Below, in pieces: positions 1-64,000 of a stretch of DNA of 64,000 nucleotides. The position numbers and the translations under genes were made by a program. The notes under the pieces were generated by a model. That model did no database searches. It had not been told where the DNA came from and was given only the letters and a program-made list of their open reading frames with translations. Position 1 is the first letter of the stretch, and every line of letters starts with the position of its first letter. The DNA is from Azotosporobacter soli (GTDB lineage: Bacteria > Bacillota > Negativicutes > SG130), in the NCBI RefSeq assembly GCF_030542965.1, contig NZ_JAUAOA010000019.1, positions 1-64,000 of the forward strand. The letters are read 5' to 3'.

Positions 1-20
1 ATTGTTCAGTTTTCAAGGAG
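1..20 (-). promoter_or_regulatory. rRNA operon boxA-type antitermination element
   Basis: Read on the minus strand the first twenty bases are CTCCTTGAAAACTGAACAAT, the sequence typically found just ahead of Firmicute 16S or 23S rRNA genes. A small CCGC-GAAA-GCGG hairpin (27-38), which could act as boxB, precedes it. Together with the two promoters upstream this indicates that an rRNA gene begins just left of the window, transcribed leftwards. The rRNA itself is not in the window, so 16S versus 23S cannot be decided, although two promoters directly upstream favour the head of an operon. Confidence 0.75.
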
Positions 21-47
21 CACCACCGCTTTCGCGGCCGGAACATT

Positions 48-77
48 AGTTTAGCACAGTCACTCGAACCATGTCAA
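48..77 (-). promoter_or_regulatory. rRNA operon promoter P2 (proximal)
   Basis: On the minus strand there is TTGACA (72-77), an 18-base spacer and TAAACT (48-53). It lies about 30 bases before the boxA-type element and after a similar promoter, the usual tandem arrangement of Firmicute rrn operons. Confidence 0.7.
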
Positions 78-131
78 CTACTTGTTTCCGTTTTTCTTTT
101 TCAGTTGCTGCCGCCGTTTGGCGACTTATTT

Positions 132-161
132 ATGGTAACACTTACGCACCATCATTGTCAA
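132..161 (-). promoter_or_regulatory. rRNA operon promoter P1 (distal)
   Basis: Minus-strand TTGACA (156-161), an 18-base spacer and TACCAT (132-137). The -35 box is perfect and the -10 box matches at four of six positions. It starts only 28 bases after the stop codon of the LCP gene, so that gene may also read through into the rRNA operon. Confidence 0.55.
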
Positions 162-189
162 CCTTTTTCCTGCTTCTATTTCAACTTTT

Positions 190-1185
190 TTATGGTGCAT
201 CTATCATCGGCAAACCCGCCACGGAATCGCTTTGTTCTTTAATCAATTGCCTGCTGTATGCCTGATACCGTTCATCTTGCGCAATGCCTTGTATGCGGCT
301 TACCTGTTGACGCATCGCGGTAATATCCGGTAACCAGTAACTGATGTCTCTAATGTAGACCGGGCGACCGCTTACCATCTCCGTCGCAATGCCCTTCTTA
401 TACGCATCGCCAATCACGCCGCCTAACGCCAAGAACATGTTCGCCGGGATGTCGGTCTGCACATTGCTTTTCACCACCTGTGCAAGCGCAGGGACTTGCG
501 CAAGAATCTGCGGTTTGACCAACTGCAGCATGAACGCTTTGATGAATTTTTGCTGCCGTTCAATCCGCCCGATGTCTCCCATCTCATCATGACGGAACCT
601 GACGTATTGAAGCGCCAGATTTCCATCCATATGCTGCGCACCGGGCTTTAGGTCAATCAGGCCGTCATTATCGACCTCTCCTACATCATACGGGTCATTG
701 TAATACATGCGTCGATCAACGACCAAATCAACGCCGCCAACCGTGTCGATGATCTTGCTGAACCCCGCCATATTGACCGCCAGATGATAGTGAATCGGTA
801 CGCCAAGCAATTCACTGACCGTTTTGCGCGCCAACTCCGGGCCTGCATAGGAATAAGCATGTCCAATCTTATTCCACTCATACCCCGGAATCTTGACGCG
901 GCTATCGCGCGGCACCCACAGCATCGCGACCGTCCTCGCATCGGTATCTATCGTCATCAGGCAAGTCACATTGGAACGTCCAATATCATTACGCCGCTCA
1001 TCAATGCCTAAAATCAAGATGTTGATCTTGGCATGCGGCGGCAATGCATACTGCGCTGCCGCATTTTTCTCCATTGCTGCATTCGCCTTCGGATCTGGCG
1101 TCAACACGAAGCCTGCCACACAACTTGTCGCAAACACACTCAAAGCAATTCCTACATATAGTAAATAGCGCCATTTATTCATCAC
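190..1185 (-). CDS. LytR-CpsA-Psr (LCP) family cell-wall glycopolymer ligase
   Basis: A 331-residue membrane-anchored extracytoplasmic protein. An N-terminal membrane segment (about residues 7-27) is followed by an LCP domain (about 50-215) with the usual landmarks: NILILGIDER, the VPRDSR arginine motif and the conserved YVRFRH...GRIERQQ block that binds the polyprenyl pyrophosphate head group. The family transfers lipid-linked glycopolymers to peptidoglycan outside the membrane. In a diderm Firmicute the acceptor polymer is unclear. The gene stands alone, directly upstream of the rRNA promoters. The family is clear; the substrate cannot be told from sequence. Confidence 0.9.
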   Translation of the reverse strand: MMNKWRYLLYVGIALSVFATSCVAGFVLTPDPKANAAMEKNAAAQYALPPHAKINILILGIDERRNDIGRSNVTCLMTIDTDARTVAMLWVPRDSRVKIPGYEWNKIGHAYSYAGPELARKTVSELLGVPIHYHLAVNMAGFSKIIDTVGGVDLVVDRRMYYNDPYDVGEVDNDGLIDLKPGAQHMDGNLALQYVRFRHDEMGDIGRIERQQKFIKAFMLQLVKPQILAQVPALAQVVKSNVQTDIPANMFLALGGVIGDAYKKGIATEMVSGRPVYIRDISYWLPDITAMRQQVSRIQGIAQDERYQAYSRQLIKEQSDSVAGLPMIDAP

Positions 1186-1230
1186 TACGACCCCACATCA
1201 ATTTGTTATAACATCAGTCATTATAACAGA

Positions 1231-1280
1231 TTTTAAAAGAGACCGGCATCAAATTAAATCGATGCCGGCCTCTTTTAAAA
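1231..1280. terminator. Bidirectional terminator between rubrerythrin and LCP genes
   Basis: A long inverted repeat: TTTTAAAAGAG-(A)-CCGGCATC, a ten-base loop, then GATGCCGG-(C)-CTCTTTTAAAA. It abuts the rubrerythrin stop codon, and A/T runs flank both arms. Confidence 0.85.
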
Positions 1281-1817
1281 TTAAAAATTGATTGCGCGGA
1301 TTTGGAAGTGCGCTTTAGGATGATCGCAGACAGGGCAAACATCCGGTGCTGTGTTACCAATGTGGATATGACCGCAATTCCGGCAGTGCCACTCTTGCTT
1401 TTCTTCGCGTTCAAACACTTTATTTTCTTTAATGTTCGCCAGCAGTTTGCGATAGCGTTCTTCATGTTCTTTTTCTATTTCGCCGACTGCTTCAAAGAGA
1501 TATGCAAGTTTGCCGAAGCCTTCTTCCTTGGCGACTTTAGCAAAGTTAGCGTACATATCGGTCCACTCATAGTTTTCGCCATTGGCGGCGTCTTCCAGGT
1601 TGACCGTGGTCGTCGGCATTCCATCATGCAATGCTTTGAACCAAAGCTTTGCATGCTCCTGTTCATTATGCGCGGTCTCTTCAAAGAAAGCCGCCACCTG
1701 ATTCAATCCTTCACGTTTCGCCTGCGCCGCATAATAAGTGTACTTGCCTCTCGCCTGCGATTCACCGGCAAAAGCCGCCCATAAGTTTGCTTCTGTTTTT
1801 GTTCCTTTTAAATTCAT
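1281..1817 (-). CDS. rbr: Rubrerythrin (peroxide-detoxifying diiron protein)
   Basis: A 178-residue protein with an N-terminal ferritin-like four-helix diiron domain ([15 protein letters not shown], then [11 protein letters not shown] and [14 protein letters not shown] carrying the Glu/His ligands) and a C-terminal rubredoxin-type centre with two CxxC pairs (CRNC...CPVC). Rubrerythrins reduce hydrogen peroxide with electrons from rubredoxin or NADH in anaerobes. The start is the ATG at 1817, seven bases after GGAGGG; a longer reading frame to 1835 would include that ribosome site. It is a single gene with its own promoter and terminator, and a PerR/Fur-like element overlaps the transcription start region. 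Confidence 0.95.
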
Positions 1818-1850
1818 CGAAAAACCCTCCTGCAATAAATTTCAATATAG

Positions 1851-1908
1851 ATTTTAATCAATAATTATTATCTATTAGTAGTATAGTTCTGCTCCTTTTC
1901 TTTGTCAA
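1851..1908 (-). promoter_or_regulatory. Rubrerythrin promoter with PerR/Fur-like A/T palindrome
   Basis: Minus-strand TTGACA (1903-1908), exactly 17 bases, then TATACT (1880-1885). Just downstream (1855-1872) lies GATAATAATTATTGATTA, which resembles PerR/Fur boxes (alternating ATAAT/ATTAT). A site here would block the promoter, as expected for peroxide-inducible rubrerythrin. The promoter is strong evidence; which regulator binds is inference. Confidence 0.65.
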
Positions 1909-1997
1909 CGCTTTTTCGCATAAAAATTCGTAAATCGACATTTTTCTCACACCTTCTTCTTTTGCCGTTCCTGGCCACTTATTTCTTTATGGATAGC

Positions 1998-2033
1998 AAT
2001 AAGCTGCTTCGCGCAAGCACGAAGCAGCTTATT
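1998..2033 (-). terminator. Hairpin terminator of the DUF134 gene
   Basis: A perfect 14-bp stem (1998-2011 with 2020-2033, AATAAGCTGCTTCG and its complement) with an eight-base loop, 28 bases past the DUF134 stop codon. The U-run on the minus strand is short (TTATT). Confidence 0.65.
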
Positions 2034-2061
2034 CTCTCATTTTCTTGGCATAGCGCGTTTG

Positions 2062-2568
2062 TTACGAGTGGTCGCAGCATCCGCCGCCATTTCCGTGCTG
2101 ATGCCCGCTTTCACCATGGTGATGGCCGCCTACGCAAGCATGCCTTGCGCCATCTTCGCCCAGCTTGATTTTTTTCATTCCGCCGCACTCCGGGCAGGCG
2201 ATTTCATAACCGTGCTTGCCGCCTTCGCTGCAAGGCGGCACTTCCCAGACATGTTGGCACGTTTGACATTCAAATTTACGATTCTTAATCATATAAGACC
2301 CTCCTACGATTATAATTCCTTGCCCATTCACCAGGGCCATGGCCACTTTTTGCCGAGCCGTCTGCAGTATCCTCTGAAAGGTTGCGCGCGATAATCCCAT
2401 CGTCTTAGCGGCTGCGTTTTGGTCCATCCCCGCCAAATCTTTCAAACGCAACGATTCCAACTCTTCGACCTGCAAATTGACAGGCAGGGTATCCGCACCG
2501 GCCTCGGCGCTGAACTTTCGGCAGATCGGTTCTTCCTCGACCCAGCCGCAGCAACGTTGTCTTGCCAA
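2062..2568 (-). CDS. DUF134 DNA-binding protein with zinc-ribbon and His-rich tail
   Basis: A 168-residue protein. The first ~95 residues are a DUF134 helix-turn-helix module (ESLRLKDLAGMDQNAAAKTMGLSRATFQRIL). This is followed by a Cys-rich section (CQTC...CSEGG...CPECGG) that looks like a zinc or iron ribbon, and a tail rich in His and Cys (GGHHHGESGHQHGNGGGCCDHS) likely to bind metal. The start is a TTG at 2568, seven bases after GGAGGTG; upstream in-frame residues would run through the ribosome site. DUF134 proteins often sit with NifX/MTH1175-like metal cofactor proteins; here the metal-binding part is fused on. A metal-responsive regulator or metallochaperone is inference. Confidence 0.75.
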   Translation of the reverse strand: MARQRCCGWVEEEPICRKFSAEAGADTLPVNLQVEELESLRLKDLAGMDQNAAAKTMGLSRATFQRILQTARQKVAMALVNGQGIIIVGGSYMIKNRKFECQTCQHVWEVPPCSEGGKHGYEIACPECGGMKKIKLGEDGARHACVGGHHHGESGHQHGNGGGCCDHS

Positions 2569-2584
2569 ATTTGCACCTCCATTT

Positions 2585-2631
2585 GGGCATATGCTCATTT
2601 GTAGTATAGTCCACTTCGTTCTTTTTTACAA
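2585..2631 (-). promoter_or_regulatory. DUF134 gene promoter and near-palindromic operator
   Basis: Minus-strand TTGTAA (2626-2631), a 17-base spacer and TATACT (2603-2608). Between the start site and the ribosome site lies the near-palindrome GAGCATATGCCC (2585-2596, minus strand). Autoregulation by the encoded HTH protein is a natural guess, not shown. Confidence 0.55.
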
Positions 2632-2729
2632 GAATTACTTTCGTAAAACATAGCAATTTCTTTTCACAAAACCCTGTATAATGTGCTACGCTTATTCTGA
2701 AACACGTATCGCGATAGGAGGTCTTTCCC

Positions 2730-3686
2730 TTGTTTGTAAATGAAAAAATCGAAACCCGTTCCTTCGAGGAACGTGACGCGGCTCAGGGACGACAATTGCA
2801 AGCCATCATCGAGCGCGCTTACAAGAAGACCACTTTTTATCAGGACCGTCTGCACGCTCTGCAGCTGACGCCGGAGTCTTTTCAGACGATCCGCGATTTT
2901 GCAAGACTTCCTTTTTTGACGGACGCCGATCTGATCGCCAATCATCCATTCGGTTTATTGACGCTGCCGCTCAGCGGCATCGCGCGTCTTCAGGCAAGAA
3001 AAGACGGCCAAAGCGCCGTCGCTCTCACCCAGGATGATTTGACGAACCAACTGGAAATGATCGCGCGCGGCCTCATTTCCTGCAACGTCACCCGCTCTTC
3101 TGTTCTCCTTCTTCTGGCAGATGAATTGGAACTGGCACTGGTATCTGCCGTGCAGCAAGCGGCCGAAGCGATTGGCGCAACGGTCATCGTCAGCCAACAT
3201 GCTAGTGTCAAAACATCGATTAAACAAATCTTTGATTACGGCGTCACGACGCTCTTCTCCGCTCCTTCTTCCATGTTGAAGCTCGCGGATTGCCTGCGCG
3301 AACTCGGTTTCGACGCGCATGAACTTTCGCTGTTGAATCTATTCAGCCCGGCTTTGCTTTGTCCGCCAAACTTGCGTCAAACGCTCGAGCAAGATTTTCA
3401 GGCGCCGCTTTACGAAATGTACGGCGCAGAGAGTCTTCTGCCCTGCGGCATCGCTTCGGCCTGTCATGCGCAGGCCGGACTTCATGTGCAGGATGATCAT
3501 TTTTATCCGGAAATCGTCAATTTTTCTAGCGGCTCTCTTTGCGCTCCGGGCGAAAGAGGGGAATTGGTTTTAACGACCCTGTCGCGCGAAGGAGCGCCGC
3601 TGCTGCGTTATCGCACCGGCACAGAGGCATCGCTTGATCTTCCGCCTTGTTCCTGCGGCAGAACTACGCCCCGCCTGCACTTTTAA
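2730..3686 (+). CDS. Truncated, degenerate phenylacetate-CoA ligase-like protein
   Basis: A 318-residue member of the PaaK branch of adenylate-forming enzymes, about 110 residues shorter than a normal PaaK because the mobile C-terminal domain is missing. Late core motifs survive (YEMYGAES, GLHVQDDHFYPEI, GERGELVLTTL, LLRYRTG, CSCGRTTPR). The ATP P-loop, normally a Ser/Thr/Gly-rich SSGTTGKP-like loop, is replaced by ARKDGQSAVALT, and the Asp after RYRTG is Thr. Catalytic adenylation therefore looks lost. The start is TTG 2730 after AGGAGG. It is followed 29 bases later by a DUF3870 gene, so the two are probably co-transcribed. A ligand-sensing or regulatory role is possible but unknown. Confidence 0.75.
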   Translation: MFVNEKIETRSFEERDAAQGRQLQAIIERAYKKTTFYQDRLHALQLTPESFQTIRDFARLPFLTDADLIANHPFGLLTLPLSGIARLQARKDGQSAVALTQDDLTNQLEMIARGLISCNVTRSSVLLLLADELELALVSAVQQAAEAIGATVIVSQHASVKTSIKQIFDYGVTTLFSAPSSMLKLADCLRELGFDAHELSLLNLFSPALLCPPNLRQTLEQDFQAPLYEMYGAESLLPCGIASACHAQAGLHVQDDHFYPEIVNFSSGSLCAPGERGELVLTTLSREGAPLLRYRTGTEASLDLPPCSCGRTTPRLHF

Positions 3687-3715
3687 AAGAAATCTGAAAG
3701 GAGTGACTTCGCAAG

Positions 3716-4054
3716 ATGTTTGAAAAAGATACGCTCTACGTCGTCGGCAATGCAAAAACGCAACAAGACAATCCGATCACGATGCAGTATGGACAATTCT
3801 TCATCGGCTTTGTCGTTCAACAGGAAAGCGGCGTCATCATTGACTGCGCCCCCTCGGCGACCCTTCCTACGACCGCCGCATTTATCAGCAGCCTCTTCAT
3901 CGGCAAAAGCCTCTCGGATGATCCGGTCGCAATCAAACAGGAAGTAGAACGCCGTTACTTCGCTTCTTCGCAAAAGGCGATCATCGTCGCTTACAAGGAT
4001 GCGCAAAAAAAATTCGCCTGCATTCAAAAAGGATTGCAGGTCGATCTTGCCTGA
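3716..4054 (+). CDS. DUF3870 domain protein
   Basis: A 112-residue soluble protein that matches the DUF3870 pattern as I know it (LYVVGNAKT at the start, then a hydrophobic strand, IIDCAPSATLPTTAAFISSLFIGKSL, and RRYFASSQKAIIVAYKDAQKKF). The function of the family is unknown. It follows the PaaK-like gene by 29 bases and precedes a rho-independent terminator, so the two form a small operon. Confidence 0.75.
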   Translation: MFEKDTLYVVGNAKTQQDNPITMQYGQFFIGFVVQQESGVIIDCAPSATLPTTAAFISSLFIGKSLSDDPVAIKQEVERRYFASSQKAIIVAYKDAQKKFACIQKGLQVDLA

Positions 4055-4197
4055 CTGCGTTTGCCAATAACCAAACCAACGCAGTTTGCAGGATTTCCTG
4101 CCGGAAGCGCGAAACAACTATCCTTAGAAAGTAAAATATGCTGCTGCTTTGTTTGCCTGTACGCTTGCTGATAAACAAACGTAAACGCAAATAAAAC

Positions 4198-4247
4198 CCA
4201 GCAAGAAAAGCCTTCCTGCGAAGGCCTTCTCTTGCTGGATTTTTTTA
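4198..4247 (+). terminator. Terminator after DUF3870 gene
   Basis: Stem CCAGCAAGA...TCTTGCTGG with inner AAGCCTTC/GAAGGC pairing (4198-4238), followed by a T-run (ATTTTTTTATTG). Confidence 0.85.
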
Positions 4248-4314
4248 TTGTTTTTGCAACAACAGCGCCCCCGCATGCACGCAGCAGCAAAATAAGCAGG
4301 GAGGACGTAAGGTC

Positions 4315-5412
4315 ATGAAAATCAGTTCCATCAAGATCGGTAAAATCAGCATCCCTTTAAAAAAACCGTTCAAGACCGCGCTACGCCAAGTCACTTCGGC
4401 GGAAGACATTATCATTAAAGTCATTGCGGACAGCGGCGAAATCGGCTACGGCAACGCGCCGCCCACCGCGGTGATCACCGGCGACAGCCAGGATTCCGTC
4501 GTTGCAGCGATTCGCGACACGATCGGGCCGAAACTCATCGGCATGGATATCGACAACCTCGAAGGCATCATGACGCTGCTCGACGCTTCGATGCTGCATA
4601 ACCAGTCGGCGAAAGCGGCGGTCGACATTGCCGTTTACGACCTGTTCGGCAAACGTCACGGCATTGCGCTCTATAAGCTGTTTGGCGGTTTGCGCAGCAC
4701 ACTAACCACCGACCTAACAATCAGCGTGAACGATCCGGAGGAAATGGTTCGGGATTCGCTGGAGGCAATCGCCGCTGGCTACACAGAACTAAAATTGAAG
4801 GTCGGCACCGATGCCGACTTGGACGTCAAGCGGGTCAATGCGATTCGCAGCGCAGTCGGGCACTCCGTCAAGATCCGACTCGACGCCAACCAGGGTTGGA
4901 CGCCCAAGGAAGCAGTCCGCACCATTCGAAAGTTCGAAGACGCGGGACTGGATATCGAACTGATCGAGCAACCGGTGAAGGCGCATGATTTTGAAGGACT
5001 CAAGTACGTGACCGATCACGTTGAGACGAACATCATGGCGGATGAATCGGCTTTTGGCTGTCACGAAGTCTTTCGCCTCTTGTCGATGCGCGCCTGCGAC
5101 CTGATCAACATCAAACTGATGAAGGCAGGCGGACTGCATAACGCGCTCAAAATCGCTCACTTAGCCGAGACAATGGGCATTCAGTGCATGATGGGCTGCA
5201 TGCTGGAAAGCAAGGTCGGCATTACAGCAGCCGCCAGCCTCGCCGCCGGCAAGCAGATCATCGGCAAGAGCGATTTGGACGCGGCCGTGCTGCTGGCCGC
5301 CGATCCCGTCGTCGGAGGCGTGCGCTTTGAAAAAAACAAGATCCTGCTCTCCGATGCGCCCGGGCTTGGCATCACGGAGATTGCCGGTTGGCAGGAAATA
5401 AAAGGATCCTAG
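4315..5412 (+). CDS. L-Ala-D/L-Glu (dipeptide) epimerase, enolase superfamily
   Basis: A 365-residue muconate-lactonizing subgroup enzyme. Acid/base lysines are K162 in the ELKLKVG motif and K267 in IKLMKAGG. The Mg2+ ligands are D190 (DANQGW), E218 (IEQP) and D243 (ADES). The Asp-x-Asp pair D320/D322 (KSDLDA) that anchors the dipeptide amino group in L-Ala-D/L-Glu epimerases is present. Such enzymes epimerise L-Ala-D-Glu from peptidoglycan so that the peptide can be degraded. The start ATG follows GGGAGG by nine bases. The next gene, 23 bases downstream, encodes a periplasmic serine hydrolase of the penicillin-recognising fold, consistent with murein-peptide recycling. Other dipeptide specificities remain possible. 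Confidence 0.88.
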   Translation: MKISSIKIGKISIPLKKPFKTALRQVTSAEDIIIKVIADSGEIGYGNAPPTAVITGDSQDSVVAAIRDTIGPKLIGMDIDNLEGIMTLLDASMLHNQSAKAAVDIAVYDLFGKRHGIALYKLFGGLRSTLTTDLTISVNDPEEMVRDSLEAIAAGYTELKLKVGTDADLDVKRVNAIRSAVGHSVKIRLDANQGWTPKEAVRTIRKFEDAGLDIELIEQPVKAHDFEGLKYVTDHVETNIMADESAFGCHEVFRLLSMRACDLINIKLMKAGGLHNALKIAHLAETMGIQCMMGCMLESKVGITAAASLAAGKQIIGKSDLDAAVLLAADPVVGGVRFEKNKILLSDAPGLGITEIAGWQEIKGS

Positions 5413-5435
5413 ATCACTAAAAAAGGAGAATCAGT

Positions 5436-6332
5436 ATGGAAAAAATCGTGCTTGAAAAATTAGCGGCTGTTTCACTGTTTGCGTGTTTCCTTTTGCTTTT
5501 TGCCTTTGCGCTTCTCTCGCCAAACATCGCCAGCGCCGCCGCAGAACCATTTTCTTCGACCTGGCTGACCAATCAGATCAAGACGGTTCCGGCAGAAAAG
5601 AAGACGAAATATGCCGTCTACGTGCAAGCACTCGGCGACAACAGCAAACCCATCGTGTTCAATTCGCACAAAATGGCTTCCGCCAGTTTGATTAAAATTC
5701 CGATCATGATTGAAGCCTTCAAGCAAAAGCAGCAAGGCAAACTGGATTTTAGCGAACCGATCATCATCCGCCATGCTAATGCCGTTGAAGGCGGTTCCGT
5801 ATACAATCTGCCCGACGGAACGATTCTCTCGCTCGGAGAAATCGTCGAACTGATGATTGTGCAAAGCGACAATACGTCCGCCAATATCCTGATCGACAAG
5901 CTTAAAATGGAAAACATCAACGCCATGATCCAGCAGCTCGGTTGCAGTGAAACGATTTTACAGCGCAAAATGATGGACTTTGAAGCGGTCAAAAAAGGAC
6001 GGCAAAACTATACGTCGGTAAACGACATCGCTCTTCTTTTGCAAAAGCTGCATGCGTTGCAATGCCTCGATCCGGAAAGCGATCAGGCGATGCTCGAGAT
6101 CATGCAGCGCCAGGAAGACAATATGATTATTCCGGCCCAGTTGCCGCATCAGTTGAAGATCGCGCACAAGACCGGCCAGCTCGATGGCATGTATTATGAT
6201 TGCGGCATCGTCTACGGCAAGAAAGGGGATTACATCCTCTGCCTCATGGCAGAAAACATAAAGGATGAAGCGCACGTCATGTATGACATGTCCTCCCTTT
6301 CCTTGGCCATCTACGACAAAATCGGCCGCTGA
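5436..6332 (+). CDS. Exported class A beta-lactamase-fold serine hydrolase
   Basis: A 298-residue protein with a signal peptide (about 1-35, cleavage near NIASAAA). It has the three serine penicillin-recognising motifs: S84-L-I-K87, S144-D-N146 and K245-T-G247. The omega-loop Glu-x-x-x-Asn signature of true class A beta-lactamases is not evident; the equivalent region reads RKMMDFEAVKKGRQNYTS, as in many uncharacterised 'beta-lactamase-related' hydrolases. A DD-peptidase or peptide hydrolase acting in the periplasm is therefore at least as likely as antibiotic resistance. It sits in an operon with the dipeptide epimerase and ends at a strong terminator. Confidence 0.82.
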   Translation: MEKIVLEKLAAVSLFACFLLLFAFALLSPNIASAAAEPFSSTWLTNQIKTVPAEKKTKYAVYVQALGDNSKPIVFNSHKMASASLIKIPIMIEAFKQKQQGKLDFSEPIIIRHANAVEGGSVYNLPDGTILSLGEIVELMIVQSDNTSANILIDKLKMENINAMIQQLGCSETILQRKMMDFEAVKKGRQNYTSVNDIALLLQKLHALQCLDPESDQAMLEIMQRQEDNMIIPAQLPHQLKIAHKTGQLDGMYYDCGIVYGKKGDYILCLMAENIKDEAHVMYDMSSLSLAIYDKIGR

Positions 6333-6333
6333 C

Positions 6334-6378
6334 GAAAAGAGCGCAGTCCGTTTTCGGACTGCGCTCTTTTCTTTACCC
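6334..6378. terminator. Strong terminator, serine hydrolase gene
   Basis: A perfect 17-bp stem GAAAAGAGCGCAGTCCG / CGGACTGCGCTCTTTTC (6334-6350 with 6355-6371) around a TTTT loop. The symmetry lets it also end the convergent gene at 6395. Confidence 0.9.
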
Positions 6379-6394
6379 CATGCAACGCAGCGCT

Positions 6395-6805
6395 TTACTG
6401 CACGCGCGTCACGCCTTTTTGCCGCATTTCGGCCGGCGTCAGCGAAGCACCGGCTGCCATCTGCTTTGCGCCCTGCACCTTCCACTCGCTTGCCGCCTCT
6501 TGCTGCGCAGCATCACTGGCGCTCGCCTGCTCCGCCTGCTGAAGCGCCAGACCGTCACGGGAAATTTGCAATTTATAATGCTCGTTATCGACCGAGATCG
6601 CAAGCCGTTTTTCAAACCCGACCGATCCCGTATCCTGAAGCGGCGCAGTGTTTTGCGTCTCTTGCTTTTCTTGTTCGACCGCCGCTTGGTTGATGCGGGC
6701 TTGCGTCAGCCGCTTTTCCATCGCCTTATCTGAACGGACAAAACTCTGCTCCGGATGCGAATTCGGCGAATTCATCAAGCTGCTGCTGGTTGATTTTATG
6801 ATCAT
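6395..6805 (-). CDS. Hypothetical protein, 136 aa, polar and Gln/Ala-rich
   Basis: I do not recognise this protein. It has no signal peptide or membrane segment, a Ser-rich N-terminus, a helical Gln/Glu-rich stretch (about 30-55), a short beta-like part (RLAISVDNEHYKLQISRDG) and an Ala/Gln-rich C-terminus. The start ATG is seven bases after GGAGGTAA, a good ribosome site, which supports a real gene. It is convergent with the serine hydrolase gene, and no partner gene follows. Confidence 0.6.
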   Translation of the reverse strand: MIIKSTSSSLMNSPNSHPEQSFVRSDKAMEKRLTQARINQAAVEQEKQETQNTAPLQDTGSVGFEKRLAISVDNEHYKLQISRDGLALQQAEQASASDAAQQEAASEWKVQGAKQMAAGASLTPAEMRQKGVTRVQ

Positions 6806-6932
6806 GACTCTTACCTCCGCACATACGCTGTCCTCTTAATTATCGTACGCGAAAAAGAGCGTGTCAATCCATTTGTCGCCGGATAACGCTTAAGAAACTT
6901 AACAAAGTCTCGCTTTGCGTCCGCTTCGGACC

Positions 6933-7571
6933 TTAAGGGCGGATGAAATGCATGAACACCTTGCCCTCTTGCGCCGGTTCTTCAACGCGCCCTTTACCCG
7001 CTTCCAGCACGCGCATGATCCAGGCCATGTTCTTGCCCAGCACGCGCAAGATTTGTTGCCCCTCTTCATCCTGCGCCGCTTCGCCGGGCGCCGTGCCGTG
7101 AATCACATTCCAGTAATTCGAGCCCGGCAGGATCATTTCCGCGTAGTTGATATAATGGTTCAATCCGTCAAATGTCGCCACGCCGCCGGAACGACGAACC
7201 GCGACGACAGACGCGCCGACCTTGTGACGCAACAATCCGCCGTTGACGCCCGCCACGTAAAAAGCGCGGTCCAAAAAGCATTTCATCGTGCCGGCGATGC
7301 CGGAGTAGTGAACCGGCGAACCGAGCAAAATGCCGTCCGCCTGCTTCATTTTCTGCACGTATTCGTTCACTTCATCATTGGCGATGACGCAACGTTCATC
7401 CTGATTCTTTGCGCACATGCCGCACGCCACACAGCCGCGGATCGTCTTGTTGCCAATCTGCACGATTTCAAATTCGATGCCGGCCTTTTCCAGTTCGACG
7501 CCGACTCTCTGCAAACTTTGGTAGGTATTGCCCTCTTTGCGCGGGCTGCCGTTAAAGGCGATTACTTTCAT
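6933..7571 (-). CDS. Iron-sulfur flavoprotein / NADPH-dependent FMN reductase
   Basis: A 212-residue flavodoxin-like protein. GSPRKEGNT near the start is the FMN phosphate loop, and a CVACGMC...C cluster (about residues 47-62) resembles the 4Fe-4S site of archaeal and clostridial iron-sulfur flavoproteins. GSPVHYSGIAGTMKCFLDR is the typical second FMN-contact segment. Family members reduce oxygen, peroxide or quinone-like acceptors in anaerobes; the acceptor here is unknown. It is divergent from an HxlR-type regulator that probably controls it. Confidence 0.85.
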   Translation of the reverse strand: MKVIAFNGSPRKEGNTYQSLQRVGVELEKAGIEFEIVQIGNKTIRGCVACGMCAKNQDERCVIANDEVNEYVQKMKQADGILLGSPVHYSGIAGTMKCFLDRAFYVAGVNGGLLRHKVGASVVAVRRSGGVATFDGLNHYINYAEMILPGSNYWNVIHGTAPGEAAQDEEGQQILRVLGKNMAWIMRVLEAGKGRVEEPAQEGKVFMHFIRP

Positions 7572-7724
7572 CTTATATCCCCCTCTTATCTACTGCCGCA
7601 GCAGGATTTTCACTCTCTTGCCCTAATTTATAGTAGAAACCGATTTGCCGCAAGTACGCACTTTTTAGTAATCGGCTTACCATTTCGTAAGCATACCCAT
7701 CATAATAACGAAAGGAGTCTGCCC

Positions 7725-8057
7725 ATGCTCACGATCGGACAGCAAACCTACCTGTGCAGCCTCGACTATGCCGTCAGCCTGTTCAAAGGAAAATGGAAAG
7801 CCGTGATCATCTGCCATCTCAACGACAGAACCTATCGCTTTCTCGAACTGCAGCGCGCCCTGCCGGGCATCAGCGAAAAAATTCTCAGCGAGAAACTGCG
7901 CGAACTGGAAAACGACCGCCTGGTGGAACGCCTTTCCTATCCGGAAGTGCCGCCGCGCGTCGAATATCGCCTTACGCCCGTCGGCCTTCAATTATTTGCA
8001 ATCCTCAACAGCCTGCAACACTGGAGCGATTCCTATATCGCCGGCGAATCCCGTTGA
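7725..8057 (+). CDS. HxlR-family winged-helix transcriptional regulator
   Basis: A 110-residue protein of the usual HxlR length: CSLDYAVSLFKGKWKAVIICHL at the start, then FLELQRALPGISEKILSEKLRELENDRLVER and the wing EVPPRVEYRLTPVG. The single Cys near the N-terminus is typical of redox- or electrophile-sensing HxlR members. The start ATG at 7725 follows AAAGGAG; a much longer frame upstream is antisense to the flavoprotein gene and is not coding. The 153-base divergent promoter region contains the probable operator. Confidence 0.9.
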   Translation: MLTIGQQTYLCSLDYAVSLFKGKWKAVIICHLNDRTYRFLELQRALPGISEKILSEKLRELENDRLVERLSYPEVPPRVEYRLTPVGLQLFAILNSLQHWSDSYIAGESR

Positions 8058-8067
8058 ACACATCCGG

Positions 8068-9858
8068 TTATGCACTTATCTCAATGCCGACCATTTTCAT
8101 CAGTTGCTTCGCATTGCTGCTATTACAAGAGCCTTCGCGCATCTTATAATCAAACAGAATTTCTCCATCCCGGTATTCTTCACGGAAATGATAATTCACC
8201 GCCTGGATACCCTCTTCGCGTTCCAGTTGGCAAAGCTCCAGATCATGTGTGGAAATCAAACCGATCAGCCAACTTTTTTGCAATGACTTCAACACGCTTA
8301 CCGCACCCTGAATACGGTCATGTGAATTGGTGCCGCGAAAAATTTCATCAATGAGAAAAATCATGTCCCGCTTTTTTTTCGCATGCTCAATAATGTCTTT
8401 TATGCGCAGCAACTCCGCATAGAAAGTCGATATGCCGCTGCCCAGTTCATCCTGCAAACGCATCGACGTCCATAAGTCTATCATTGAACATGCAAAGCGC
8501 GTCGCGCAAACCGGACTGCCGGCATAGGCCAGAACCAAATTCACGCCAATGGTACGCAGCCAGGTCGTTTTACCGGACATATTGGATCCGGTAATCACGC
8601 ACACCCCCTGGCTAAGGCTTACATCATTGCAGATTCGTTGCACTGAATTAATCAGCGGATGTCCGAGCGCTTCCCCCTCAATCGCCGGTCCGTCTTCTCT
8701 GATCTGTGGAAACGTCCAGCGCGGTTGGATTCGAGCAATGTTAGCCTGACTAATCAAAACTTCCAACTCTCCGATTCCTTCCAGCCAAGCGCGCACCGCT
8801 TCTCCATGTTGTAAATTCCAACGCTGAAGCGCCAACGTGCAGTGGCAATCCCAAAGCAACGTAAAGTTCAGCAACACGTAACTGATGGAATTATAGCGTA
8901 AATCGGCCGCTTCTAAGATGCGATCTAACTTTTGAATCGCCCCGGACGCGGTGCCCTCGCTGCGCCGGAAAAGACTTTGCAGACGAAGCAACTCATCAGC
9001 AGCAAATGGTTCCGCCTCAATACGCCGAATCATTTTCTCATAGCCTTTAATCGCCGCCCGAAAACGATGCACCGTCAGCAGCAGCGAAGAATTTTTCTTC
9101 GCTGTAAACAGCGTAACGGCGCACTGCGCAAGTACGCATAACGACAATAACGTTGCAGCCGATTTCTGTTCAAAAACCGCCAGCATCGCACAAACAAGCG
9201 TGATGAACGGCAAGAAATAAAAAAACGTTCGAGCATAACAACCCCAAAGTGAAGGTTTTCCGTCAATGGATTGCAACCATTCTTCCGGATCATGCGCACC
9301 GGCAAACAACAATCCATCGCAACTAAATTCGTGGCAAAACGTTTCCTTACCGCTTAATTCCCGTATCGCATTTTGTCGGGCCCGAATCAACTGCGCATTT
9401 TTTTCAGGATACGCCAAACGGTCCTTCAAGCGTTGACGACCATAATAGGTACTTGTCGCATTCAGCCACTGAAATAATGACTTAGGGCCAAACAAATCCA
9501 AATCATTGCTGTACGGATGCTTCGCCGCCATAAATTCAGTACCATCATCGGGAAACGCCATCCAAGCATTGTTTAACCGTGCCGCCAGTCTTTGCTGCAG
9601 TGTAATACCGCATTGTATCCGTCGCCAGGCCAATAATTGCCTGCGATGCATTCTAACCAAAAGGATAAAAGTAAGACCTGCCGAACAAGCTGCCAACCAC
9701 CCAATTTCATGCAAGCCAGACCACCAAAGCCAACCGCCCCCGCCAATCCCGAGCAAGATGCTGAACAAGCGCCAGTTACTGCTCCGATCAGCCGCCCGTT
9801 GCAGCTCTGTAGCCTCGTTTGTAGCCGTCGCGATCCATTTTTCCAATCTATCTTTCAT
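8068..9858 (-). CDS. MutS-like ATPase with N-terminal membrane segments
   Basis: A 596-residue protein whose C-terminal third is a MutS-type ABC ATPase (Walker A GSNMSGKTT, Walker B FLIDEIFRGTNS, and the STHDLEL switch). The core domain lies before it, but the N-terminal mismatch-recognition domain (Phe-x-Glu) is absent. Instead there are hydrophobic hairpins at about residues 28-70 and 210-255 that look like membrane segments. Such MutS-like proteins are widespread in Firmicutes and Bacteroidetes and are not known to do canonical mismatch repair. The gene is convergent with the HxlR gene and has no operon partner. Confidence 0.82.
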   Translation of the reverse strand: MKDRLEKWIATATNEATELQRAADRSSNWRLFSILLGIGGGGWLWWSGLHEIGWLAACSAGLTFILLVRMHRRQLLAWRRIQCGITLQQRLAARLNNAWMAFPDDGTEFMAAKHPYSNDLDLFGPKSLFQWLNATSTYYGRQRLKDRLAYPEKNAQLIRARQNAIRELSGKETFCHEFSCDGLLFAGAHDPEEWLQSIDGKPSLWGCYARTFFYFLPFITLVCAMLAVFEQKSAATLLSLCVLAQCAVTLFTAKKNSSLLLTVHRFRAAIKGYEKMIRRIEAEPFAADELLRLQSLFRRSEGTASGAIQKLDRILEAADLRYNSISYVLLNFTLLWDCHCTLALQRWNLQHGEAVRAWLEGIGELEVLISQANIARIQPRWTFPQIREDGPAIEGEALGHPLINSVQRICNDVSLSQGVCVITGSNMSGKTTWLRTIGVNLVLAYAGSPVCATRFACSMIDLWTSMRLQDELGSGISTFYAELLRIKDIIEHAKKKRDMIFLIDEIFRGTNSHDRIQGAVSVLKSLQKSWLIGLISTHDLELCQLEREEGIQAVNYHFREEYRDGEILFDYKMREGSCNSSNAKQLMKMVGIEISA

Positions 9859-9955
9859 TTTCTTCTCACCATTTCTTTTTTTACGTTATGGTAGTATGTT
9901 CGTTGCGCAGGTTTAAACCCCTTTTACTGCCGTCAGCCTTTCCGCTTAAAAAAAC

Positions 9956-10003
9956 GAAAACGGGTTAGTTCAAAAGCGCGTTACTTTTAAACTGACCCGT
10001 TTT
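9956..10003 (-). terminator. Terminator after the 10016-10255 gene
   Basis: Stem AAACGGGTTAGTT...AAACTGACCCGTTT with a long loop, followed on the minus strand by a T-rich tail. Confidence 0.75.
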
Positions 10004-10015
10004 TCTTTATTTTCT

Positions 10016-10255
10016 TCATGACATGACCTCGCGCACAATATCGTGCCACTGCGAAAAACACTGTTTCAACTTGGCCCTGCGCTGCTGCAGCTGCCCTTCC
10101 AGTTCGTCAATCTCGCCTTCCAGTTCCGTCATTTCCTGCGTTAATTGCTGCAACCGTTCGCTCATTGCCGCGAGCGGCATCTCTGGCGAGCGCTCCGCCC
10201 CTTCGCGCCGCTTGAACAATTCTTTTATATTTTTCAGCTTTTCCAGTTCCGTCAT
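10016..10255 (-). CDS. Small coiled-coil protein, 79 aa
   Basis: A short, highly charged protein predicted to be almost all helix: ELEKLKNIKELFKRREG at the start and a heptad-like stretch ERLQQLTQEMTELEGEIDELEGQLQQRRAKLKQ later, of which I cite only the character. The start ATG at 10255 is preceded by GGGAGACGGAGC; an earlier in-frame start at 10291 lacks a ribosome site. The function is unknown; it could be an oligomerising scaffold. Confidence 0.6.
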   Translation of the reverse strand: MTELEKLKNIKELFKRREGAERSPEMPLAAMSERLQQLTQEMTELEGEIDELEGQLQQRRAKLKQCFSQWHDIVREVMS

Positions 10256-10471
10256 AGCTCCGTCTCCCTTTCCCGCTTGCTTAAAACTCATTTTTCCGTT
10301 CCTACATGTTCTCCAAACGCTCCTGCTTTTCCTGCCTAAGAATGGAAAAGCAGATAAAAAAGCTGCCTATTCTTGCTCTTTCCCAATAAACGGAAAAGTT
10401 TAACTATTGTTTATAATTTCCCTGTTTCTTTTCTGCTACACTGAGATTAATAAAAAATGGAGGTGCTTGTT

Positions 10472-10822
10472 ATGAAAAAATGGTCCATCTTATTTGTTTT
10501 GACATTCAGTCTGCTTCTCTCCTGCAGCGTCGCGTTTGCCGGTGCACAAGATTTTACGCTGGTGAACCAAACCGGTCAGCCGATCAGTGAACTCTACGTT
10601 TCGCCAGCCAGCAGCAACGACTGGCAGGAAGATGTGCTCGGTGTCGATGTGCTCGGCAACGATGAAAACGTTCATATTACCTTTAACAACGGCGACCGCG
10701 CAGCGCATTGGGATCTTAAAGCTGTTCTCGCCGATGGCTCCAGCCGCGTCTATTCCGATTTCAACCTGAAGAAAATCTCCGTCATTACGTTAAAAAGCAA
10801 TGGCGACGCCAGTTATCAATAA
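10472..10822 (+). CDS. Small secreted protein of unknown function
   Basis: A 116-residue exported protein: signal peptide about 1-25 (cleavage after SVAFA), then a compact beta-rich domain beginning DFTLVNQTGQPISELYVSPA, with a central DVLGVDVLGNDENVHITF segment. I have seen this pattern in small exported proteins of Proteobacteria and Negativicutes with no established role. The start ATG is seven bases after GGAGGTG, so an earlier in-frame start at 10457 is rejected. It is a single gene flanked by a strong terminator. Confidence 0.75.
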   Translation: MKKWSILFVLTFSLLLSCSVAFAGAQDFTLVNQTGQPISELYVSPASSNDWQEDVLGVDVLGNDENVHITFNNGDRAAHWDLKAVLADGSSRVYSDFNLKKISVITLKSNGDASYQ

Positions 10823-10828
10823 GTTTTA

Positions 10829-10878
10829 ATGAAGAAGGCCGCCGCCTTTCGCGAAAGCAAAAGGCGGCGGCCTTCTTT
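10829..10878. terminator. Bidirectional terminator, GC-rich
   Basis: A long stem GAAGAAGGCCGCCGCCTTT...AAAGGCGGCGGCCTTCTT, serving the secreted-protein gene on the plus strand and pssA on the minus strand (its stop codon is three bases away). Confidence 0.9.
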
Positions 10879-10880
10879 AT

Positions 10881-11408
10881 TCACATCTTTTGAATCCGAT
10901 GCCGGGAGACCATCAAGTAGGACAAGGTAAGCATCAAAAGTGCGGTCAGCGGCGGCGGCAACGGGTAGTAGCTGCCGAGCAGGCAATACAGCGCCAACGA
11001 CAAGCCAGCAAAAGTGATCGGCAGACCGTAAAACGCGCCGTCAAACGGTGTGACGTTAAAACGGGCCAGACGATATGCGCCGCAAAGCGGAAATAAGATG
11101 ACCAAGGCATATCCGCCCATGCCCCACTGCAGCAGATCGTGCAGTTGAAAGGCCAGCGCCGCAGGCGCCAAACCGAAGGAGATCAGGTCGGCCAGCGAAT
11201 CGAGTTCCTTGCCGATCGCACTGTCTATCTTTAGATACCGCGCGACCTTGCCGTCATACCGGTCGGCTAACGCCGCGACTAGGATGAAAAAAGCCGCCCA
11301 GCGATACTCCGCCTTAAAGAGCAGCATCACAGCCACTACGCCGCAAGCAAGATTCGAAAACGTAAAAAAATTCGGCAACCAGCTCTTTTTAAAGACGCCC
11401 ATCCTCAT
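10881..11408 (-). CDS. pssA: CDP-diacylglycerol--serine O-phosphatidyltransferase
   Basis: A 175-residue integral membrane enzyme of the CDP-alcohol phosphatidyltransferase family. The signature D-G-x2-A-R-x8-G-x3-D-x3-D is intact (DGKVARYLKIDSAIGKELDSLAD, residues about 50-72). The opening NFFTFSNLACGVVAVML is typical of PssA. It makes phosphatidylserine, the precursor of phosphatidylethanolamine, a major lipid of Negativicutes membranes. The start overlaps the end of the upstream histidine-kinase gene by 20 bases, so the two are probably translationally coupled, an unexpected pairing. Confidence 0.9.
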   Translation of the reverse strand: MRMGVFKKSWLPNFFTFSNLACGVVAVMLLFKAEYRWAAFFILVAALADRYDGKVARYLKIDSAIGKELDSLADLISFGLAPAALAFQLHDLLQWGMGGYALVILFPLCGAYRLARFNVTPFDGAFYGLPITFAGLSLALYCLLGSYYPLPPPLTALLMLTLSYLMVSRHRIQKM

Positions 11409-13266
11409 CGCCGCCTTTCTCTCTCATGCTTTCCGCCCTGCCAAGGGGAATCTGCAAGGTAAACGTAGTTCCTTTCGCCACTTCACTTTCGACTTCGATG
11501 CCGCCGCCGTGTTCCTTGATGATCGCATAGCTTACGCTAAGACCCAAACCGGTTCCCTGTCCTACATCCTTAGTGGTGAAAAACGGTTCAAAGATTCTTG
11601 CCAGCACGTCCGGCGGCATTCCTGCGCCATTGTCGCTGATCGAAACAAACACGCTGTCGCTTTCCGACCAGGTCTTCACTTTTATTTCACCTTGCGTCTC
11701 AATGGCCTGCGCCGCATTCAATAAGATATTCATGAACACCTGATTCAGTTGCCCCGGATTGCAACGCACCAACGGAAGGCTGCCCAATTCTTTCTTCAGC
11801 GTCACTTTATATTTTAATTCGTTCCAAATAAGACGGATCGTACTCTCCAAGCCCTCGTTAAGATCGGCATCACCTTCTCCTTTATTCGACGTGCGCGCAA
11901 AGCCCTGCAGATTTTGTACGATCGTTTTGACGCGATTGGCGCCGTCTTCCATATCCTGCACCAGTTCCGCCATGTCCTGTGCAATATAATCCACTTGTTG
12001 CGCGCGTTTTGCTTCAGCGACCCGCTGACAGACGGCCGCTTGATGCGCCGATGTCTTAGCAGACTCCGCCAAACTCTCTTCCTGCAATGCAATAAACGAA
12101 ACGAGCGTCGCGCTGTATTCGCGCAACGACGCTAGGTTGCTGATGATAAATCCCATCGGATTGTTTATTTCGTGCGCCACACCGGCGGCCAGCTGACCAA
12201 TCGACGCCATTTTTTCCTGTTGCACGATTTGCATCTGTGCATTTTTCAGTTCGGCATAGGCGGTTTCCAGTCGGGCTTCAGCCAAAACACGTTCAGCAAC
12301 CTCGCGCTGCAGTTCTCGGTTTGCTTCAATTACCTTTTTCATTTTTTTCAAATCCGTTATATCCTGCGCCGAACAGATTACATGGTCGACCTCTTGCGTT
12401 TCTGTAAAGCTGGGCGTGAACGATATTAAGAGAATACGCTCGCGATGGCGATGGTTACGTATCGCTAATTCTTTCACGATCTGCCGCTTGCCGCTGAAGA
12501 CGCTTAACACAATCTCAGCCAATGCATTCGCTTCCGCCAGGCTATAGATCGCATAAATTTGACAATGCACCATTTCTTCACAGGTCTTGCCGAAAAATTT
12601 CGCATGCGCCGCATTCGCACTTCCGTAAATCGTCGGATTCAGCATATACCACATTTGAATATCCGTGTTGTTCAACAGAAGATTTTTTTCAACGACCTCC
12701 TGTCGCAACATTTCCGCCTCTTCTTTCAGTTGCAGCATCGCCAGCAGAGCCGTTTCGAAAGGCTGCAGGCTTTCAAACATCGTACATGCCAAGCTGGCAT
12801 TTTCCGCCGTAGCGTCAAAATGCCAGAAGCCGCCTGTCCGCCCTGTCACCGCTTCCGTTAAAGGACGTGCCGCAAAAGAACGGATGCCATGTTGGCGAAA
12901 ATACTCCTGTTCATTGCCTGCGGCGGCCGGAAGTTTTTCCGTATCAGCGACCAGCACGCATTCTTTATTTCGCAACTGGCGCATCAGCCACGGGTATTCC
13001 GCCAGCGAAACAAACTCATCCCCCTCATCGTAAAGCCAGCGTTCACTGCTCCAGTAGATGCGCCTTCGCGCGCTAAGCCCGTCCGCTGAAAAAAGCAGCA
13101 GACCGATTCGTTCAACGCCAATGCCGCGCCCTAAGCGTCCGATAGCACTGCGAATCGATTCGTCGCCGCCTTGGATGCCCTGCAGCGCTATCGCCGTTAT
13201 TTCGTTTAATAGCAGACAGTACTTTCCGGCGTCCGTTTCATCAAGCCGCTTTGCAGTTTCCAGCAT
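11389..13266 (-). CDS. Soluble GAF-PAS sensor histidine kinase
   Basis: A 625-residue protein without membrane segments. There is a GAF-like region (about 15-180), a PAS region (about 195-310, ending [14 protein letters not shown]), a coiled coil, then a HisKA domain with the [12 protein letters not shown]-box, and HATPase motifs ([37 protein letters not shown]). It is of the NtrB-like class often linked to a separate regulator; none is adjacent. The start ATG at 13266 is ten bases after AGGTGG; a GTG nine bases earlier is too close to it. The gene lies between an HD-GYP gene (14 bases upstream) and pssA (overlapping), probably one operon. Confidence 0.88.
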
Positions 13267-13280
13267 CTTTTGCACACCAC

Positions 13281-14318
13281 CTAATCTTCATAGGCTTCTT
13301 CGATAAAAAGAGTCAGTTCAATTGAAAGATTGATTTCATTCTGCCCGGCGCCTTCCAGTTCTCGTACCACCGGACGTGAGGCAAAGCCATTGTTTTGTCT
13401 CACCACAATGCACTGTCTGCCGTCGTTTAACCGGACGCGATGCCCCGACGGATAGAGCGAGACATTGCGTACAAATTTATCAACCACCAGCGGATCAAAT
13501 AGTTGACGCGAGGCCTCCAGAAACTCGATCGCCTGAAAAGCCGGTACGTCATATTGGTCTCGCTTGCCGTGAATGATGCAGTCGAACGCGTTGCAAACCG
13601 AGATGATTTTCACCATTTCATTGATTTCTTCGCTTTTTAAGCCCAGTGGAAAGCCGGAACCGTCGCATTTCTCATGATGCGTGAGTGCAATCACTTTGAC
13701 GTAGGAACTGATCGATTGCTGATTCAAAAGATCATACCCCAGCTTCGGATGTTCACGGTAACGCGCCCAATCAATTTCCATTTTCCCCGAGCCCGGAACC
13801 AGTTCTTTCATAATCTGCAGCATGCCGACATCGTGCAACAACGCACCTGCCGCCAGTTCTTTCAGCAGCATCAAATTGTAACCCATATTGACGCCGGTCA
13901 TTACCGCCAAAATGCAGACATTTACGCTGTGCGAAAACAGACTGTCTTCCTTGGCGCGAACATCCACCAGATTAAACATCACTTCTTTTTGCTGCAAAAT
14001 TTCATCAATCACCTTTTGCGCAGAGACAACAACGCCCTTCAAAGAAAGTTCGCCGCAACGGACAAAACGGCGCATTGTTTCGGCAATGGCTTTCTTGCTC
14101 TCTTGGCGCGTTTCTTCCGCCACAACGTCCTGCACGTCAATGCCTTGCGACAGTACATCCTCAATATATACGCTGCCAATGCCCAGACTGAGCAATTTTT
14201 CAATAAAGCTGCGCTTTAAAACGACGCCTTCACGCAGTAAGATACGACCTTCTTCATCAAAGATCGCACGTCCCAGTCGTTCATTGCCCTGCAGATACTG
14301 TAGGCCGACTTTCCGCAT
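13281..14318 (-). CDS. HD-GYP domain cyclic-di-GMP phosphodiesterase
   Basis: A 345-residue protein. The N-terminal ~100 residues (LGRAIFDEEGRILLREGVVL) are the domain often preceding HD-GYP modules. The HD-GYP core has HSVNVCILA, the HDVGM metal motif, EHPKLGYDLL, and THHEKCDGSGFPLGL, a GFP variant of GYP. Family members hydrolyse c-di-GMP to GMP or pGpG. The ATG at 14318 follows GGAAGGAAGG. It heads the probable operon with the soluble histidine kinase and pssA, linking c-di-GMP signalling and phospholipid synthesis by position only. Confidence 0.88.
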   Translation of the reverse strand: MRKVGLQYLQGNERLGRAIFDEEGRILLREGVVLKRSFIEKLLSLGIGSVYIEDVLSQGIDVQDVVAEETRQESKKAIAETMRRFVRCGELSLKGVVVSAQKVIDEILQQKEVMFNLVDVRAKEDSLFSHSVNVCILAVMTGVNMGYNLMLLKELAAGALLHDVGMLQIMKELVPGSGKMEIDWARYREHPKLGYDLLNQQSISSYVKVIALTHHEKCDGSGFPLGLKSEEINEMVKIISVCNAFDCIIHGKRDQYDVPAFQAIEFLEASRQLFDPLVVDKFVRNVSLYPSGHRVRLNDGRQCIVVRQNNGFASRPVVRELEGAGQNEINLSIELTLFIEEAYED

Positions 14319-14443
14319 GGCCTTCCTTCCCTTCACGTCGCTCGTTTAGCATTCCCTACTATGAAGTATTCTGTCTTTCAATTCCATTTCCTTCCATCAC
14401 CTCTTTGCTTTCCCTTTCTTTTCGCATTTTAATTCCGGGCAAA

Positions 14444-14475
14444 AAAATCTCGCTGCATGTTTGCAGCAAGATTTT
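14444..14475 (-). terminator. Terminator of the HTH/membrane-protein operon
   Basis: Stem AAAATCT(C)GCTGCA / TGCAGC(A)AGATTTT with a TGTT loop and a seven-T run on the minus strand. Confidence 0.8.
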
Positions 14476-14529
14476 CTAGCCCGCTTATTTTTTTGACCAT
14501 GCTCTACACTTAACAACGCACGGCCACGT

Positions 14530-15141
14530 TCAACAACCGTCATGCGAATTTCCCATTCCCAGCTTAAGCAACCGGCGCATCATGTAATTGTATACCGCCA
14601 CCTGCCAAATAAGCAAACCGACAATCAGCGCCGACGCCGACAACGGCAGTCCGGTATAGGAAATAAAGCTAAGTCCGCTTTCTTTCTGCGGTCCATTATT
14701 CAGCAATTGAAAATTAATGCCTAATGACAATTGTTTTGTCTGCCCGTTCGTCATTTGTTCCGGCGGCAATGGCGCGACTTCAATTTGAAAACACGACAGG
14801 CAAAGGAGCAAAAGCAGCAGCGCCAGCGTAGACAATAAGGTACGTTTCGCTGCACTGGCGCTGAGCTGCACTTCCCGTTCATCACGTTCCGGCACAAATG
14901 TCAGCTTCATCAACACCATTTCGCGAAATGCGGCGGAAAATAACAAGCGAGCCGCCAAATAAAGTGCCATAAGCATCATCATCCCAATCACCACGCCGGA
15001 GAGATCATAGAAAAACTCCGCCGTCGCATTCGTCTTTGCAGCCGCTTCCAGTTCAAAGATCAGTAATGCAATGCCGTAGACGATGACAAGCGGCAACGTA
15101 TAAAGAAATCCTTTTAAAGTCCATCTATCAAAGCGTTTCAT
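14530..15141 (-). CDS. Four-TM membrane protein partnered with an HTH regulator
   Basis: A 203-residue membrane protein with hydrophobic segments at about 12-32, 48-70, 103-122 and 170-190. I do not recognise a named family with certainty; it resembles the DUF2975/DUF3796-type membrane proteins encoded next to short Xre regulators in Firmicutes. The start ATG at 15141 follows GAGGAGGATGAAA, so in-frame starts further upstream are rejected. It overlaps the preceding HTH gene by 14 bases, implying translational coupling; the membrane protein may sense a signal for that regulator. Confidence 0.65.
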   Translation of the reverse strand: MKRFDRWTLKGFLYTLPLVIVYGIALLIFELEAAAKTNATAEFFYDLSGVVIGMMMLMALYLAARLLFSAAFREMVLMKLTFVPERDEREVQLSASAAKRTLLSTLALLLLLLCLSCFQIEVAPLPPEQMTNGQTKQLSLGINFQLLNNGPQKESGLSFISYTGLPLSASALIVGLLIWQVAVYNYMMRRLLKLGMGNSHDGC

Positions 15142-15367
15142 TTTCATCCTCCTCAACCGAAAAAATTTCATTGATATCCGCCTGAAAATAACGGGCAATA
15201 CGAAACGCCAACTCAAGTGACGGATTATATCCGCCTCCTTCAATCGATATAATCGTCGCGCGCGTCACGCCAATTTCTTTGGCTAGTTGCTCTTGCGTCA
15301 GTTTGCGTTTGGCTCTGAATACATTCAGGCAATTTCCGATCCGCAACTGCATCGTTGATTTTGTCAT
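15128..15367 (-). CDS. Short Xre-family HTH regulator
   Basis: A 79-residue Cro/CI-type helix-turn-helix protein (RAKRKLTQEQLAKEIGVTRATIISIEGG, followed by NPSLELAFRIARYFQADINEIFS). Such compact regulators are usually encoded with a membrane protein, as here. The start ATG at 15367 follows AAGGAGG. It is divergent from the beta-barrel gene at 15555, and a repeated 14-base element lies in the shared promoter region. Confidence 0.88.
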   Translation of the reverse strand: MTKSTMQLRIGNCLNVFRAKRKLTQEQLAKEIGVTRATIISIEGGGYNPSLELAFRIARYFQADINEIFSVEEDENETL

Positions 15368-15401
15368 GTCCGCCTCCTTATTTATTCTCTCCCACGCTAT
15401 A

Positions 15402-15469
15402 AATGTATAACAAACACATCTTAATGTCAAATTTATTTTACTTTTCACAGCCGTCAATGTATAATAAAC
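15402..15469. promoter_or_regulatory. Divergent promoters with a 14-base direct repeat
   Basis: AATGTATAACAAAC (15402-15415) recurs as AATGTATAATAAAC (15456-15469), 54 bases apart in the same orientation. The rightward promoter for the beta-barrel gene is TTTACT (15437-15442), 17 bases, TATAAT (15460-15465), so the second copy covers its -10 box. The first copy lies in the -10 region of a leftward promoter with TTGACA at about 15425-15430. A repressor bound to both copies would close both promoters; the adjacent HTH protein is the obvious candidate. Confidence 0.6.
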
Positions 15470-15554
15470 TAGACATGTTTTCAATGTGACAGCGTAGCGT
15501 CGACCTGCAGTGTCGCATTTTTAAATAGAACTCATCATCAGAAAGGAGCTTTTT

Positions 15555-16307
15555 ATGCTGTCTCGCATTTACAAATTGATCATTCCTCTACTTCTTTTTC
15601 TGGGCGCCTCTAGCGGCACAACGTTTGCCGCCAGCGAATTTCGCGTGGATGGTGAATATTGGGCACCGCGACTCTCCGGTGAAGTTAAAAACGGCTCAAC
15701 CCTGCAGCCACATCAGGATCTCGGCCTTGATCGCTCTGCGCTCGGCAGTCTCAAGTTCAGTCTAAAAAAAGAAAACGGGCCGCGTTACTTCATCCGCTAT
15801 GAAGCTCCCTCCTTTTCGAGTACTGCCGCCTTGACGCATTCAGTTTCCCTCGGCGGCATCACCCATAACGCGGGGGATCAGGTCGCCGCAGAACTTAACG
15901 TGAAACACTGGCAGATTGGCGTACAGGAAGAAAAACCTTTTCCAAGCGGAAAGTTTTCTGTTATCTACAGTTACCACCACAATTTCGTTGAAACGACGCT
16001 GCAAAACACCTCGCAACAAATAACCAGCCGTGAACGCCATAGCGGAGATGCCGTTAGCGTCGGTTTCGCCTGGGAAACGCAGCATGCACGCGGCTTAAAT
16101 TATTTTGCGGAAGCAACGCCGCTGTCAATCGGGCGAAACGCAAGTTATCAGGATTATAACATCGGCATCAAAAGTAAGATCGGTAAAGCATTAACGCTGA
16201 CGACCGGCTACCGCGGCGAAAAACTGTCTGCCGGTCAACAGTCCGACAGTATCGGCAGTCGCCTTCATCTGCGCGGTTGGTACATTTTCCTCGCTGCCGA
16301 ACAATAA
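15555..16307 (+). CDS. Probable outer-membrane beta-barrel protein
   Basis: A 250-residue exported protein: signal peptide about 1-25 (cleavage near TTFAAS), then alternating polar/hydrophobic strands with aromatic girdle residues (RYFIRYEAPSF, KFSVIYSYHHNF, AVSVGFAWET, GLNYFAEATPL, LTLTTGYRGEKL) and a final strand RLHLRGWYIFLAAEQ. The alternation and size suggest an 8- to 12-strand barrel. No family name can be given. The gene is one of the best indications that the organism has an outer membrane. It has its own promoter and terminator. Confidence 0.7.
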   Translation: MLSRIYKLIIPLLLFLGASSGTTFAASEFRVDGEYWAPRLSGEVKNGSTLQPHQDLGLDRSALGSLKFSLKKENGPRYFIRYEAPSFSSTAALTHSVSLGGITHNAGDQVAAELNVKHWQIGVQEEKPFPSGKFSVIYSYHHNFVETTLQNTSQQITSRERHSGDAVSVGFAWETQHARGLNYFAEATPLSIGRNASYQDYNIGIKSKIGKALTLTTGYRGEKLSAGQQSDSIGSRLHLRGWYIFLAAEQ

Positions 16308-16309
16308 AG

Positions 16310-16355
16310 CAAGGCTGTCTCAAACAGACCGGAACGTCCGTTTGAGACAGCCTTT
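16310..16355. terminator. Bidirectional terminator (GGCTGTCTC family)
   Basis: Stem AAGGCTGTCTCAAAC / GTTTGAGACAGCCTT with an internal ACCGGAACGTCC-type loop, then TTTTTTATT. It also ends the convergent phzF-like gene two bases away. Confidence 0.9.
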
Positions 16356-16356
16356 T

Positions 16357-17190
16357 TTATTGACCCGTTTGCATTTTGCCGCGCGCAACAACCAGCGCAT
16401 CGCCGATCAATTCGAGCCGCTGCGCAGAAACATGACGCAGCAGCATTTCACCGCCGCGCGGCGAAGCTTGGTAAGCCCGCAACAACGTTTTTTTCAGTTG
16501 TTCACCCCACCAGGCGGCCAGCAGCGTGTGTACGGACCCGGTGACCGGATCTTCGTTCACGCCGGCCCAAGGGTTGAAATAACGCGAGACAAAATCATAG
16601 CGGTCGCCGTCTCTTGCCGTAACGGCAATGCCCTTACAGAACGGCGTCCGGCTCAAGCGGAGAAAATCCGGCTGCAGTTCATAAACAGCCGCCGAATCGG
16701 CTAGTTGCAGCACTAATTTTCCGGTACGCTCTCCATAGAACGCCTTCTCGTATTTCACAAGGCCCAGCGCCGTCAAGAGCTCGGGCGATGCCTGCGTCAT
16801 GATCGGCCGGTCGAGCGGAAAATCGAGCGCGATTCCTTCTGCCTCGCGTTTTGCGTGCAGAGTCCCGCTCAGCGTCGCGAATTCGAGCCGGTCCGCCGGA
16901 TGCTGCCATTCGTCAAACAGGACCTTCGCAGCAGCCAGCGTCGCGTGACCGCAGAGCGGCACTTCCAAAAGCGGCGTAAACCATCGTAAGTGATACGTTG
17001 CGGCGGCCAGCCAGTCGTCCATTCCAGGCAAGCGCTGCACAAACGCGGTTTCCGACAGATTCATTTCCGCCGCGATCGCCTGCAGCGTCGCGTCCGGCAG
17101 TTCCTGTTCCAGCAGGCACACCGCCGCGGGATTGCCCTTGAACGGCAAAAGGCTGAACGCATCGACTTGATAAAAAGCGCACTCACTCAC
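16357..17190 (-). CDS. PhzF family isomerase/epimerase-like protein
   Basis: A 277-residue protein of the diaminopimelate-epimerase fold: YQVDAFSLLPFKGNPAAVCLLE at the start, NLSETAFV with the catalytic Glu, RWFTPLLEVPLCGHATLAAA, and NEDPVTGSVHTLL near the C-terminus. PhzF isomerises a phenazine precursor; most homologues such as YddE have unknown substrates, and no other phenazine genes are present. The start is GTG 17190, seven bases after GAGGAGG, and overlaps the DUF523 stop codon as GTGA, so the two genes are translationally coupled. Confidence 0.88.
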   Translation of the reverse strand: MSECAFYQVDAFSLLPFKGNPAAVCLLEQELPDATLQAIAAEMNLSETAFVQRLPGMDDWLAAATYHLRWFTPLLEVPLCGHATLAAAKVLFDEWQHPADRLEFATLSGTLHAKREAEGIALDFPLDRPIMTQASPELLTALGLVKYEKAFYGERTGKLVLQLADSAAVYELQPDFLRLSRTPFCKGIAVTARDGDRYDFVSRYFNPWAGVNEDPVTGSVHTLLAAWWGEQLKKTLLRAYQASPRGGEMLLRHVSAQRLELIGDALVVARGKMQTGQ

Positions 17191-17603
17191 ACCAGTTCCT
17201 CCTCTGTACAAACCGCAATCCCTTGTGCCTTCAGGCGCGCGGCGAAGATGCCGTCTCCCTCTACTAAGCGCCCGGCAAACGATCCGTCATAAATTTTGTC
17301 GCAGCCGCAGCTTGGCGAGCGGGCTTTTAAAATCGCCTTTTTGCACGCTACGAGCGTTGCGATTTCCAGCGCGGTTTGCGCGCCGGCAAGGTAAAAGGAA
17401 GTCACATCCGTCCCGTCTTGCGTGACAACTTTGCCATGCAGCATTTCAGCGCAAGCGCGCGGCGTCGGCAAACCGCCCAACACTTCGGGGCAAAGCGGCA
17501 GCGCCTGCCCGCTTTCCACCAATTCTACGACCTTAGGAACCGGATACGCCTGCCCGTTATACCGGCATCGTACGCCCGCCAAACAGGCGCTGACAATCAT
17601 CAT
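17187..17603 (-). CDS. DUF523 family protein
   Basis: A 138-residue protein with the DUF523 hallmarks: VSACLAGVRCRYNGQA at the start, LPLCPEVLGGLPTPR, and KARSPSCGCDKIYDG. Cys residues in CxxG and SCGC motifs suggest a metal or Fe-S site. The family function is unknown. The ATG at 17603 is eight bases after GGAAGG. It is the first gene of a two-gene operon with the PhzF-like protein. Confidence 0.85.
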   Translation of the reverse strand: MMIVSACLAGVRCRYNGQAYPVPKVVELVESGQALPLCPEVLGGLPTPRACAEMLHGKVVTQDGTDVTSFYLAGAQTALEIATLVACKKAILKARSPSCGCDKIYDGSFAGRLVEGDGIFAARLKAQGIAVCTEEELV

Positions 17604-17635
17604 TTCGTTCACCTTCCTTTTTTTTGCGGAATAAG

Positions 17636-17696
17636 ATAAGTTAATAAAGCATTTTCTTTCTTTTTATTTGAAAGGATTTTACATAGTTAGTATTGA
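17636..17696 (+). promoter_or_regulatory. Promoter with 16-base upstream element
   Basis: TTGAAA (17668-17673), 17 bases, TATTGA (17691-17696). Nine bases upstream of the -35 box lies ATAAGTTAATAAAGCA followed by TTTTCTT (17636-17658). An almost identical element lies upstream of the histidine-kinase gene at 20876-20905. Its position just upstream of a weak promoter suits an activator site, plausibly for the NarL-type regulator encoded next door. Confidence 0.5.
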
Positions 17697-17745
17697 AAAC
17701 GTATTGTATTCAAAAACAATGAAAACTAAGGAGTGTACGCCGACA

Positions 17746-18336
17746 ATGAAAAAATGGATTTCCGCCGTATTATTTTCCCTTTTTGTCATCTTGGGTTCAG
17801 CAACTGCGTTTGCTGAAGAGGCTCAACCGGAGCTCGACGCCAAGCCAGCCAAGCCGGTTGTCGCCACGATCTACATCAACAATGCCAAAAGCACCTACGA
17901 CGCAGAACTCAGCAAAAGCCTCAGCGACCGTTTCAACGGCAAGATGACGTCCTTCACTCTGCAAAACGATCCCAAGTTCGTCGACAAACTGAATAAAGTT
18001 GGCGTCACTGATATCAGTATGGCAGAACGCGATGATATTTTACAAGCCTTTGCCGGAGAAAATATCGATTATATCGTTTACGCCGAAATTCAACCGCCTA
18101 TTCTGAACTCTTGGATTTCTATGTTTAATCAGGGTGTCAAGGCCACGGTGACCGTACCCGTCAAAATCATCGATGTAAAAGGTCATAAGTACCTCTACAA
18201 CGGAAAATTCACCGAAACAGCTGACAACAGTGCCGTCTTCGGCGGCGTCGGTACAAAAGCAGCCGTCGTCAAAGCACTGGATCAGATCTTTGTAAAAACC
18301 GATGCAATGCTGATCAACCGTCTGCCGATAAAATAA
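17746..18336 (+). CDS. Exported protein of unknown function, 196 aa
   Basis: A signal peptide (about 1-24, cleavage at ATAFAEE) is followed by a soluble domain with VVATIYINNAKSTYDAELSKSL, an MAERDDILQAFAGENIDYIVYAEIQPP segment, and VPVKIIDVKGHKYLYNGKFTE. The arrangement of strands and the aspartate-rich turn resemble periplasmic proteins built on a lipoprotein/TolB-like alpha-beta sandwich, but no family is certain. The start ATG at 17746 is chosen because the signal peptide begins there; an in-frame GTG/ATG further upstream overlaps the promoter. It lies between a two-component system and its probable shared regulatory element. Confidence 0.7.
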   Translation: MKKWISAVLFSLFVILGSATAFAEEAQPELDAKPAKPVVATIYINNAKSTYDAELSKSLSDRFNGKMTSFTLQNDPKFVDKLNKVGVTDISMAERDDILQAFAGENIDYIVYAEIQPPILNSWISMFNQGVKATVTVPVKIIDVKGHKYLYNGKFTETADNSAVFGGVGTKAAVVKALDQIFVKTDAMLINRLPIK

Positions 18337-18353
18337 GCGGTTGCAACATTTTT

Positions 18354-18390
18354 AAAAAGCCAAGCCGAAACATTTTCGGTTTGGCTTTTT
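18354..18390. terminator. Terminator between exported protein and response regulator
   Basis: A perfect 17-bp stem AAAAAGCCAAGCCGAAA / TTTCGGTTTGGCTTTTT. It serves both converging genes. Confidence 0.9.
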
Positions 18391-18406
18391 TCTTATCCGT
18401 TTTCCA

Positions 18407-19072
18407 TTATTTAATTTCTTCCTTTTTCGTCAAACCCGATTGCGTAGCATACACAATCAACTGCGCCCTATTTTCCAATTCCAGTTGATTCATAATTTCC
18501 CGCATATGGTACTTGACGGTCGCCAAACTCAGGTTCATGCTTTCGCCTACTTCTTTATACGTCATTCCCTCGGCCACCAGCGTAAGCACCTCGATCTGTT
18601 TCGCTGTGAGCGGCACTGCCTTGCGGGGAAAGCTCACTTCCGTCGCGCGACTTTGCTCACGCCGGGCAAATTCCTGCAGCACCTTCGCCGCCAAGCCCGG
18701 CGCAAGCGGCGCTTCGCCAGAGGCCAAACTTTGCAATGCGTCCAGAAACGGTTCTTTTGCCATGCCTTTCAGCAAATAACCGGCTGCACCGGCTTTGATC
18801 GCTTCAAAAAGATATGCGTCATCACTCGATACCGTCAGCATCACGACTTTGCTTTGCGGCATTTCAAGTTTGATGCGCCGCAAACCCTCGAGACCGTCCG
18901 CAACCGGCATCTGCACATCCATCAGCACGACATCCGGCTGCAGCTCCTTTGCCTTTAGCGCGGCCGTTATGCCGTCATTCGCAACGCCGACAACCTCGAT
19001 ATCATTCGCCAGCAATAAATTTTTCAACCCTTCCAGAAAAAGAGGATGATCATCCACCAATAACACGCGCAT
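18407..19072 (-). CDS. NarL/LuxR-type response regulator
   Basis: A 221-residue regulator: receiver domain with the acidic pair VDDHP and phospho-acceptor Asp in VVLMDVQMP, switch Thr/Ser and KGMAKEPF lysine, then a LuxR-type HTH (LTAKQIEVLTLVAEGMTYKEVGESMNLSLATVKYHMREIMNQL). The start ATG 19072 is one base beyond the stop of the kinase gene, so it is co-translated with it. The likely targets include its own operon and the exported protein at 17746, which share an upstream element. Confidence 0.92.
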   Translation of the reverse strand: MRVLLVDDHPLFLEGLKNLLLANDIEVVGVANDGITAALKAKELQPDVVLMDVQMPVADGLEGLRRIKLEMPQSKVVMLTVSSDDAYLFEAIKAGAAGYLLKGMAKEPFLDALQSLASGEAPLAPGLAAKVLQEFARREQSRATEVSFPRKAVPLTAKQIEVLTLVAEGMTYKEVGESMNLSLATVKYHMREIMNQLELENRAQLIVYATQSGLTKKEEIK

Positions 19073-19073
19073 C

Positions 19074-20801
19074 TTACTCACTCCCCGTCTGAGACTCTGG
19101 CGGATCGGCCGTTTCACGTTCATTTTCGCTCAGCGGCGCCTGCAGCGTCACTTTCGTTCCATAGCCCGTTTTCGCGTCGAGACGGAATAGGATTCCCGCT
19201 TCCTCCGCCCGTTCCTGCATGATTTTTAGGCCGTAGCTGCTCTTCTTTTTCTCGGCCTGTGCGACGTCAAAGCCGCAGCCGTCGTCGCTCAAAGCGATGA
19301 AAAGCGAAGCCCGCTCCTGCCAAATTTCCACCTTGACGCGTTTAGCTGCGGCGTGTTTGCGCACATTGGTCAGCGCCTCCTGTATGATGCGCAGCAGCTG
19401 GACTTCAACCGTCGGCGCCAACTGCGGCGCAGCCATTTCCTTCTCTCTTTGCAGAACGATTTTGATCCGATAATTTTGTTCAAACCAGCAAAAGTATTCC
19501 TGCAGCGTCTGCCAAAAGCCTTTTTCGCTGAATCCCTTCGTCTGCAAACCGGTAATGGATTCGCGGATATTAACATGGACATCCTGCGTCGCTTGCGCCA
19601 CTTTTTTTAAAAGCGCAGCCGCTTTGCCGCTCTCGTCTTTCGCAAGAAAAGAAAGTGCGGCCTCCACCTGCATATTGATATAGCTCCAGACCTGTCCCTG
19701 TCCGTCATGCAACTCTCGGCCGATGCGTTGACGTTCGATCAAAACGGACAGGGCTTTTTCCTGCTCGACGAGCTTCGCCTGATCTTCCTTGTGGCGCGTA
19801 ATGTCCTGCAGCAAAATCACGCGTCCCAAGCAATGTCCTGTCGCATTTTTCAGCGGCGTCTGATGCGCTTGGTAATGGCGCTTTCCCTCCGGCAGATCAC
19901 GCACCAGCTCAACGCTCATCCGTTCAAGTGCGGCAAGCGCCGGCCATGCGGCAACGACATCGCTTATCTTTCCGCCCTTATGCGCTGGCAGGCCTGCGAA
20001 AATTCGTTCGGCGGCCGGATTCATCTCGACGATGTACCCTTCCTGATCGACAACTAAAAGCCCATCCAGCATCGTTTCGACGACTGCCGCTTGTGCTTCC
20101 GGCAAGATCGTAAAGAACAACCACCAACGATAAACCACGATGCTGTACAAACCGGACAGCAAGAAACCAAGCGCCGTAGGCGCAAAAAAATGCTCGCCGG
20201 GAAGATTCGCCGCAAAATGCGCCCCAATCGTGATCATCGGCAACACGCTGATCGCAAAGGCCTGACGACGACGCGAGCCCACGCACGTCAGAACCCAACG
20301 CAGCCCAAACGCCAGATTAATGATAAACAAGAGATAAACATAATACCCCGCCACATGCGACCAGACGCCGTTGACGCCAACCAACGTTTCGCCTTCCAGC
20401 CTCAGTTCCGTCCAATACAGGCCATGCCAGGGATTCGTCGCAATCAGCAGACAGACCAGCGCCAATATGCCGCCTAATACCGGATGCAACCAGCGCGGCA
20501 TCGTCTTGTCCTGCCCGCTGATTTGCGTGATAAAGAAAAAGCCGACATAGGCTAGTGAAATGGCCGTAATTTGCTGCAAGCTGATTAAAAGAAGCTTGCC
20601 TGCCAAATCCTCCTGCAGTTTAGCGCCGATCAAGAGCAGCAGCCACAATGCCTTGCCTGTTTGCGCGGCCACCTGCGCCTTGGCGCCCGCCATCTTGCGA
20701 AATTGCCAAAAATAAACCGCCAAGCCTTCAAGGATCGCAACGACGAGTAAATTACCAATCATAGTACCGCCAATCGGCGCGTATATATCAAACACGGACA
20801 C
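19074..20801 (-). CDS. 7TM-PAS histidine kinase, partner of NarL-type regulator
   Basis: A 575-residue membrane kinase. About seven or eight N-terminal membrane segments (residues 15-240) match the 'histidine kinase N-terminal 7TM' type of sensor. A PAS domain follows (about 245-360, VETMLDGLLVVDQEGYIVEMN), then a HisKA_3 dimerisation domain with RQRIGRELHDGQGQ and an HATPase domain (EALTNVRKHAAAKRV, SDDGCGFD, YGLKIMQERAEE). The ligand is unknown. The start GTG follows AGGAGG at ten bases. The gene is upstream of and coupled to the NarL-type regulator. Confidence 0.9.
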   Translation of the reverse strand: MSVFDIYAPIGGTMIGNLLVVAILEGLAVYFWQFRKMAGAKAQVAAQTGKALWLLLLIGAKLQEDLAGKLLLISLQQITAISLAYVGFFFITQISGQDKTMPRWLHPVLGGILALVCLLIATNPWHGLYWTELRLEGETLVGVNGVWSHVAGYYVYLLFIINLAFGLRWVLTCVGSRRRQAFAISVLPMITIGAHFAANLPGEHFFAPTALGFLLSGLYSIVVYRWWLFFTILPEAQAAVVETMLDGLLVVDQEGYIVEMNPAAERIFAGLPAHKGGKISDVVAAWPALAALERMSVELVRDLPEGKRHYQAHQTPLKNATGHCLGRVILLQDITRHKEDQAKLVEQEKALSVLIERQRIGRELHDGQGQVWSYINMQVEAALSFLAKDESGKAAALLKKVAQATQDVHVNIRESITGLQTKGFSEKGFWQTLQEYFCWFEQNYRIKIVLQREKEMAAPQLAPTVEVQLLRIIQEALTNVRKHAAAKRVKVEIWQERASLFIALSDDGCGFDVAQAEKKKSSYGLKIMQERAEEAGILFRLDAKTGYGTKVTLQAPLSENERETADPPESQTGSE

Positions 20802-20842
20802 CCTGAAAAAACCTCCTTGGTCACAGCAAACTTTTCCTTTTG

Positions 20843-20905
20843 ATTGTACCGCATTTTTGCTTGTTCGTTAGTAAAATAAGTTAATAAAACACGTTGCATT
20901 TTCTT
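20843..20905 (-). promoter_or_regulatory. Kinase-operon promoter with shared element
   Basis: A minus-strand -10 box TACAAT (20843-20848) with a poor -35 region 17 bases upstream. Just beyond it lies ATAAGTTAATAAAACA (20876-20891) and GCATTTTCTT (20896-20905), nearly the same as 17636-17658. The weak -35 with an adjacent repeated element suggests activator dependence and autoregulation. Confidence 0.45.
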
Positions 20906-20988
20906 ATCCAGCAGCATCATACCCAGTTGCAAAAAAAAGAGGAAAGACTAGGACTTTCAACATCATCCACGCCTTTCCCTTCTATTTT

Positions 20989-21732
20989 CTATTTTTCGTT
21001 CTTGAACCCCTGCGCCAGCATCGTCGGATACACTTTGGGAAAATAAATTTGGGAATAATAGTTCATCGTGTTGCGACTCCAGTCGCCCTCTATTTCATAG
21101 CGCCCAATGTTTCTCAAGTAGCGCTGCATTAACTGATCGTATTCGTCAATCAAGGCCGGCAGTTTCTCTTTGTCATATTTTTCATCATGGCGGAAGGCAG
21201 CTACCGGCATGCGCGGTTTTTGCTGCGAAAGGTTGGCCGGATAACCGACCGCCAAACCATTGATCGGATACGTATATTCCGGCAGATCAAGCAGCTCGAT
21301 GACCGCCTGCGGATTATTACGAATGCCGCCGATCGGCACGATGCCAAGACCCAAGGATTCGGCCGCCGTAATCACCGTACCCATGCAAATTCCCGCATCA
21401 ATCGAAACGGCAATCGTCGCCTCGACGCTGTCGGGAATAACGAGAGGCTTGCCAACTTTGTCCGCCGCCAATTTGGCCTTATACAAATCGGCCACAAATA
21501 CAAAGAACAGCGGCGCCTCGGCAATCCACGGCTGCCCGCCGGCAATTTCGGCAAACTGCGCCCGTAGCGCCTTATCGCGCACCACAAGCAAACTGATTTC
21601 CTGACTATTAATTGAAGTTGGCGCGGCTTGCGCGGCAGCGACCAGTTCATCGACCACCTCATCGGGAATGGGCTTCGGTAAATATTCACGAATGCTGCGA
21701 TGGTTCTTCATTACGCGGATCGTCTCATTCAT
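20989..21732 (-). CDS. Nitroreductase-family FMN oxidoreductase
   Basis: A 247-residue protein of the NfsA/Frp type: RVMKNHRSIREYLPKPIPDE at the start (Arg-Ser FMN phosphate contact), AAAQAAPTSINSQEISLLVV, and SLGLGIVPIGGIRNNPQAVIELL. These enzymes use NAD(P)H to reduce nitro compounds, quinones or flavins. The start is the ATG at 21732, six bases after AGGGAGGG; the ATG two codons earlier touches the ribosome site. It is a single gene; no terminator is obvious in the 180 bases downstream, which hold only the kinase promoter region. Confidence 0.9.
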   Translation of the reverse strand: MNETIRVMKNHRSIREYLPKPIPDEVVDELVAAAQAAPTSINSQEISLLVVRDKALRAQFAEIAGGQPWIAEAPLFFVFVADLYKAKLAADKVGKPLVIPDSVEATIAVSIDAGICMGTVITAAESLGLGIVPIGGIRNNPQAVIELLDLPEYTYPINGLAVGYPANLSQQKPRMPVAAFRHDEKYDKEKLPALIDEYDQLMQRYLRNIGRYEIEGDWSRNTMNYYSQIYFPKVYPTMLAQGFKNEK

Positions 21733-21828
21733 CGCCATCCCTCCCTAAAACAAACGATTGCTCTTATCGAACTAATTCCCCGCGCAGCGCAACATTCCTT
21801 CCGCCAGGCAAAGAATACATTTTCACTA

Positions 21829-22509
21829 TCAGCCCATCATGCGATAGCCGATGCCGGATTCGGTCACGATATAACGCGGCCGGGCGGAATCGGCCTCGAT
21901 CTTGCGCCGCAGCTGGCCGATATAAACGCGAATGTATTGCGTGTCGCTGCTTTCCGCGCCCCAGACCTTCTTCAATAGTTGACGGTGCGTCAGCACCTTG
22001 CCGCTGTTTTGCATCAAGACTTTGAGCAGTTCATATTCGGTCGGCGTCAGCTTGACTTCGCAATCCGCTACGAAGACCTGATGTTTGGTCAAGTCAACGA
22101 CAATTTCGCCGCAGCGCAGCCGCATTTCATCCTCACCGGCGTGGCTTTGACGCAGACAGACGCGGATACGGGCCATCAGTTCACCGATGCCGAACGGTTT
22201 AGTCAGATAATCATTGGCGCCGATATCAAGCGCTTCGATTTTTTCGTCCTCCTGATCGCGCGCCGACAAAATGATGATCGGAATCGCGGACCACTCGCGA
22301 ATCTGGCGGATGACTTCTTTGCCGTCGGTATCCGGCAACCCCAGATCAAGCAAAAGGATGTCCGGTTTCACGCCGATCAGTTGTTCCAGGCCATCCCGCC
22401 CTGTCGCGGCTTCCAAAACTTTAAAGCCATGCCCTTCAAGTGATACCTTGATCAAACGCCGGATCTGGCTTTCATCATCCACGACCAATACTTTAAGATT
22501 CCCTTCCAT
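21829..22509 (-). CDS. kdpE: KdpE response regulator
   Basis: A 226-residue OmpR/PhoB-type regulator: receiver with VVDDE, DILLLDLGLPDTDG and ILSARDQEDEKIEALDIGANDYLTKPF, then a winged-helix domain (LTPTEYELLKVLMQNSGKVLTHRQLLKKVWG, YIRVYIGQLRRKIE). The sequence LLLDLGLPD and adjacency to kdpD make KdpE certain. The start ATG follows GGAGGTG at six bases, 17 bases after kdpD. It activates kdpFABC when K+ is scarce; a candidate site is at 30129-30178. Confidence 0.96.
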   Translation of the reverse strand: MEGNLKVLVVDDESQIRRLIKVSLEGHGFKVLEAATGRDGLEQLIGVKPDILLLDLGLPDTDGKEVIRQIREWSAIPIIILSARDQEDEKIEALDIGANDYLTKPFGIGELMARIRVCLRQSHAGEDEMRLRCGEIVVDLTKHQVFVADCEVKLTPTEYELLKVLMQNSGKVLTHRQLLKKVWGAESSDTQYIRVYIGQLRRKIEADSARPRYIVTESGIGYRMMG

Positions 22510-22526
22510 CCTGAACACCTCCGTCG

Positions 22527-25223
22527 TTACACCTGTATCACTGGTTGTTTTACCACCGGCAGCGCAAAACTAATCCGCGCGCCGCCGTCCGGCCGGTTCG
22601 CCGCCCAGATCGTCCCGCCATGCGCCTCAATGATTCCTTTGCAAATCGAGAGCCCGAGTCCTGTACCGCTGATCTTGATCGCATCAGCGGCACGATAGAA
22701 TTTTTCAAAGACATGTTCCAGTTCGGCAGGCAAAATCCCTCTACCGTAATCGGCAACCGACACGATGATCTTCTTATCTTCCTGCGTTGCATTGATTTCG
22801 ATCGGCGTATCGGCCGGCGAGTATTTCAACGCATTGTCAATCAGATTGATCAGCACCTGTTCCAAAAGGACGCAGTCGCCGTTTGCCAGCGGCATGCCTT
22901 GCGCAATGCTGATATCGATAGTACGCTGGCGCACCGCTTCTTCCAGTCGCTTAAGCGCCGCGCCGATCACGTCTTCGATGTCGCACCAGTCCTGTTTGAT
23001 TTTCATCGCGCCGCTTTCCAGACGTGCCGTATCTAAGAGATTGCTGACCACGCGTTCCATTCGCCCCGCGCCGTGCCGGATGTTTTCCAGCAGTTCGCTC
23101 TGCGCGGCCTCCGGCAACGTGATCTCCTTGTCGAGCAGCGTCGACGCCGAGCCCAAGATTGTCGCCAATGGCGTCCGCAGTTCATGCGAAATCGAATTAA
23201 ACAATGCGCCGCGCAGTCGTTCCGATTCTTCGAGCAGCGCCGCATGGTTCGCTTCGGTCGTCAGATAAATCCGCTCAATTGCGATCGCCGCCATCGCAGC
23301 CCACGCCTCAATCAGTCGGCGCTGATCCGCGTTAACCCGGTTTTCCGACATATGCAAGCCCAGAACGCCAATTGTCTTCTCGCGGACATTCAGCGGCAGG
23401 TACAGATAGGCGGCGGACGGCAGCGTTTCCGTAGAACGTCCGGCTACCTCGTTATGCTCATACGCCCAGATTGCCACAGCAAGTTCATTCGCATCCTGCA
23501 TGATGTCGGCTTCCGCATCAGCGAATTTTTCCCATGCCCTCATTTTTAGCATATTTCGTTCATCCGGCAACAATACCGCAACTGAGCATTCCAGCGCCTG
23601 AGCCGCGCTCTGCGCCAAGACGCGGATGATGGGTTCCAATTCCACCTGCGCCGCTATTTCACGGCTGAATTCATAGAGCGAACGCGTCCGCCGCTCATGC
23701 TGGCGGGCAAACTCAGCTTCGCTGCGCAAACGCTCGGTCTGGCCGCCGGCAACAAAGGCCACCAGAAGAAAGATAAAGAAACTCCAGATATAGCGGATAT
23801 CCATAACGCTAAAACTCAGCACCGGCGGAACGAATAAAAAATCAAAAACCAACACCGTACAAACGGCAGTTGCGTAAGACGGTCCGCGTCCCCACCAGGC
23901 GGCGCTCAATAGCACCGGCAGCAAAAAGAGCATCGCCACATTGAGCAGCTCCAACTGTTCCTTCATGCCGTAATTGATTGCGCTCATCAGCGCCAGCATC
24001 GCCAGACCGCCAAGATACTGCTTCCAGTTGACGTCCGCAGACCGGACGCTGGTCTCGACCTTCGGCACATAGTCCTGCGATTGTTTTCCCTGAATCACAT
24101 GGATTTGGATGCCGCCGCTCTTACGGATCAGCCGATCTACCAAAGCGCCGCCTTTGAGGATTTCCCAAAACCGGTTATGCACCGGCTTGCCGACCACCAG
24201 ATGCGTAATATTTTCCTTACGGCAAAAGGACACGATTTCCTTCACCATGTCGGCTGCCGGCAGTGACGCGACATGCGCGCCCAATTCCCTAGCCAATCGC
24301 AGATTACGCGACAGTCGATCGCGTTCGCGCTCATCGCCGCTGCCCTGCGGCGTATCGAGATGAATCGCGTACCACTCGGCTCGCATTGCGCTGGCCATCC
24401 GTTTGGCAACGCGGATCAAATGCGCCGAAAAAGGGCTCGCGCTGACGCAGACCAAAACTTTTTCCGCCGCCGACCACGGTCCCTCGATCGCATGGTCATG
24501 CATATATTCATTAAGCTGCTGGTCGACGCGATACGCGGTGAAGCGCAACGCCATTTCGCGCAGCGCGTTGATGTTGCCGGGCCGGAAAAAGTTTTTCAAC
24601 GCCCGTTCCGCCTGCCCCGGCACGTATACTTTGCCTTCCTTCAAGCGTTTGATCAGATCCTCCGGCGGGATATCGATCAATTGTACCCTGTCCGCAGTCT
24701 CAAGAATCGAATCCGGCACCGTTTCCCTGACTTTCACTTCGGTGATCTGCTCTACGATATCGTTCAAACTTTCCAAATGCTGAATGTTGACCGTCGTATA
24801 GACATCGATGCCCGCATTTAAAAGCTCGTCGACATCCTGAAAGCGCCGGACATGCCGCGCTCCGGTTACATTCGTGTGCGCCAGTTCATCCACCAACACG
24901 AGGCGTGGTTTTCGCGCCAGAATCGCATCGAGATCCATCTCCGCCAGCATCTTTTCCCGGTATTCGATCAGCCTGCCCGGAATCACAGGCAGGCCGGACA
25001 ACATCTCCTCGGTCTCTTTACGCTTATGCGTCTCCACCCAGCCGACCACCACGTCGACGCCTTCCGCCAAGCGTTCATGCGCATTTTCCAGCATCGCATA
25101 CGTCTTGCCGACGCCAGCGGCTGCGCCAAGAAAAACTGTCAGTTTGCCGCGACTTTCTTTTTGTATCTTTTTCAGCAACAGTTCCGGATCGCGTCGCTGC
25201 TCCGTTATGCCCACTTTCTCCAC
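22527..25223 (-). CDS. kdpD: KdpD potassium-limitation sensor kinase
   Basis: An 898-residue sensor of full length. The N-terminal KdpD domain has a Walker A motif (GAAAGVGKTYAML) and DELAHTNVTG. A universal-stress-protein-like domain follows (about 250-370), then four membrane segments (about 395-490), a GAF domain (about 515-650), and a HisKA/HATPase core (FNSISHELRTPLATILGSAS, NLIDNALKYSP, DYGRGILP, GTGLGLSICKGII). It phosphorylates KdpE under K+ limitation or osmotic stress. It starts after a terminator-like hairpin that separates it from kdpFABC. Confidence 0.96.
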   Translation of the reverse strand: MEKVGITEQRRDPELLLKKIQKESRGKLTVFLGAAAGVGKTYAMLENAHERLAEGVDVVVGWVETHKRKETEEMLSGLPVIPGRLIEYREKMLAEMDLDAILARKPRLVLVDELAHTNVTGARHVRRFQDVDELLNAGIDVYTTVNIQHLESLNDIVEQITEVKVRETVPDSILETADRVQLIDIPPEDLIKRLKEGKVYVPGQAERALKNFFRPGNINALREMALRFTAYRVDQQLNEYMHDHAIEGPWSAAEKVLVCVSASPFSAHLIRVAKRMASAMRAEWYAIHLDTPQGSGDERERDRLSRNLRLARELGAHVASLPAADMVKEIVSFCRKENITHLVVGKPVHNRFWEILKGGALVDRLIRKSGGIQIHVIQGKQSQDYVPKVETSVRSADVNWKQYLGGLAMLALMSAINYGMKEQLELLNVAMLFLLPVLLSAAWWGRGPSYATAVCTVLVFDFLFVPPVLSFSVMDIRYIWSFFIFLLVAFVAGGQTERLRSEAEFARQHERRTRSLYEFSREIAAQVELEPIIRVLAQSAAQALECSVAVLLPDERNMLKMRAWEKFADAEADIMQDANELAVAIWAYEHNEVAGRSTETLPSAAYLYLPLNVREKTIGVLGLHMSENRVNADQRRLIEAWAAMAAIAIERIYLTTEANHAALLEESERLRGALFNSISHELRTPLATILGSASTLLDKEITLPEAAQSELLENIRHGAGRMERVVSNLLDTARLESGAMKIKQDWCDIEDVIGAALKRLEEAVRQRTIDISIAQGMPLANGDCVLLEQVLINLIDNALKYSPADTPIEINATQEDKKIIVSVADYGRGILPAELEHVFEKFYRAADAIKISGTGLGLSICKGIIEAHGGTIWAANRPDGGARISFALPVVKQPVIQV

Positions 25224-25278
25224 TTCCCTTCGACTCTCATTTCCACAGCTTCCGTCGAATGCTTCTCTATGCAGTTAA

Positions 25279-25302
25279 AAGGGCAGATCTGCATCTGCCC
25301 TT
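25279..25302 (-). terminator. Hairpin separating kdpFABC from kdpDE
   Basis: A perfect ten-bp stem AAGGGCAGAT / ATCTGCCCTT with a CTGC loop, just 22 bases after the kdpC stop codon and followed on the minus strand by TTTAA. It may be a partial terminator that lowers kdpDE expression relative to kdpFABC. Confidence 0.7.
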
Positions 25303-25323
25303 ACGCGCTATTCTTCTCTGCTT

Positions 25324-25914
25324 TTATTTTACCTGATTTCCTGCCTGAATGGAATCTAATGCCAAATTCAGTTCCAAGACATTAACGCGCGTTTCTCCGA
25401 GCAGACCGAACTGCGGCCCCTTGGCCAGCGAGTCGACCAGCTTTCGCACCTGCCCCGGAGCCAAGCCGCGCTTCGCTGCGACCCTATCAATTTGCAGATA
25501 AGCGCCGTCGAGCGAAATATCCGGATCGAGACCGCTGCCGGACGATGTCGCCAAATCAGCCGGAATCGTCGCCTCCTTCGCCAAATCGTTTTGCGCGCGA
25601 ACTTCGCTCACTTTGTCTTTGATCGCGGTCATCAGCTTTTCACTGTTCGGCCCGAGATTGCTGCCGCCCGAAGCGGTCGCGTCATAGCCGTTTTCACCGG
25701 CAGCCGACGGGCGACCGATGAAATAATGATCCTGGCTGAAACCTTGACCGATCAATAAAGAGCCCACCAGCTTGCCGTCTTTCTCAAGCAGTGAACCATT
25801 GGCCTGTTTCGGAAAGACGACCTGCGCCACCGCGGTCATTGCCAAAGGATAAACAAGCCCGGTCAGCAACGTAAGTACAACGGTCAGGCAAAAACCACTT
25901 CGTATCATTTGCAT
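25324..25914 (-). CDS. kdpC: KdpC, K+-transporting ATPase subunit C
   Basis: A 196-residue single-membrane-span subunit (hydrophobic residues 8-30) with KdpC hallmarks: TGLVYPLAMTAVAQVVFPKQANGSLL, IGQGFSQDHYFIGRPSAAG, SGGSNLGPNSEKL, ATSSGSGLDPDISLDGAYLQIDRVA, and the C-terminal ARG...LLGETRVNVLELNLAL segment. KdpC stabilises the KdpFABC complex. Its ATG lies inside the end of the HTH gene (ten-base overlap), an unusual coupling. Confidence 0.96.
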   Translation of the reverse strand: MQMIRSGFCLTVVLTLLTGLVYPLAMTAVAQVVFPKQANGSLLEKDGKLVGSLLIGQGFSQDHYFIGRPSAAGENGYDATASGGSNLGPNSEKLMTAIKDKVSEVRAQNDLAKEATIPADLATSSGSGLDPDISLDGAYLQIDRVAAKRGLAPGQVRKLVDSLAKGPQFGLLGETRVNVLELNLALDSIQAGNQVK

Positions 25915-26228
25915 GCTCTCTCCTCCTTTTGCCCTAAAGGCGCGGCAACGCGCCCGACAACCTTGATGCTATGCGGGCCGGTATGGCAGACGACCAGCAT
26001 TTCTCCTTCCTCCGTATACAACAATTCACAGCCTTTGATTATTTCCTCGATTCCGACGCCCAAGGCTTCAGCCAGTGCCTGCAATGTCTTTCGGCCCGGA
26101 CGCCAGACGTCCGCTTCATACGCTTCGATGGCCCGCACCGAGACGCCGACGCATTCTGCCAGCTGTATGCTGGTCATTCCTCTTTGCCGGCGCAACAACT
26201 GCAATGTGTCGCCAATCGCTTGCCACAT
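25905..26228 (-). CDS. Xre-type HTH protein inserted between kdpB and kdpC
   Basis: A 107-residue protein: an N-terminal Cro/CI helix-turn-helix (DTLQLLRRQRGMTSIQLAECVGVSVRAIEAYEADVWRPG), then a ~45-residue C-terminal part (LLYTEEGEMLVVCHTGPHSIKVVG) that could bind a ligand. It sits 16 bases after kdpB and overlaps kdpC, so its expression is tied to the transporter. The standard kdp operon has no gene here. A second, feedback layer of control on kdp or on other K+ genes is plausible but unproven. Confidence 0.88.
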   Translation of the reverse strand: MWQAIGDTLQLLRRQRGMTSIQLAECVGVSVRAIEAYEADVWRPGRKTLQALAEALGVGIEEIIKGCELLYTEEGEMLVVCHTGPHSIKVVGRVAAPLGQKEERACK

Positions 26229-26244
26229 ACTATCCCAACCTTTC

Positions 26245-28278
26245 TTATCCGGCCAGCCCCAAGGCCGTCAGGATCATATCGATCAACTTGATACCGATGA
26301 ACGGGACGATCAGGCCGCCTACGCCATAGAGCAGCAGATTTTTACGCAGCACCTTGTCCGCACCCATCGGCTGGTATTTTACGCCGCGCAAGGCCAGTGG
26401 AATCAACGCAATGATAATCAGCGCATTGAAGATGACTGCGCTCAAGATCGCGCTCTGCGGCGTCGTCAGGTGCATGATGTTCAAAACGCCGAGCACCGGA
26501 TACGCGCCCATGAACATGGCCGGAATGATCGCGAAATATTTGGCCACATCGTTGGCGACGCTGAACGTTGTCAGCGCACCGCGCGTCATCAGCAGCTGCT
26601 TGCCGATTTCCACAACCTCGATCAGTTTGGTCGGATTGCTGTCGAGATCGACCATATTGCCGGCTTCTTTTGCCGCCTGCGTACCGCTGTTCATCGCGAC
26701 GCCAACATCGGCCTGCGCCAACGCCGGAGCGTCGTTCGTTCCATCGCCGGTCATTGCGACCAGCATGCCCTTGTCCTGGTATTCGCGAATCAATTTTAGC
26801 TTTGCCTCCGGCGTCGCTTCAGCCAGGAAGTCGTCGACGCCGGCTTCGGCCGCAATCGCCGCCGCGGTCAGCGGATTATCGCCAGTAATCATAACCGTCT
26901 TAATCCCCATTCGGCGCAATTCCTTGAATCGTTCCTTAATGCCTCCCTTGACGACGTCTTTTAAATAAATGGTGCCCAGAACCTTGTTCTTTTCCGCCAC
27001 AACCAGGGGCGTACCGCCGCTTTTGGCGATCCGCTCGCAATCGACTTGCACCTGATCGGGAATCAGCGCGCCCTGCTCATTAACGTAATTCTTCACCGCG
27101 TCCATCGCGCCTTTACGAATCTCGCGCCCGTTGAAGTTGACGCCGCTCATCCTGGTTTGCGCCGTGAACGGCACGAACTGCGCATGCAGCTTTGCCATAT
27201 CACGCTCGCGCAAATTGTATTTCTGTTTGGCCAGCACGACAATGCTACGACCTTCCGGCGTTTCATCGGCCAGCGACGAAAGCTGCGCCGCATCGGCCAT
27301 ATCTTCGGCGCTAACGCCCGGCGCAGGCAAAAATTCAGCTGCCATTCGGTTGCCAAGCGTAATCGTACCGGTCTTATCGAGGAGTAGCGCGTCGATATCG
27401 CCGGCCGCTTCCACCGCTCGACCGGACATTGCCAGTACGTTGCGCTTCAGAAGACGATCCATGCCGGCAATGCCGATTGCGCTCAAGAGACCGCCAATCG
27501 TCGTTGGAATCAGGCAAACCAGGAGCGCAATCAATACGATGACCGAAATCGTCGTATTGGAGTATACGGCAAACGGTTCAATCGTCGCGACCGCAATCAG
27601 AAAGATAAACGTAAGTCCCACCAGTAAAATCGTTAAGGCAATTTCATTCGGCGTTTTTTGCCGTTTCGCGCCTTCAACCAGACTGATCATCCGGTCGAGA
27701 AACGTCTCGCCCGCGTTGGCGGTGATCTGTACTTTGAGCCAATCGGAGAGCAGTTTGGTACCGCCGGTCACTGAAGACTTGTCGCCGCCCGACTCGCGAA
27801 TGACCGGGGCCGATTCACCGGTAACCGCGCTTTCGTCAACCGAAGCAACGCCTTCGATCACTTCGCCGTCGCTTGGAATGATATCGCCCGGTTCGACCAG
27901 AACGATATCTCCCTTTTTAAGACTGGCGGCATCGACCCATTCGACCTTATCGCCTTTCAGTCGCTTGGCCTTTGTCTCGGTTCGCGTCTTGCGCAGCGCA
28001 TCGGCTTGCGCTTTACCGCGTCCTTCGGCCAATGCTTCGGCAAAGTTGGCAAAGAGCAGCGTAAACCAGAGCCATACCGCAATCTGCAATTCAAAGCCGA
28101 CCTGCGTACTGCCGCCCTGCAGCAGATCACGCAGCAGCATTGCAGTCGTCACAAGCGAGCCGATCATAACGATAAACATGACCGGGTTGCGGAACTGGAC
28201 GCGCGGATCCAGCTTCACGAAGGACTGGACAATCGCAGCCCCAATCATCTTGCTGTCAAAACCGGATTGTTTTTTCAT
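26245..28278 (-). CDS. kdpB: KdpB, K+-transporting P-type ATPase
   Basis: A 677-residue catalytic subunit of family length. The phosphorylation motif is [14 protein letters not shown], with TGES in the actuator loop ([10 protein letters not shown]), [12 protein letters not shown], and [21 protein letters not shown] in the hinge. Seven membrane segments are visible. ATP hydrolysis by KdpB drives K+ uptake through KdpA. The gene starts 11 bases after kdpA with ribosome site GGGGG. Confidence 0.97.
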
Positions 28279-28289
28279 GCTATTTCCCC

Positions 28290-29993
28290 CTAAAATTGCT
28301 GCCCTTGCAGCATCAACAAATGTTCAACGATCGGCCCAAGCGCCAGCGCCGGCAAAAACGTCAGCGCACCTACGATAATCACCATCGTAGCTAGGAGTAT
28401 GACAAACAACATCCCATGCGTCGGAAACGTTCCCGCATTGGGCGGCGCTATCTTTTTCTCAGCCATACTGCCGGCAATTGCCAACACCGGAATGAGAACG
28501 CCAAACCGACCTAACAGCAATGCTGCACTCAGGCTCAGGTTGTAAAAGAGCGTATTGGCATTGAGTCCGGCAAACGCACTGCCGTTGTTGCCGGTGCAGG
28601 ACACGTAGGCATACAGCATCTCGCTTAGGCCATGCGGTCCGGCATTGTTCAGCGATGCGGTGCCAACGTCGAGTACCGAGGCAGCAGCCGTGCCGACCAG
28701 AATTGAGGTCGCCGGAATCAAAATGGCCAGCGTAGCCATTTTCATTTCAAATGCCTCAATTTTTTTTCCGAGATATTCCGGCGTCCGCCCTACCATCAGA
28801 CCGACGATAAACACGGTTAGAACAACGAACACCATCATACCGTAAAAACCCGCGCCGACGCCGCCGACAATAACTTCGCCGAGCATGATCTGCAGCATCG
28901 GAATCAGACCGCCGAGCGGCGTAAAGCTGTCAAACATACCGTTGACCGCGCCGCAGGAAGCTGCGGTGGTAACGACGCTGAAGAGCGCCGTACCGGCCTG
29001 TCCAAAACGCACCTCTTTGCCCTCCATGCTGCTGGCGCTATTGAGTCCCAGCGCAGCCAGATTCGGATTGCCGTACCGTTCCGCGCCGTACAGAAGGCTC
29101 AGCATTACACAGAAAAGCAATAACATTGTTGCTAGAATTGCATAACCCTGCCGCTTATCCCGCGCCAAATGCCCAAACATGAACACTAAAGAAGTCGGCA
29201 CGAGAAAAATGGCCAACGCTTCAAGGAAATTCGTCAGAGGAGTCGGATTTTCGAACGGATGCGCCGAGTTCGCATTGAAGAAGCCGCCGCCATTGGTGCC
29301 CAGCATCTTGATGGCTTCCTGTGACGCGGCCGGCCCCATCGCGAGCGTCTGCTCAGCTCCTTCGAGCGTCGTCACCGTTTGGTACGGCAACAAATTTTGA
29401 ATAACGCCTTGTTGCACGAAAAGCAACGCGAATACGATGGAGAGCGGCAGCATAATCCAAAGCGTACCGCGTACCATGTCCTTCCAATAGTTTCCGAGCA
29501 ATTTCGTTTGCTTACGCGTCAGGCCACGGATCAACGCCGTTGCGACGGCCAATCCCGATACGGCAGAAACAAAATTTTGCACCGTCATGCCGGCCATCTC
29601 CGTCAGATAACTCGTCGTCGCTTCCGGCGCATAAGCCTGCCAGTTCGTGTTGGTCAAAAAACTGATGCCGCTATTGAGCGCCAGATCCCAAGGCACCGGC
29701 CCCAATTGCTGCGGATTTAGCGGCAAAAAATGTTGCCCCATTTGTAAACCGATAATAGCCAGCAAACCAAAGACATGAAAAACGACAAACGCTGCGGCAT
29801 ATTGTTTCCAGTTCATTTCTTCGTCCGCTTTGATGCCGCAAATCCGGTAAATCAACCTTTCAACCGGCAGCAACAGCGGATCCAGCCAGGTGCGTTCTCC
29901 TTCCAGCACTTTTGCCATATAGCGTCCAAGCGGCAACGCCAATGCAATAAGCACTGCCAGATACAGAATAAAAACTGCAATATCACTAATCAT
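28290..29993 (-). CDS. kdpA: KdpA, K+-binding channel-like subunit
   Basis: A 567-residue polytopic subunit with ten membrane segments and four selectivity-filter-like loops (for example [56 protein letters not shown]). It is the K+-selective pore of KdpFABC. Its ribosome site lies inside the last codons of kdpF (GGAGGAATTT), and its ATG immediately follows the kdpF stop codon. Confidence 0.97.
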
Positions 29994-30080
29994 TTAAAAT
30001 TCCTCCGGTTTCATTAATGCATACAAGAGATAAACCAATAGTCCGGCGGTAATGATTCCTCCGAGCCAAAAATCATTCAT
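29994..30080 (-). CDS. kdpF: KdpF, small membrane subunit
   Basis: A 28-residue hydrophobic peptide, MNDFWLGGIITAGLLVYL onward, ending YALMKPEEF, which resembles E. coli KdpF (29 residues, ending YALINAEAF). Its stop codon is directly adjacent to the kdpA start. The start ATG at 30080 is seven bases after AAGGAGG; the ATG two codons earlier touches that site. It completes a four-subunit kdpFABC set and is easily missed because of its size. Confidence 0.92.
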   Translation of the reverse strand: MNDFWLGGIITAGLLVYLLYALMKPEEF

Positions 30081-30128
30081 AGCCATGCCTCCTTGCGCAG
30101 ATATAATCGGTATATTTTGATACTACCA

Positions 30129-30178
30129 CCGGCCACATAAAGATAGGGTAAAGATTGTCCGGCCAGATATAAAGAAAG
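30129..30178. promoter_or_regulatory. Candidate KdpE binding region, 30-base-phased repeat
   Basis: CCGGCCA-CATAAAGATAG (30129-30146) and CCGGCCAGATATAAAGAAAG (30159-30178) begin exactly 30 bases apart, three helical turns. On the minus strand they read as T-rich TTTATACTT/CTTTATA tracts, as in the E. coli KdpE site. They lie about 50-100 bases upstream of kdpF. Confidence 0.5.
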
Positions 30179-30282
30179 TATAAAGACGACTTTTTCTAAC
30201 CGTATTTTAATCTTCCGCTAAGATTCATTTAATTTTTCTTTGTTATGCTAACTACAGAATCCATTTGACAGGAGGAATTCAC

Positions 30283-30579
30283 TTGCGAAAAATCACGTCG
30301 ATCATCTTAGCGCTCGCCTTTATTCTTGTTTCCATCACCGGCATCCAATTGACGGGCGGCAAACCTCCGGCAAGCGCTGCAACGGTTCAAATTCAATCGG
30401 TCGCGAGTGCTGCGCCAAACAGCGAAAATGCAGCCGCTCCGGTCCGGCAAAAATCATTCTACCCCAAAGTCGCACACGAATGGGGCGGCTATCTCTTCAT
30501 CCTTGCCGGCGCTGTCCATCTTGGACTCAACTGGAGACCGATGCGTTCGTACCTTCAGCCAAAGAAGCAGGCGTCTTGA
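30283..30579 (+). CDS. Small membrane protein, DUF4405-like
   Basis: A 98-residue protein with an N-terminal membrane segment (about 5-22), a polar Ala/Ser-rich stretch and a second hydrophobic segment (GGYLFILAGAVHLGLNW). The HEWGGYLF...VHLGLNW pattern with paired His residues resembles DUF4405 proteins, which are thought to bind haem or act in redox membranes. The start is TTG 30283, seven bases after AGGAGG. It is divergent from kdpF and ends at a 22-bp hairpin. Confidence 0.65.
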   Translation: MRKITSIILALAFILVSITGIQLTGGKPPASAATVQIQSVASAAPNSENAAAPVRQKSFYPKVAHEWGGYLFILAGAVHLGLNWRPMRSYLQPKKQAS

Positions 30580-30584
30580 CAAAG

Positions 30585-30628
30585 AAAGGGCCGTCGCAAA
30601 ACAGCATGCTGTTTTGCGACGGCCCTTT
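30585..30628. terminator. Perfect 22-bp palindromic terminator
   Basis: AAAGGGCCGTCGCAAAACAG-CATG-CTGTTTTGCGACGGCCCTTT is one continuous palindrome. It ends the DUF4405-like gene and the convergent acetyltransferase gene. Confidence 0.9.
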
Positions 30629-30659
30629 CAATTTTCTGCTCAAACCAGCGTCTCAGCGC

Positions 30660-31376
30660 TCATTCAGGCAGACGCCGCGCAAAGACGATCTTTGTTCCCG
30701 CGACGCTTCGCTCCAGACGGACGCCGCAGTAGCCCTGCGCCAGCAGTTCCGTCTGCCTGGCGCAGTCTTCGCTTTCGACAAGCAGCGCACTTTCTTCGTT
30801 CACTTTCCACGCTTGCCGCATATCCCGGCAGAAGACATAGCGCCAAAACGCGCCATATTTCACCTTTAACGCCGCCACCCGCATGCCGATCGCAAATTTT
30901 TCCGCCATGCTGGGATAATTTTTCGGCGACACATTCGAACATAAATAATAAAACGGCCTCATATGCTCCGCGATAGCGACCGCATAAAGCGTCATTGTTT
31001 TTTGCAGGCCATTGCCGGTATAATCCGGATGGACATTGGAGAGCGGCAAATGGGCGACCTGCGCCAGCTCTTCTGGCGCAAGCCCCAGATCCAAACCGGG
31101 ATTGTCATCGCGCTCGCCGGCGAAATAGAGCACGCGAAAGCCAACCAGCCTCTCTGCGACAAACACGCCGACCGTTACGCCGTCTTCGCCCAGATACCGC
31201 GTGAGATGATCGAGCGGAAAGCGCCAGCATAAATCCGCATCCGGCAAACTGTCGATCACTTCATTATGAAGAGCTTGCACCTGCGTCAACTGCTCCAAGC
31301 CAATTTGTTTCATTTCGTAGGAATACGACAGGCCATCCCGCCGATTTTTTATTACGCCTGTTTTTAAATTTTCCAT
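30660..31376 (-). CDS. GNAT-like acetyltransferase family protein
   Basis: A 238-residue protein with features of the GNAT fold: GVFVAERLVGFRVLYFAGER in the middle, then LPLSNVHPDYTGNGLQKTMTLYAVAIAEH, where YTGNGLQ resembles the acetyl-CoA pyrophosphate loop (R/Q-x-x-G-x-G/A). The substrate is unknown. It follows the MFS gene by 47 bases on the same strand and may be the last gene of the signalling cluster. Confidence 0.65.
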   Translation of the reverse strand: MENLKTGVIKNRRDGLSYSYEMKQIGLEQLTQVQALHNEVIDSLPDADLCWRFPLDHLTRYLGEDGVTVGVFVAERLVGFRVLYFAGERDDNPGLDLGLAPEELAQVAHLPLSNVHPDYTGNGLQKTMTLYAVAIAEHMRPFYYLCSNVSPKNYPSMAEKFAIGMRVAALKVKYGAFWRYVFCRDMRQAWKVNEESALLVESEDCARQTELLAQGYCGVRLERSVAGTKIVFARRLPE

Positions 31377-31423
31377 TTACCTTCATCCTTACATTTCTTG
31401 TTCCGGCCTATCTTGCCGGTTCT

Positions 31424-33808
31424 CTACCGGCTCTGGTTTTCCGAAAAACTATTTTTACGGAAGTTCTCTTTGATTAACAACAGAAAGACCAGCACAGCGC
31501 CAAAATAAGCAACGCCGATCCAGCCGATTCCTGCAGCCTGCCCCAATCCAGCCGACCAGGCGAAAACAACCGGTCCGAGCATCTGCCCCAGTTTCTTCGT
31601 CATGCTGAAAAAGCCGAGCGCCTTGCCCTCGCCAAACGCTTTGGTTGCCGGCAGCGTAAGCAAAAACGTATTTTGCGCAATAAAGCCGATGCTGTCGGCA
31701 ATGCCGAACAGCGCGACCGCCGCTATGGCCGCCGCCATCGCTCCCTGCCAGGAAAAGATCAGCAGCGCGCTCACGCCGACGCAGCTGCCGACGATAATCA
31801 AACGCGCGATATTATTGCTGCGGGCGATGATTTTCCCCATCACCGGTCCCAGATAGACGATGCAAATCCCATAAATCATAAACGCCCGTCCGATATTGGC
31901 CGGCGACAATCCCATCTGGTTCGAGTATAAAGGAAAGAAATAATTCAAAAAACCGGTCAGGCAAAGTGCCGACGGAATTGTGATAAATAGCATCACGCCA
32001 ACGACGCCTGCATCGCCAAAGAAAGCGCGCCAACGGCGCGTGGTCTTGCCAGGCACTGCAACCGCTTGCTTGCCTACATCCGCCTTGTCCGGATCTTTTA
32101 CCAGCCACAGCGCAAAGACAGCCGTCATTGCAACGACGCCGAGCGCCACGAAAAACACGCCGGAGTAACCGAGTCGTTCTGCGAGCAGCGCACCGAAGGC
32201 GCAAGCGCAAATATTGCCGGCATAAATACCGGCGTTCATTTGCGCAAAACCTTTCGCCCTAGCTGCAGCCGCCGGACTCGCAGCCACATAGCCGCGCATT
32301 GCCATCCAGGCGAAGCCGAAACCAGTACCAACCAAGGCCCGAGCCAAAATAAAGACTTCGCCGCTCCTCGCCAACCCCGACAGCAAGACGCCGACGAAGA
32401 GGACTGCCGCGCCGACGAAGAAAGGAAAGCGCCAACCCCGTTTGTCGATGATAAAACCGGTCGAGATCGCCGTAAGGCTGGCGCAGAGCATCTCAGCGGA
32501 AATCGGCAACGCAATTAGCGTCTGCTTTGACAGTCCCCAAAGCGGCTGCAGCAGATTCTTCATCTGCATCGGAATGAAGGAGATCGACATGTCTGTGGCA
32601 AGGAAAAATAAAAAGGCCAGCGAGCGGATCATATTCGGATCGGCCGCACCACCGCTTTCCGTTTCGGAATCATCCATTTTCAGCTTCAGCAAACGCAGTA
32701 CAAACAAGACCACCTCCACCATGAAGAAGAACGAAATCAGCGAGACGGTCAGTGCATCCAGCAGGATGTTCTTCACCTTGTCCTCGACATAAGCCTTGGA
32801 CAATACGACATGCAGCTGTGCCTCGACGCCGCTTCGATCCGGGCGCAGCGGCATGCTGTACTGAAAAGCCGCTTCGCCTGACGGCGCTGCCGCCGCGCTC
32901 CCGTGCAAAAGCTGTCCCTGCGCGTCCGAGAGGTAGATTGTCTCCAATTCGGGCACCGATCGGACGATCCGCTGCAGCCATTCATCGACGCCGCGCAAAC
33001 GCTGATACGGCACGCCCATGCCGATTACCCGGTCGACGTCCTGTTGGATGATCGCCGCGGAGAGCAGCGTATTCTTCTGCGCGATAGCGAGATAGGCCGT
33101 CTTGAAAGTGCTGGTGCTGGCCGCCGCATACGACAGTTGCGCTGCGCCCAGTACCGCGATGAAAAGAAACAGAATTCTCTTGCGCCGGAAAGAGCCGTCC
33201 GCAGCCCAGAGCGGAACCAGCCACAGCAGTGCGCCCAGGCAAAAAGCCGCCGCTGCCGCGATTAGCAGCATCGAGCGGATGATCGGTCCCATCTGCCGCT
33301 CGGCCTCTGCATCGACATCCGCTGCCGCAAAGCTCATATCGAGCACGGCAACCCAGTTTTCTTGCCGATCACGTACCGGCAAAAGCAGGTGATAGTCCTT
33401 TTCTTGCAGCACATAGGCATAATCGCGCGCTGCGCGTTCCTGCTGAAAATCGAGTTTCGCAACGACAGCTGGCGGCAATCGCAGGCCCGTGTCTTCGACC
33501 TGCATGCCATATAAGACTCGACCGTCCGGCAAGGCGAGCCGGATATTTTCCAATCCCGGCGCATACGCGGCCGTTTTGCCGAGCAGCTCCTGCATCCCGT
33601 AAAAGTTGGTCACGGGTTTGCCGTAGCGCAGCGCATATTCGATTTCCCGCCGTGTTTCACCGCCAGCCACCGCATAACCGGCCACCAGCGAATCGACGTG
33701 GTTCTTCTTGAAGGAAAGTATGTTCAGCCAACCGCTGAAACCAAGGACGACGACAGTGATGAGCACAGCGATCGCCGTAAATATCAACAACATTCTTTGC
33801 CGCTGCAA
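31424..33808 (-). CDS. Double sensor (Cache-like)-MFS transporter fusion
   Basis: A 794-residue membrane protein. Residues 8-30 form a membrane segment, 31-177 an extracytoplasmic domain with Cache/PAS-like pattern (ENIRLALPDGRVLYGMQV...VAVLDMSF), 178-232 two membrane segments around a short loop, 233-357 a second similar domain (LETIYLSDAQGQLLHGSAA), and 358-385 another segment. From about 405 onward comes a complete 12-TM major facilitator domain (RALVGTGFGFAWMAMRGYVA; IDKRGWRFPFF). I know of no standard MFS transporter with two such sensor domains in front. The start is TTG after AGGAGG. It is 26 bases downstream of a binding-protein gene and probably a receptor or regulated transporter. 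Confidence 0.85.
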   Translation of the reverse strand: MQRQRMLLIFTAIAVLITVVVLGFSGWLNILSFKKNHVDSLVAGYAVAGGETRREIEYALRYGKPVTNFYGMQELLGKTAAYAPGLENIRLALPDGRVLYGMQVEDTGLRLPPAVVAKLDFQQERAARDYAYVLQEKDYHLLLPVRDRQENWVAVLDMSFAAADVDAEAERQMGPIIRSMLLIAAAAAFCLGALLWLVPLWAADGSFRRKRILFLFIAVLGAAQLSYAAASTSTFKTAYLAIAQKNTLLSAAIIQQDVDRVIGMGVPYQRLRGVDEWLQRIVRSVPELETIYLSDAQGQLLHGSAAAAPSGEAAFQYSMPLRPDRSGVEAQLHVVLSKAYVEDKVKNILLDALTVSLISFFFMVEVVLFVLRLLKLKMDDSETESGGAADPNMIRSLAFLFFLATDMSISFIPMQMKNLLQPLWGLSKQTLIALPISAEMLCASLTAISTGFIIDKRGWRFPFFVGAAVLFVGVLLSGLARSGEVFILARALVGTGFGFAWMAMRGYVAASPAAAARAKGFAQMNAGIYAGNICACAFGALLAERLGYSGVFFVALGVVAMTAVFALWLVKDPDKADVGKQAVAVPGKTTRRWRAFFGDAGVVGVMLFITIPSALCLTGFLNYFFPLYSNQMGLSPANIGRAFMIYGICIVYLGPVMGKIIARSNNIARLIIVGSCVGVSALLIFSWQGAMAAAIAAVALFGIADSIGFIAQNTFLLTLPATKAFGEGKALGFFSMTKKLGQMLGPVVFAWSAGLGQAAGIGWIGVAYFGAVLVFLLLIKENFRKNSFSENQSR

Positions 33809-33834
33809 ACGTTTCTCCTCCTGCCTTCGCCTTC

Positions 33835-35010
33835 TTATTTTGCTGTGTCGATCGACGAATAGATCCTATCGGCGGCCAGTAAGATGTCGAAACTGGGCGC
33901 ATACGCGATTTTTTCCGCCACTTCCATGTTTAAGACGATGTTCGGCGTGTTCTCATAGACCTGCGCTAGCTGACGCGGCGTTTTACCTTGCAGGACTTCG
34001 CGCATCGCCTGTGCGCCGAAGCGACCGATGCCGCGAAAATCGGCCCGCGACACGCTGAGCAGCGCTCCGGCCCTCACTTCGGCCGCACCCTGCTGGGCAA
34101 AGACCGGAATTTTTTTCGCATAAAGCGGCGCGAATGATTCGGCCATGCGGCTGATATCGCGGTCAAAGTACAATGTGCTGTAGACGGCGTCCACGCCCTG
34201 ATCTGCCAGCCACTGATGCGCAGCAAGCATTTCCCGCCGGAAGGTTTCCTTGTTCGCCTGCCGGTCACTGACGAACGCACGCACCAGCGTGAAGCCTCGT
34301 TTTTCTGCGACGCTCTCCACATCGGCCACCGCGGCAAACGCCCGCCCATCGAGCGACGGTTCATAGACCAGGCCTAACTTTTTAAAAGGAATCAGGTCAT
34401 GAAACACTTCCAGTTGCCGCTGATAGCGCGCCGGATCCATATGCGCCCAGACATGTTCGTAACCGGAATCCGTCGCCGAAGAGATAATCCCTGCCTGCAC
34501 CGCATTGCTGGTGGAAAAGATGAACGTCGGCACATGATGGCGGTTATTCGCCAGCGCCTGCCCGGCCTGCGTTCCCATCACGATCAGCAGATCGATGTCG
34601 CCCCGGTTCAGCCGTTCGATAATCTCTTCCTGTAACGCCGTCTGTTCCTCTTTGCTGCGGTGGGCGAAACTGTAGTATCCATCGGGAACGAACGCCAGCG
34701 CCGCGCCGCTCGGCTGCGCCGCCAGCCAGTTCCAGATGCTGCGGCTGTCCGACTGACCGTCCTGATACGGCAGCCCCTGCGTACTGCCGATCAGACCCGC
34801 TTCCTGCAGACCCTCCGCCAACCCCGCCAAGGTACTGGCATAGTTGGCGAATTCGCCGGACTCACAGTAAGCGACGCGCGCTGCCTTCAGCGGCAGCTTG
34901 CTTTGTCCGCTCTGGTCCGGCAGCGCTTGCGCACGCAAAAGAGCGCCTGCGGTGAAAAGACAGAGCGTCACGCCAAGAAAAAGCCAGAGCGTCCTCTTTT
35001 TCCTATTCAC
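33835..35010 (-). CDS. ABC-type substrate-binding protein, TrpX/PF04392-like
   Basis: A 391-residue exported protein (signal anchor about 7-28) with the two-lobed fold of the PF04392 family: ARVAYCESGEFANYASTLAGLAEGL, DIDLLIVMGTQAGQALANNRHHVPTFIFSTSNAVQAGIISS, KKLGLVYEPSLDGRAFAAVADV, and GVDAVYSTLYFDRDISRM. No ABC permease or ATPase gene is nearby, so it may present a ligand to the sensor/MFS protein or phosphatase. Its GTG start overlaps the phosphatase stop codon (GTGA). Confidence 0.85.
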   Translation of the reverse strand: MNRKKRTLWLFLGVTLCLFTAGALLRAQALPDQSGQSKLPLKAARVAYCESGEFANYASTLAGLAEGLQEAGLIGSTQGLPYQDGQSDSRSIWNWLAAQPSGAALAFVPDGYYSFAHRSKEEQTALQEEIIERLNRGDIDLLIVMGTQAGQALANNRHHVPTFIFSTSNAVQAGIISSATDSGYEHVWAHMDPARYQRQLEVFHDLIPFKKLGLVYEPSLDGRAFAAVADVESVAEKRGFTLVRAFVSDRQANKETFRREMLAAHQWLADQGVDAVYSTLYFDRDISRMAESFAPLYAKKIPVFAQQGAAEVRAGALLSVSRADFRGIGRFGAQAMREVLQGKTPRQLAQVYENTPNIVLNMEVAEKIAYAPSFDILLAADRIYSSIDTAK

Positions 35011-36368
35011 GCTTCGTCAGCCGTGCCCCGGTATTCAAGAACCAGGATCGTGATGTCGTCAAATTGTTCCGCACCATTTGAGAACGTCTCGACCGCTTCG
35101 ACGATCTCGTTGACGACGGTCCGTGCGCCGCTCGAAGGACACTTTTGAATCGCCTGCTCCAAGCGCAGCGTTGTGAACTGCTCTTCGTTCACCGCCTGCG
35201 CTTCGGTCACGCCATCGGTATAGATCACCAAGCGATCGCCCGGTTCTAAGCGCAGCTCCTGCTGGTCGTAGCTAAAATCGTCAAGGATGCCGAGCGCCAC
35301 GCCCGGCGTACAGGGAATCGCATTCAGGCTACCGTCGGCACGGTGCAGGTACGGCGGATTGTGTCCGCCGTTGCTGTAGGTCACCTCGCCGGTCTTTATG
35401 TTCAGGATGGCGCAGAACATCGTGACGAACATCGTTTCCTCGTTGCCGCGGCAAAGTTCGCTATTAGTCTTGAAAAGCAACTCTTCACTGCCGATGCCCG
35501 GTCTCGCCTTCGCCCGGATCAGCGTCTTCGTCACCGCCATGAAGAGTGAGGCCGGAACGCCTTTGCCGGAGACATCTCCGATCAAAAAGCAGAAATGGTC
35601 ATCGTCGATAAAAAAGAAATCATACAGATCGCCGCCGACTTCCTTGGCCGGCGACAAATATGCGTAGATATCGAGTTCCTTTATATTGGGGAAAGCCGGA
35701 AAAATTTTCGGCACCATGCTCATCTGAATATTACGCGCGACCTGCAATTCACTTTCAATCCGTTTTTTCGTTTCCTGATTCTTTCGTTCGGCGATCAGGT
35801 TCTTCGTGATAAAAATAAAAGTGGCAACCGCAATAGCATTGCCGATGATCAACGGCAGACGTATTCCCTGCTCGATCGCCAGTGCCTTCGCAAAATCAGC
35901 CAGGAAAAGGAAAGTCAGACCTGAAGCAAACATCTCATAGAATACCGTAAAAGAAACGGCTTCCGTCACGCTCACCAAATCGTCCTTCTTGCGCCATGCG
36001 GCATACAGTCCGGCAAATAAACCCGCCAGTACCGTAGCCAGCGTCGCCGACCAGACCGATGCGCCGCCCTGAAGAAAGCGGTCAATTCCGCCGATCAGGC
36101 CGACGCCAAGGCCGACCCACGGTCCGCCGATCAAACCGCCCAGAATCGGCCCCGTCGGGCGCAGACTGACCAAGCCGCCGTAGAACGGAATCGCGTTAAA
36201 CGCGCCGTAGAGAGAAAACAAACCGAATACAGCTACCAGCAGCGCTTGCTGCCTGCGACTTTTCTTTTTCTCCAGGATATTCGAATAAAATTGCGTGCGC
36301 GTCAAAAAATAAGCGATGACGCTCATCACGCAAGCCGTGTTCAGTAACGAACTCATGATTTTAAACAT
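35007..36368 (-). CDS. 5TM (LytS-type)-SpoIIE/RsbU PP2C phosphatase
   Basis: A 453-residue membrane phosphatase. Six membrane segments occupy residues 1-190, including the LytS/YhcK 5TM signature (LRPTGPILGGLIGGPWVGLGV, then IGGIDRFLQGG). After a short coiled linker (ELQVARNIQMSMVPK) comes a PP2C/SpoIIE domain: AKEVGGDLYDFF and IGDVSGKGVPASLFMA with metal-binding Asp residues, SNGGHNPPYL, and YTDGVTEA...FDDITILVLEY. By analogy with RsbU/SpoIIE it dephosphorylates STAS anti-anti-sigma proteins, three of which are encoded upstream. The sensing part is membrane-embedded. Confidence 0.92.
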   Translation of the reverse strand: MFKIMSSLLNTACVMSVIAYFLTRTQFYSNILEKKKSRRQQALLVAVFGLFSLYGAFNAIPFYGGLVSLRPTGPILGGLIGGPWVGLGVGLIGGIDRFLQGGASVWSATLATVLAGLFAGLYAAWRKKDDLVSVTEAVSFTVFYEMFASGLTFLFLADFAKALAIEQGIRLPLIIGNAIAVATFIFITKNLIAERKNQETKKRIESELQVARNIQMSMVPKIFPAFPNIKELDIYAYLSPAKEVGGDLYDFFFIDDDHFCFLIGDVSGKGVPASLFMAVTKTLIRAKARPGIGSEELLFKTNSELCRGNEETMFVTMFCAILNIKTGEVTYSNGGHNPPYLHRADGSLNAIPCTPGVALGILDDFSYDQQELRLEPGDRLVIYTDGVTEAQAVNEEQFTTLRLEQAIQKCPSSGARTVVNEIVEAVETFSNGAEQFDDITILVLEYRGTADEA

Positions 36369-36488
36369 AGCGACCTTCCACCCTCCGTACCTTCTCTGCC
36401 AAGATGCTCTTTATCTTCTTCGCCTTTGGCGAAAAATCCCCTGCCTTTTGCGCTGGCAAAAGAGAGCCCCTGCGCAGTGCAAACTAAA

Positions 36489-36597
36489 CAAGGTCAAGGA
36501 ACGCACGGCCTTGCTGCGTTTCAACTTGACCTGGCTAGCTTATGCAACCGGGCGCCTGCATTTTGAAGCACGCTTCAAGAAAGACGCAGCGCCGCCC
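36489..36597. other. Two large inverted repeats in the cluster gap
   Basis: AGGTCAAG...ACGCA pairs with TGCGT...CTTGACCT (36489-36531), and CGGGCG...CTGC pairs with GCAG...CGCCCG (36548-36597). Neither is followed by a clear U-run. They lie in the 230-base gap between the third STAS gene and the phosphatase gene and may act as attenuators, processing sites or a weak terminator. Confidence 0.5.
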
Positions 36598-36599
36598 GT

Positions 36600-37055
36600 T
36601 TAAATTTTTTCATCCACTTTTCCCCGTGCGCCGTTCATAACGGAATATACTTCGCACGCCGTCGGTTGCTGCCCTTCGGCGACGCTTTCGTTAAGCTGCT
36701 CCAGTTGCGCTTTCGCGCGGGAAAGGCTGATGCTCCGTACCGCCTCCTCCACACTCGCGCAAAAGGTAAAGAGGCTGCTGAAACCAACCATGTCAAACAC
36801 TTCTTGCACGCCGGGCCGGAGTCCGACCAGTACCATATGCCCCGCAGCCTTGTCGACCCGTTTCAAGGTCGAGAGAAAGACACGCAAGCCGGCGCTCGAG
36901 ACATATTCATTCGCTGAAAAATCGCAGATCAGCTCATTTTCCCCGTTCGCGAGAAGCGCCGCCAGACTGTTTTCCAGTTCCTTGGCATTGTTGGCGTCAA
37001 TTTTTGCCGCAAGCGTAACAACGCTTGGCATTTTATCGGCCTGCTTCGTCAACAC
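36600..37055 (-). CDS. STAS-domain anti-sigma-factor antagonist (third of three)
   Basis: About 151 residues: a STAS domain (VVTLAAKIDANNAKELENSLAALLANG, ELICDFSANEYVSSAGLRVFLSTLK) with the expected phospho-acceptor Ser as the second Ser of YVSSAGL, plus a ~45-residue C-terminal extension (KAQLEQLNESVAEGQQ). The reading frame could start further upstream at 37067-37070, but the GGAGG ribosome site lies within those codons, so a GTG at 37055 or TTG at 37052 is favoured. The gene begins a few bases after the second STAS gene. Confidence 0.85.
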   Translation of the reverse strand: MLTKQADKMPSVVTLAAKIDANNAKELENSLAALLANGENELICDFSANEYVSSAGLRVFLSTLKRVDKAAGHMVLVGLRPGVQEVFDMVGFSSLFTFCASVEEAVRSISLSRAKAQLEQLNESVAEGQQPTACEVYSVMNGARGKVDEKI

Positions 37056-37073
37056 ACTCGCCTCCATCACTTT

Positions 37074-37622
37074 TTATACGGCCGCGGTCGTCGGAATGAC
37101 GCAGACTTCGCTGCCTTTGATCTTTTCTTCGAGATTCCGCTTAATCTTATTGATGCTTTGCTGTACGGCCGCCATTCGTTTGTTGCCGTCGAACTCGAGG
37201 AACAGATCGATGCGCAGACAATCTTCCTGGCGTTGCAAGCGAATTTCATGCAAGTCGACATACTCGTCGAATTCGCTCGACAGTTCCTTTAAGATGCTGA
37301 CCTGAAGCGCCTCGCCAAAATCATAGTATTTATAGATGTGCGTCAGTCCCGCCGCGACGAAGACTTCACGCACCGCAGGCTGCAGACGACAAAAAGCCAT
37401 CTGGCCCTGGCGTTCATGCACCTCTTTAAACGCCGCAAGAAATACGTTCAGCCCTGCAGGCGAAACGCGTTCTGTCGCAGACAAGTCGCATAGGATCTTC
37501 ACATGCCCTGCCTGGATCAAAGACGTAAAGAGAGCCTGCGTCTCTTCGGCCGCCGCACCGTCCAGTTCGACCGGCAGACGCACCACCTTGATCGCGCCGA
37601 TCTCACTCAGCAAAATTTCCAC
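37074..37622 (-). CDS. STAS-domain protein with Pro at the phospho-acceptor site
   Basis: A 182-residue protein: STAS domain (IKVVRLPVELDGAAAEETQA, VKILCDLSATERVSPAGLNVFLAAFK) and a longer C-terminal tail of about 75 residues (ELSSEFDEYVDLHEIRLQRQ, then a basic stretch). In RsbV/SpoIIAA the acceptor is the Ser in the D-S-(S/T)-G motif; here the aligned residue is Pro55 (S54-P55-A-G-L). Phosphorylation at the usual site is therefore impossible, although Ser54 precedes it. The start GTG 37622 follows AAGGGGG. Confidence 0.82.
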   Translation of the reverse strand: MEILLSEIGAIKVVRLPVELDGAAAEETQALFTSLIQAGHVKILCDLSATERVSPAGLNVFLAAFKEVHERQGQMAFCRLQPAVREVFVAAGLTHIYKYYDFGEALQVSILKELSSEFDEYVDLHEIRLQRQEDCLRIDLFLEFDGNKRMAAVQQSINKIKRNLEEKIKGSEVCVIPTTAAV

Positions 37623-37643
37623 TCGAACGCCCCCTTCTTTCCT

Positions 37644-38060
37644 TTACTGCGGCCGGTTGATCGTCAGCGTCAGGATATTGCGGTTCTCTGCGCGTCGGTA
37701 TTCCACCTTGTCCACCAGTTGGTGCACCAGATAAATGCCGAGACCGCCGATATCGCGTTCTTCCAGTGCGCCTTCCAGATCCGGCGGTTTCGCCGCGGTC
37801 GGGTCGAACGGCTGCCCCTCGTCGCTGAATATGAGCTCTACATGGTCCGGTTCTTTCGCAATATCGACCTGAATCGTCCCGCTTGACCCGGGATACGCAT
37901 AGTGGCTGACATTAACGACCAATTCTTCCGTGACCAGTTCCAACTGCATCGTCTTCCGCTCGCTCAAGCCGACATCTCTCATGCTTTCCTTGACAAAATC
38001 GATGATCTCATAGACCGTTTCATCTTTTGCGCAAAAAATCTGCTGTGCCCGCTCCGTCAT
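37644..38060 (-). CDS. RsbW-like anti-sigma factor / serine kinase
   Basis: A 138-residue GHKL ATP-binding protein. The N-box is ELVTEELVVNVSHYAYPG, the G1 box FSDEGQPFDP and the G2 box IGGLGIYLVHQLVD. This is the length and layout of RsbW/SpoIIAB-type serine kinases that phosphorylate STAS partners and hold a sigma factor. No sigma factor gene is adjacent, so the bound target may be elsewhere or not a sigma factor. The ribosome site GGAGGGG is eight bases upstream. Confidence 0.9.
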   Translation of the reverse strand: MTERAQQIFCAKDETVYEIIDFVKESMRDVGLSERKTMQLELVTEELVVNVSHYAYPGSSGTIQVDIAKEPDHVELIFSDEGQPFDPTAAKPPDLEGALEERDIGGLGIYLVHQLVDKVEYRRAENRNILTLTINRPQ

Positions 38061-38105
38061 GACAATTACCCCTCCATTGCCATCTTCACCCGCGCTGTCT
38101 TCGTT

Positions 38106-38423
38106 CTAGTTCACGGCCGCCAGCGCTTCTTCCTTATTGGAACAAATCGTGAAGATCTGGCTGAAACCGGCCATGTCAAACACTTCGCGCACAAACGGAC
38201 TCAGCGAACAGATCACCAGCTGACCGCCGGATTTCGTCATCAGCTTCATCGCACTGAGAAAGACGCGCAAGCCGGCGCTCGAGATGTAGCTGTTGTCGCT
38301 GAAATCGCAGATCAATTTCTGCGCGCCGCCTTGAATCGCTTCGAGCAGCTGCTCCTCTACCTGCTTCGCATTGTTCGAATCCACACGCGGCAATACCGTA
38401 ATGCATTTCACATTGTCTGTCAT
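38106..38423 (-). CDS. STAS-domain anti-sigma-factor antagonist (first of three)
   Basis: A 105-residue single STAS domain of RsbV size: CITVLPRVDSNNAKQVEEQL, KLICDFSDNSYISSAGLRVFLSAMK with acceptor Ser49, then GGQLVICSLSPFVREVFDMAGF. It closely resembles the third STAS protein in the core. The start ATG follows AGGAGG. It heads the phosphatase/STAS/kinase run, and its 200-base upstream gap probably holds the promoter. Confidence 0.92.
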   Translation of the reverse strand: MTDNVKCITVLPRVDSNNAKQVEEQLLEAIQGGAQKLICDFSDNSYISSAGLRVFLSAMKLMTKSGGQLVICSLSPFVREVFDMAGFSQIFTICSNKEEALAAVN

Positions 38424-38624
38424 GTTACGCCTCCTAAGTTTTTAATGTCCGAAACTGTCTCTACCATACCAGAATCCGGCGCACAGCGCACTATCCCAAA
38501 GCATAGTTACGCAAAAAATTTTACCCAACGCCGCTTGGCGCTGCTGCCGCCCCTCGTCACTGACTTTTCTCAAGCTTTTCCTAATCTTTTCGACTTTAGC
38601 AGTCGATTCCCTGCTTTTTCGCCC

Positions 38625-39842
38625 TCAGCCTTTCAAGCGGACCACCGGACTGCTTTCATTAAACCGGATACGCTGACCGTCCGGCAATTGCAAGACCGGT
38701 TCGGCAAAGCCGCCTTCTTCGAATTCCTCAATCACGGCTTTTCTTCCATCGGCCAGGATGACGCGCTGACCGACCATCTGCTCTTTGCTGTTTTTCAACA
38801 AAACGGAGCAGACAAGCGGATCCAGTTTACCCGCCATATCCTTGACCAATTGTTCTATCACCACGAACGGCGTCACGCCGTGGTGATAGACGCGATTGGA
38901 CATCATCGCATCATAGACATCGGCAACCGCAATGATCCTCGCAAAGAGGCTAATCGCGCGTCCCGGCAATTTTTCCGGATAGCCGCTGCCGTCGACCCGT
39001 TCATGGTGCTGCAGGATGCCGAAGAGCAACTCGCGCTCATAACCTTGCAGCGCCAGTATCTCAAGGCACTTGCGCGGATGGTTGCAGACAATTTCGCGTT
39101 CGTCCGGCGTCAGTTCGCCGCGTTTATTCAGGATCGCGGGCGGAATCGCCATTTTCCCCAGATCATGCAGCAAACCTGCCACCGTCAGTTTGCGCAGCTT
39201 CTCATCGCCCAGTCCCATCCACTGCCCGATCAACGCGGACAGCAGCGCCACATTCACCGAATGGCGAAACGTATAACCGGCAACGCCGTAATCGTGATTG
39301 AACAGGATCAGCCGCACGTCGCCCTTGACGAGCGCGAAACATTCTTCCGCCAGCGCGTCGATCTTCTCCTTAGGAAAGGCGCCTTCGCCCTCTTCTAAGA
39401 TTGCTTCACTGTTCAAACGAAATTCTTCAACCAGTGCATCATACTTTTCTTTGAAGCTCGTGCCGGCTCCGGCATGAAAAAAATAAGCGATCTTGCGCAA
39501 AAAATCCTCGCTTACAAACGGCTTGAGAATGTAGTCTTTCGCGCCGTAACAGAGCGCAGTTCGTATCGTTTCCCTGTCCGCGTTGCCGGATAGGATAAAG
39601 ACCGCCGGCCATACTTCGCCCGGCTTCTCCTGCATTCCACGCAGCGCAGCCAGACCGCCCCGCTCGCCTGAATCGACGTCAAGCAGCAAGAGATCGAGTT
39701 CCGCATAACGCCAAAGATTGGCAAAATAGTCTTGTACGCTGTCAAGTTCCGCAACCTGAAAGCCTTCCCGTTCGAGCAAGAGGCGAACCTGCAGACGCAT
39801 CAGGTGCGATTCGTCAATCAGCAGAATTTTTTTTGCCGCCAT
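38625..39842 (-). CDS. Response regulator with HD-GYP output domain
   Basis: A 405-residue protein: receiver domain (KILLIDESHLMRLQVRLLLEREG; phospho-acceptor Asp in LDLLLLDVDSG; ALCYGAKDYILKPF), a linker helix region, and an HD-GYP phosphodiesterase (FRHSVNVALLSALIGQWMG, LLHDLGKMAIPPAI, NHPRKCLEIL, QHHERVDGSGYPEKLPG). It probably lowers c-di-GMP on phosphorylation. The start ATG follows AAAGGATG. No cognate kinase is adjacent; it precedes the STAS cluster on the same strand by 200 bases. Confidence 0.92.
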   Translation of the reverse strand: MAAKKILLIDESHLMRLQVRLLLEREGFQVAELDSVQDYFANLWRYAELDLLLLDVDSGERGGLAALRGMQEKPGEVWPAVFILSGNADRETIRTALCYGAKDYILKPFVSEDFLRKIAYFFHAGAGTSFKEKYDALVEEFRLNSEAILEEGEGAFPKEKIDALAEECFALVKGDVRLILFNHDYGVAGYTFRHSVNVALLSALIGQWMGLGDEKLRKLTVAGLLHDLGKMAIPPAILNKRGELTPDEREIVCNHPRKCLEILALQGYERELLFGILQHHERVDGSGYPEKLPGRAISLFARIIAVADVYDAMMSNRVYHHGVTPFVVIEQLVKDMAGKLDPLVCSVLLKNSKEQMVGQRVILADGRKAVIEEFEEGGFAEPVLQLPDGQRIRFNESSPVVRLKG

Positions 39843-40024
39843 TGCCGCACATCCTTTCCGCAGCATTTCATCTGTAATATTTTTACAACAGTTCGCTCTT
39901 TATCGGCGAAAAACCTTTTACCCGGATACAATAATCCCGCCTTTCGCAGGAAAATTTTGTCAGATGTAGAACGATATCATAAACAATACTCGGCTGAATT
40001 CATCATTTGCAAGGGGGTGTTTTC

Positions 40025-41167
40025 ATGTCATTTTCAGCGCAGCGCATCCTACCGATCCTGCTCATCCTCGGTTTGCTCTTTTCAAGCGTTGGCGCGGCCG
40101 CTTCAAAACCGTTCGGCAGCGAACTGAGCGAAACCAGCTTCACGCAGAAGTTCCTGACCGGGCGCAGTTTGGACGCTGTAGAGGGCATCTGGAATATGAA
40201 AGGCGGTAACCTTACTTTTCAACTGGCGATCAGTCGCAACACCACCGGCGGCTATAGCGACTACGATTATCTGGGCGTCTTTCTGCAGTCGCTCGGCAGC
40301 TCGATGCCGTATTGGAGCAATGGCGATTTTTGCCTGGGTCTGAAAAAAACCGCCGATGCCGCTTTTAACAACGGCTTCTGGCTGATCCCCAATCTGCTTT
40401 GGACCGATAAAATTGCCACACCGATCAGCTATGTCGCCGCGAGCGATACGCTGCAGCTTACCTTTCCCGGCGCATTTGGTCAGGCCATCAACCTGACCGG
40501 CAGTCGCAGCGGGCAAACGCCTTCCTCCGGCATCCGCAGCGGCAGCGGCTTTTTCATCACAACCTCGCTGGTCGTGACCTGCGCGCATCTTGTCGAGGGC
40601 GCCAATCAGATCAGCGTCGAATTTCACGGCGACAGCAAGCTGCCGGCCAGCCGCATCGCCGTTGATCGCGTCAATGACCTGGCCTTGCTGCGCGTGTCGG
40701 GCCTGGAAGTTTTCGTCACGCCGCTGCCGTTAGCGCCGGCGCGCGGCGCCAGCATCGGCGAACGGGTTTATGCCGCCGCTTTTCCGACTCCTGCGCAGCT
40801 CGGCCGCAGCCTCAAGTTTTCTGACGGCATTATCAACGGTCTGAACGGTCTGGCCGACGATCCGCGCGCTTTTCAAATCAGTATTTCGGTTCCGCCGGGT
40901 GCAAGCGGCGGTCCTCTGCTCAACGGCAAAGGACAGGTGACAGGCATTGTGATCAACAACCAGGCTTTGGGCTATTTCTTCTATAAAGGCCAGACCATTC
41001 CCGGCGCCGCTCAATTCGCCATCAAATCTTCCGCTTTGTCGGCGCTGCTTAACAGCCTCGGCGACAGCGAACACTACAGCGTCGGCGATGCCGCCGCTGC
41101 CAATCTGGATCTGCCGCAGATCGCCGAACTCGCGAAAAATGCAGCGGTATTGGTCGAAGTCAAATAG
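40025..41167 (+). CDS. Exported trypsin-like serine protease
   Basis: A 380-residue exported protein: signal peptide about 1-26 (cleavage VGAAAS), an N-terminal domain of unknown type (about 35-165), and a chymotrypsin-fold protease domain with H188 (VVTCAHLVEGA), D218 (RVNDLALL) and S294 (PPGASGGPLL). PDZ domains as in DegP/HtrA are absent. The start ATG at 40025 follows AAGGGGG; a TTG further upstream includes that site. It acts in the periplasm or at the surface; the substrate is unknown. Confidence 0.88.
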   Translation: MSFSAQRILPILLILGLLFSSVGAAASKPFGSELSETSFTQKFLTGRSLDAVEGIWNMKGGNLTFQLAISRNTTGGYSDYDYLGVFLQSLGSSMPYWSNGDFCLGLKKTADAAFNNGFWLIPNLLWTDKIATPISYVAASDTLQLTFPGAFGQAINLTGSRSGQTPSSGIRSGSGFFITTSLVVTCAHLVEGANQISVEFHGDSKLPASRIAVDRVNDLALLRVSGLEVFVTPLPLAPARGASIGERVYAAAFPTPAQLGRSLKFSDGIINGLNGLADDPRAFQISISVPPGASGGPLLNGKGQVTGIVINNQALGYFFYKGQTIPGAAQFAIKSSALSALLNSLGDSEHYSVGDAAAANLDLPQIAELAKNAAVLVEVK

Positions 41168-41178
41168 CGCTAAAAAAG

Positions 41179-41221
41179 AGGCTGTCTCCAAAGGCATGCA
41201 AGTGGCCTTCGGAGACAGCCT
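41179..41221. terminator. Bidirectional terminator (GGCTGTCTC family)
   Basis: AGGCTGTCTCC (41179-41189) pairs with GGAGACAGCCT (41211-41221), with an inner AAGGC/GCCTT pairing and T-runs on both sides. It ends the protease and the convergent kinase genes. Confidence 0.9.
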
Positions 41222-41227
41222 TGTTTT

Positions 41228-43090
41228 TTATTCCTTTTGGTTCTGCGGCAGGCAGAAGGACACGCTCGTGCCTTGACCCGCTTCACTGTCAAACGTGATC
41301 TTGCCGTGATGCTTGTTGACGATGACGTCATAGGCGATGCTAAGGCCCAAGCCGACGCCCTTGCCGACCGGACGCGTCGTGAAAAACGCTTCGAAGACGC
41401 GACCGCTCTTCTCCTTGTCGAGCCCCGCGCCGTTGTCGCTGATGCTGCAGCAGACAAAATCCGCTTCCTGCCAGGTTCTGATTCGGATCAGGCCGCGCTC
41501 GGCGCCGCCTTTTTCCCGGATCGCCTGAAGCGCATTGAGCACGATATTCATCAGCACCTGCTCCAGTTGCGTTTTGACGCCGCGAACGAGCGCCGTTCCC
41601 TCTTCCACTTCGAAATCCGCACAGTTTTGCGCTTCGCTGCCGATCAACATCAGCACCGTCTGCAATCCCTGATTCAGATCATAGTCCGCCCAGGTCTCTT
41701 CGCCGGACGGTCGGGAAAAGCTGCGCAGGCCGACGATGATGCGCCGGATCCGTTCCAGGCCGTCACGCGATTCCTGCAGCAGTTCCAGACTGTCTGTAAG
41801 CGTCAATGCAGTCTGCTGTCGCGTTTCCAGCGCATCGATCGCGTCCGCCGCTTCGCCCAGCTCTGCCGCCGCGCTTCTCGCCGCCTCTTTCAAAGCTCCA
41901 TAGCGCTGCCAAAGCGCCTGCCACTGCCCGACATACTGTTCCAGACAGCCAAGGTTGCTGCCGATGAAGCCGAGCGGATTGTTGATCTCATGCGCCACGC
42001 CCGCCGCCAGTTGGCCGATGCCGGCCATCTTCTCCTGTTGCACCAGTTGCATTTGCGCCTGACGCAAAGAGGACAGCGCAGTCTGCAACTCCTCGTTCTT
42101 CTCTTGCAGCGCCCGTTCCGCTTCTTCCCGCCTTGCCATTTCGCGCAACGTGGCATCCATTTCATCGCGCAGGTTCAACTTGTCAAACGCGGCCGAAATA
42201 TGCAAACAGAAGATGTCGAGCAGCTTTCCGTCGATTCTTTTCAGCCGCTCCAAGGCTTCCAGATAGATCAGGCAAGTCGCTGCGCCGTTCGAGCCCGGCC
42301 GGTGCAGCAGAAGATAATCCTCCTGGTAACAGCTCCGTCCCTCCTGCAGCGCGTTCTGCACGCGACTAACCACATCAGCCGACGCAGCGTCTGCGACGCT
42401 CTGCCCCCGCATTACTTCAAACGCCCCCGTTGCCGCCCATATCTTGGGCGATGTTCCGTTTTCTTGTCGCATCGCAAAAAAGCTCTTTGCCGCCTGCAAG
42501 CCGAGTAGGCCATCCAGTTGTCCAAGCGCTGCCGCCGCAAAGGCCTCGAGTGTCTGCGCGCGAAAAACATCCGGCGCGGCCTCAATCATCTGTTCCAAGC
42601 CGCGCTTGTTTTCCTCAATCGTTTCAAGGTCGCGGTAGGAACGAAGCGCCAAGACGAGCGCGGTCACCAAGCGCTGCGAAGTAAGTTCCGTCTTTTCTTT
42701 GTAATCGTTGATGTCATATTCCAGGACAACCTTTGATTCCGGCGCATAGCCCGGCTGCCCGGTGCGCAAGATGATGCGCACCAGTTGATTATTCAGTTCG
42801 CGGCGGATATAATGCACCAGTTTCAGCCCCGAATCCTCTTCCTCCATCACGACATCAAGGAAGATCAGCGCAATCTTCGCCGGATTCGACTGCAGAAACT
42901 CTTTCGCCTGCTGCGCCGAATACGCGCTGTAAAATTCGAGCTTTCGCCCGTCAATGACAACATCGCGCAGCACCAGTTTCGTCACCGAATGGATCTTCGG
43001 CTCATCATCGACGATCAGGATCGGCCAGCTTTCCTGCCTGACCGTCGACTCCGCTTCATCATCCATAAAAACCAATATCTCGTCGCTCAT
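41228..43090 (-). CDS. REC-DUF3369-histidine kinase
   Basis: A 620-residue soluble protein: N-terminal receiver domain (WPILIVDDEPKIHSVTKLVL, with Asp in IALIFLDVVM), a DUF3369 sensor region (about 170-310, GLEQMIEAAPDVFRAQTLEAFA), then HisKA with [18 protein letters not shown] and HATPase motifs (NIVLNALQAI, SDNGAGLDKEKSG, GKGVGLGLSIAYDVI). REC-DUF3369 kinases are typical phosphorelay members. The C-terminal half resembles the soluble kinase at 11389. The ATG at 43090 follows GAGGGG. Confidence 0.9.
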   Translation of the reverse strand: MSDEILVFMDDEAESTVRQESWPILIVDDEPKIHSVTKLVLRDVVIDGRKLEFYSAYSAQQAKEFLQSNPAKIALIFLDVVMEEEDSGLKLVHYIRRELNNQLVRIILRTGQPGYAPESKVVLEYDINDYKEKTELTSQRLVTALVLALRSYRDLETIEENKRGLEQMIEAAPDVFRAQTLEAFAAAALGQLDGLLGLQAAKSFFAMRQENGTSPKIWAATGAFEVMRGQSVADAASADVVSRVQNALQEGRSCYQEDYLLLHRPGSNGAATCLIYLEALERLKRIDGKLLDIFCLHISAAFDKLNLRDEMDATLREMARREEAERALQEKNEELQTALSSLRQAQMQLVQQEKMAGIGQLAAGVAHEINNPLGFIGSNLGCLEQYVGQWQALWQRYGALKEAARSAAAELGEAADAIDALETRQQTALTLTDSLELLQESRDGLERIRRIIVGLRSFSRPSGEETWADYDLNQGLQTVLMLIGSEAQNCADFEVEEGTALVRGVKTQLEQVLMNIVLNALQAIREKGGAERGLIRIRTWQEADFVCCSISDNGAGLDKEKSGRVFEAFFTTRPVGKGVGLGLSIAYDVIVNKHHGKITFDSEAGQGTSVSFCLPQNQKE

Positions 43091-43198
43091 TTTCTTCACC
43101 CCTCGCGGCGAATCCCTGTTGTATTACTTCCCGACAAATCTCCTTTTCCCTTTAAAGCCTCAAACTCGCCTGCGATGTTTTTTACCAGGTTTCTTTTC

Positions 43199-44269
43199 TT
43201 ACAGCCAACGCCGTCGCCTAAAATACGCCGCCATCGTCAGCGCCGCGAGCGCCATCGCGCTCAGGACTCCATAATAGCCGTATTGCCACTTCAGTTCCGG
43301 CATGTTCTCAAAATTCATTCCGTATACCCCGGCAATAAAGGTCAGCGGAATAAAAATCGTCGAAATGATCGTCAGCAGTTTCATGATCTCGTTCATTCGG
43401 TTGCTGATGCTCGAGAGATAGATGTCCTGCATGCCCGACAGCATCTCGCGGTAAATCTCGACCGTCTCGATGACTTGAATGACGTGATCGTACAAATCAC
43501 GCAGGTAAATGTGCGTCGCTTCCTCAATGTGAGCCGACTCCCCCCGTCCAAGGGCGCCGACCAACTCGCGCGCCGGCCATACTGCCTTGCGGATGTAAAT
43601 CATCTCCCGTTTCAATCGGTGCAGGTCCTGGAGCAAGCCTGGATTCGGCTGCGCCACAATCTCTTCCTCCACATTTTCAATTTTTTCGCCAATCTCTTCC
43701 AGCACCAGAAAATAATGGTCGACCAGATTGTCCAATAGCGCATAAAAGAGATAGTCGGCTCTGCGCGTATGCAGTTTCCCTTTGCCATGAACAACCCGCT
43801 CATAAACGCCGGCAAACACATCGTTTGCTCTCGCCGAGCTTTCCCGGAAGGAAATAACATACCCCTCGCCAAGGATCATGCTGACCTGTTCGCTTTCATA
43901 GCCGGCTTCATCTTGCGACGCTGTTAATGATTTGGCAATGATGCACAGATATTCGCCATAATCTTCAAACTTCGGACGCTGATTGGTGTTCAGGATATCT
44001 TCGAGAATCAGTGGATGCACGTCAAATAAAGACCCGACGTCCGCCACCACCTTCGCATCCAAGCCTTGGATATCGATCCAGGTCACGCCCGGTTGAGCAA
44101 CCAATCCGGGCAACTGTTCCAAAGGAAGCTGCTCTCGTTCCTCAATGTTTTCCGCATTGTAATGGATAACGCGAAGCTTGACTTCCTCCGCGCGAATCTC
44201 GCCGATATGCATTAGTGTGCCTGGAGACAAACCCACTTTCGGCGCAATCGAGCGTCTTTTCTTTCGCAT
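43199..44269 (-). CDS. corA: CorA-family Mg2+/Co2+ transporter
   Basis: A 356-residue CorA: a large cytoplasmic alpha/beta domain, a long helix (about 210-290, VEEEIVAQPNPGLLQDLHRLKREMIYIRK) and two C-terminal membrane segments with the pore motif YGMNFENMPEL. Pentamers admit Mg2+ along its gradient. The start ATG has a modest GGTGG ribosome site. It is a single gene on the minus strand; no M-box riboswitch is visible in the 290-base upstream gap. Confidence 0.93.
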   Translation of the reverse strand: MRKKRRSIAPKVGLSPGTLMHIGEIRAEEVKLRVIHYNAENIEEREQLPLEQLPGLVAQPGVTWIDIQGLDAKVVADVGSLFDVHPLILEDILNTNQRPKFEDYGEYLCIIAKSLTASQDEAGYESEQVSMILGEGYVISFRESSARANDVFAGVYERVVHGKGKLHTRRADYLFYALLDNLVDHYFLVLEEIGEKIENVEEEIVAQPNPGLLQDLHRLKREMIYIRKAVWPARELVGALGRGESAHIEEATHIYLRDLYDHVIQVIETVEIYREMLSGMQDIYLSSISNRMNEIMKLLTIISTIFIPLTFIAGVYGMNFENMPELKWQYGYYGVLSAMALAALTMAAYFRRRRWL

Positions 44270-44521
44270 AAAACACCACCCAGCCTAACTTCCATAATTT
44301 TATTGATCCATTCTTCATTCCTTCATTCGTCACGCGCTTGCATACGGATTTTCCTTCGCGCATATTCGGTCTGTCGATTTCTTTTACCTTATCTCAAATA
44401 CGTGAAAAAGAAAATCAAAAAACATCCCTTCCTTGCTTTTTATTGTAGAATAAAAGCCCAACTCAGGCAAAACATTTGTCTATTCGCAGCAGCAGCCTCC
44501 ATTTCCCCTCTTTTCTCCAAT

Positions 44522-44560
44522 AATAAAAAAAGAGAGGCGCCTTTGTCCGGACGCCTCCCG
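44522..44560 (-). terminator. Terminator of the GGDEF gene
   Basis: GGAGGCG pairs with CGCCTCT (about 44531-44538 and 44551-44558), followed on the minus strand by TTTTTTTATT. Confidence 0.8.
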
Positions 44561-44563
44561 TTC

Positions 44564-45286
44564 TCACTTGCACTTTTTTTCCTCTTCAATAATCGCATAT
44601 TGAAAATTGCTGAAGCCGCGCCGTTCTTTTTTTCGGCTGGCGTACATCGCCTGGTCCGCGCGTTTGATGACCATCAGCAGTTTCTCGCCCCGTCCGCTGG
44701 CGACGCCTACCGATAGCGTCGGTGCTGTCCTTTCTTCTTTTTGCAGACGCTGCCCCGCCTGTTCAATCTGCTTTTTCAGTGCCAATATTTCACTCACGTT
44801 CATCGCCCCGGCAAAAAGCACGATGAACTCATCGCCGCCCATGCGAAAGATTTCCGCTCTTTCCGTGCAGGACTGGCGCAGGATTTGCGCCGCCTGGCGG
44901 ATCAAACGATCGCCCGCCAGATGTCCGAACGTGTCATTGACGTTTTTCAGACCGTCGATATCGCAGACCAGTACGGTCATCCCTTCTTCGCACTTCTCCA
45001 TTTCGCATGCAATGTGTGAAAAGGCATAGCGATTCTTTAAACCGGTCAGCGCATCCTGTTCGCTGCAGTAGCGCAATTCTTCGATCCGCATTTTTTGCCG
45101 CCGATTCTCTTCGAGCAAACAGCTGCATTCGAGCGTCAGCAGGACAATGATCCCCATCAGTAAGGTGAGCGCCGCTTCCTGCGCGCTTTGCCGTTCGCCC
45201 GCATGCAAGGCCGCAGCGCCAATTAAGAGCCCGCACAGAATGCGGCCTTTTTTACCGTCATAGTAGAGTTCCAAGAGTGAGTGCAT
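44564..45286 (-). CDS. Membrane-linked GGDEF diguanylate cyclase
   Basis: A 240-residue protein with two short hydrophobic segments at the N-terminus (about 18-30 and 38-58), then a GGDEF domain (DALTGLKNRYAFS, DIDGLKNVNDTFGHLAGD, FRMGGDEFIVLFAG, TLSVGVASG). The active-site GGDEF is intact, so it should make c-di-GMP. An inhibitory RxxD site (K/RxxD upstream of GGDEF) is not obvious. The start ATG follows GGGAGG. Confidence 0.93.
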   Translation of the reverse strand: MHSLLELYYDGKKGRILCGLLIGAAALHAGERQSAQEAALTLLMGIIVLLTLECSCLLEENRRQKMRIEELRYCSEQDALTGLKNRYAFSHIACEMEKCEEGMTVLVCDIDGLKNVNDTFGHLAGDRLIRQAAQILRQSCTERAEIFRMGGDEFIVLFAGAMNVSEILALKKQIEQAGQRLQKEERTAPTLSVGVASGRGEKLLMVIKRADQAMYASRKKERRGFSNFQYAIIEEEKKCK

Positions 45287-45489
45287 CGACCAGGCCTCCC
45301 GTTCGATATAAAACCGTCGTCAATTGGATACCATTCTCGGCAGACATTGTTTTTCCTGCTGTACGTTCGCTCAATCGTTCGACAATTCACAGAACTTGTT
45401 TATAAAGAGCGCTATCTTTTTGTCGAAGAAAGTCTCTTTTCTTTGTTTAGACACTTTTACTGTCGTTTTTTTCTCCTCCCCATAATGAA

Positions 45490-45534
45490 AAAATGAACCG
45501 TCGCAAATAAACAATGCTTTGCGATGGTTCATTT
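45490..45534. terminator. Bidirectional terminator, small-gene operon
   Basis: AAATGAACCGTCGCAAA pairs with TTTGCGATGGTTCATTT with one mismatch pair, followed by T-runs on both strands. Confidence 0.85.
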
Positions 45535-45542
45535 TTTTAATG

Positions 45543-45815
45543 CTACAGAGGATGAAAGGCGAACACTTTTCCATTCGGACTCATGTATAGCACTTTCACT
45601 TTGCGCTTTTTCGTTATCGGCGTCCCTTTTACATAGTTCGCCAATAGCTCACGCGTGATCTTCGGATATTCCTCGCCGTTCATTTTTTTGATTGCTTCGG
45701 TTTTCATCCATTTGAAAACGTCGGAAGTCGTGAATTCGCGCGGCAAAAACTCCGCATCCACCGCCAATTTCATTTCCGCGACGAGTTCCGGGTCGCACAT
45801 TGTTTCGTCATTCAT
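45543..45815 (-). CDS. Hypothetical protein, 90 aa
   Basis: I do not recognise this. The protein is mainly helical (DPELVAEMKLAVDAEFLPREFTTSDVFKWMKTEAIKKMNGEE...), basic at the C-terminus (GTPITKKRKVKVLYMSPNGKV), and lacks Cys clusters. The start ATG at 45815 is nine bases after GGAGGAG; longer in-frame readings cross into the upstream gene. It follows the zinc-finger-like gene by 22 bases and is probably its operon partner. Confidence 0.6.
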   Translation of the reverse strand: MNDETMCDPELVAEMKLAVDAEFLPREFTTSDVFKWMKTEAIKKMNGEEYPKITRELLANYVKGTPITKKRKVKVLYMSPNGKVFAFHPL

Positions 45816-45837
45816 CCAGCGTTGCTCCTCCGATTCT

Positions 45838-46290
45838 TTAATAGCAGATCCGGATAGCGCCGTCTTGATAAATTTCAATCGCATTGTAGCTATCCATAAT
45901 CTTGCGTGCTGTTTTTTCATCTACCTCGGCGATATCGGCCGAACCGTAAATGATGTCGTGATAATAATCAAAAATCCCTAAATTATTGATCGCCAAATAC
46001 GAGCGGATGCCGTTATGTTCACCGTTTGGCGCCAGTTTGACGCTTTGTTTGCGCAGCCATGCGACCGTTTCGTCATGACTACGCAGCCCTTTCGTCAGAT
46101 GCGTGATTACATGACGATCCGTCCCCACATGTCCGACGCGAAAATGCGCCAGACACTCCTGGCAAATGCCGCGTTCGCCGACCAGCTTCGCCGCGACCGG
46201 CGCGTCTTCATAACAGTAAAAGCAAGTTCCATTGTTGCTGCGATGCCACTTATAAATGTCTTCATAACTTTTTTTCTTGCGAAATTCCAT
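45838..46290 (-). CDS. Hypothetical protein with two CxxC zinc-finger pairs
   Basis: About 150 residues. Two CxxC pairs (CFYC...CQEC, about 25 residues apart) form a likely zinc ribbon near the N-terminus, followed by HITHLTKGLRSHDETVAWLRKQ and a C-terminal mixed part (SYLAINNLGIFDYYHDIIYG). No family recognised. The start ATG at 46290 is preceded by AGGGAG; an ATG 27 bases upstream has no ribosome site. It is co-directional with the 90-residue gene. Confidence 0.6.
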   Translation of the reverse strand: MEFRKKKSYEDIYKWHRSNNGTCFYCYEDAPVAAKLVGERGICQECLAHFRVGHVGTDRHVITHLTKGLRSHDETVAWLRKQSVKLAPNGEHNGIRSYLAINNLGIFDYYHDIIYGSADIAEVDEKTARKIMDSYNAIEIYQDGAIRICY

Positions 46291-46360
46291 CTGCGTTTTT
46301 TCTCCCTGTCGTTTCATGCCACGTAACTAGTATACTACATGCAATCAAGCGACCTCTTTT

Positions 46361-47062
46361 CTAGCGAACCGTGAAAGAAACGGAAGCGGCTTCGCGTCCG
46401 TTGTCGTCGCTGTCGTTCATCCGCAGATCCCACTCTCCCGCTTCCGGCGCGACAAAGATCATCCAGCCATGCGTGCGCTCTTCGATGTAGCGATACGTGA
46501 TGTCATAGCGGTCATTCACCTCTTCGCTCCCATGCGGCACTGAAGACGGCACGATGCCAATCCATGCATTGGCAGGCCAATTGCGTGGCGTGGTGAACGA
46601 GACGTCGATCCGCTCGCCCGGGGCGAAGACGTTCTTTTTCAGGAAAAGTTTCGCATCTCCGGCAGTCGGATCGGGGGTCGTCGTGAATCGGGCCGCTGCA
46701 ATCTCTCGTCCGTTCCTGGCCGCGTCATAGAGACGCGCTTCCCATTGGCCGGGTGCAGGCGCCTTGAAGACCACCACGCCGACGCTGCGCTTTTCGATAT
46801 ATTGATGGACCGTCTGCTTAACGTCCGGCGTTTCTTTGCCATGCGGCGTCGCGGCCGAAACGATTCCGATCCATGCGTCGCGCGGCCAGTCTTCCGGCGT
46901 TTGAAACGTCACGCTGATCCTGTCGCCCTGCACATATTCCTCTTTGTCCAGCACAATACTCGCATCGCCTTTTCCCGCGGCCGCCGCGCTCAGCAAAAAC
47001 AGGAACAGGCATAGCACCGCTACGCTAACGCCGAAGAAGCCCCGTCTCTTCTCGCAAGCCAT
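46361..47062 (-). CDS. Exported protein with two tandem ~95-residue repeats
   Basis: A 233-residue protein with a signal peptide (about 1-33) and two repeats of the same domain. Both repeats contain F(T/Q)TP..WP..AWIGIV....PHG.E, then YIE.R..G...F.AP..G.W..R..D...NGRE and end in FT. The beta-rich pattern suggests an Ig-like or lectin-like extracytoplasmic domain. The start ATG at 47062 follows GGGGGG. It is 23 bases downstream of korB, but a shared function is not evident. Confidence 0.7.
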   Translation of the reverse strand: MACEKRRGFFGVSVAVLCLFLFLLSAAAAGKGDASIVLDKEEYVQGDRISVTFQTPEDWPRDAWIGIVSAATPHGKETPDVKQTVHQYIEKRSVGVVVFKAPAPGQWEARLYDAARNGREIAAARFTTTPDPTAGDAKLFLKKNVFAPGERIDVSFTTPRNWPANAWIGIVPSSVPHGSEEVNDRYDITYRYIEERTHGWMIFVAPEAGEWDLRMNDSDDNGREAASVSFTVR

Positions 47063-47085
47063 CCTTATCCCCCCTTTGGCATGCA

Positions 47086-47949
47086 CTAAGCCAATTTGTG
47101 CATCAAAGCCGTCACGTCGATGCCGTCAAGCGCTTGCGCGACGAGCGTTCCTTTTTCCAGCTGCGGCAACGAATCGCTGAACGTCGGTTTTTCGCTGCGA
47201 TAAAAGACGCCGAGCGGTATTTTCTCCCCCCAAAGCGAACCATATTCCAATGCCTGTTTCCGATCCGTCTCGTCGTAGCCGCTGACGCTTTCCAGCGACA
47301 ACGCACGCTCTTTGTACCACTGATAGGTATTGACCGGATTGAAGGAAACGCAAGGCTGCAGGATGTCGAGCACCGCAAAGCCGCGATGGCGCACGGCTTC
47401 GGCCATCAGCTGCGCCAGTTGATCGATGTTCGCGGCCGAACCGCGCGCGACAAAGCTCGCGCCTGCGCTCAGCGCAAGTTGCACGATGTTCACCGCCTGT
47501 TCTACGTTACCGAGCGGCGGCGGCGTGAACTTGGTGACCGTTCCCCGATCCGTCGTCGGAGATGCCTGCCCTTTCGTCAGCGCATAGATCTGATTGTTGT
47601 GAATGAAATAGCTAAGATCGAGGTTGCGGCGCGCCGAATGGATGAAGTGCCCCATGCCAAGCCCCATTCCGTCGCCTTCGCCGCCTTCGGCAATGACCGT
47701 CAGTTCGTGGTTGGCCAGCTTGACGCCGCTGGCCACCGGCAGAGTCCGTCCGTGCAGCGTCTCGATCCGGTACGTGTTGACGTATTGGCCGATCTTGCTG
47801 CCGCAGCCGATGCCCGTTACCAACGCCACTTTTTCCAGATCGATTTCCAGGATGCCCATCGCTTTTTTCCAGGCCGTGAGAATGCCGTAATTTCCGCACC
47901 CGACGCACCAGGTCGGTGCATACTCTAGTCCTGCGTTTGTCGCCGCCAT
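47086..47949 (-). CDS. korB: 2-oxoacid:ferredoxin oxidoreductase, beta subunit
   Basis: A 287-residue thiamine-pyrophosphate-binding subunit with the opening PTWCVGCGNYGILTAW, then TGIGCGSKIGQYVNTYRIETLHGRTLPVASGVKLAN and GEGDGMGLGMGHFIHSARRNLDLSYFIHNN. Conserved Cys residues suggest one 4Fe-4S cluster. It pairs with the alpha subunit, whose stop codon shares one base with this start (TGATG). It oxidatively decarboxylates, or reductively makes, a 2-oxoacid such as 2-oxoglutarate; the substrate is not certain. Confidence 0.88.
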   Translation of the reverse strand: MAATNAGLEYAPTWCVGCGNYGILTAWKKAMGILEIDLEKVALVTGIGCGSKIGQYVNTYRIETLHGRTLPVASGVKLANHELTVIAEGGEGDGMGLGMGHFIHSARRNLDLSYFIHNNQIYALTKGQASPTTDRGTVTKFTPPPLGNVEQAVNIVQLALSAGASFVARGSAANIDQLAQLMAEAVRHRGFAVLDILQPCVSFNPVNTYQWYKERALSLESVSGYDETDRKQALEYGSLWGEKIPLGVFYRSEKPTFSDSLPQLEKGTLVAQALDGIDVTALMHKLA

Positions 47950-49706
47950 CAGCCCATCACCTCCCTGATTTTTTCCCGGATGCCTGTTGGAACAAACGGA
48001 CGTGAATCATATTTTAGATAAAGATGGTCGACCGCCAGTCCGGTATGTCTTCGTATCACGCCGCCTAATTGCGCCGTCTTGTTGCCTTCGATCAGCAACG
48101 TTTTTTTCGCTTTGCTTAAGACCGCTGCAACAATTTCAGTCGGAAACGGTTCAATGTAACGCAGTTGAAGGAAATTCACCCGATACGGCCCTGTTTCCTC
48201 TTGCGCCAGCGCTTCGAGAATCGCCCCCTTGGTCGAGCCCCAGGCGATGAGCGTCAGATCCGCCTCTTGCGGACCGTAAAGCGTCGCACCCGGAATATCG
48301 CGCAGCATCACGGGAATCTTGCGATACCACTTATCAAGCATCGCGACGGTGTTTTGCGGCTCGTCTCCGGCATATTCATGATTCCCCGAACTGTAAAAAC
48401 CGTCTTCGCCATGACTGTAGCTGGTCGCGATGTGCCGTCCGCCGCGCTGTCCCGGCAAGGCGCGCGGCGATACGCCGTCTTCTGTCAGTTGATAGCGAAG
48501 ATAGCGCTCCTGTTGTTCTAGTTCCTCTTCACTGATTCGTTTGCCCCGTTCAATTACCAGACCCTCCTGTTTAAAAAACGGCTGCACAAACGACGAGTCC
48601 GCCAGATATTTATCGGTAAGGATGATCCCCTGCACTTGGTATTTTTCCACCAGATTCAGCAGGCGGAAGGTTTCGTAGAAGCATTCTTCCACGTCCCCCG
48701 GCGCTACGATGATGCGCGGAAACTCACCCTGCGACGCATGCAAAACAAAGTTCAAATCGGCTTGCGCCGTCCGCGTCGGCTGTCCGGTGCTTGGCCCGCC
48801 CCGCTGCGCATTGACCATGACCAGCGGAATTTCGGCCTGCGCGGCAAAGCCGAGCGCTTCGGTCATCAACGCAAAACCGCCGCCGCTCGTGGAACCGATG
48901 CAGCGTGCGCCGGCAAACGAAGCGCCGATCAGCATGTTCATCGCCGCGATCTCGTCTTCGGCCTGCTTAAAGACCACGCCGTACGGCGCGCCGTATTCAG
49001 CCAGATAACTAAGCACGCTCGAGCCCGGCGTCATCGGATATCCGGCGGCGAACTTGCAGCCGCCTTTGATCGCCGCCATCGCGATCGCCTCGTTGCCGTT
49101 AATCAGCATAGTCTCTCCTTTCGCTGCCGAAAAACGCAGGGAAAGAGACGGCGTCTGCGTCATCACGCTGGCCACGAGCGCGCGGCCGTTTTCAAACGCC
49201 TGCCTGTTCTTCTCTCTCACCTCGGCCTTGCTGAACTCTGCTTCCAGCGTCGCCTGCAACGAAGCAGCCGGAAAGCCGCTCAGCGCACAAAAACCGCCGA
49301 GCAGCACGCTGTTCAGCATGATCTTTGCCCCTTTTTCGGGCAATGCACCCGACAGATCCACGCCGATCAATCGAACTCCTTCCGGCGTCTTTATCGAATC
49401 CGTCCTGACCGCCTTCGTATCGTACAGCACGCTACCGCCCTTTTTCACTCTGCCGATATTCAATTCAAACGCCGGTTGCGACAGTGCGCCGAGAAAGTCG
49501 ACCTCCTCTTCATAAGCGAGCAAAGTCTGCTCGGCAATTCTCACTAGGCAGGTGTTCAGACCGCCTTTGATTAACGACGGATATTCATTGACTACGACGG
49601 CGCTCAGTCCGCTGCGCATCGCGCTCTTCGCCACCAGTGAGCCTGCGCTCATGACGCCGTACCCGGCTTCGCCGCCGAAGAGGCAGGTGAATGGTTTCGT
49701 GTCCAA
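47949..49706 (-). CDS. korA: 2-oxoacid:ferredoxin oxidoreductase, fused gamma-alpha subunit
   Basis: A 585-residue protein: N-terminal gamma domain (CLFGGEAGYGVMSAGSLVAKSAM, about 1-185) fused to the alpha part (YPMTPGSSVLSYLAEYG, NGNEAIAMAAIKGG, and a C-terminal 2-oxoacid-dependent domain). This fused form is known for KorA of 2-oxoglutarate:ferredoxin oxidoreductase. The start is TTG 49706, seven bases after GGGAGGG. No separate ferredoxin subunit is encoded here. Confidence 0.88.
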   Translation of the reverse strand: MDTKPFTCLFGGEAGYGVMSAGSLVAKSAMRSGLSAVVVNEYPSLIKGGLNTCLVRIAEQTLLAYEEEVDFLGALSQPAFELNIGRVKKGGSVLYDTKAVRTDSIKTPEGVRLIGVDLSGALPEKGAKIMLNSVLLGGFCALSGFPAASLQATLEAEFSKAEVREKNRQAFENGRALVASVMTQTPSLSLRFSAAKGETMLINGNEAIAMAAIKGGCKFAAGYPMTPGSSVLSYLAEYGAPYGVVFKQAEDEIAAMNMLIGASFAGARCIGSTSGGGFALMTEALGFAAQAEIPLVMVNAQRGGPSTGQPTRTAQADLNFVLHASQGEFPRIIVAPGDVEECFYETFRLLNLVEKYQVQGIILTDKYLADSSFVQPFFKQEGLVIERGKRISEEELEQQERYLRYQLTEDGVSPRALPGQRGGRHIATSYSHGEDGFYSSGNHEYAGDEPQNTVAMLDKWYRKIPVMLRDIPGATLYGPQEADLTLIAWGSTKGAILEALAQEETGPYRVNFLQLRYIEPFPTEIVAAVLSKAKKTLLIEGNKTAQLGGVIRRHTGLAVDHLYLKYDSRPFVPTGIREKIREVMG

Positions 49707-49786
49707 AAAAATCCCTCCCACATTGCCAATTTATCTTTTTTTACTCCTTCGCTGTGCACAATAAAATACCTGTAATTTTCTTACAT

Positions 49787-49848
49787 AAAAAAAGAAGACT
49801 GTCTCAAAACAGCTGCTGTCTGCCGCTTTGAAACAGTCCCTTTCTTTT
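49787..49848 (-). terminator. Terminator of the endonuclease IV gene
   Basis: AAAGAAGACTGTCTCAAA pairs with TTTGAAACAGTCCCTTTCTTT around a large loop. Minus-strand sequence ends TCTTCTTTTTTTATG. It is related to the GGCTGTCTC-type terminators elsewhere in the window. Confidence 0.75.
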
Positions 49849-49850
49849 CA

Positions 49851-50684
49851 TTATAGGCCGCGCAGCAAACGAATCTCTTCGCCATAGCCGTCGACTTCAT
49901 TCGGCGTTTCGAGAAAGAACGGCAGCTCGCAAAGCGACGGGTGCTTGATGATGCGGGCAATCGCCGCCAAGCCGAGCGAGCCTTCGCCGATTTTTTCATG
50001 CCGATCCTTGCGACTGTGAAACGGATTCTTGCTGTCGTTCAAATGAATCGCCTTCAGTCGTTCCAGGCCGATAACTTGATCAAATTCAGCCAGCACGCCA
50101 TCGAGATCATTTACGATATCATAACCGGCGTCGTAGACATGGCAGGTATCGAGGCATATGCCGAGTTTATCCCGGCAGGCGACGCGGTCGATGATTGCGC
50201 GCAGTTCCTCGAAGCGTCCCCCCACTTCACTGCCCTTGCCGGCCATTGTTTCCAAAAGGACAAGCGTCGTCTGCTCTTCTTTCAGCACCTCGTTCAGCAA
50301 GGCGGCGATCATTTCAATGCCCGCCTCGACGCCCGCACCGACATGACTGCCCGGATGAAAGTTATAGTAATTATGCGGCAGCTGTTCCATGCGCGCCAGG
50401 TCGTCAAGCATCACTTCAAACGCGAACTCACGCACCCGCGCATCGGCGGAACAGGGATTCAGCGTGTACGGCGCATGCGCCAAAATCGGCGCGAACGCAT
50501 TCTCTTCGGCCAACGCCAAAAACGCTTCCAGATCCGCTTTGTCGAGCGCCTTCGCCTTGCCGCCGCGCGGATTGCGGCTGAAAAACTGAAACGTATTGCC
50601 GCCGAGGCGCAGGATCTCACGCCCCATATGTTCATAGCCCTTGCTGCTCGATAGATGACAACCGATCTTCAGATTGTCCGTCAT
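49851..50684 (-). CDS. nfo: Deoxyribonuclease IV (AP endonuclease)
   Basis: A 277-residue TIM-barrel endonuclease IV. Zn-ligand regions are visible: [14 protein letters not shown] (His), [30 protein letters not shown] (Glu), [15 protein letters not shown] (Asp/His), [22 protein letters not shown] and [15 protein letters not shown]. It cuts at abasic sites in base excision repair. The start ATG at 50684 is six bases after GGAGGT; an upstream start (50726) is rejected because the ribosome site lies inside it. It is 42 bases downstream of the large c-di-GMP protein. Confidence 0.95.
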
Positions 50685-50726
50685 CAAAAAACCTCCTTTC
50701 CGTGTGTGCTGCTTGGCATGCGCCAT

Positions 50727-53666
50727 TTATCTCTCTGCTTCGATCAATGCGACAAACGGTTCCACCAGTGCCGGATCGAATTGCGTCCCGGCATGTCGGC
50801 GAAGCTCTGCGACGGCCTGCTCGGATGTCAATGCCTTACGATAGGGACGGTCGTTGGTCATCGCGTCATACGCGTCGACGATGCCGAGCATCCGGCAGGG
50901 CAGCGGAATTTTTTCGCCGCTCAGACCGAACGGATAGCCCTGCCCGTTCCACCATTCGTGATGTTTCAGAATCCAATCGGCAATCGGATCGAGATCGGCC
51001 GCCGATTGCGCGATCCGGTGGCCGATCTCCGCATGCTGCCGCATGACCGTCCACTCCGCTTCCGTCAAACCGCCCGGCTTAAAGAGGATATGATCCGGGA
51101 TGCCGACCTTGCCGATGTCATGAAACTGGGCAAAGAGCCTTATATCGGCCAACTGCTGGCTCGACAGGCCAAGGGCGGCCGCAAATTCCAGCATGATTTC
51201 CTGCAGCCGCTCGCCATGCCCTTCGGTGATGAAGTCCCTCGCCTCGAGTGCCTTCATCATCGCCTGGACGATAGCGCTGCGCGTGCTTTGCTTGCGATGC
51301 AGTTTTTCCCGGTACATGTTGTGATCGGCTTCGCGGAATAAGGCATCCATATCCGGCGGCGCCGTTTCGCTGACCGCAAAACCGATCGACAGACTGATCG
51401 GCAGCATCGGGTTTTTCTGGTTGTAGTCCTGCAGCTGGCGTTGGATTCTTGTGCAGGCGTTTTCGACGCTCCGCTCCGTATTGAAAGGCAGCAGTACCGC
51501 AATCTCATCGCCGCCGATCCGTGCGACGATCTCGTGTGGTTCGAACGACTGCTTAAAAATTGTCGCCACCGAACGCAAAAGCTGATCACCGGTCGCATGA
51601 CCTAGCGAGTCATTGACGAGTTTCAATCCGTCGACATCGCAGATCATCAAGGCTGCTGGCCCTTTACTGCCGATGCTGATCGCCTTCATTTCCGACTCAA
51701 AGACCGTCCGGTTGTATAGTCCCGTCAGACTGTCCTGCATGCTCAGGCGGCGCAGCTGCCGCTCCATTTCCCGGCGTTGCGTGACATTTCTGACCACCGC
51801 CAGCATTCGTTCGCTGCTGACGACCGCAACGCGCACGTCATAGTAGATCGTCTCGCCGTCAATCTGCAGGCGATCCTCAAACTGTTGCACCGTCCCGCTT
51901 TGCGCCGCTTCTTCCACATGTTGCAAAAAACGGTTTGCCGCTTCTTTCGGCAGACACGTAAGGACAGAGCGCCCCAGTGCCGCCTTATCCATCAAGCGCA
52001 GCTGCGCACGCGGATCGAAGATGGCGACAATTGTTTTTTCCTTATCCAACAATAGGATCGGGTCTGGCATCGCCTGCAAAATGGCCTGGCTTTCTTCCTT
52101 GGCCAGACGCAGCGCCGCCTCGCTTTGCCTTCGTGCTTCTATTTCCTTTTGAAACGAGTGCGTCAGCCTTGCATTGTCGACGGCCAACGACGCCAGCTCG
52201 CCGAACTGATGCAATAAGACGCTGGCCTCCTGCGCCCTCGCTTCATTGGCATTGGCAAACACGATGCCGATGAAGCCGACCACCTGGCCGCCGCTCAAAA
52301 GAGGAATCGCCGCGACGCTTCGTTTTTCTTCGTTTTCCGTTGACAGCCAAGATGCTTCCTCCTCTATGAGCAGACTCGCCTGTCGGCTGATTTTTTCCCC
52401 CATCGCCTGTAGCCAGGCATTTTCCTTTTTCAGCAATGTCAATGCGCCGCCTCGTGCGACCCGCAGCGTAAACGGCTGCGATGTTTCGTCACGCAGGGCG
52501 ATCCAGCCGTCTTGCGTACCGAGAAAGCCGAGCGCGCTGTCCATGATCTGATCGAGAATCTCAGCGATATCGAGATGATGCATGAACGACAGCGCGGTCT
52601 TGTGTAAAAAGGAAAGCACCATGTTCTGACGACTGATCTGGTCTTCTTTTTCCAGCACCGCAGTGAACTGCTGGCGCAGTTCCTCTTCGATCGCCATCAG
52701 TTCTTCGAGCGCGGCGCTGATCTCCGCATTCTTCGTCTGCAGCAAACGTTCCGACTGATGCAGCGTCGCGATGTTTTCGGCCTTGACCAGCACCAGCGAA
52801 GCCAGTTGTGCAAGCTGGCGCAGCAGCAGCCGCTCGGCGACGTTGAATTCGCGCGGCGCATCGAAATAATCAAGGCAGATTACGCCGATCGTCTCCTTAG
52901 CCATTTTCAGCGGAATGCCGACCACCGTCTGCAGCTTGTCAAAATCCGGATGCGGATGCCGCCCCGGCCAGTTCGGATAATCGCTGATCAAGAGCGCTTC
53001 GCCAGTTTGAAAGACTTTGCCGATCAGACCTTCGCCCGGTTCATAATAACCGAACCGATCCTCCTGCGCGTTGCTGCGCCCAATATGGTAACGCCGCACC
53101 ACGCCCTGACTTTGCGCGTCCTTCAGGCAGATCGAACCGTCCGGCGTACCAAAAAGCTCCGCGGTCCGGCGCAGAATCCCCTGCAAAAGCGCATCGACGT
53201 CATTTTCTGCAAGCAGCCTGAGACCGATCTCATGCAACGCCGCCAGACACTCTTCCTGCCGTTCTTCGTTGACCGCCCGCGAAGACGTCTCCGCAATCGG
53301 CCGGGCAAAAAGCATAAAGCGATCCTCTGCAACACGCCGCACGCGCACCTCGATCAGAACCAGACCGCCGTCTTTCGCCCGGTTGTTGCCGGTGAACGAA
53401 ACGCTTTCACCGATGCTCATCTGCTGCATCAGTATGGCGGCCACCTTCGCTTCCTGCTCTGGCAGAAGATCGTCTACATTCAGCGCGAGCAGCTCAGCCC
53501 GTTCATATTGCAGCATCCGGCAGGCCGCCGCATTCACATACAAAATGTCTCCGTCCGCCGCCTCGACGAACACAGCGTCATACACCTCTTCAAACAAAGC
53601 ATACTCCGCTTGCGCCGCTGCCTGCCTTCTTAGAGCCGCTTTCTTGCGTTGCGTTTCCTGTTCCAT
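50727..53666 (-). CDS. PAS-GAF-GAF-PAS-GGDEF-HD-GYP signalling protein
   Basis: A 979-residue soluble protein. Order: PAS (about 20-130, YDAVFVEAADGDILYVNAAACRML), GAF (about 145-300), coiled coil, GAF (about 355-510), PAS (about 530-645), GGDEF (about 655-810) and HD-GYP (about 820-979). The cyclase motif reads GGDEI, with the last residue changed, so activity is uncertain. HD-GYP motifs are intact (HDIGKVGIPDHILF, HAEIGHRIA, HHEWWNGQGYPFGL). The likely net activity is c-di-GMP breakdown under control of several cytoplasmic sensors. Confidence 0.92.
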   Translation of the reverse strand: MEQETQRKKAALRRQAAAQAEYALFEEVYDAVFVEAADGDILYVNAAACRMLQYERAELLALNVDDLLPEQEAKVAAILMQQMSIGESVSFTGNNRAKDGGLVLIEVRVRRVAEDRFMLFARPIAETSSRAVNEERQEECLAALHEIGLRLLAENDVDALLQGILRRTAELFGTPDGSICLKDAQSQGVVRRYHIGRSNAQEDRFGYYEPGEGLIGKVFQTGEALLISDYPNWPGRHPHPDFDKLQTVVGIPLKMAKETIGVICLDYFDAPREFNVAERLLLRQLAQLASLVLVKAENIATLHQSERLLQTKNAEISAALEELMAIEEELRQQFTAVLEKEDQISRQNMVLSFLHKTALSFMHHLDIAEILDQIMDSALGFLGTQDGWIALRDETSQPFTLRVARGGALTLLKKENAWLQAMGEKISRQASLLIEEEASWLSTENEEKRSVAAIPLLSGGQVVGFIGIVFANANEARAQEASVLLHQFGELASLAVDNARLTHSFQKEIEARRQSEAALRLAKEESQAILQAMPDPILLLDKEKTIVAIFDPRAQLRLMDKAALGRSVLTCLPKEAANRFLQHVEEAAQSGTVQQFEDRLQIDGETIYYDVRVAVVSSERMLAVVRNVTQRREMERQLRRLSMQDSLTGLYNRTVFESEMKAISIGSKGPAALMICDVDGLKLVNDSLGHATGDQLLRSVATIFKQSFEPHEIVARIGGDEIAVLLPFNTERSVENACTRIQRQLQDYNQKNPMLPISLSIGFAVSETAPPDMDALFREADHNMYREKLHRKQSTRSAIVQAMMKALEARDFITEGHGERLQEIMLEFAAALGLSSQQLADIRLFAQFHDIGKVGIPDHILFKPGGLTEAEWTVMRQHAEIGHRIAQSAADLDPIADWILKHHEWWNGQGYPFGLSGEKIPLPCRMLGIVDAYDAMTNDRPYRKALTSEQAVAELRRHAGTQFDPALVEPFVALIEAER

Positions 53667-53706
53667 CCGGCTTCATCCTCTCGCTGTCAGTCTGCTCTCT
53701 TTCGCT

Positions 53707-55392
53707 CTAATGCACGTGAAATCTTGCCACCTTGCTCTGCAGATTTTCCGCGGTCTGCGCCAGTTCGCGGCTCGCCGCGGCGATTTCTTCCACGGTGGCC
53801 GATTGCTCCTGCGCACTCGCGGAGATCGTCTGCGCATGTCCGCTGGTTTCCTGCGCCACGCCGCGTACGCCCTGCACCTGACTCAGCACCATTTCGCCCG
53901 ACGCGGCAAGCTGCTGCGCCGCCGCGGAAATTTCCTGCACCTGCCGGTTCAGATTCTCCACCATTTCGGTCAGCTTGGCAAATTGCGTGCCGGCTTCCGC
54001 CATGACGCCGGTTCCTTTTTCTACTTCGCAGGTTCCCGTTTCCATGGCCTGCACCGCTTGTTCCGTCTCATCCTGGATCTGATGGATGATGCTTTCGATC
54101 CGTCCCGCCGCGGTTTGCGACTGTTCGGCTAATTTACGTACTTCTTCAGCTACAACGGCAAATCCTTTTCCTTGTTCGCCGGCCCGCGCCGCTTCGATCG
54201 CCGCATTGAGCGCCAGGAGGTTCGTCTGGCCCGCGATGCCAGCGATCACCTGCACAATCTCGCCGATCTGCTGCGACCGCTCGCCCAAATTTTGTACCGC
54301 CTGCGCGGTATTTTGCACCGAGAGACGAATATTTTCCATCTGTTGCTGCGCCGTCTGCGCGGTTTGCCGTCCGCCCTGCGCGGCAATCGCCGCCTGGCTG
54401 GATTCGGCCGCAAGACCGGTCGCCGCGGTCGCGACATGTTCGACCGCACGTTCCATTTCCCCAACCGTTTGCACGACCTGCTCCACGCCGCTTAGCTGTC
54501 GTTCCGCGCCTTCCGCCACATCGGTAACCGCGTGCGCCACTTGCGCCGATGCATCCGCGGTCTGGCGCGAACTGGCGGTCAACTCTTCACTCGACGCGGT
54601 CAGAATCTGCGCCGTGTCCTGCACACCGTTAATCAGGGTTCTTAAGTCTTTCGTCATCGTGCAAAACGCATCGATCAAATCCTTCAGTTCGTCATTACCG
54701 CGATAAAGCACGCAGACTTCACGCAGATCGCCTTTTGCGACCGCGACCGCGCCGCTCGCGAGTTCCTTCATCGGACGACTGATCGTCCGCGCGAAATAAA
54801 TGCCGCCCCAAACTGTCAAAAGAGCCGCCCCAGCCACGCCGACCGACAGCCAGAGCATCATCTTCTTTGTGCTCTCTTCCCGTTTTTTCTGCTGCTCTTC
54901 CTGCCAGGCCAGCGTGAAGCGGACCGCGTCATTCGTATCCTTTTCCAGTGCGGCGATGGCCGTGCCGGCTTGTTTCACGACGCCGGAAACATCCTGCCCG
55001 GCCTGGATGCCGCTGACCGCCTTATCGACAAATCCCCAGTACTGTTGATACCCTTCCTTGAGCTTTTTCTGATATTCCCGGCTTTCCTTCGTCTTGCTGT
55101 TTTTCTCCCACTCGCTCAGCAGTTGGTTGACCGTCGTCTTCGAATCCTGAAAATTGTTCACCAGCGCGCCGTCCTTCGTGATGATGAAACCGCGCACCAG
55201 CGAAGACTCGCGCTGCAGCTCCTTGTCGAGGCGCAGCAGATTAACCGTCATCGGCACCGTGCGTCCGACCATGTCCTCGATGCCGTCTTCCATCACATTC
55301 ATCTCATAACACAACAGACCTGCCGCGGTCGAAAAGACCAATACGATGCCGACCACCATCAACACTAACTTTTTTTGAATATCCCATCTCAT
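53707..55392 (-). CDS. Methyl-accepting chemotaxis protein
   Basis: A 561-residue receptor: first membrane segment (about 8-29), a periplasmic four-helix-bundle domain (about 30-185), second segment (about 186-207), HAMP, and a long cytoplasmic signalling helix with the conserved [23 protein letters not shown] tip. It is one of the receptors feeding CheA. Its 3' neighbour is the large c-di-GMP protein. The start ATG is preceded by GTAGGAGGATTTTACT. Confidence 0.95.
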
Positions 55393-55439
55393 AGTAAAAT
55401 CCTCCTACTTTTTGCTCCCACTTTCCCGATAAAAAAACA

Positions 55440-55467
55440 GACGCCTTTGTCTAAAGACAAAGGCGTC
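55440..55467 (-). terminator. Terminator downstream of the MpsC-family gene
   Basis: A perfect 12-bp stem GACGCCTTTGTC / GACAAAGGCGTC with a TAAA loop and a TTTTTTT tail on the minus strand, about 140 bases after the stop codon at 55605. It also insulates the chemotaxis receptor gene. Confidence 0.85.
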
Positions 55468-55604
55468 AAACAGTTCCGGTTTTACCGCTGCTTAAATAAA
55501 CCTTGGTTTTTCTTCTTCAATTCCCAAGAAAAAAGACAAGCTTGCTTCATCCAGCTGGTCCGTCAACGAACTGCCGGGCGATTGGCCATGCTATTATTTT
55601 CGTT

Positions 55605-56348
55605 TTAACCGCAGCGCGTCACAGCATCTTGCCTGACGGCCAGCGTAACGATCCGATTCTCCTTGTAGTCAACTGCAGTAAAGCTTTGCAGTTCCTGCTG
55701 CCACTCTTCCTCGCACAATTCCTGCAAGACGTGATGCGCCAACGCCGAAAACAAATCCGGCAACGCATTCCCGAGCGCCTCATGCCGCTCTAAATACTGT
55801 GCTGAAAAAGATCCCAGCAGGCCTTCCATCTCCAATACGAGGCACTTCTCCGACAATTGCGTCAGCGCGAGGCGGTTCGGGCCTCGTCCGTATGCATCGC
55901 GAATCTTGCGCGAGACGATCTTGCCGAGCCGTTCCTCTTCGCGTGCGGCGACGTCGCCCCTCATCTTGAAGATCGGTTCCTGAAACCCTTTGACCGTGAA
56001 TGCTTTGATTTCGCCCTCTTTTTCATGCGGTTCAAAAAAATGCCAATAGCGTATCGCGCTGCCGTAATGTTCTGCCAGTTTCGGCAGCAGCTGCAGTCTG
56101 ACCGAATCTTCGATGACGCTCTTGTATTGTTGGAACAGGCATTGTTTCCCATACTTTTCCTGGGCCGCTTGCTCCCATTCCTGGACCTTGGCCGAAATAC
56201 GCACGACCTGCACCTGCTTGCGGCAGACAATCTCTTCGATCTTGTACAAATCCGGCAATTTTCTGCTCTGTCTCATGTCGCAAGTCAACCGCTCATAATG
56301 AGCAATCAATAACGCTTGGCGATCTTTATGCGGCGATGAACGCGTCAT
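55605..56348 (-). CDS. MpsC-family (DUF2294) protein
   Basis: A 247-residue soluble protein. The C-terminal half has the DUF2294/MpsC pattern (KIVSRKIRDAYGRGPNRLALTQLSEKCLVLEMEGLLGSF). DUF2294 proteins include MpsC of Staphylococcus, part of a Na+-linked membrane-potential generating system, though most members are uncharacterised. The N-terminal half (RQALLIAHYERLTCDMRQ) is additional sequence. The gene stands alone, with the terminator about 140 bases downstream. Confidence 0.7.
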   Translation of the reverse strand: MTRSSPHKDRQALLIAHYERLTCDMRQSRKLPDLYKIEEIVCRKQVQVVRISAKVQEWEQAAQEKYGKQCLFQQYKSVIEDSVRLQLLPKLAEHYGSAIRYWHFFEPHEKEGEIKAFTVKGFQEPIFKMRGDVAAREEERLGKIVSRKIRDAYGRGPNRLALTQLSEKCLVLEMEGLLGSFSAQYLERHEALGNALPDLFSALAHHVLQELCEEEWQQELQSFTAVDYKENRIVTLAVRQDAVTRCG

Positions 56349-56565
56349 CTTCTTTTACAGCCCTCCCTTTCTTTTTAAAATGACACTATAGATGGCATTG
56401 GCAAAAGGTTTATCTTTAAGTTCTCTTTTCTACATAAAACTCCTGCCGTACAGCGTCGATTTTTGTAACTTTTGTATCAACTTGTTCATTTGTCTATTTC
56501 CAAGGGATAGTGGGGAAAAAGCTGTCTTTTTTTCCCGCCGTCCACTTCCCTGCTGCACTTTGACG

Positions 56566-57423
56566 CTAGGGCAGCACCGGATAGGTAAAGAAGAGAAAAT
56601 GAACCGTATTCACCAACCCGTGCAGCAAAATCGAGGCCTCGATTCGTTTCGTTCTCTGATAAGCATAGCCATAGCACAATCCGGCCAGCGTCGCGATCAA
56701 TACATAACCTGCGCCTCCGCCATAGTGCGCCGCGCCGAACGCAAGCGAGGCCAGTGCGAGCGCAAGCATTTTCCCACCCCGCCGCTGCGCCAGCGCCGCT
56801 TCGGCCCTGCGCTGCAAAAAGCCGCGAAAGAACGCTTCTTCCGCCATACAGACAAAGAAGAGATTGGTCAGCAGCCAAAGCGGCAGGCAATCGGGCCACT
56901 TCGGATCGAAACGGATTTTACCGCTCGCCAACGCGAACGCAAGCAAAAGCGCAAGGAGATAACCGCCAAGCGGCCAGATGCGTTTTGCCAGCAGCGCCCA
57001 CTCTTTTCGCTCTCTAATTCGCGGATGCGCAAAGCCCAAGAGGAGCAGGCCGGGCACCGTCTTGTCAAAATTAAGATAGAGGGAGATCGGCGATGCGTCC
57101 GCACTGATCCTAAGATCGGCCGCGACCAGCCAGTTGTGGAAATGCGGCATGCGGTGCGCGCCCAGCGCAAAGCTGCCGAAAACCACGCCCAGCAGCAGCG
57201 CGGCCCGACTCCATGTCGCCAGTTCTTCCCGTTCCGACAGATATACCGCCATGGCCAGGCAGATGATGAAAAGAACGGCAGCGCCGTCCAGCTGACCGCT
57301 CAACAGTCCCGCCAGACAAGCCAGGGCAAAGGCCACGCTCCACAACGGCACGCGTAAGCGATCCGGCAGCCACAACAAGGCGACCGCAAGGAATAAAAGT
57401 CCGTAACAAAGCAGCTTCAACAT
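56566..57423 (-). CDS. CPBP-family intramembrane metalloprotease
   Basis: A 285-residue polytopic membrane protein with about eight segments. The CPBP/Abi motif 1 is EEAFFRGFLQRR (catalytic Glu-Glu-x3-Arg), with LAFGAAHYGGG providing the second-motif His. Eukaryotic Rce1-like and bacterial members process prenylated or short peptides, or act as immunity proteins for peptide toxins. No such peptide gene is adjacent. It is a single gene just upstream of the divergent T-box region. Confidence 0.88.
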   Translation of the reverse strand: MLKLLCYGLLFLAVALLWLPDRLRVPLWSVAFALACLAGLLSGQLDGAAVLFIICLAMAVYLSEREELATWSRAALLLGVVFGSFALGAHRMPHFHNWLVAADLRISADASPISLYLNFDKTVPGLLLLGFAHPRIRERKEWALLAKRIWPLGGYLLALLLAFALASGKIRFDPKWPDCLPLWLLTNLFFVCMAEEAFFRGFLQRRAEAALAQRRGGKMLALALASLAFGAAHYGGGAGYVLIATLAGLCYGYAYQRTKRIEASILLHGLVNTVHFLFFTYPVLP

Positions 57424-57595
57424 GATCGTCCTCTACCTCTACCTTTTTCATTTCTTTTCCTGCCATTATATAAGATGTGCGGCGTAAACGCCAGTTGCGC
57501 TGCCGCCGCTTTTCAGAAGAGAAAAGCTGTAACACTGTTTCTTTTTTCTTGACAACCCCTTCAAGATTTGTTAACTTGTATATAATCTAAATAGC

Positions 57596-57829
57596 AAATG
57601 TGCATTGATAGGGATGATCCACTGCCGCCTGACGCTCCAGAGAGCTGTCGTTTGCTGAAAGACAGCGCGCAGGACAATGGAAACTCGCCCTTGAGCATTC
57701 ACCCGAAAGCAATGGCGAGTAGGCGTGAACGGGTTTCTCGCCGTTATCATGAGACTGCAGCCGCGACCGCGCGACTGTACAAAGTGGATATGTTTCATAT
57801 CAACAAGAGTGGTACCACGGAAGTTTGAC
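57596..57829 (+). ncRNA. T-box riboswitch leader, predicted tRNA-Leu (CUC specifier)
   Basis: The canonical T-box sequence AAGAGTGGTACCACGG is at 57805-57820. Stem I opens at 57597 (AATG pairing CATT at 57696-57699), with the GATGA motif at 57613-57617, an AGAGAG motif at 57638-57643 and the distal stem GCTGTC/GACAGC. The specifier is read from GGAAA-CTC-GCCCTTGAGC as CTC (57684-57686), aligned by the GAA...TGAG context seen in characterised T-boxes; that makes it a leucine codon. The antiterminator bulge reads TGGT, which expects discriminator A73, true of tRNA-Leu. ACT is the less likely alternative specifier. A TATAAT box at 57581-57586 puts the start near 57593. Confidence 0.88.
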
Positions 57830-57874
57830 GCTTTCGTCTCTTAGCAGCCATGCTCGGAGACGGAAGCTTTTTTT
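57830..57874 (+). terminator. T-box regulated terminator
   Basis: GCTTTCGTCTC (57830-57840) pairs with GAGACGGAAGC (57857-57867), followed by seven T. The CGTCTCTT segment would instead pair with the T-box AAGAG when uncharged tRNA is bound, giving the antiterminator. Confidence 0.88.
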
Positions 57875-57938
57875 GTCCCGGCGCAGGCTTTCAGTCTCGT
57901 CAATCGATACGAATAAAATGCATTGTGAGGGAATCATC

Positions 57939-60464
57939 ATGAAACTTGCTTTTTCAACACTCGGCTGTCCCGATTTCAGCTGGAAGGACATCTATTCCAT
58001 GGCCAAGGACTTCGGCTTTGACGGCATCGAAGTGCGGGGCCTCGGAAACATCGCCGCTCACGTCAGTCCGTTTATCGCGACCCAGTTGCCGCATACGATC
58101 GAAAAGCTTGCCGAGCTGCGCCTCGAAATCCCCTGCTTGTCACCCGGCTGCTGCTTGAAATTCGCAGAAAAAACCGAAGAAACGCACGCCCAGTTGGTAC
58201 AGCACATTGAACTGGCCGCACAGCTCGGCACGCCCTATGTCCGCATTCTCGGCGACCTGGCCGCGCAGGCGGACGGCGAAGTCGACGATACGATCGTTCT
58301 CGCCGCTTTGAAACGACTCGTGCCGATCGCCGAAGCGCACGGCGTAACGTTGTTGGTCGAGACAAACGGCGTCTATGCCGACACCGCCCGTCTTTGCCGC
58401 CTCTTGAATCAGATCGCCAGCGACGCGGTCGCCGCGCTCTGGGATATGCATCACCCCTACCGCTTTGCCGGTGAAACGCCGGGCCAGACCGTGCAAAATC
58501 TCGGCGCGTATATCAAATACGTCCACGTCAAGGATTCGATCATGGAAGACGACGTCATCCGCTATAAGATCATGGGCGAAGGCGATCTGCCGATCGATGC
58601 GATGATGCTCGCGCTGAACTCGATCAACTACGACGGCTATGTCTCTCTCGAATGGCTCAAACGCTGGGCGCCCGACCTCGCCGACGCTGGCGTCGTCTTC
58701 CCGAACTTCGCCAACTACATGAGCCGCTTTCTCGAAACCAGCGCCACTAAGGACCGCCTCTTTGACAACAACGCCAAAACCGGCAAATACGTCTGGGAAA
58801 AAGACGCGCTGATCGATCTGACCTTCCCGCAGGTGCTCGACCGGATGGTGACCGAATTTCCCGACCAGTATGCGTTTCGCTATACGACGCACGACTACAC
58901 GCGCACCTATGCGCAGTTCCGCGACGATGTCGACGAATTCGCCCGCTCGCTGATCGCGCTGGGCGTGCGTCCGGGCGACCATGTTGCAATCTGGGCGACC
59001 AACGTGCCGCAATGGTTCATCACCTTTTGGGCAACGACCAAGATCGGCGCAGTGCTGGTCACGGTAAATACCGCCTACAAAATCTATGAAACCGAATATC
59101 TGCTGCGCCAGTCCGACACCCATACGCTCGTCATGATCGACGGCTACAAAGATTCGGACTATGTCGGCATCATCAAGGAACTCTGTCCGGAGCTCGAAAC
59201 GGCAGAAGCCGGAAAACCGCTGCACATGAAACGATTACCGTTTCTGCGCAACGTCATCACGATCGATTCCAAACAAAAAGGCTGCCTGACCTGGGACGAA
59301 GCGGTCGCAATGTCCGACCGCGCACCGCTCGAAGAAGTCTATCGCCGCGAACGTGCGATCAACAAACACGACGTCTGCAACATGCAGTACACGTCCGGTA
59401 CCACCGGCTTTCCCAAAGGCGTCATGCTCTCGCACTACAATGTGGTTAACAACGGCAAAAACATCGGCGACTGCATGGACCTCTCGACCGCCGACCGCAT
59501 GATGATCCATGTGCCGATGTTCCACTGCTTCGGCATGGTTCTCGCGATGACCGCCTCGATGACGCACGGCGTCACGATGTCGCCGCTGCCGTATTTCTCG
59601 CCGAAACAGTCGCTCGACTGCATCAACCGCGAACAGATCACCTGCTTCCACGGCGTGCCGACGATGTTCATCGCGATGCTGGAACATGCGGATTTCCCCA
59701 CGACCGACTTCTCGCACATGCGCACCGGCATCATGGCCGGCAGCCCCTGTCCTGTCAAAGTCATGCAGGACGTCGTCGACAAAATGAACATGAGCGAGAT
59801 CACGATCGTATATGGCCAGACCGAATCCGCGCCCGGCTGCACGCAAAGCCGCGTTGACGACTCCATCGCGCTGCGCGTCTCCACGGTCGGACGCGAACTG
59901 CCCGGCGTCGAATGCAAGATCGTCGACCCCGAAACCGGTGCGGATCTGCCCGATAATGTCGACGGCGAATTCGTCGCCCGCGGCTACAACATCATGAAAG
60001 GCTACTACAAGATGCCCGAAGCGACGGCCGCCGCGATAGACAAAGACGGCTGGCTGCATACCGGCGACCTGGCCCGCCGCGACGAAAACGGCAACTACAA
60101 GATCACCGGCCGCATCAAGGACATGATCATCCGCGGCGGCGAGAACATCTATCCCAAAGAAATCGAGGATTTCATCTACACGCATCCCAAAGTAAAAGAC
60201 GTTCAGGTCATCGGCGTACCGGACAAACAGTACGGCGAAGAAATCATGGCCTGCGTTATTGCCAAGGACGACAGCGGCTTGAGCGCCGACGAACTGAAAG
60301 AATATATCCGCAGCCATATCGCCAAACACAAGACGCCGCGCTACATCGATTTCGTCAACGAATTCCCGATGAACGCCGCCGGAAAGATCATGAAATACAA
60401 AATGCGCGAACAGGCCGTCAAACGTCTGGGCCTCGAACGAGATAACGAAATAGAAACCGCATAA
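57939..60464 (+). CDS. TIM-barrel isomerase-like domain fused to acyl-CoA synthetase
   Basis: An 841-residue protein. Residues 1-260 form a xylose-isomerase/AP-endonuclease-2-like barrel with a putative metal set E141, D169, H196 and E238 (LLVETNG, ALWDMHH, YVHVKDS, VSLEWL). Residues 290-835 form a full AMP-binding acyl-CoA synthetase with the P-loop YTSGTTGFPKG (484-494), YGQTESAP, WLHTGDLARRDENG, IKDMIIRGGENIYPKEIE and the C-terminal AAGKIMK lysine. No frameshift separates the halves. The start ATG at 57939 is seven bases after GAGGG and lies behind the predicted leucine T-box. The substrate is unknown. The enzyme could activate a branched-chain acid such as isovalerate; this is inference. 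Confidence 0.88.
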   Translation: MKLAFSTLGCPDFSWKDIYSMAKDFGFDGIEVRGLGNIAAHVSPFIATQLPHTIEKLAELRLEIPCLSPGCCLKFAEKTEETHAQLVQHIELAAQLGTPYVRILGDLAAQADGEVDDTIVLAALKRLVPIAEAHGVTLLVETNGVYADTARLCRLLNQIASDAVAALWDMHHPYRFAGETPGQTVQNLGAYIKYVHVKDSIMEDDVIRYKIMGEGDLPIDAMMLALNSINYDGYVSLEWLKRWAPDLADAGVVFPNFANYMSRFLETSATKDRLFDNNAKTGKYVWEKDALIDLTFPQVLDRMVTEFPDQYAFRYTTHDYTRTYAQFRDDVDEFARSLIALGVRPGDHVAIWATNVPQWFITFWATTKIGAVLVTVNTAYKIYETEYLLRQSDTHTLVMIDGYKDSDYVGIIKELCPELETAEAGKPLHMKRLPFLRNVITIDSKQKGCLTWDEAVAMSDRAPLEEVYRRERAINKHDVCNMQYTSGTTGFPKGVMLSHYNVVNNGKNIGDCMDLSTADRMMIHVPMFHCFGMVLAMTASMTHGVTMSPLPYFSPKQSLDCINREQITCFHGVPTMFIAMLEHADFPTTDFSHMRTGIMAGSPCPVKVMQDVVDKMNMSEITIVYGQTESAPGCTQSRVDDSIALRVSTVGRELPGVECKIVDPETGADLPDNVDGEFVARGYNIMKGYYKMPEATAAAIDKDGWLHTGDLARRDENGNYKITGRIKDMIIRGGENIYPKEIEDFIYTHPKVKDVQVIGVPDKQYGEEIMACVIAKDDSGLSADELKEYIRSHIAKHKTPRYIDFVNEFPMNAAGKIMKYKMREQAVKRLGLERDNEIETA

Positions 60465-60482
60465 TCCTTATCCTCTTGGAAG

Positions 60483-60514
60483 AAACAGGCTTTGTCATAC
60501 GACAGAGCCTGTTT
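60483..60514 (+). terminator. Terminator of the fusion-enzyme gene
   Basis: AAACAGGCTTTGTC pairs with GACAGAGCCTGTTT (one mismatch), loop ATAC, followed by TTTTCATAT. Confidence 0.85.
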
Positions 60515-60585
60515 TTTCATATCCATTCCCTATACCCGCTTACTGCCATTCAAATAACAAGATTTGATCAAGACTCTTTCTTTTT

Positions 60586-60642
60586 AGTTGCAATAGAAAC
60601 TTTCTCTTGTTACAATACAGTCATAAAGTTGCACTTGCAACT
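60586..60642 (+). promoter_or_regulatory. Amidohydrolase operon promoter with MarR-type operators
   Basis: TTGCAA (60588-60593), 17 bases, TACAAT (60611-60616). The -35 box is embedded in AGTTGCAATAGAAAC (60586-60600), an element repeated near the marR promoter as AGTTGCAACAGAAAC (63027-63041). Downstream of the start, AGTTGCACTTGCAACT (60627-60642) is a perfect 7-2-7 palindrome. The MarR protein of the same operon is the likely ligand. Confidence 0.65.
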
Positions 60643-60668
60643 ATTTCGACGTCACGAGGAGGATTATC

Positions 60669-61709
60669 ATGATCATCGACATCAACATTCATCATTTACC
60701 GGAAGATTTGTTCGACAACGAAAAGGTACTCGACGGCTTTCTCAGCACCGCGCCGCGCAGCTTTGGCGAAATCGCCCGTCTCGAAACACTCGACAGCGGC
60801 AAACGCCATATGATTTTGGAAAAACCGAAAGGCTTTCAAAATCTGAACTATGTCGAAGGCGACTACTCACTCGAAGCCAAACTCAAAGCGATGGATGACG
60901 CCGGCGTCGACAAAGGGATTCTGCGCGTTCCTGTCTGGCAGGAATGGCTGCGGCTTGACACCTGCAAAATCGTCAATGACAATGCGGCCGACATCTGCAA
61001 ACGTTCAAACGGTCGCTTATACGCCAATGCCGTATTGCCGCCCTGGGGAGGCAAGGAAAACCTCTACGAACTGGAACGGTGCCTGAAAGACCTCGGCATG
61101 GTCGGCGTTCAGCTTGCCTGCCATTACGGGCAGTTGTATCTGGATGATGAGGCCTTTAAGCCGTATCTCAAGGTGCTTAACGAACTTCAGGTTCCGGTTG
61201 TCGTGCATCACACGCCGCTGCCGGTATACTGGCAGTCGATCTACGAGTACACCAACCTGCGCCGCGAATTCGGCCGCATCATTGACCAGGGCACTGCGGT
61301 CGGTCGTGAATTGTTCAGCGGTATGTTTGACGAATTTCCGAATCTGAAATTCATTCATACCATGTTTGGCGGCAACTGGTTTGCCAATTATCAATTGTTA
61401 ATGCCGCATGCCTCTAAAAAACAAGAAGCTCTCGTCCGTCTTGATTCCTCGGAAGGAGACAAGATCGCCCGCTACCTGAAAAACAATATTTTCTTTGATA
61501 TGACCCATCCTTCTTCCTGGGGTAAAGAACAGGTCGAATGCGCCATTAACGTCTGCGGCGCCGATCACATCCTGTTCGGCAGTTCCTTCCCCGTCGTCTA
61601 TGGCTGGATGTCCGGCGGCGTTGATTTTGTAAACTCACTAAACATCAGCGACAGCGATCGCGAACGGATCACCAGCCAAAATGCTTGCCGGTTATTTAAT
61701 TTATCATAA
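60669..61709 (+). CDS. Amidohydrolase-2 family protein with altered active site
   Basis: A 346-residue TIM-barrel protein of the ACMSD/resorcylate-decarboxylase (PF04909) family. The N-terminal metal motif, usually H-x-H or E-x-H, reads N6-I-H8; H180 (VVVHHTP) and H230 (FIHTMFGGN) are kept; but the catalytic Asp of the FG(S/T)D(Y/F)P motif is Ser306 (ILFGSSFP). It therefore cannot use the standard mechanism, and the role could be a lyase with different chemistry or a non-catalytic protein. The start ATG follows GAGGAGG. It is the first gene of an operon with MFS and MarR genes. Confidence 0.8.
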   Translation: MIIDINIHHLPEDLFDNEKVLDGFLSTAPRSFGEIARLETLDSGKRHMILEKPKGFQNLNYVEGDYSLEAKLKAMDDAGVDKGILRVPVWQEWLRLDTCKIVNDNAADICKRSNGRLYANAVLPPWGGKENLYELERCLKDLGMVGVQLACHYGQLYLDDEAFKPYLKVLNELQVPVVVHHTPLPVYWQSIYEYTNLRREFGRIIDQGTAVGRELFSGMFDEFPNLKFIHTMFGGNWFANYQLLMPHASKKQEALVRLDSSEGDKIARYLKNNIFFDMTHPSSWGKEQVECAINVCGADHILFGSSFPVVYGWMSGGVDFVNSLNISDSDRERITSQNACRLFNLS

Positions 61710-61770
61710 TTCCCCACAGGCCGGATACACCGGCCTGTTCGCTCTTTACTAAAAGAAGAAGGTGATTTTA

Positions 61771-63048
61771 ATGGCATTTGTTCCTTCCGACGCAACAACA
61801 CTTTGGACGCGCAGTTTCCTTTTTAACTGTCTGGCCAATCTTCTTGCGTTTACCGGCATGTATTACATTATGGCAACTTTGCCTCTCTACACAACGGAAG
61901 TACTTGGCAAAGGCAATGGCGATGTCGGTCTCTTGTTCGGCGCTTTTGCGCTGGCAGGCGTCCTTGCCCGTCCGTTGGCCGGACGTCTGCTGGATGCGTC
62001 CGGCCGGATGAAAACCGCCTGGTTTTCTTTGCTCTTGCTGTTTTTTGCAATGGCAGCCTATTCATGGACCACTTTTTTTACCGCGTTACTTGCACTGCGC
62101 ATTTTTCACGGGATTTGCTGGGGCTTTGCAACGACATCGCTGGCCACGATCGCCACCGATGTCATTCCCGCGAAGCAGCGCGGCGAAGGGATCGGCTATT
62201 TCGGTCTTTCGATGTCCCTTGCAATGCTGCTTGGCCCCTGGCTCGGCCTGAGCGTACTTCAACAATTCGGTTATCCTTTCCTATTTGCCGCCGGAACCGC
62301 ATTGGCTGCACTTTCTGCCTGCTGTCTGTTCGGCATCCGCTTTCGCGTCGCACCTGCAGCATCCGAGCAACGCAACAAGCGTTGGCTGGAAAAAAGCGTG
62401 CTCGCCTATGCCGCGATCGTTTTCTTCATGGCCTTCAACTACAGTGCCGTGCTCTCGTTCATCGTGCTGTTCGCACAGGAGTTGCAGATTGAAAACGCCA
62501 GCCTGTTTTTTCTCGCCAATGCCGTCGGCGTCATCGCAAGTCGTCCATACGCCGGAAAAATGTTGGACAGGCAAGGCCCCATCCTGATCATGTGCATCGG
62601 TTTTGCCTCGTTCTTCGCAACTTTCGTTTGCCTGTTCTTCACGCAAGAGCTTTGCTTCTTCTTGCTCGCAGCACTCTTGCTCGGCATCGGCTTCGGCATT
62701 CTCTATTCGCTGGCGTTTGCGCTGTCGATCAATCAAGTCGATGCCAGCCGTCGCGGCAGCGTCAACGGCACGCTGCTGACAGCATTCGATCTCGGTTTTG
62801 CGCTCGGCGCGCTTTTGCTCGGGCAACTGTCCGCTTTGATCGGCTTGCGCGCCATGTATCTGTGCTGTGCACTTTTAACGGTATTGCCTTTCGCCGTCTT
62901 CTATAAAAAACACATGCAAAAAAAAGCAGCAGACAGTATCGCATGCGAAGCAGACTCCGTCGAATGGGCAGGCGGCACGCATTTCAAAGCCTTGCCTCCA
63001 GCAAACTCTCGCGTTATAATACAACCAGTTGCAACAGAAACCAATTGA
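61771..63048 (+). CDS. MFS transporter, 425 aa
   Basis: A 12-segment major facilitator: motif A-like DASGRMKTAWF and MLDRQGPILI loops after TM2 and TM8, AKQRGEGIGYFGLSMSLAMLLGPWLG in TM4-5. It resembles the drug/metabolite exporter and AraJ-like group. The ATG at 61771 follows AGAAGG; a GTG three codons earlier overlaps this. It lies 61 bases after the amidohydrolase gene and 14 bases before marR, whose promoter is inside its end. A substrate such as a small aromatic acid is inference. Confidence 0.88.
   Translation: MAFVPSDATTLWTRSFLFNCLANLLAFTGMYYIMATLPLYTTEVLGKGNGDVGLLFGAFALAGVLARPLAGRLLDASGRMKTAWFSLLLLFFAMAAYSWTTFFTALLALRIFHGICWGFATTSLATIATDVIPAKQRGEGIGYFGLSMSLAMLLGPWLGLSVLQQFGYPFLFAAGTALAALSACCLFGIRFRVAPAASEQRNKRWLEKSVLAYAAIVFFMAFNYSAVLSFIVLFAQELQIENASLFFLANAVGVIASRPYAGKMLDRQGPILIMCIGFASFFATFVCLFFTQELCFFLLAALLLGIGFGILYSLAFALSINQVDASRRGSVNGTLLTAFDLGFALGALLLGQLSALIGLRAMYLCCALLTVLPFAVFYKKHMQKKAADSIACEADSVEWAGGTHFKALPPANSRVIIQPVATETN
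62992..63041 (+). promoter_or_regulatory. Internal marR promoter and operator
   Basis: TTGCCT (62992-62997), exactly 17 bases, TATAAT (63015-63020), located inside the last codons of the MFS gene. AGTTGCAACAGAAAC (63027-63041) overlaps the predicted transcription start, a position suited to autorepression. Confidence 0.65.
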
Positions 63049-63062
63049 ACGGGGGAGTTTTT

Positions 63063-63497
63063 ATGAATAAAGATCGCATGGGCAAGCACATTTCACTGCT
63101 GTATCGCTACAGCCAAATCTTTTTCAATAAAGAATTCAAACGCTACAACCTCGGCAGCGGCCAATACATGTTTTTGATCGAACTGTACAAGCATCCCGGC
63201 ATCACGCAAGAACAGTTGTCCGAACGGGTGCGCATCGACAAGGCGACCACGGCCAAAGCGATCGCCAAACTGATTGCCGAAGGCTATGTCACAAAAGAAA
63301 CCAGCGCTACCGACAAACGCGCTTACAACTTATACACGACCGAAAAAGCCGCCGCCATCCAAGACGAACTGTTCCTACTGATGGACGGCTGGAACCAGCA
63401 ACTACTGGACGGCTTCAGTACAGCCGAACAGGAAACCGCGCACCAGTTGCTTGAAAAAATGTGCGCGAATGCGCTGGCTCAGGCTAGTCGCGAATAA
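63063..63497 (+). CDS. MarR-family transcriptional regulator
   Basis: A 144-residue winged-helix protein: GQYMFLIELYKHPGITQEQLSERVRIDKATTAKAIAKLIAEGYVTKETSATDKRAYNLYTT is the typical MarR DNA-binding stretch with the DxR wing motif (TDKRAY). Flanking helices dimerise. MarR proteins commonly release DNA on binding phenolic compounds. The ATG follows GGGGGAG. It is the operon's probable repressor, binding the shared AGTTGCAA-type element. Confidence 0.93.
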   Translation: MNKDRMGKHISLLYRYSQIFFNKEFKRYNLGSGQYMFLIELYKHPGITQEQLSERVRIDKATTAKAIAKLIAEGYVTKETSATDKRAYNLYTTEKAAAIQDELFLLMDGWNQQLLDGFSTAEQETAHQLLEKMCANALAQASRE

Positions 63498-63527
63498 TTT
63501 GCCATCAATACACAAGGAGGGAAATCT

Positions 63528-64000
63528 ATGTTTCGACGCATCTGTCCTGTCGCTTTGCTGACGCTGCTATGGCTGGCAATCGGCGCCGTCTTTGCCTCGG
63601 CAACGCCAGCCTTTGCCGCCGAATACAGTCTCGACTTTGACGCTGCTTCCTTCAGCATCGAATCGGCGACTGTCGGTGAACAAACGGTCACGTACCGCGC
63701 TTACAAAAATCTGGTCTATGTACAGCACCCTGTCGACACAACGTATCAAAATCTAAACCTGTACGTTCCTGTCGAATATTTTGCAGGAAAATCAATCGGC
63801 GCATACACAGCCAAAACCGCGCCGATTTTTCTGCCGAACACCATTGGCGGTTACATGCCGGCTCTGCCCGGAACGCCCGGACTTGACCGGGACGGCAAGC
63901 CAAACGCCGCGCTGACAGCCTTGGCGCACGGCTATGTCGTCGCCGAACCCGGCGCACGAGGCCGGACTACGCAAAGCGAAAGCGGAAATTATACCGGCAA
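63528..64000 (+). CDS. Exported tannase-like alpha/beta hydrolase (partial)
   Basis: The first 157 residues of a gene that runs off the right edge. A signal peptide (about 1-30, cleavage near PAFAAE) is followed by YRAYKNLVYVQHPVDTTYQNLNLYVPVEYF, LPNTIGGYMPALPG, and LTALAHGYVVAEPGARGR, which is the oxyanion-type GARGR segment of subtype B tannase-like hydrolases. The catalytic Ser/Asp/His are expected beyond the window. The ATG is six bases after GGAGGG, 30 bases after marR, so it is in the same operon. A role in cleaving esters of phenolic acids fits the MarR and amidohydrolase neighbours but is inference. Confidence 0.75.
   Translation, partial: MFRRICPVALLTLLWLAIGAVFASATPAFAAEYSLDFDAASFSIESATVGEQTVTYRAYKNLVYVQHPVDTTYQNLNLYVPVEYFAGKSIGAYTAKTAPIFLPNTIGGYMPALPGTPGLDRDGKPNAALTALAHGYVVAEPGARGRTTQSESGNYTG

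Follow-up and report, generated by a model that had tools for sequence, protein, structure and literature searches.

A gene for an MFS transporter with two extracytoplasmic Cache sensor domains ahead of its transport domain lies in the window, the whole 64,000-nt stretch of Azotosporobacter soli DNA analysed here, alongside genes for an orphan periplasmic binding protein and a SpoIIE-type phosphatase. Because the sensor-MFS, binding protein and phosphatase genes are kept together in several phyla, often beside genes for the delivery of toxins or antimicrobials, they probably constitute a sensing device that has so far gone unrecognised. The explanation that we tentatively favour is a Cache-gated MFS transceptor which would be assisted by the binding protein and would feed a partner-switching circuit.

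Results

The sensor-MFS gene starts with a TTG codon at 33808, preceded 6 nt upstream by a Shine-Dalgarno sequence (AGGAGG). Its span and 794-residue length are as given in the initial annotation; the strand, which had not been stated, is minus (Table 1). Hydropathy identifies two polar stretches (25-179 and 231-352) flanked by four TM segments, which were placed by hydropathy and charge at residues 6-24 (TM1), 180-198 (TM2), 212-230 (TM3) and 353-371 (TM4). The resulting layout is TM1, Cache (31-178), TM2, TM3, Cache (231-352), TM4 and MFS (395-780), in which TM2 and TM3 are joined by a short cytosolic RRKR loop. The distribution of charges fits a protein whose N-terminus and both MFS ends are inside and whose sensors are both outside, in agreement with the earlier proposal that membrane segments separate two extracytoplasmic domains. 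We rejected a sequencing or start-site artefact on the grounds of the strong RBS with TTG, the unbroken frame and the end-to-end homologues. A single dCache loop is excluded, as the sensors are set apart by two TM hairpins in both the AlphaFold model and the hydropathy analysis.

Structure prediction assigns both sensor regions to the Cache/PDC fold. AlphaFold modelled residues 1-394, using 38 homologues, at a pLDDT of 83.5, and the model of sensor 1 has the long helix and antiparallel sheet, set between TM helices, that are typical of this fold. Its structural matches (VIA Z) include 5ere (14.4), WalK (13.1), KinD (12.6), CitA (11.4) and DcuS (11.2). Sensor 2 was modelled separately, as one domain can fill the structural match list of the whole N-terminal region. 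By itself it gave a pLDDT of 85, with best VIA matches to a WalK-YycH model (Z 11.0), the PAS/Cache domain 3cwf (9.0) and KinD and WalK (8.9); the lower top rows were almost all Cache/PDC sensors, so that this domain too is predicted to adopt the fold. A plain Foldseek search with sensor 2 was weak (best E 2e-3). The profiles of the two sensors align with each other (hhalign probability 97.6, E 3e-12), indicating that the protein contains a duplicated Cache-TM unit. Within sensor 1, G63-K64 is invariant in a YGK motif and a DG turn is conserved. No Pfam family scored above threshold in residues 1-394, the sensor profiles had no match above threshold among Pfam or PDB sequence profiles, and the sensor regions of the 38 homologues did not reach the curated cut-off of any Pfam Cache family, with sub-threshold sCache_like and dCache_1 matches in two of the 38 N-terminal regions each. 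The claim that two Cache-like domains are fused to an intact MFS domain is thus backed by structure prediction, internal homology and conservation, and the outcome that would have spoken against it, models lacking a Cache/PAS fold, was not seen.

The MFS half matches Pfam MFS_1 at residues 397-720 (E 9e-28; 97.6 bits against a cut-off of 33.4) and gives 11 clear TM peaks by hydropathy plus a weak one at about 736-755, in keeping with the complete 12-TM domain initially described. With 12 TM segments, the MFS_1 match, motif A and the TM4 arginine it belongs to the MFS superfamily, as a putative transporter. A degenerate MFS domain is ruled out for the window protein, in which motif A and R490 are intact. 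R490 of the TM4 motif is near-invariant among homologues, whereas the motif-A Asp is absent in the Azospirillum clade, and transport may therefore not persist everywhere. The nearest solved relatives by sequence are NorA and the vesicular amine transporters; since the closest MFS relatives are drug/H+ antiporters, export is likelier than import. The earlier suggestion that MFS proteins seldom bear such sensors fits this genome, in which MFS_1 is matched 37 times and the sensor module occurs once.

Table 1. Features of the sensor-MFS operon, the adjoining partner-switching cluster and related cyclases. Coordinates refer to the window unless a locus is named.
Feature	Position	Strand	Evidence
20-bp palindromic hairpin after GNAT gene, probable terminator	30584..30629		
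GNAT-fold acyltransferase, 238 aa	30660..31376	-	Profile match GNAT YqjY, E 7e-7; neighbour in 25/38 loci
Dual-Cache sensor MFS protein, 794 aa	31424..33808	-	ORF, RBS, MFS_1, homologues
MFS domain, residues 395-780	31469..32626	-	Motif A GFIIDKRGWR (451-460) intact, R490 conserved
Sensor domain 2, predicted Cache/PDC fold, residues 231-352	32753..33118	-	AlphaFold, VIA, hhalign
Sensor domain 1, predicted Cache/PDC fold, residues 31-178	33275..33718	-	AlphaFold; VIA Z up to 14.4
Orphan periplasmic binding protein, ABC_sub_bind, 391 aa	33835..35010	-	Pfam E 7e-17
5TM-5TMR_LYT membrane receptor fused to SpoIIE/PP2C phosphatase	35007..36368	-	Catalytic Asp motifs present
STAS protein, anti-anti-sigma type, SSAGL motif	36600..37070	-	
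STAS protein, variant SPAGL motif, C-terminal extension	37074..37622	-	
RsbW-like HATPase_c_2 kinase	37644..38060	-	Pfam
STAS protein, SSAGL motif	38106..38423	-	
Response regulator with HD-GYP domain	38625..39866	-	Pfam; 201 nt upstream of cluster
Dual-Cache cyclase	L035:13176-14993		Guanylate_cyc E 2e-57
Dual-Cache cyclase	L039:13121-15013		

From upstream to downstream, the cluster comprises genes for a STAS protein, the HATPase kinase, two further STAS proteins and, after a 231-nt gap, the 5TMR-SpoIIE phosphatase, the binding protein, the sensor-MFS protein and the GNAT enzyme, followed by the hairpin. The SpoIIE and binding protein genes overlap by 4 nt, the latter is separated from the sensor-MFS gene by 26 nt, and 47 nt lie between the sensor-MFS and GNAT genes. 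The phosphatase, kinase and antagonists of a partner switch are present with their catalytic motifs: the PP2C phosphatase retains GGDLYD, GDVSGKG, YTDG and FDD, the RsbW-like kinase retains its N-box and G-boxes, and SSAGL is found in two of the three STAS antagonists, with SPAGL in the third. The fusion of 5TMR to SpoIIE has already been noted in the literature (PMC11109136). No gene for a sigma factor or other target is encoded adjacent to the partner-switching cluster. By its position, the HD-GYP response regulator is a possible member of the circuit. The binding protein has a TrpX-like match below cut-off, and no ABC permease or ATPase gene was found beside its gene. A LuxI-type identity for the GNAT gene was unsupported, its PDB profile matches being ordinary GNATs. 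The C-terminal extension of the variant STAS protein weakly resembles a zinc-transporter dimer domain (E 0.009). Elsewhere in the window, a gene for a 107-aa HTH_3 regulator (25905-26228, minus strand) separates kdpB from kdpC in the kdp operon and shares 10 nt with kdpC, and an 879-aa ORF (57825-60464, plus strand) encodes a xylose-isomerase-like TIM barrel fused to an AMP-binding acyl-CoA ligase.

Alignments across all domains of the sensor-MFS protein were obtained for 37 proteins, which argues that the architecture is more than chance. A domain-architecture search had been proposed at the outset, and full-length relatives with the same domain order indeed occur in several phyla: in Sporomusa, of the same class (up to 51% identity), a Sporomusaceae MAG (63%), other Bacillota, an Atribacteria MAG, Rhodoferax, Azospirillum, Aureimonas, Tianweitania and Methylobacterium. 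The full architecture and gene order are kept across phyla at 26-63% identity. Plasmid records annotate relatives just as 'MFS transporter'. Among 398 sampled Bacillota genomes the sensor profile was matched in 14, three of them weakly and by sensor 1 only, and viral contigs contained no relative of the sensor-MFS protein. In a tree of the sensors, the cyclase-fused and stand-alone versions sit on long branches and the deep forks are open, so the order of the fusions is not settled by the tree. Two loci (L028, L029) encode a shorter version of 637-640 aa, whose match begins at about residue 169 and which is preceded by a dCache-HAMP-SpoIIE gene and a D-Ala-D-Ala ligase-like gene. A Nitratidesulfovibrio plasmid homologue (L022, 4246-7296) is 1016 aa long, with a longer N-terminal region; a gene close by is annotated as a type III secretion chaperone.

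The gene neighbourhood is conserved as a cassette, the counts here referring to 38 loci with context, in which Azospirillum is oversampled. An orphan periplasmic binding protein is adjacent in 36 of these: ABC_sub_bind in 32, within 1.65 kb of the gene, and Peripla_BP_6 in four of the six loci without ABC_sub_bind (one of these loci is cut upstream). Neither type neighbours the gene in L028 or L029. The window genome has two ABC_sub_bind genes in all, one of which is in the sensor-MFS operon. Other close neighbours are GNAT (25 loci), alanine racemase (16), GCS2-type ligase (five) and D-Ala ligase (three), and in most loci a GNAT or GCS2 enzyme gene follows the MFS gene; the L031 racemase scores above the TIGR00492 cut-off. 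SpoIIE is nearby in just about one third of the 38 loci, and SpoIIE, binding protein and MFS genes are contiguous in the window and in L030, L038, L046 and L049. In Aureimonas, Tianweitania and Methylobacterium loci (L044, L045, L047, L051, L065, L019) a divergent GCS2-type ligase gene takes the place of GNAT and racemase downstream of the MFS gene, and the binding protein is encoded on the other strand.

The sensor module also occurs apart from the MFS domain. In two Rhodoferax MAGs (L035, L039) a second gene, shortly downstream of that for the sensor-MFS protein, encodes the dual sensor in fusion with a class III adenylate/guanylate cyclase. A 399-residue stand-alone module is encoded between the GNAT and 5TMR-SpoIIE genes in L032, and in the eCIS-type clusters of L066 and L100 others are encoded close to a binding protein. 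A module that occurs on an MFS protein, on a cyclase and by itself beside phosphatases is best read as a sensor; to judge from these sequence comparisons, the N-terminal dual-Cache region is a signal-input module. The sensing role first proposed for it gains support from the cyclase fusions and from the stand-alone copy beside SpoIIE.

The gene or its sensor is found in clusters with baseplate J, Tail_P2_I, DUF4280 or related genes in L031, L041, L056, L058, L066, L096 and L100. One of these (L113, the same cluster as L096) encodes sheath, gp19 tubes, Pvc16_N, CIS_tube and base V, and is an eCIS. NHLP-type export genes lie beside the gene in L033, L034, L036, L042, L059, L060, L101, L102 and L106, with representatives in L033 and L060 exceeding NCBIfam cut-offs (TIGR03796, TIGR03797, TIGR03794). 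Among the 398 Bacillota genomes, eCIS (Pvc16_N) was detected in 14 and NHLP ABC1 in 19; leaving out the window genome, eight of ten sensor-MFS carriers have eCIS and/or NHLP, against 23 of 388 others (Fisher p ~2e-8, uncorrected for phylogeny). The window genome itself has no Baseplate_J, Pvc16_N or TIGR03796 match, and the cassette would therefore serve something else there.

Discussion

The anatomy of the protein fits a transceptor, that is, one molecule which would both transport and signal. This reading, proposed at the outset for the single protein, is supported in part by our analysis, and the conserved partner genes, which the initial annotation did not include, are the more informative. 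We envisage that the binding protein picks up a small ligand on the outer side of the membrane and docks on the paired Cache domains; the enzymes of the cassette and the TrpX-like binding family suggest that this ligand may be amino-acid-like. The sensors would in response switch the MFS domain to another state, this domain might move a related small molecule, more likely outwards, and the membrane complex would set the activity of the SpoIIE phosphatase. Dephosphorylation of the STAS proteins by SpoIIE could in turn release or trap whatever the RsbW-like kinase targets. Elsewhere, this input unit is found beside genes for eCIS or NHLP bacteriocin export, or joined to a class III cyclase. As the sensor-MFS protein is without a cytosolic output domain, any signal would have to pass to neighbours such as SpoIIE, the partner suggested by operon position.

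That missing output domain counts against the transceptor explanation, as do the loss of the motif-A Asp in Azospirillum, the scarcity of SpoIIE across loci and the lack of eCIS/NHLP markers in this genome. If the phosphatase senses through its own 5TMR and receives no signal from its neighbour, the Cache domains might solely regulate the MFS domain allosterically, for instance in feedback from an exported product of the GNAT enzyme. A gated exporter of this sort would explain a protein without an output domain next to a SpoIIE that already bears a membrane sensor, the retention of motif A, and the GNAT or GCS2 gene that comes next in most loci. The presence of the sensor module on a cyclase and alone beside SpoIIE, however, speaks for a use in signalling, and we consider it rather unlikely that gated export is the whole function. 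Transporter-like receptors such as UhpC and yeast Snf3/Rgt2 provide a model for a different possibility, in which the MFS domain has ceased to transport and acts as a ligand-binding or relay domain in the membrane. The Azospirillum homologues without the motif-A Asp and the linkage of the sensor module to regulators are compatible with this, but the window protein and most Bacillota relatives retain both motif A and the TM4 arginine, which makes it quite unlikely.

Since 36 of the 38 loci encode an orphan binding protein, of ABC or Peripla_BP_6 type, and the window gene has neither an ABC permease gene nor an ATPase gene next to it, one might also suppose that the Cache domains are a docking platform which passes ligand from the binding protein to an MFS importer. 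We regard this as improbable: L066 has the binding protein and the sensor without an adjacent MFS gene, and the MFS half resembles drug and amine antiporters in sequence. An accidental fusion of ordinary parts, with functionally unlinked neighbours, is highly improbable in the light of the full-length architecture and gene order maintained across phyla at 26-63% identity.

The transceptor that we favour would differ from each of the known systems that it resembles. In LuxP-LuxQ type systems a binding protein works with a membrane sensor, and here too an orphan periplasmic binding protein gene adjoins a membrane sensor gene; the sensor in this case is joined to a transporter, and docking is putative. 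The Cache sensors of WalK, KinD, CitA/DcuS and chemoreceptors share the fold and flanking TM helices, but the output here is an MFS domain, and two single Caches on separate TM hairpins take the place of a single dCache loop. The window cluster has the PP2C phosphatase, STAS and HATPase kinase of the RsbU/SpoIIE-RsbV-RsbW system, with the differences that there are three STAS proteins, no adjacent sigma factor gene, and a sensor-MFS and binding protein in addition. TRAP/TTT systems also pair a binding protein with a secondary transporter, whereas the membrane part here is an MFS protein in place of DctQM or TctAB subunits. CbrA and other fusions of transporters to histidine kinases (SLC5-STAC-HK; the Amt-HK of Kuenenia) likewise carry transporter and signalling parts on one polypeptide (PMC13022988, PMC7096432, PMC5764959), and such fusions have been termed rare transceptors (PMC13022988). 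Those of the CbrA type receive their input through the transporter and give their output through a cytosolic kinase, whereas the sensor-MFS protein has two extracytoplasmic sensors before the MFS domain and no cytosolic output. Transceptors of the 5TMR/S-component fold have a counterpart in the neighbouring phosphatase, which shares the 5TM-5TMR on SpoIIE (PMC11109136), but that fold is not MFS, and in the window the 5TMR belongs to the partner gene. Mostly narrow, multi-term searching of the open-access literature returned no publication on a Cache-MFS fusion or on an MFS protein with alanine racemase in eCIS, which is a weak negative.

The regulators of eCIS respond to as yet unknown signals according to a survey of these systems, whose main text does not mention MFS proteins, racemase or substrate-binding proteins (PMC8213781). 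It is conceivable, if distinctly doubtful, that the cassette forms a self-contained small-molecule circuit, in which the GNAT enzyme, aided by an alanine racemase, a GCS2 ligase or a D-Ala ligase, would make an amino-acid-like signal, the MFS half would export it, the binding protein and the Cache halves of that same polypeptide would perceive it, and the output of the partner switch or cyclase would control weapons of antagonism, such as eCIS and NHLP bacteriocins, where these are present. If the transceptor explanation is right, a family of exporters hidden under the label 'MFS transporter' would be receptor-gated and have a binding protein of its own, an arrangement that is undescribed in the papers we found. 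The cassette would then be a candidate for the sensor that acts upstream of eCIS and NHLP bacteriocin clusters, and it makes the question of which signals regulate eCIS testable by gene deletion.
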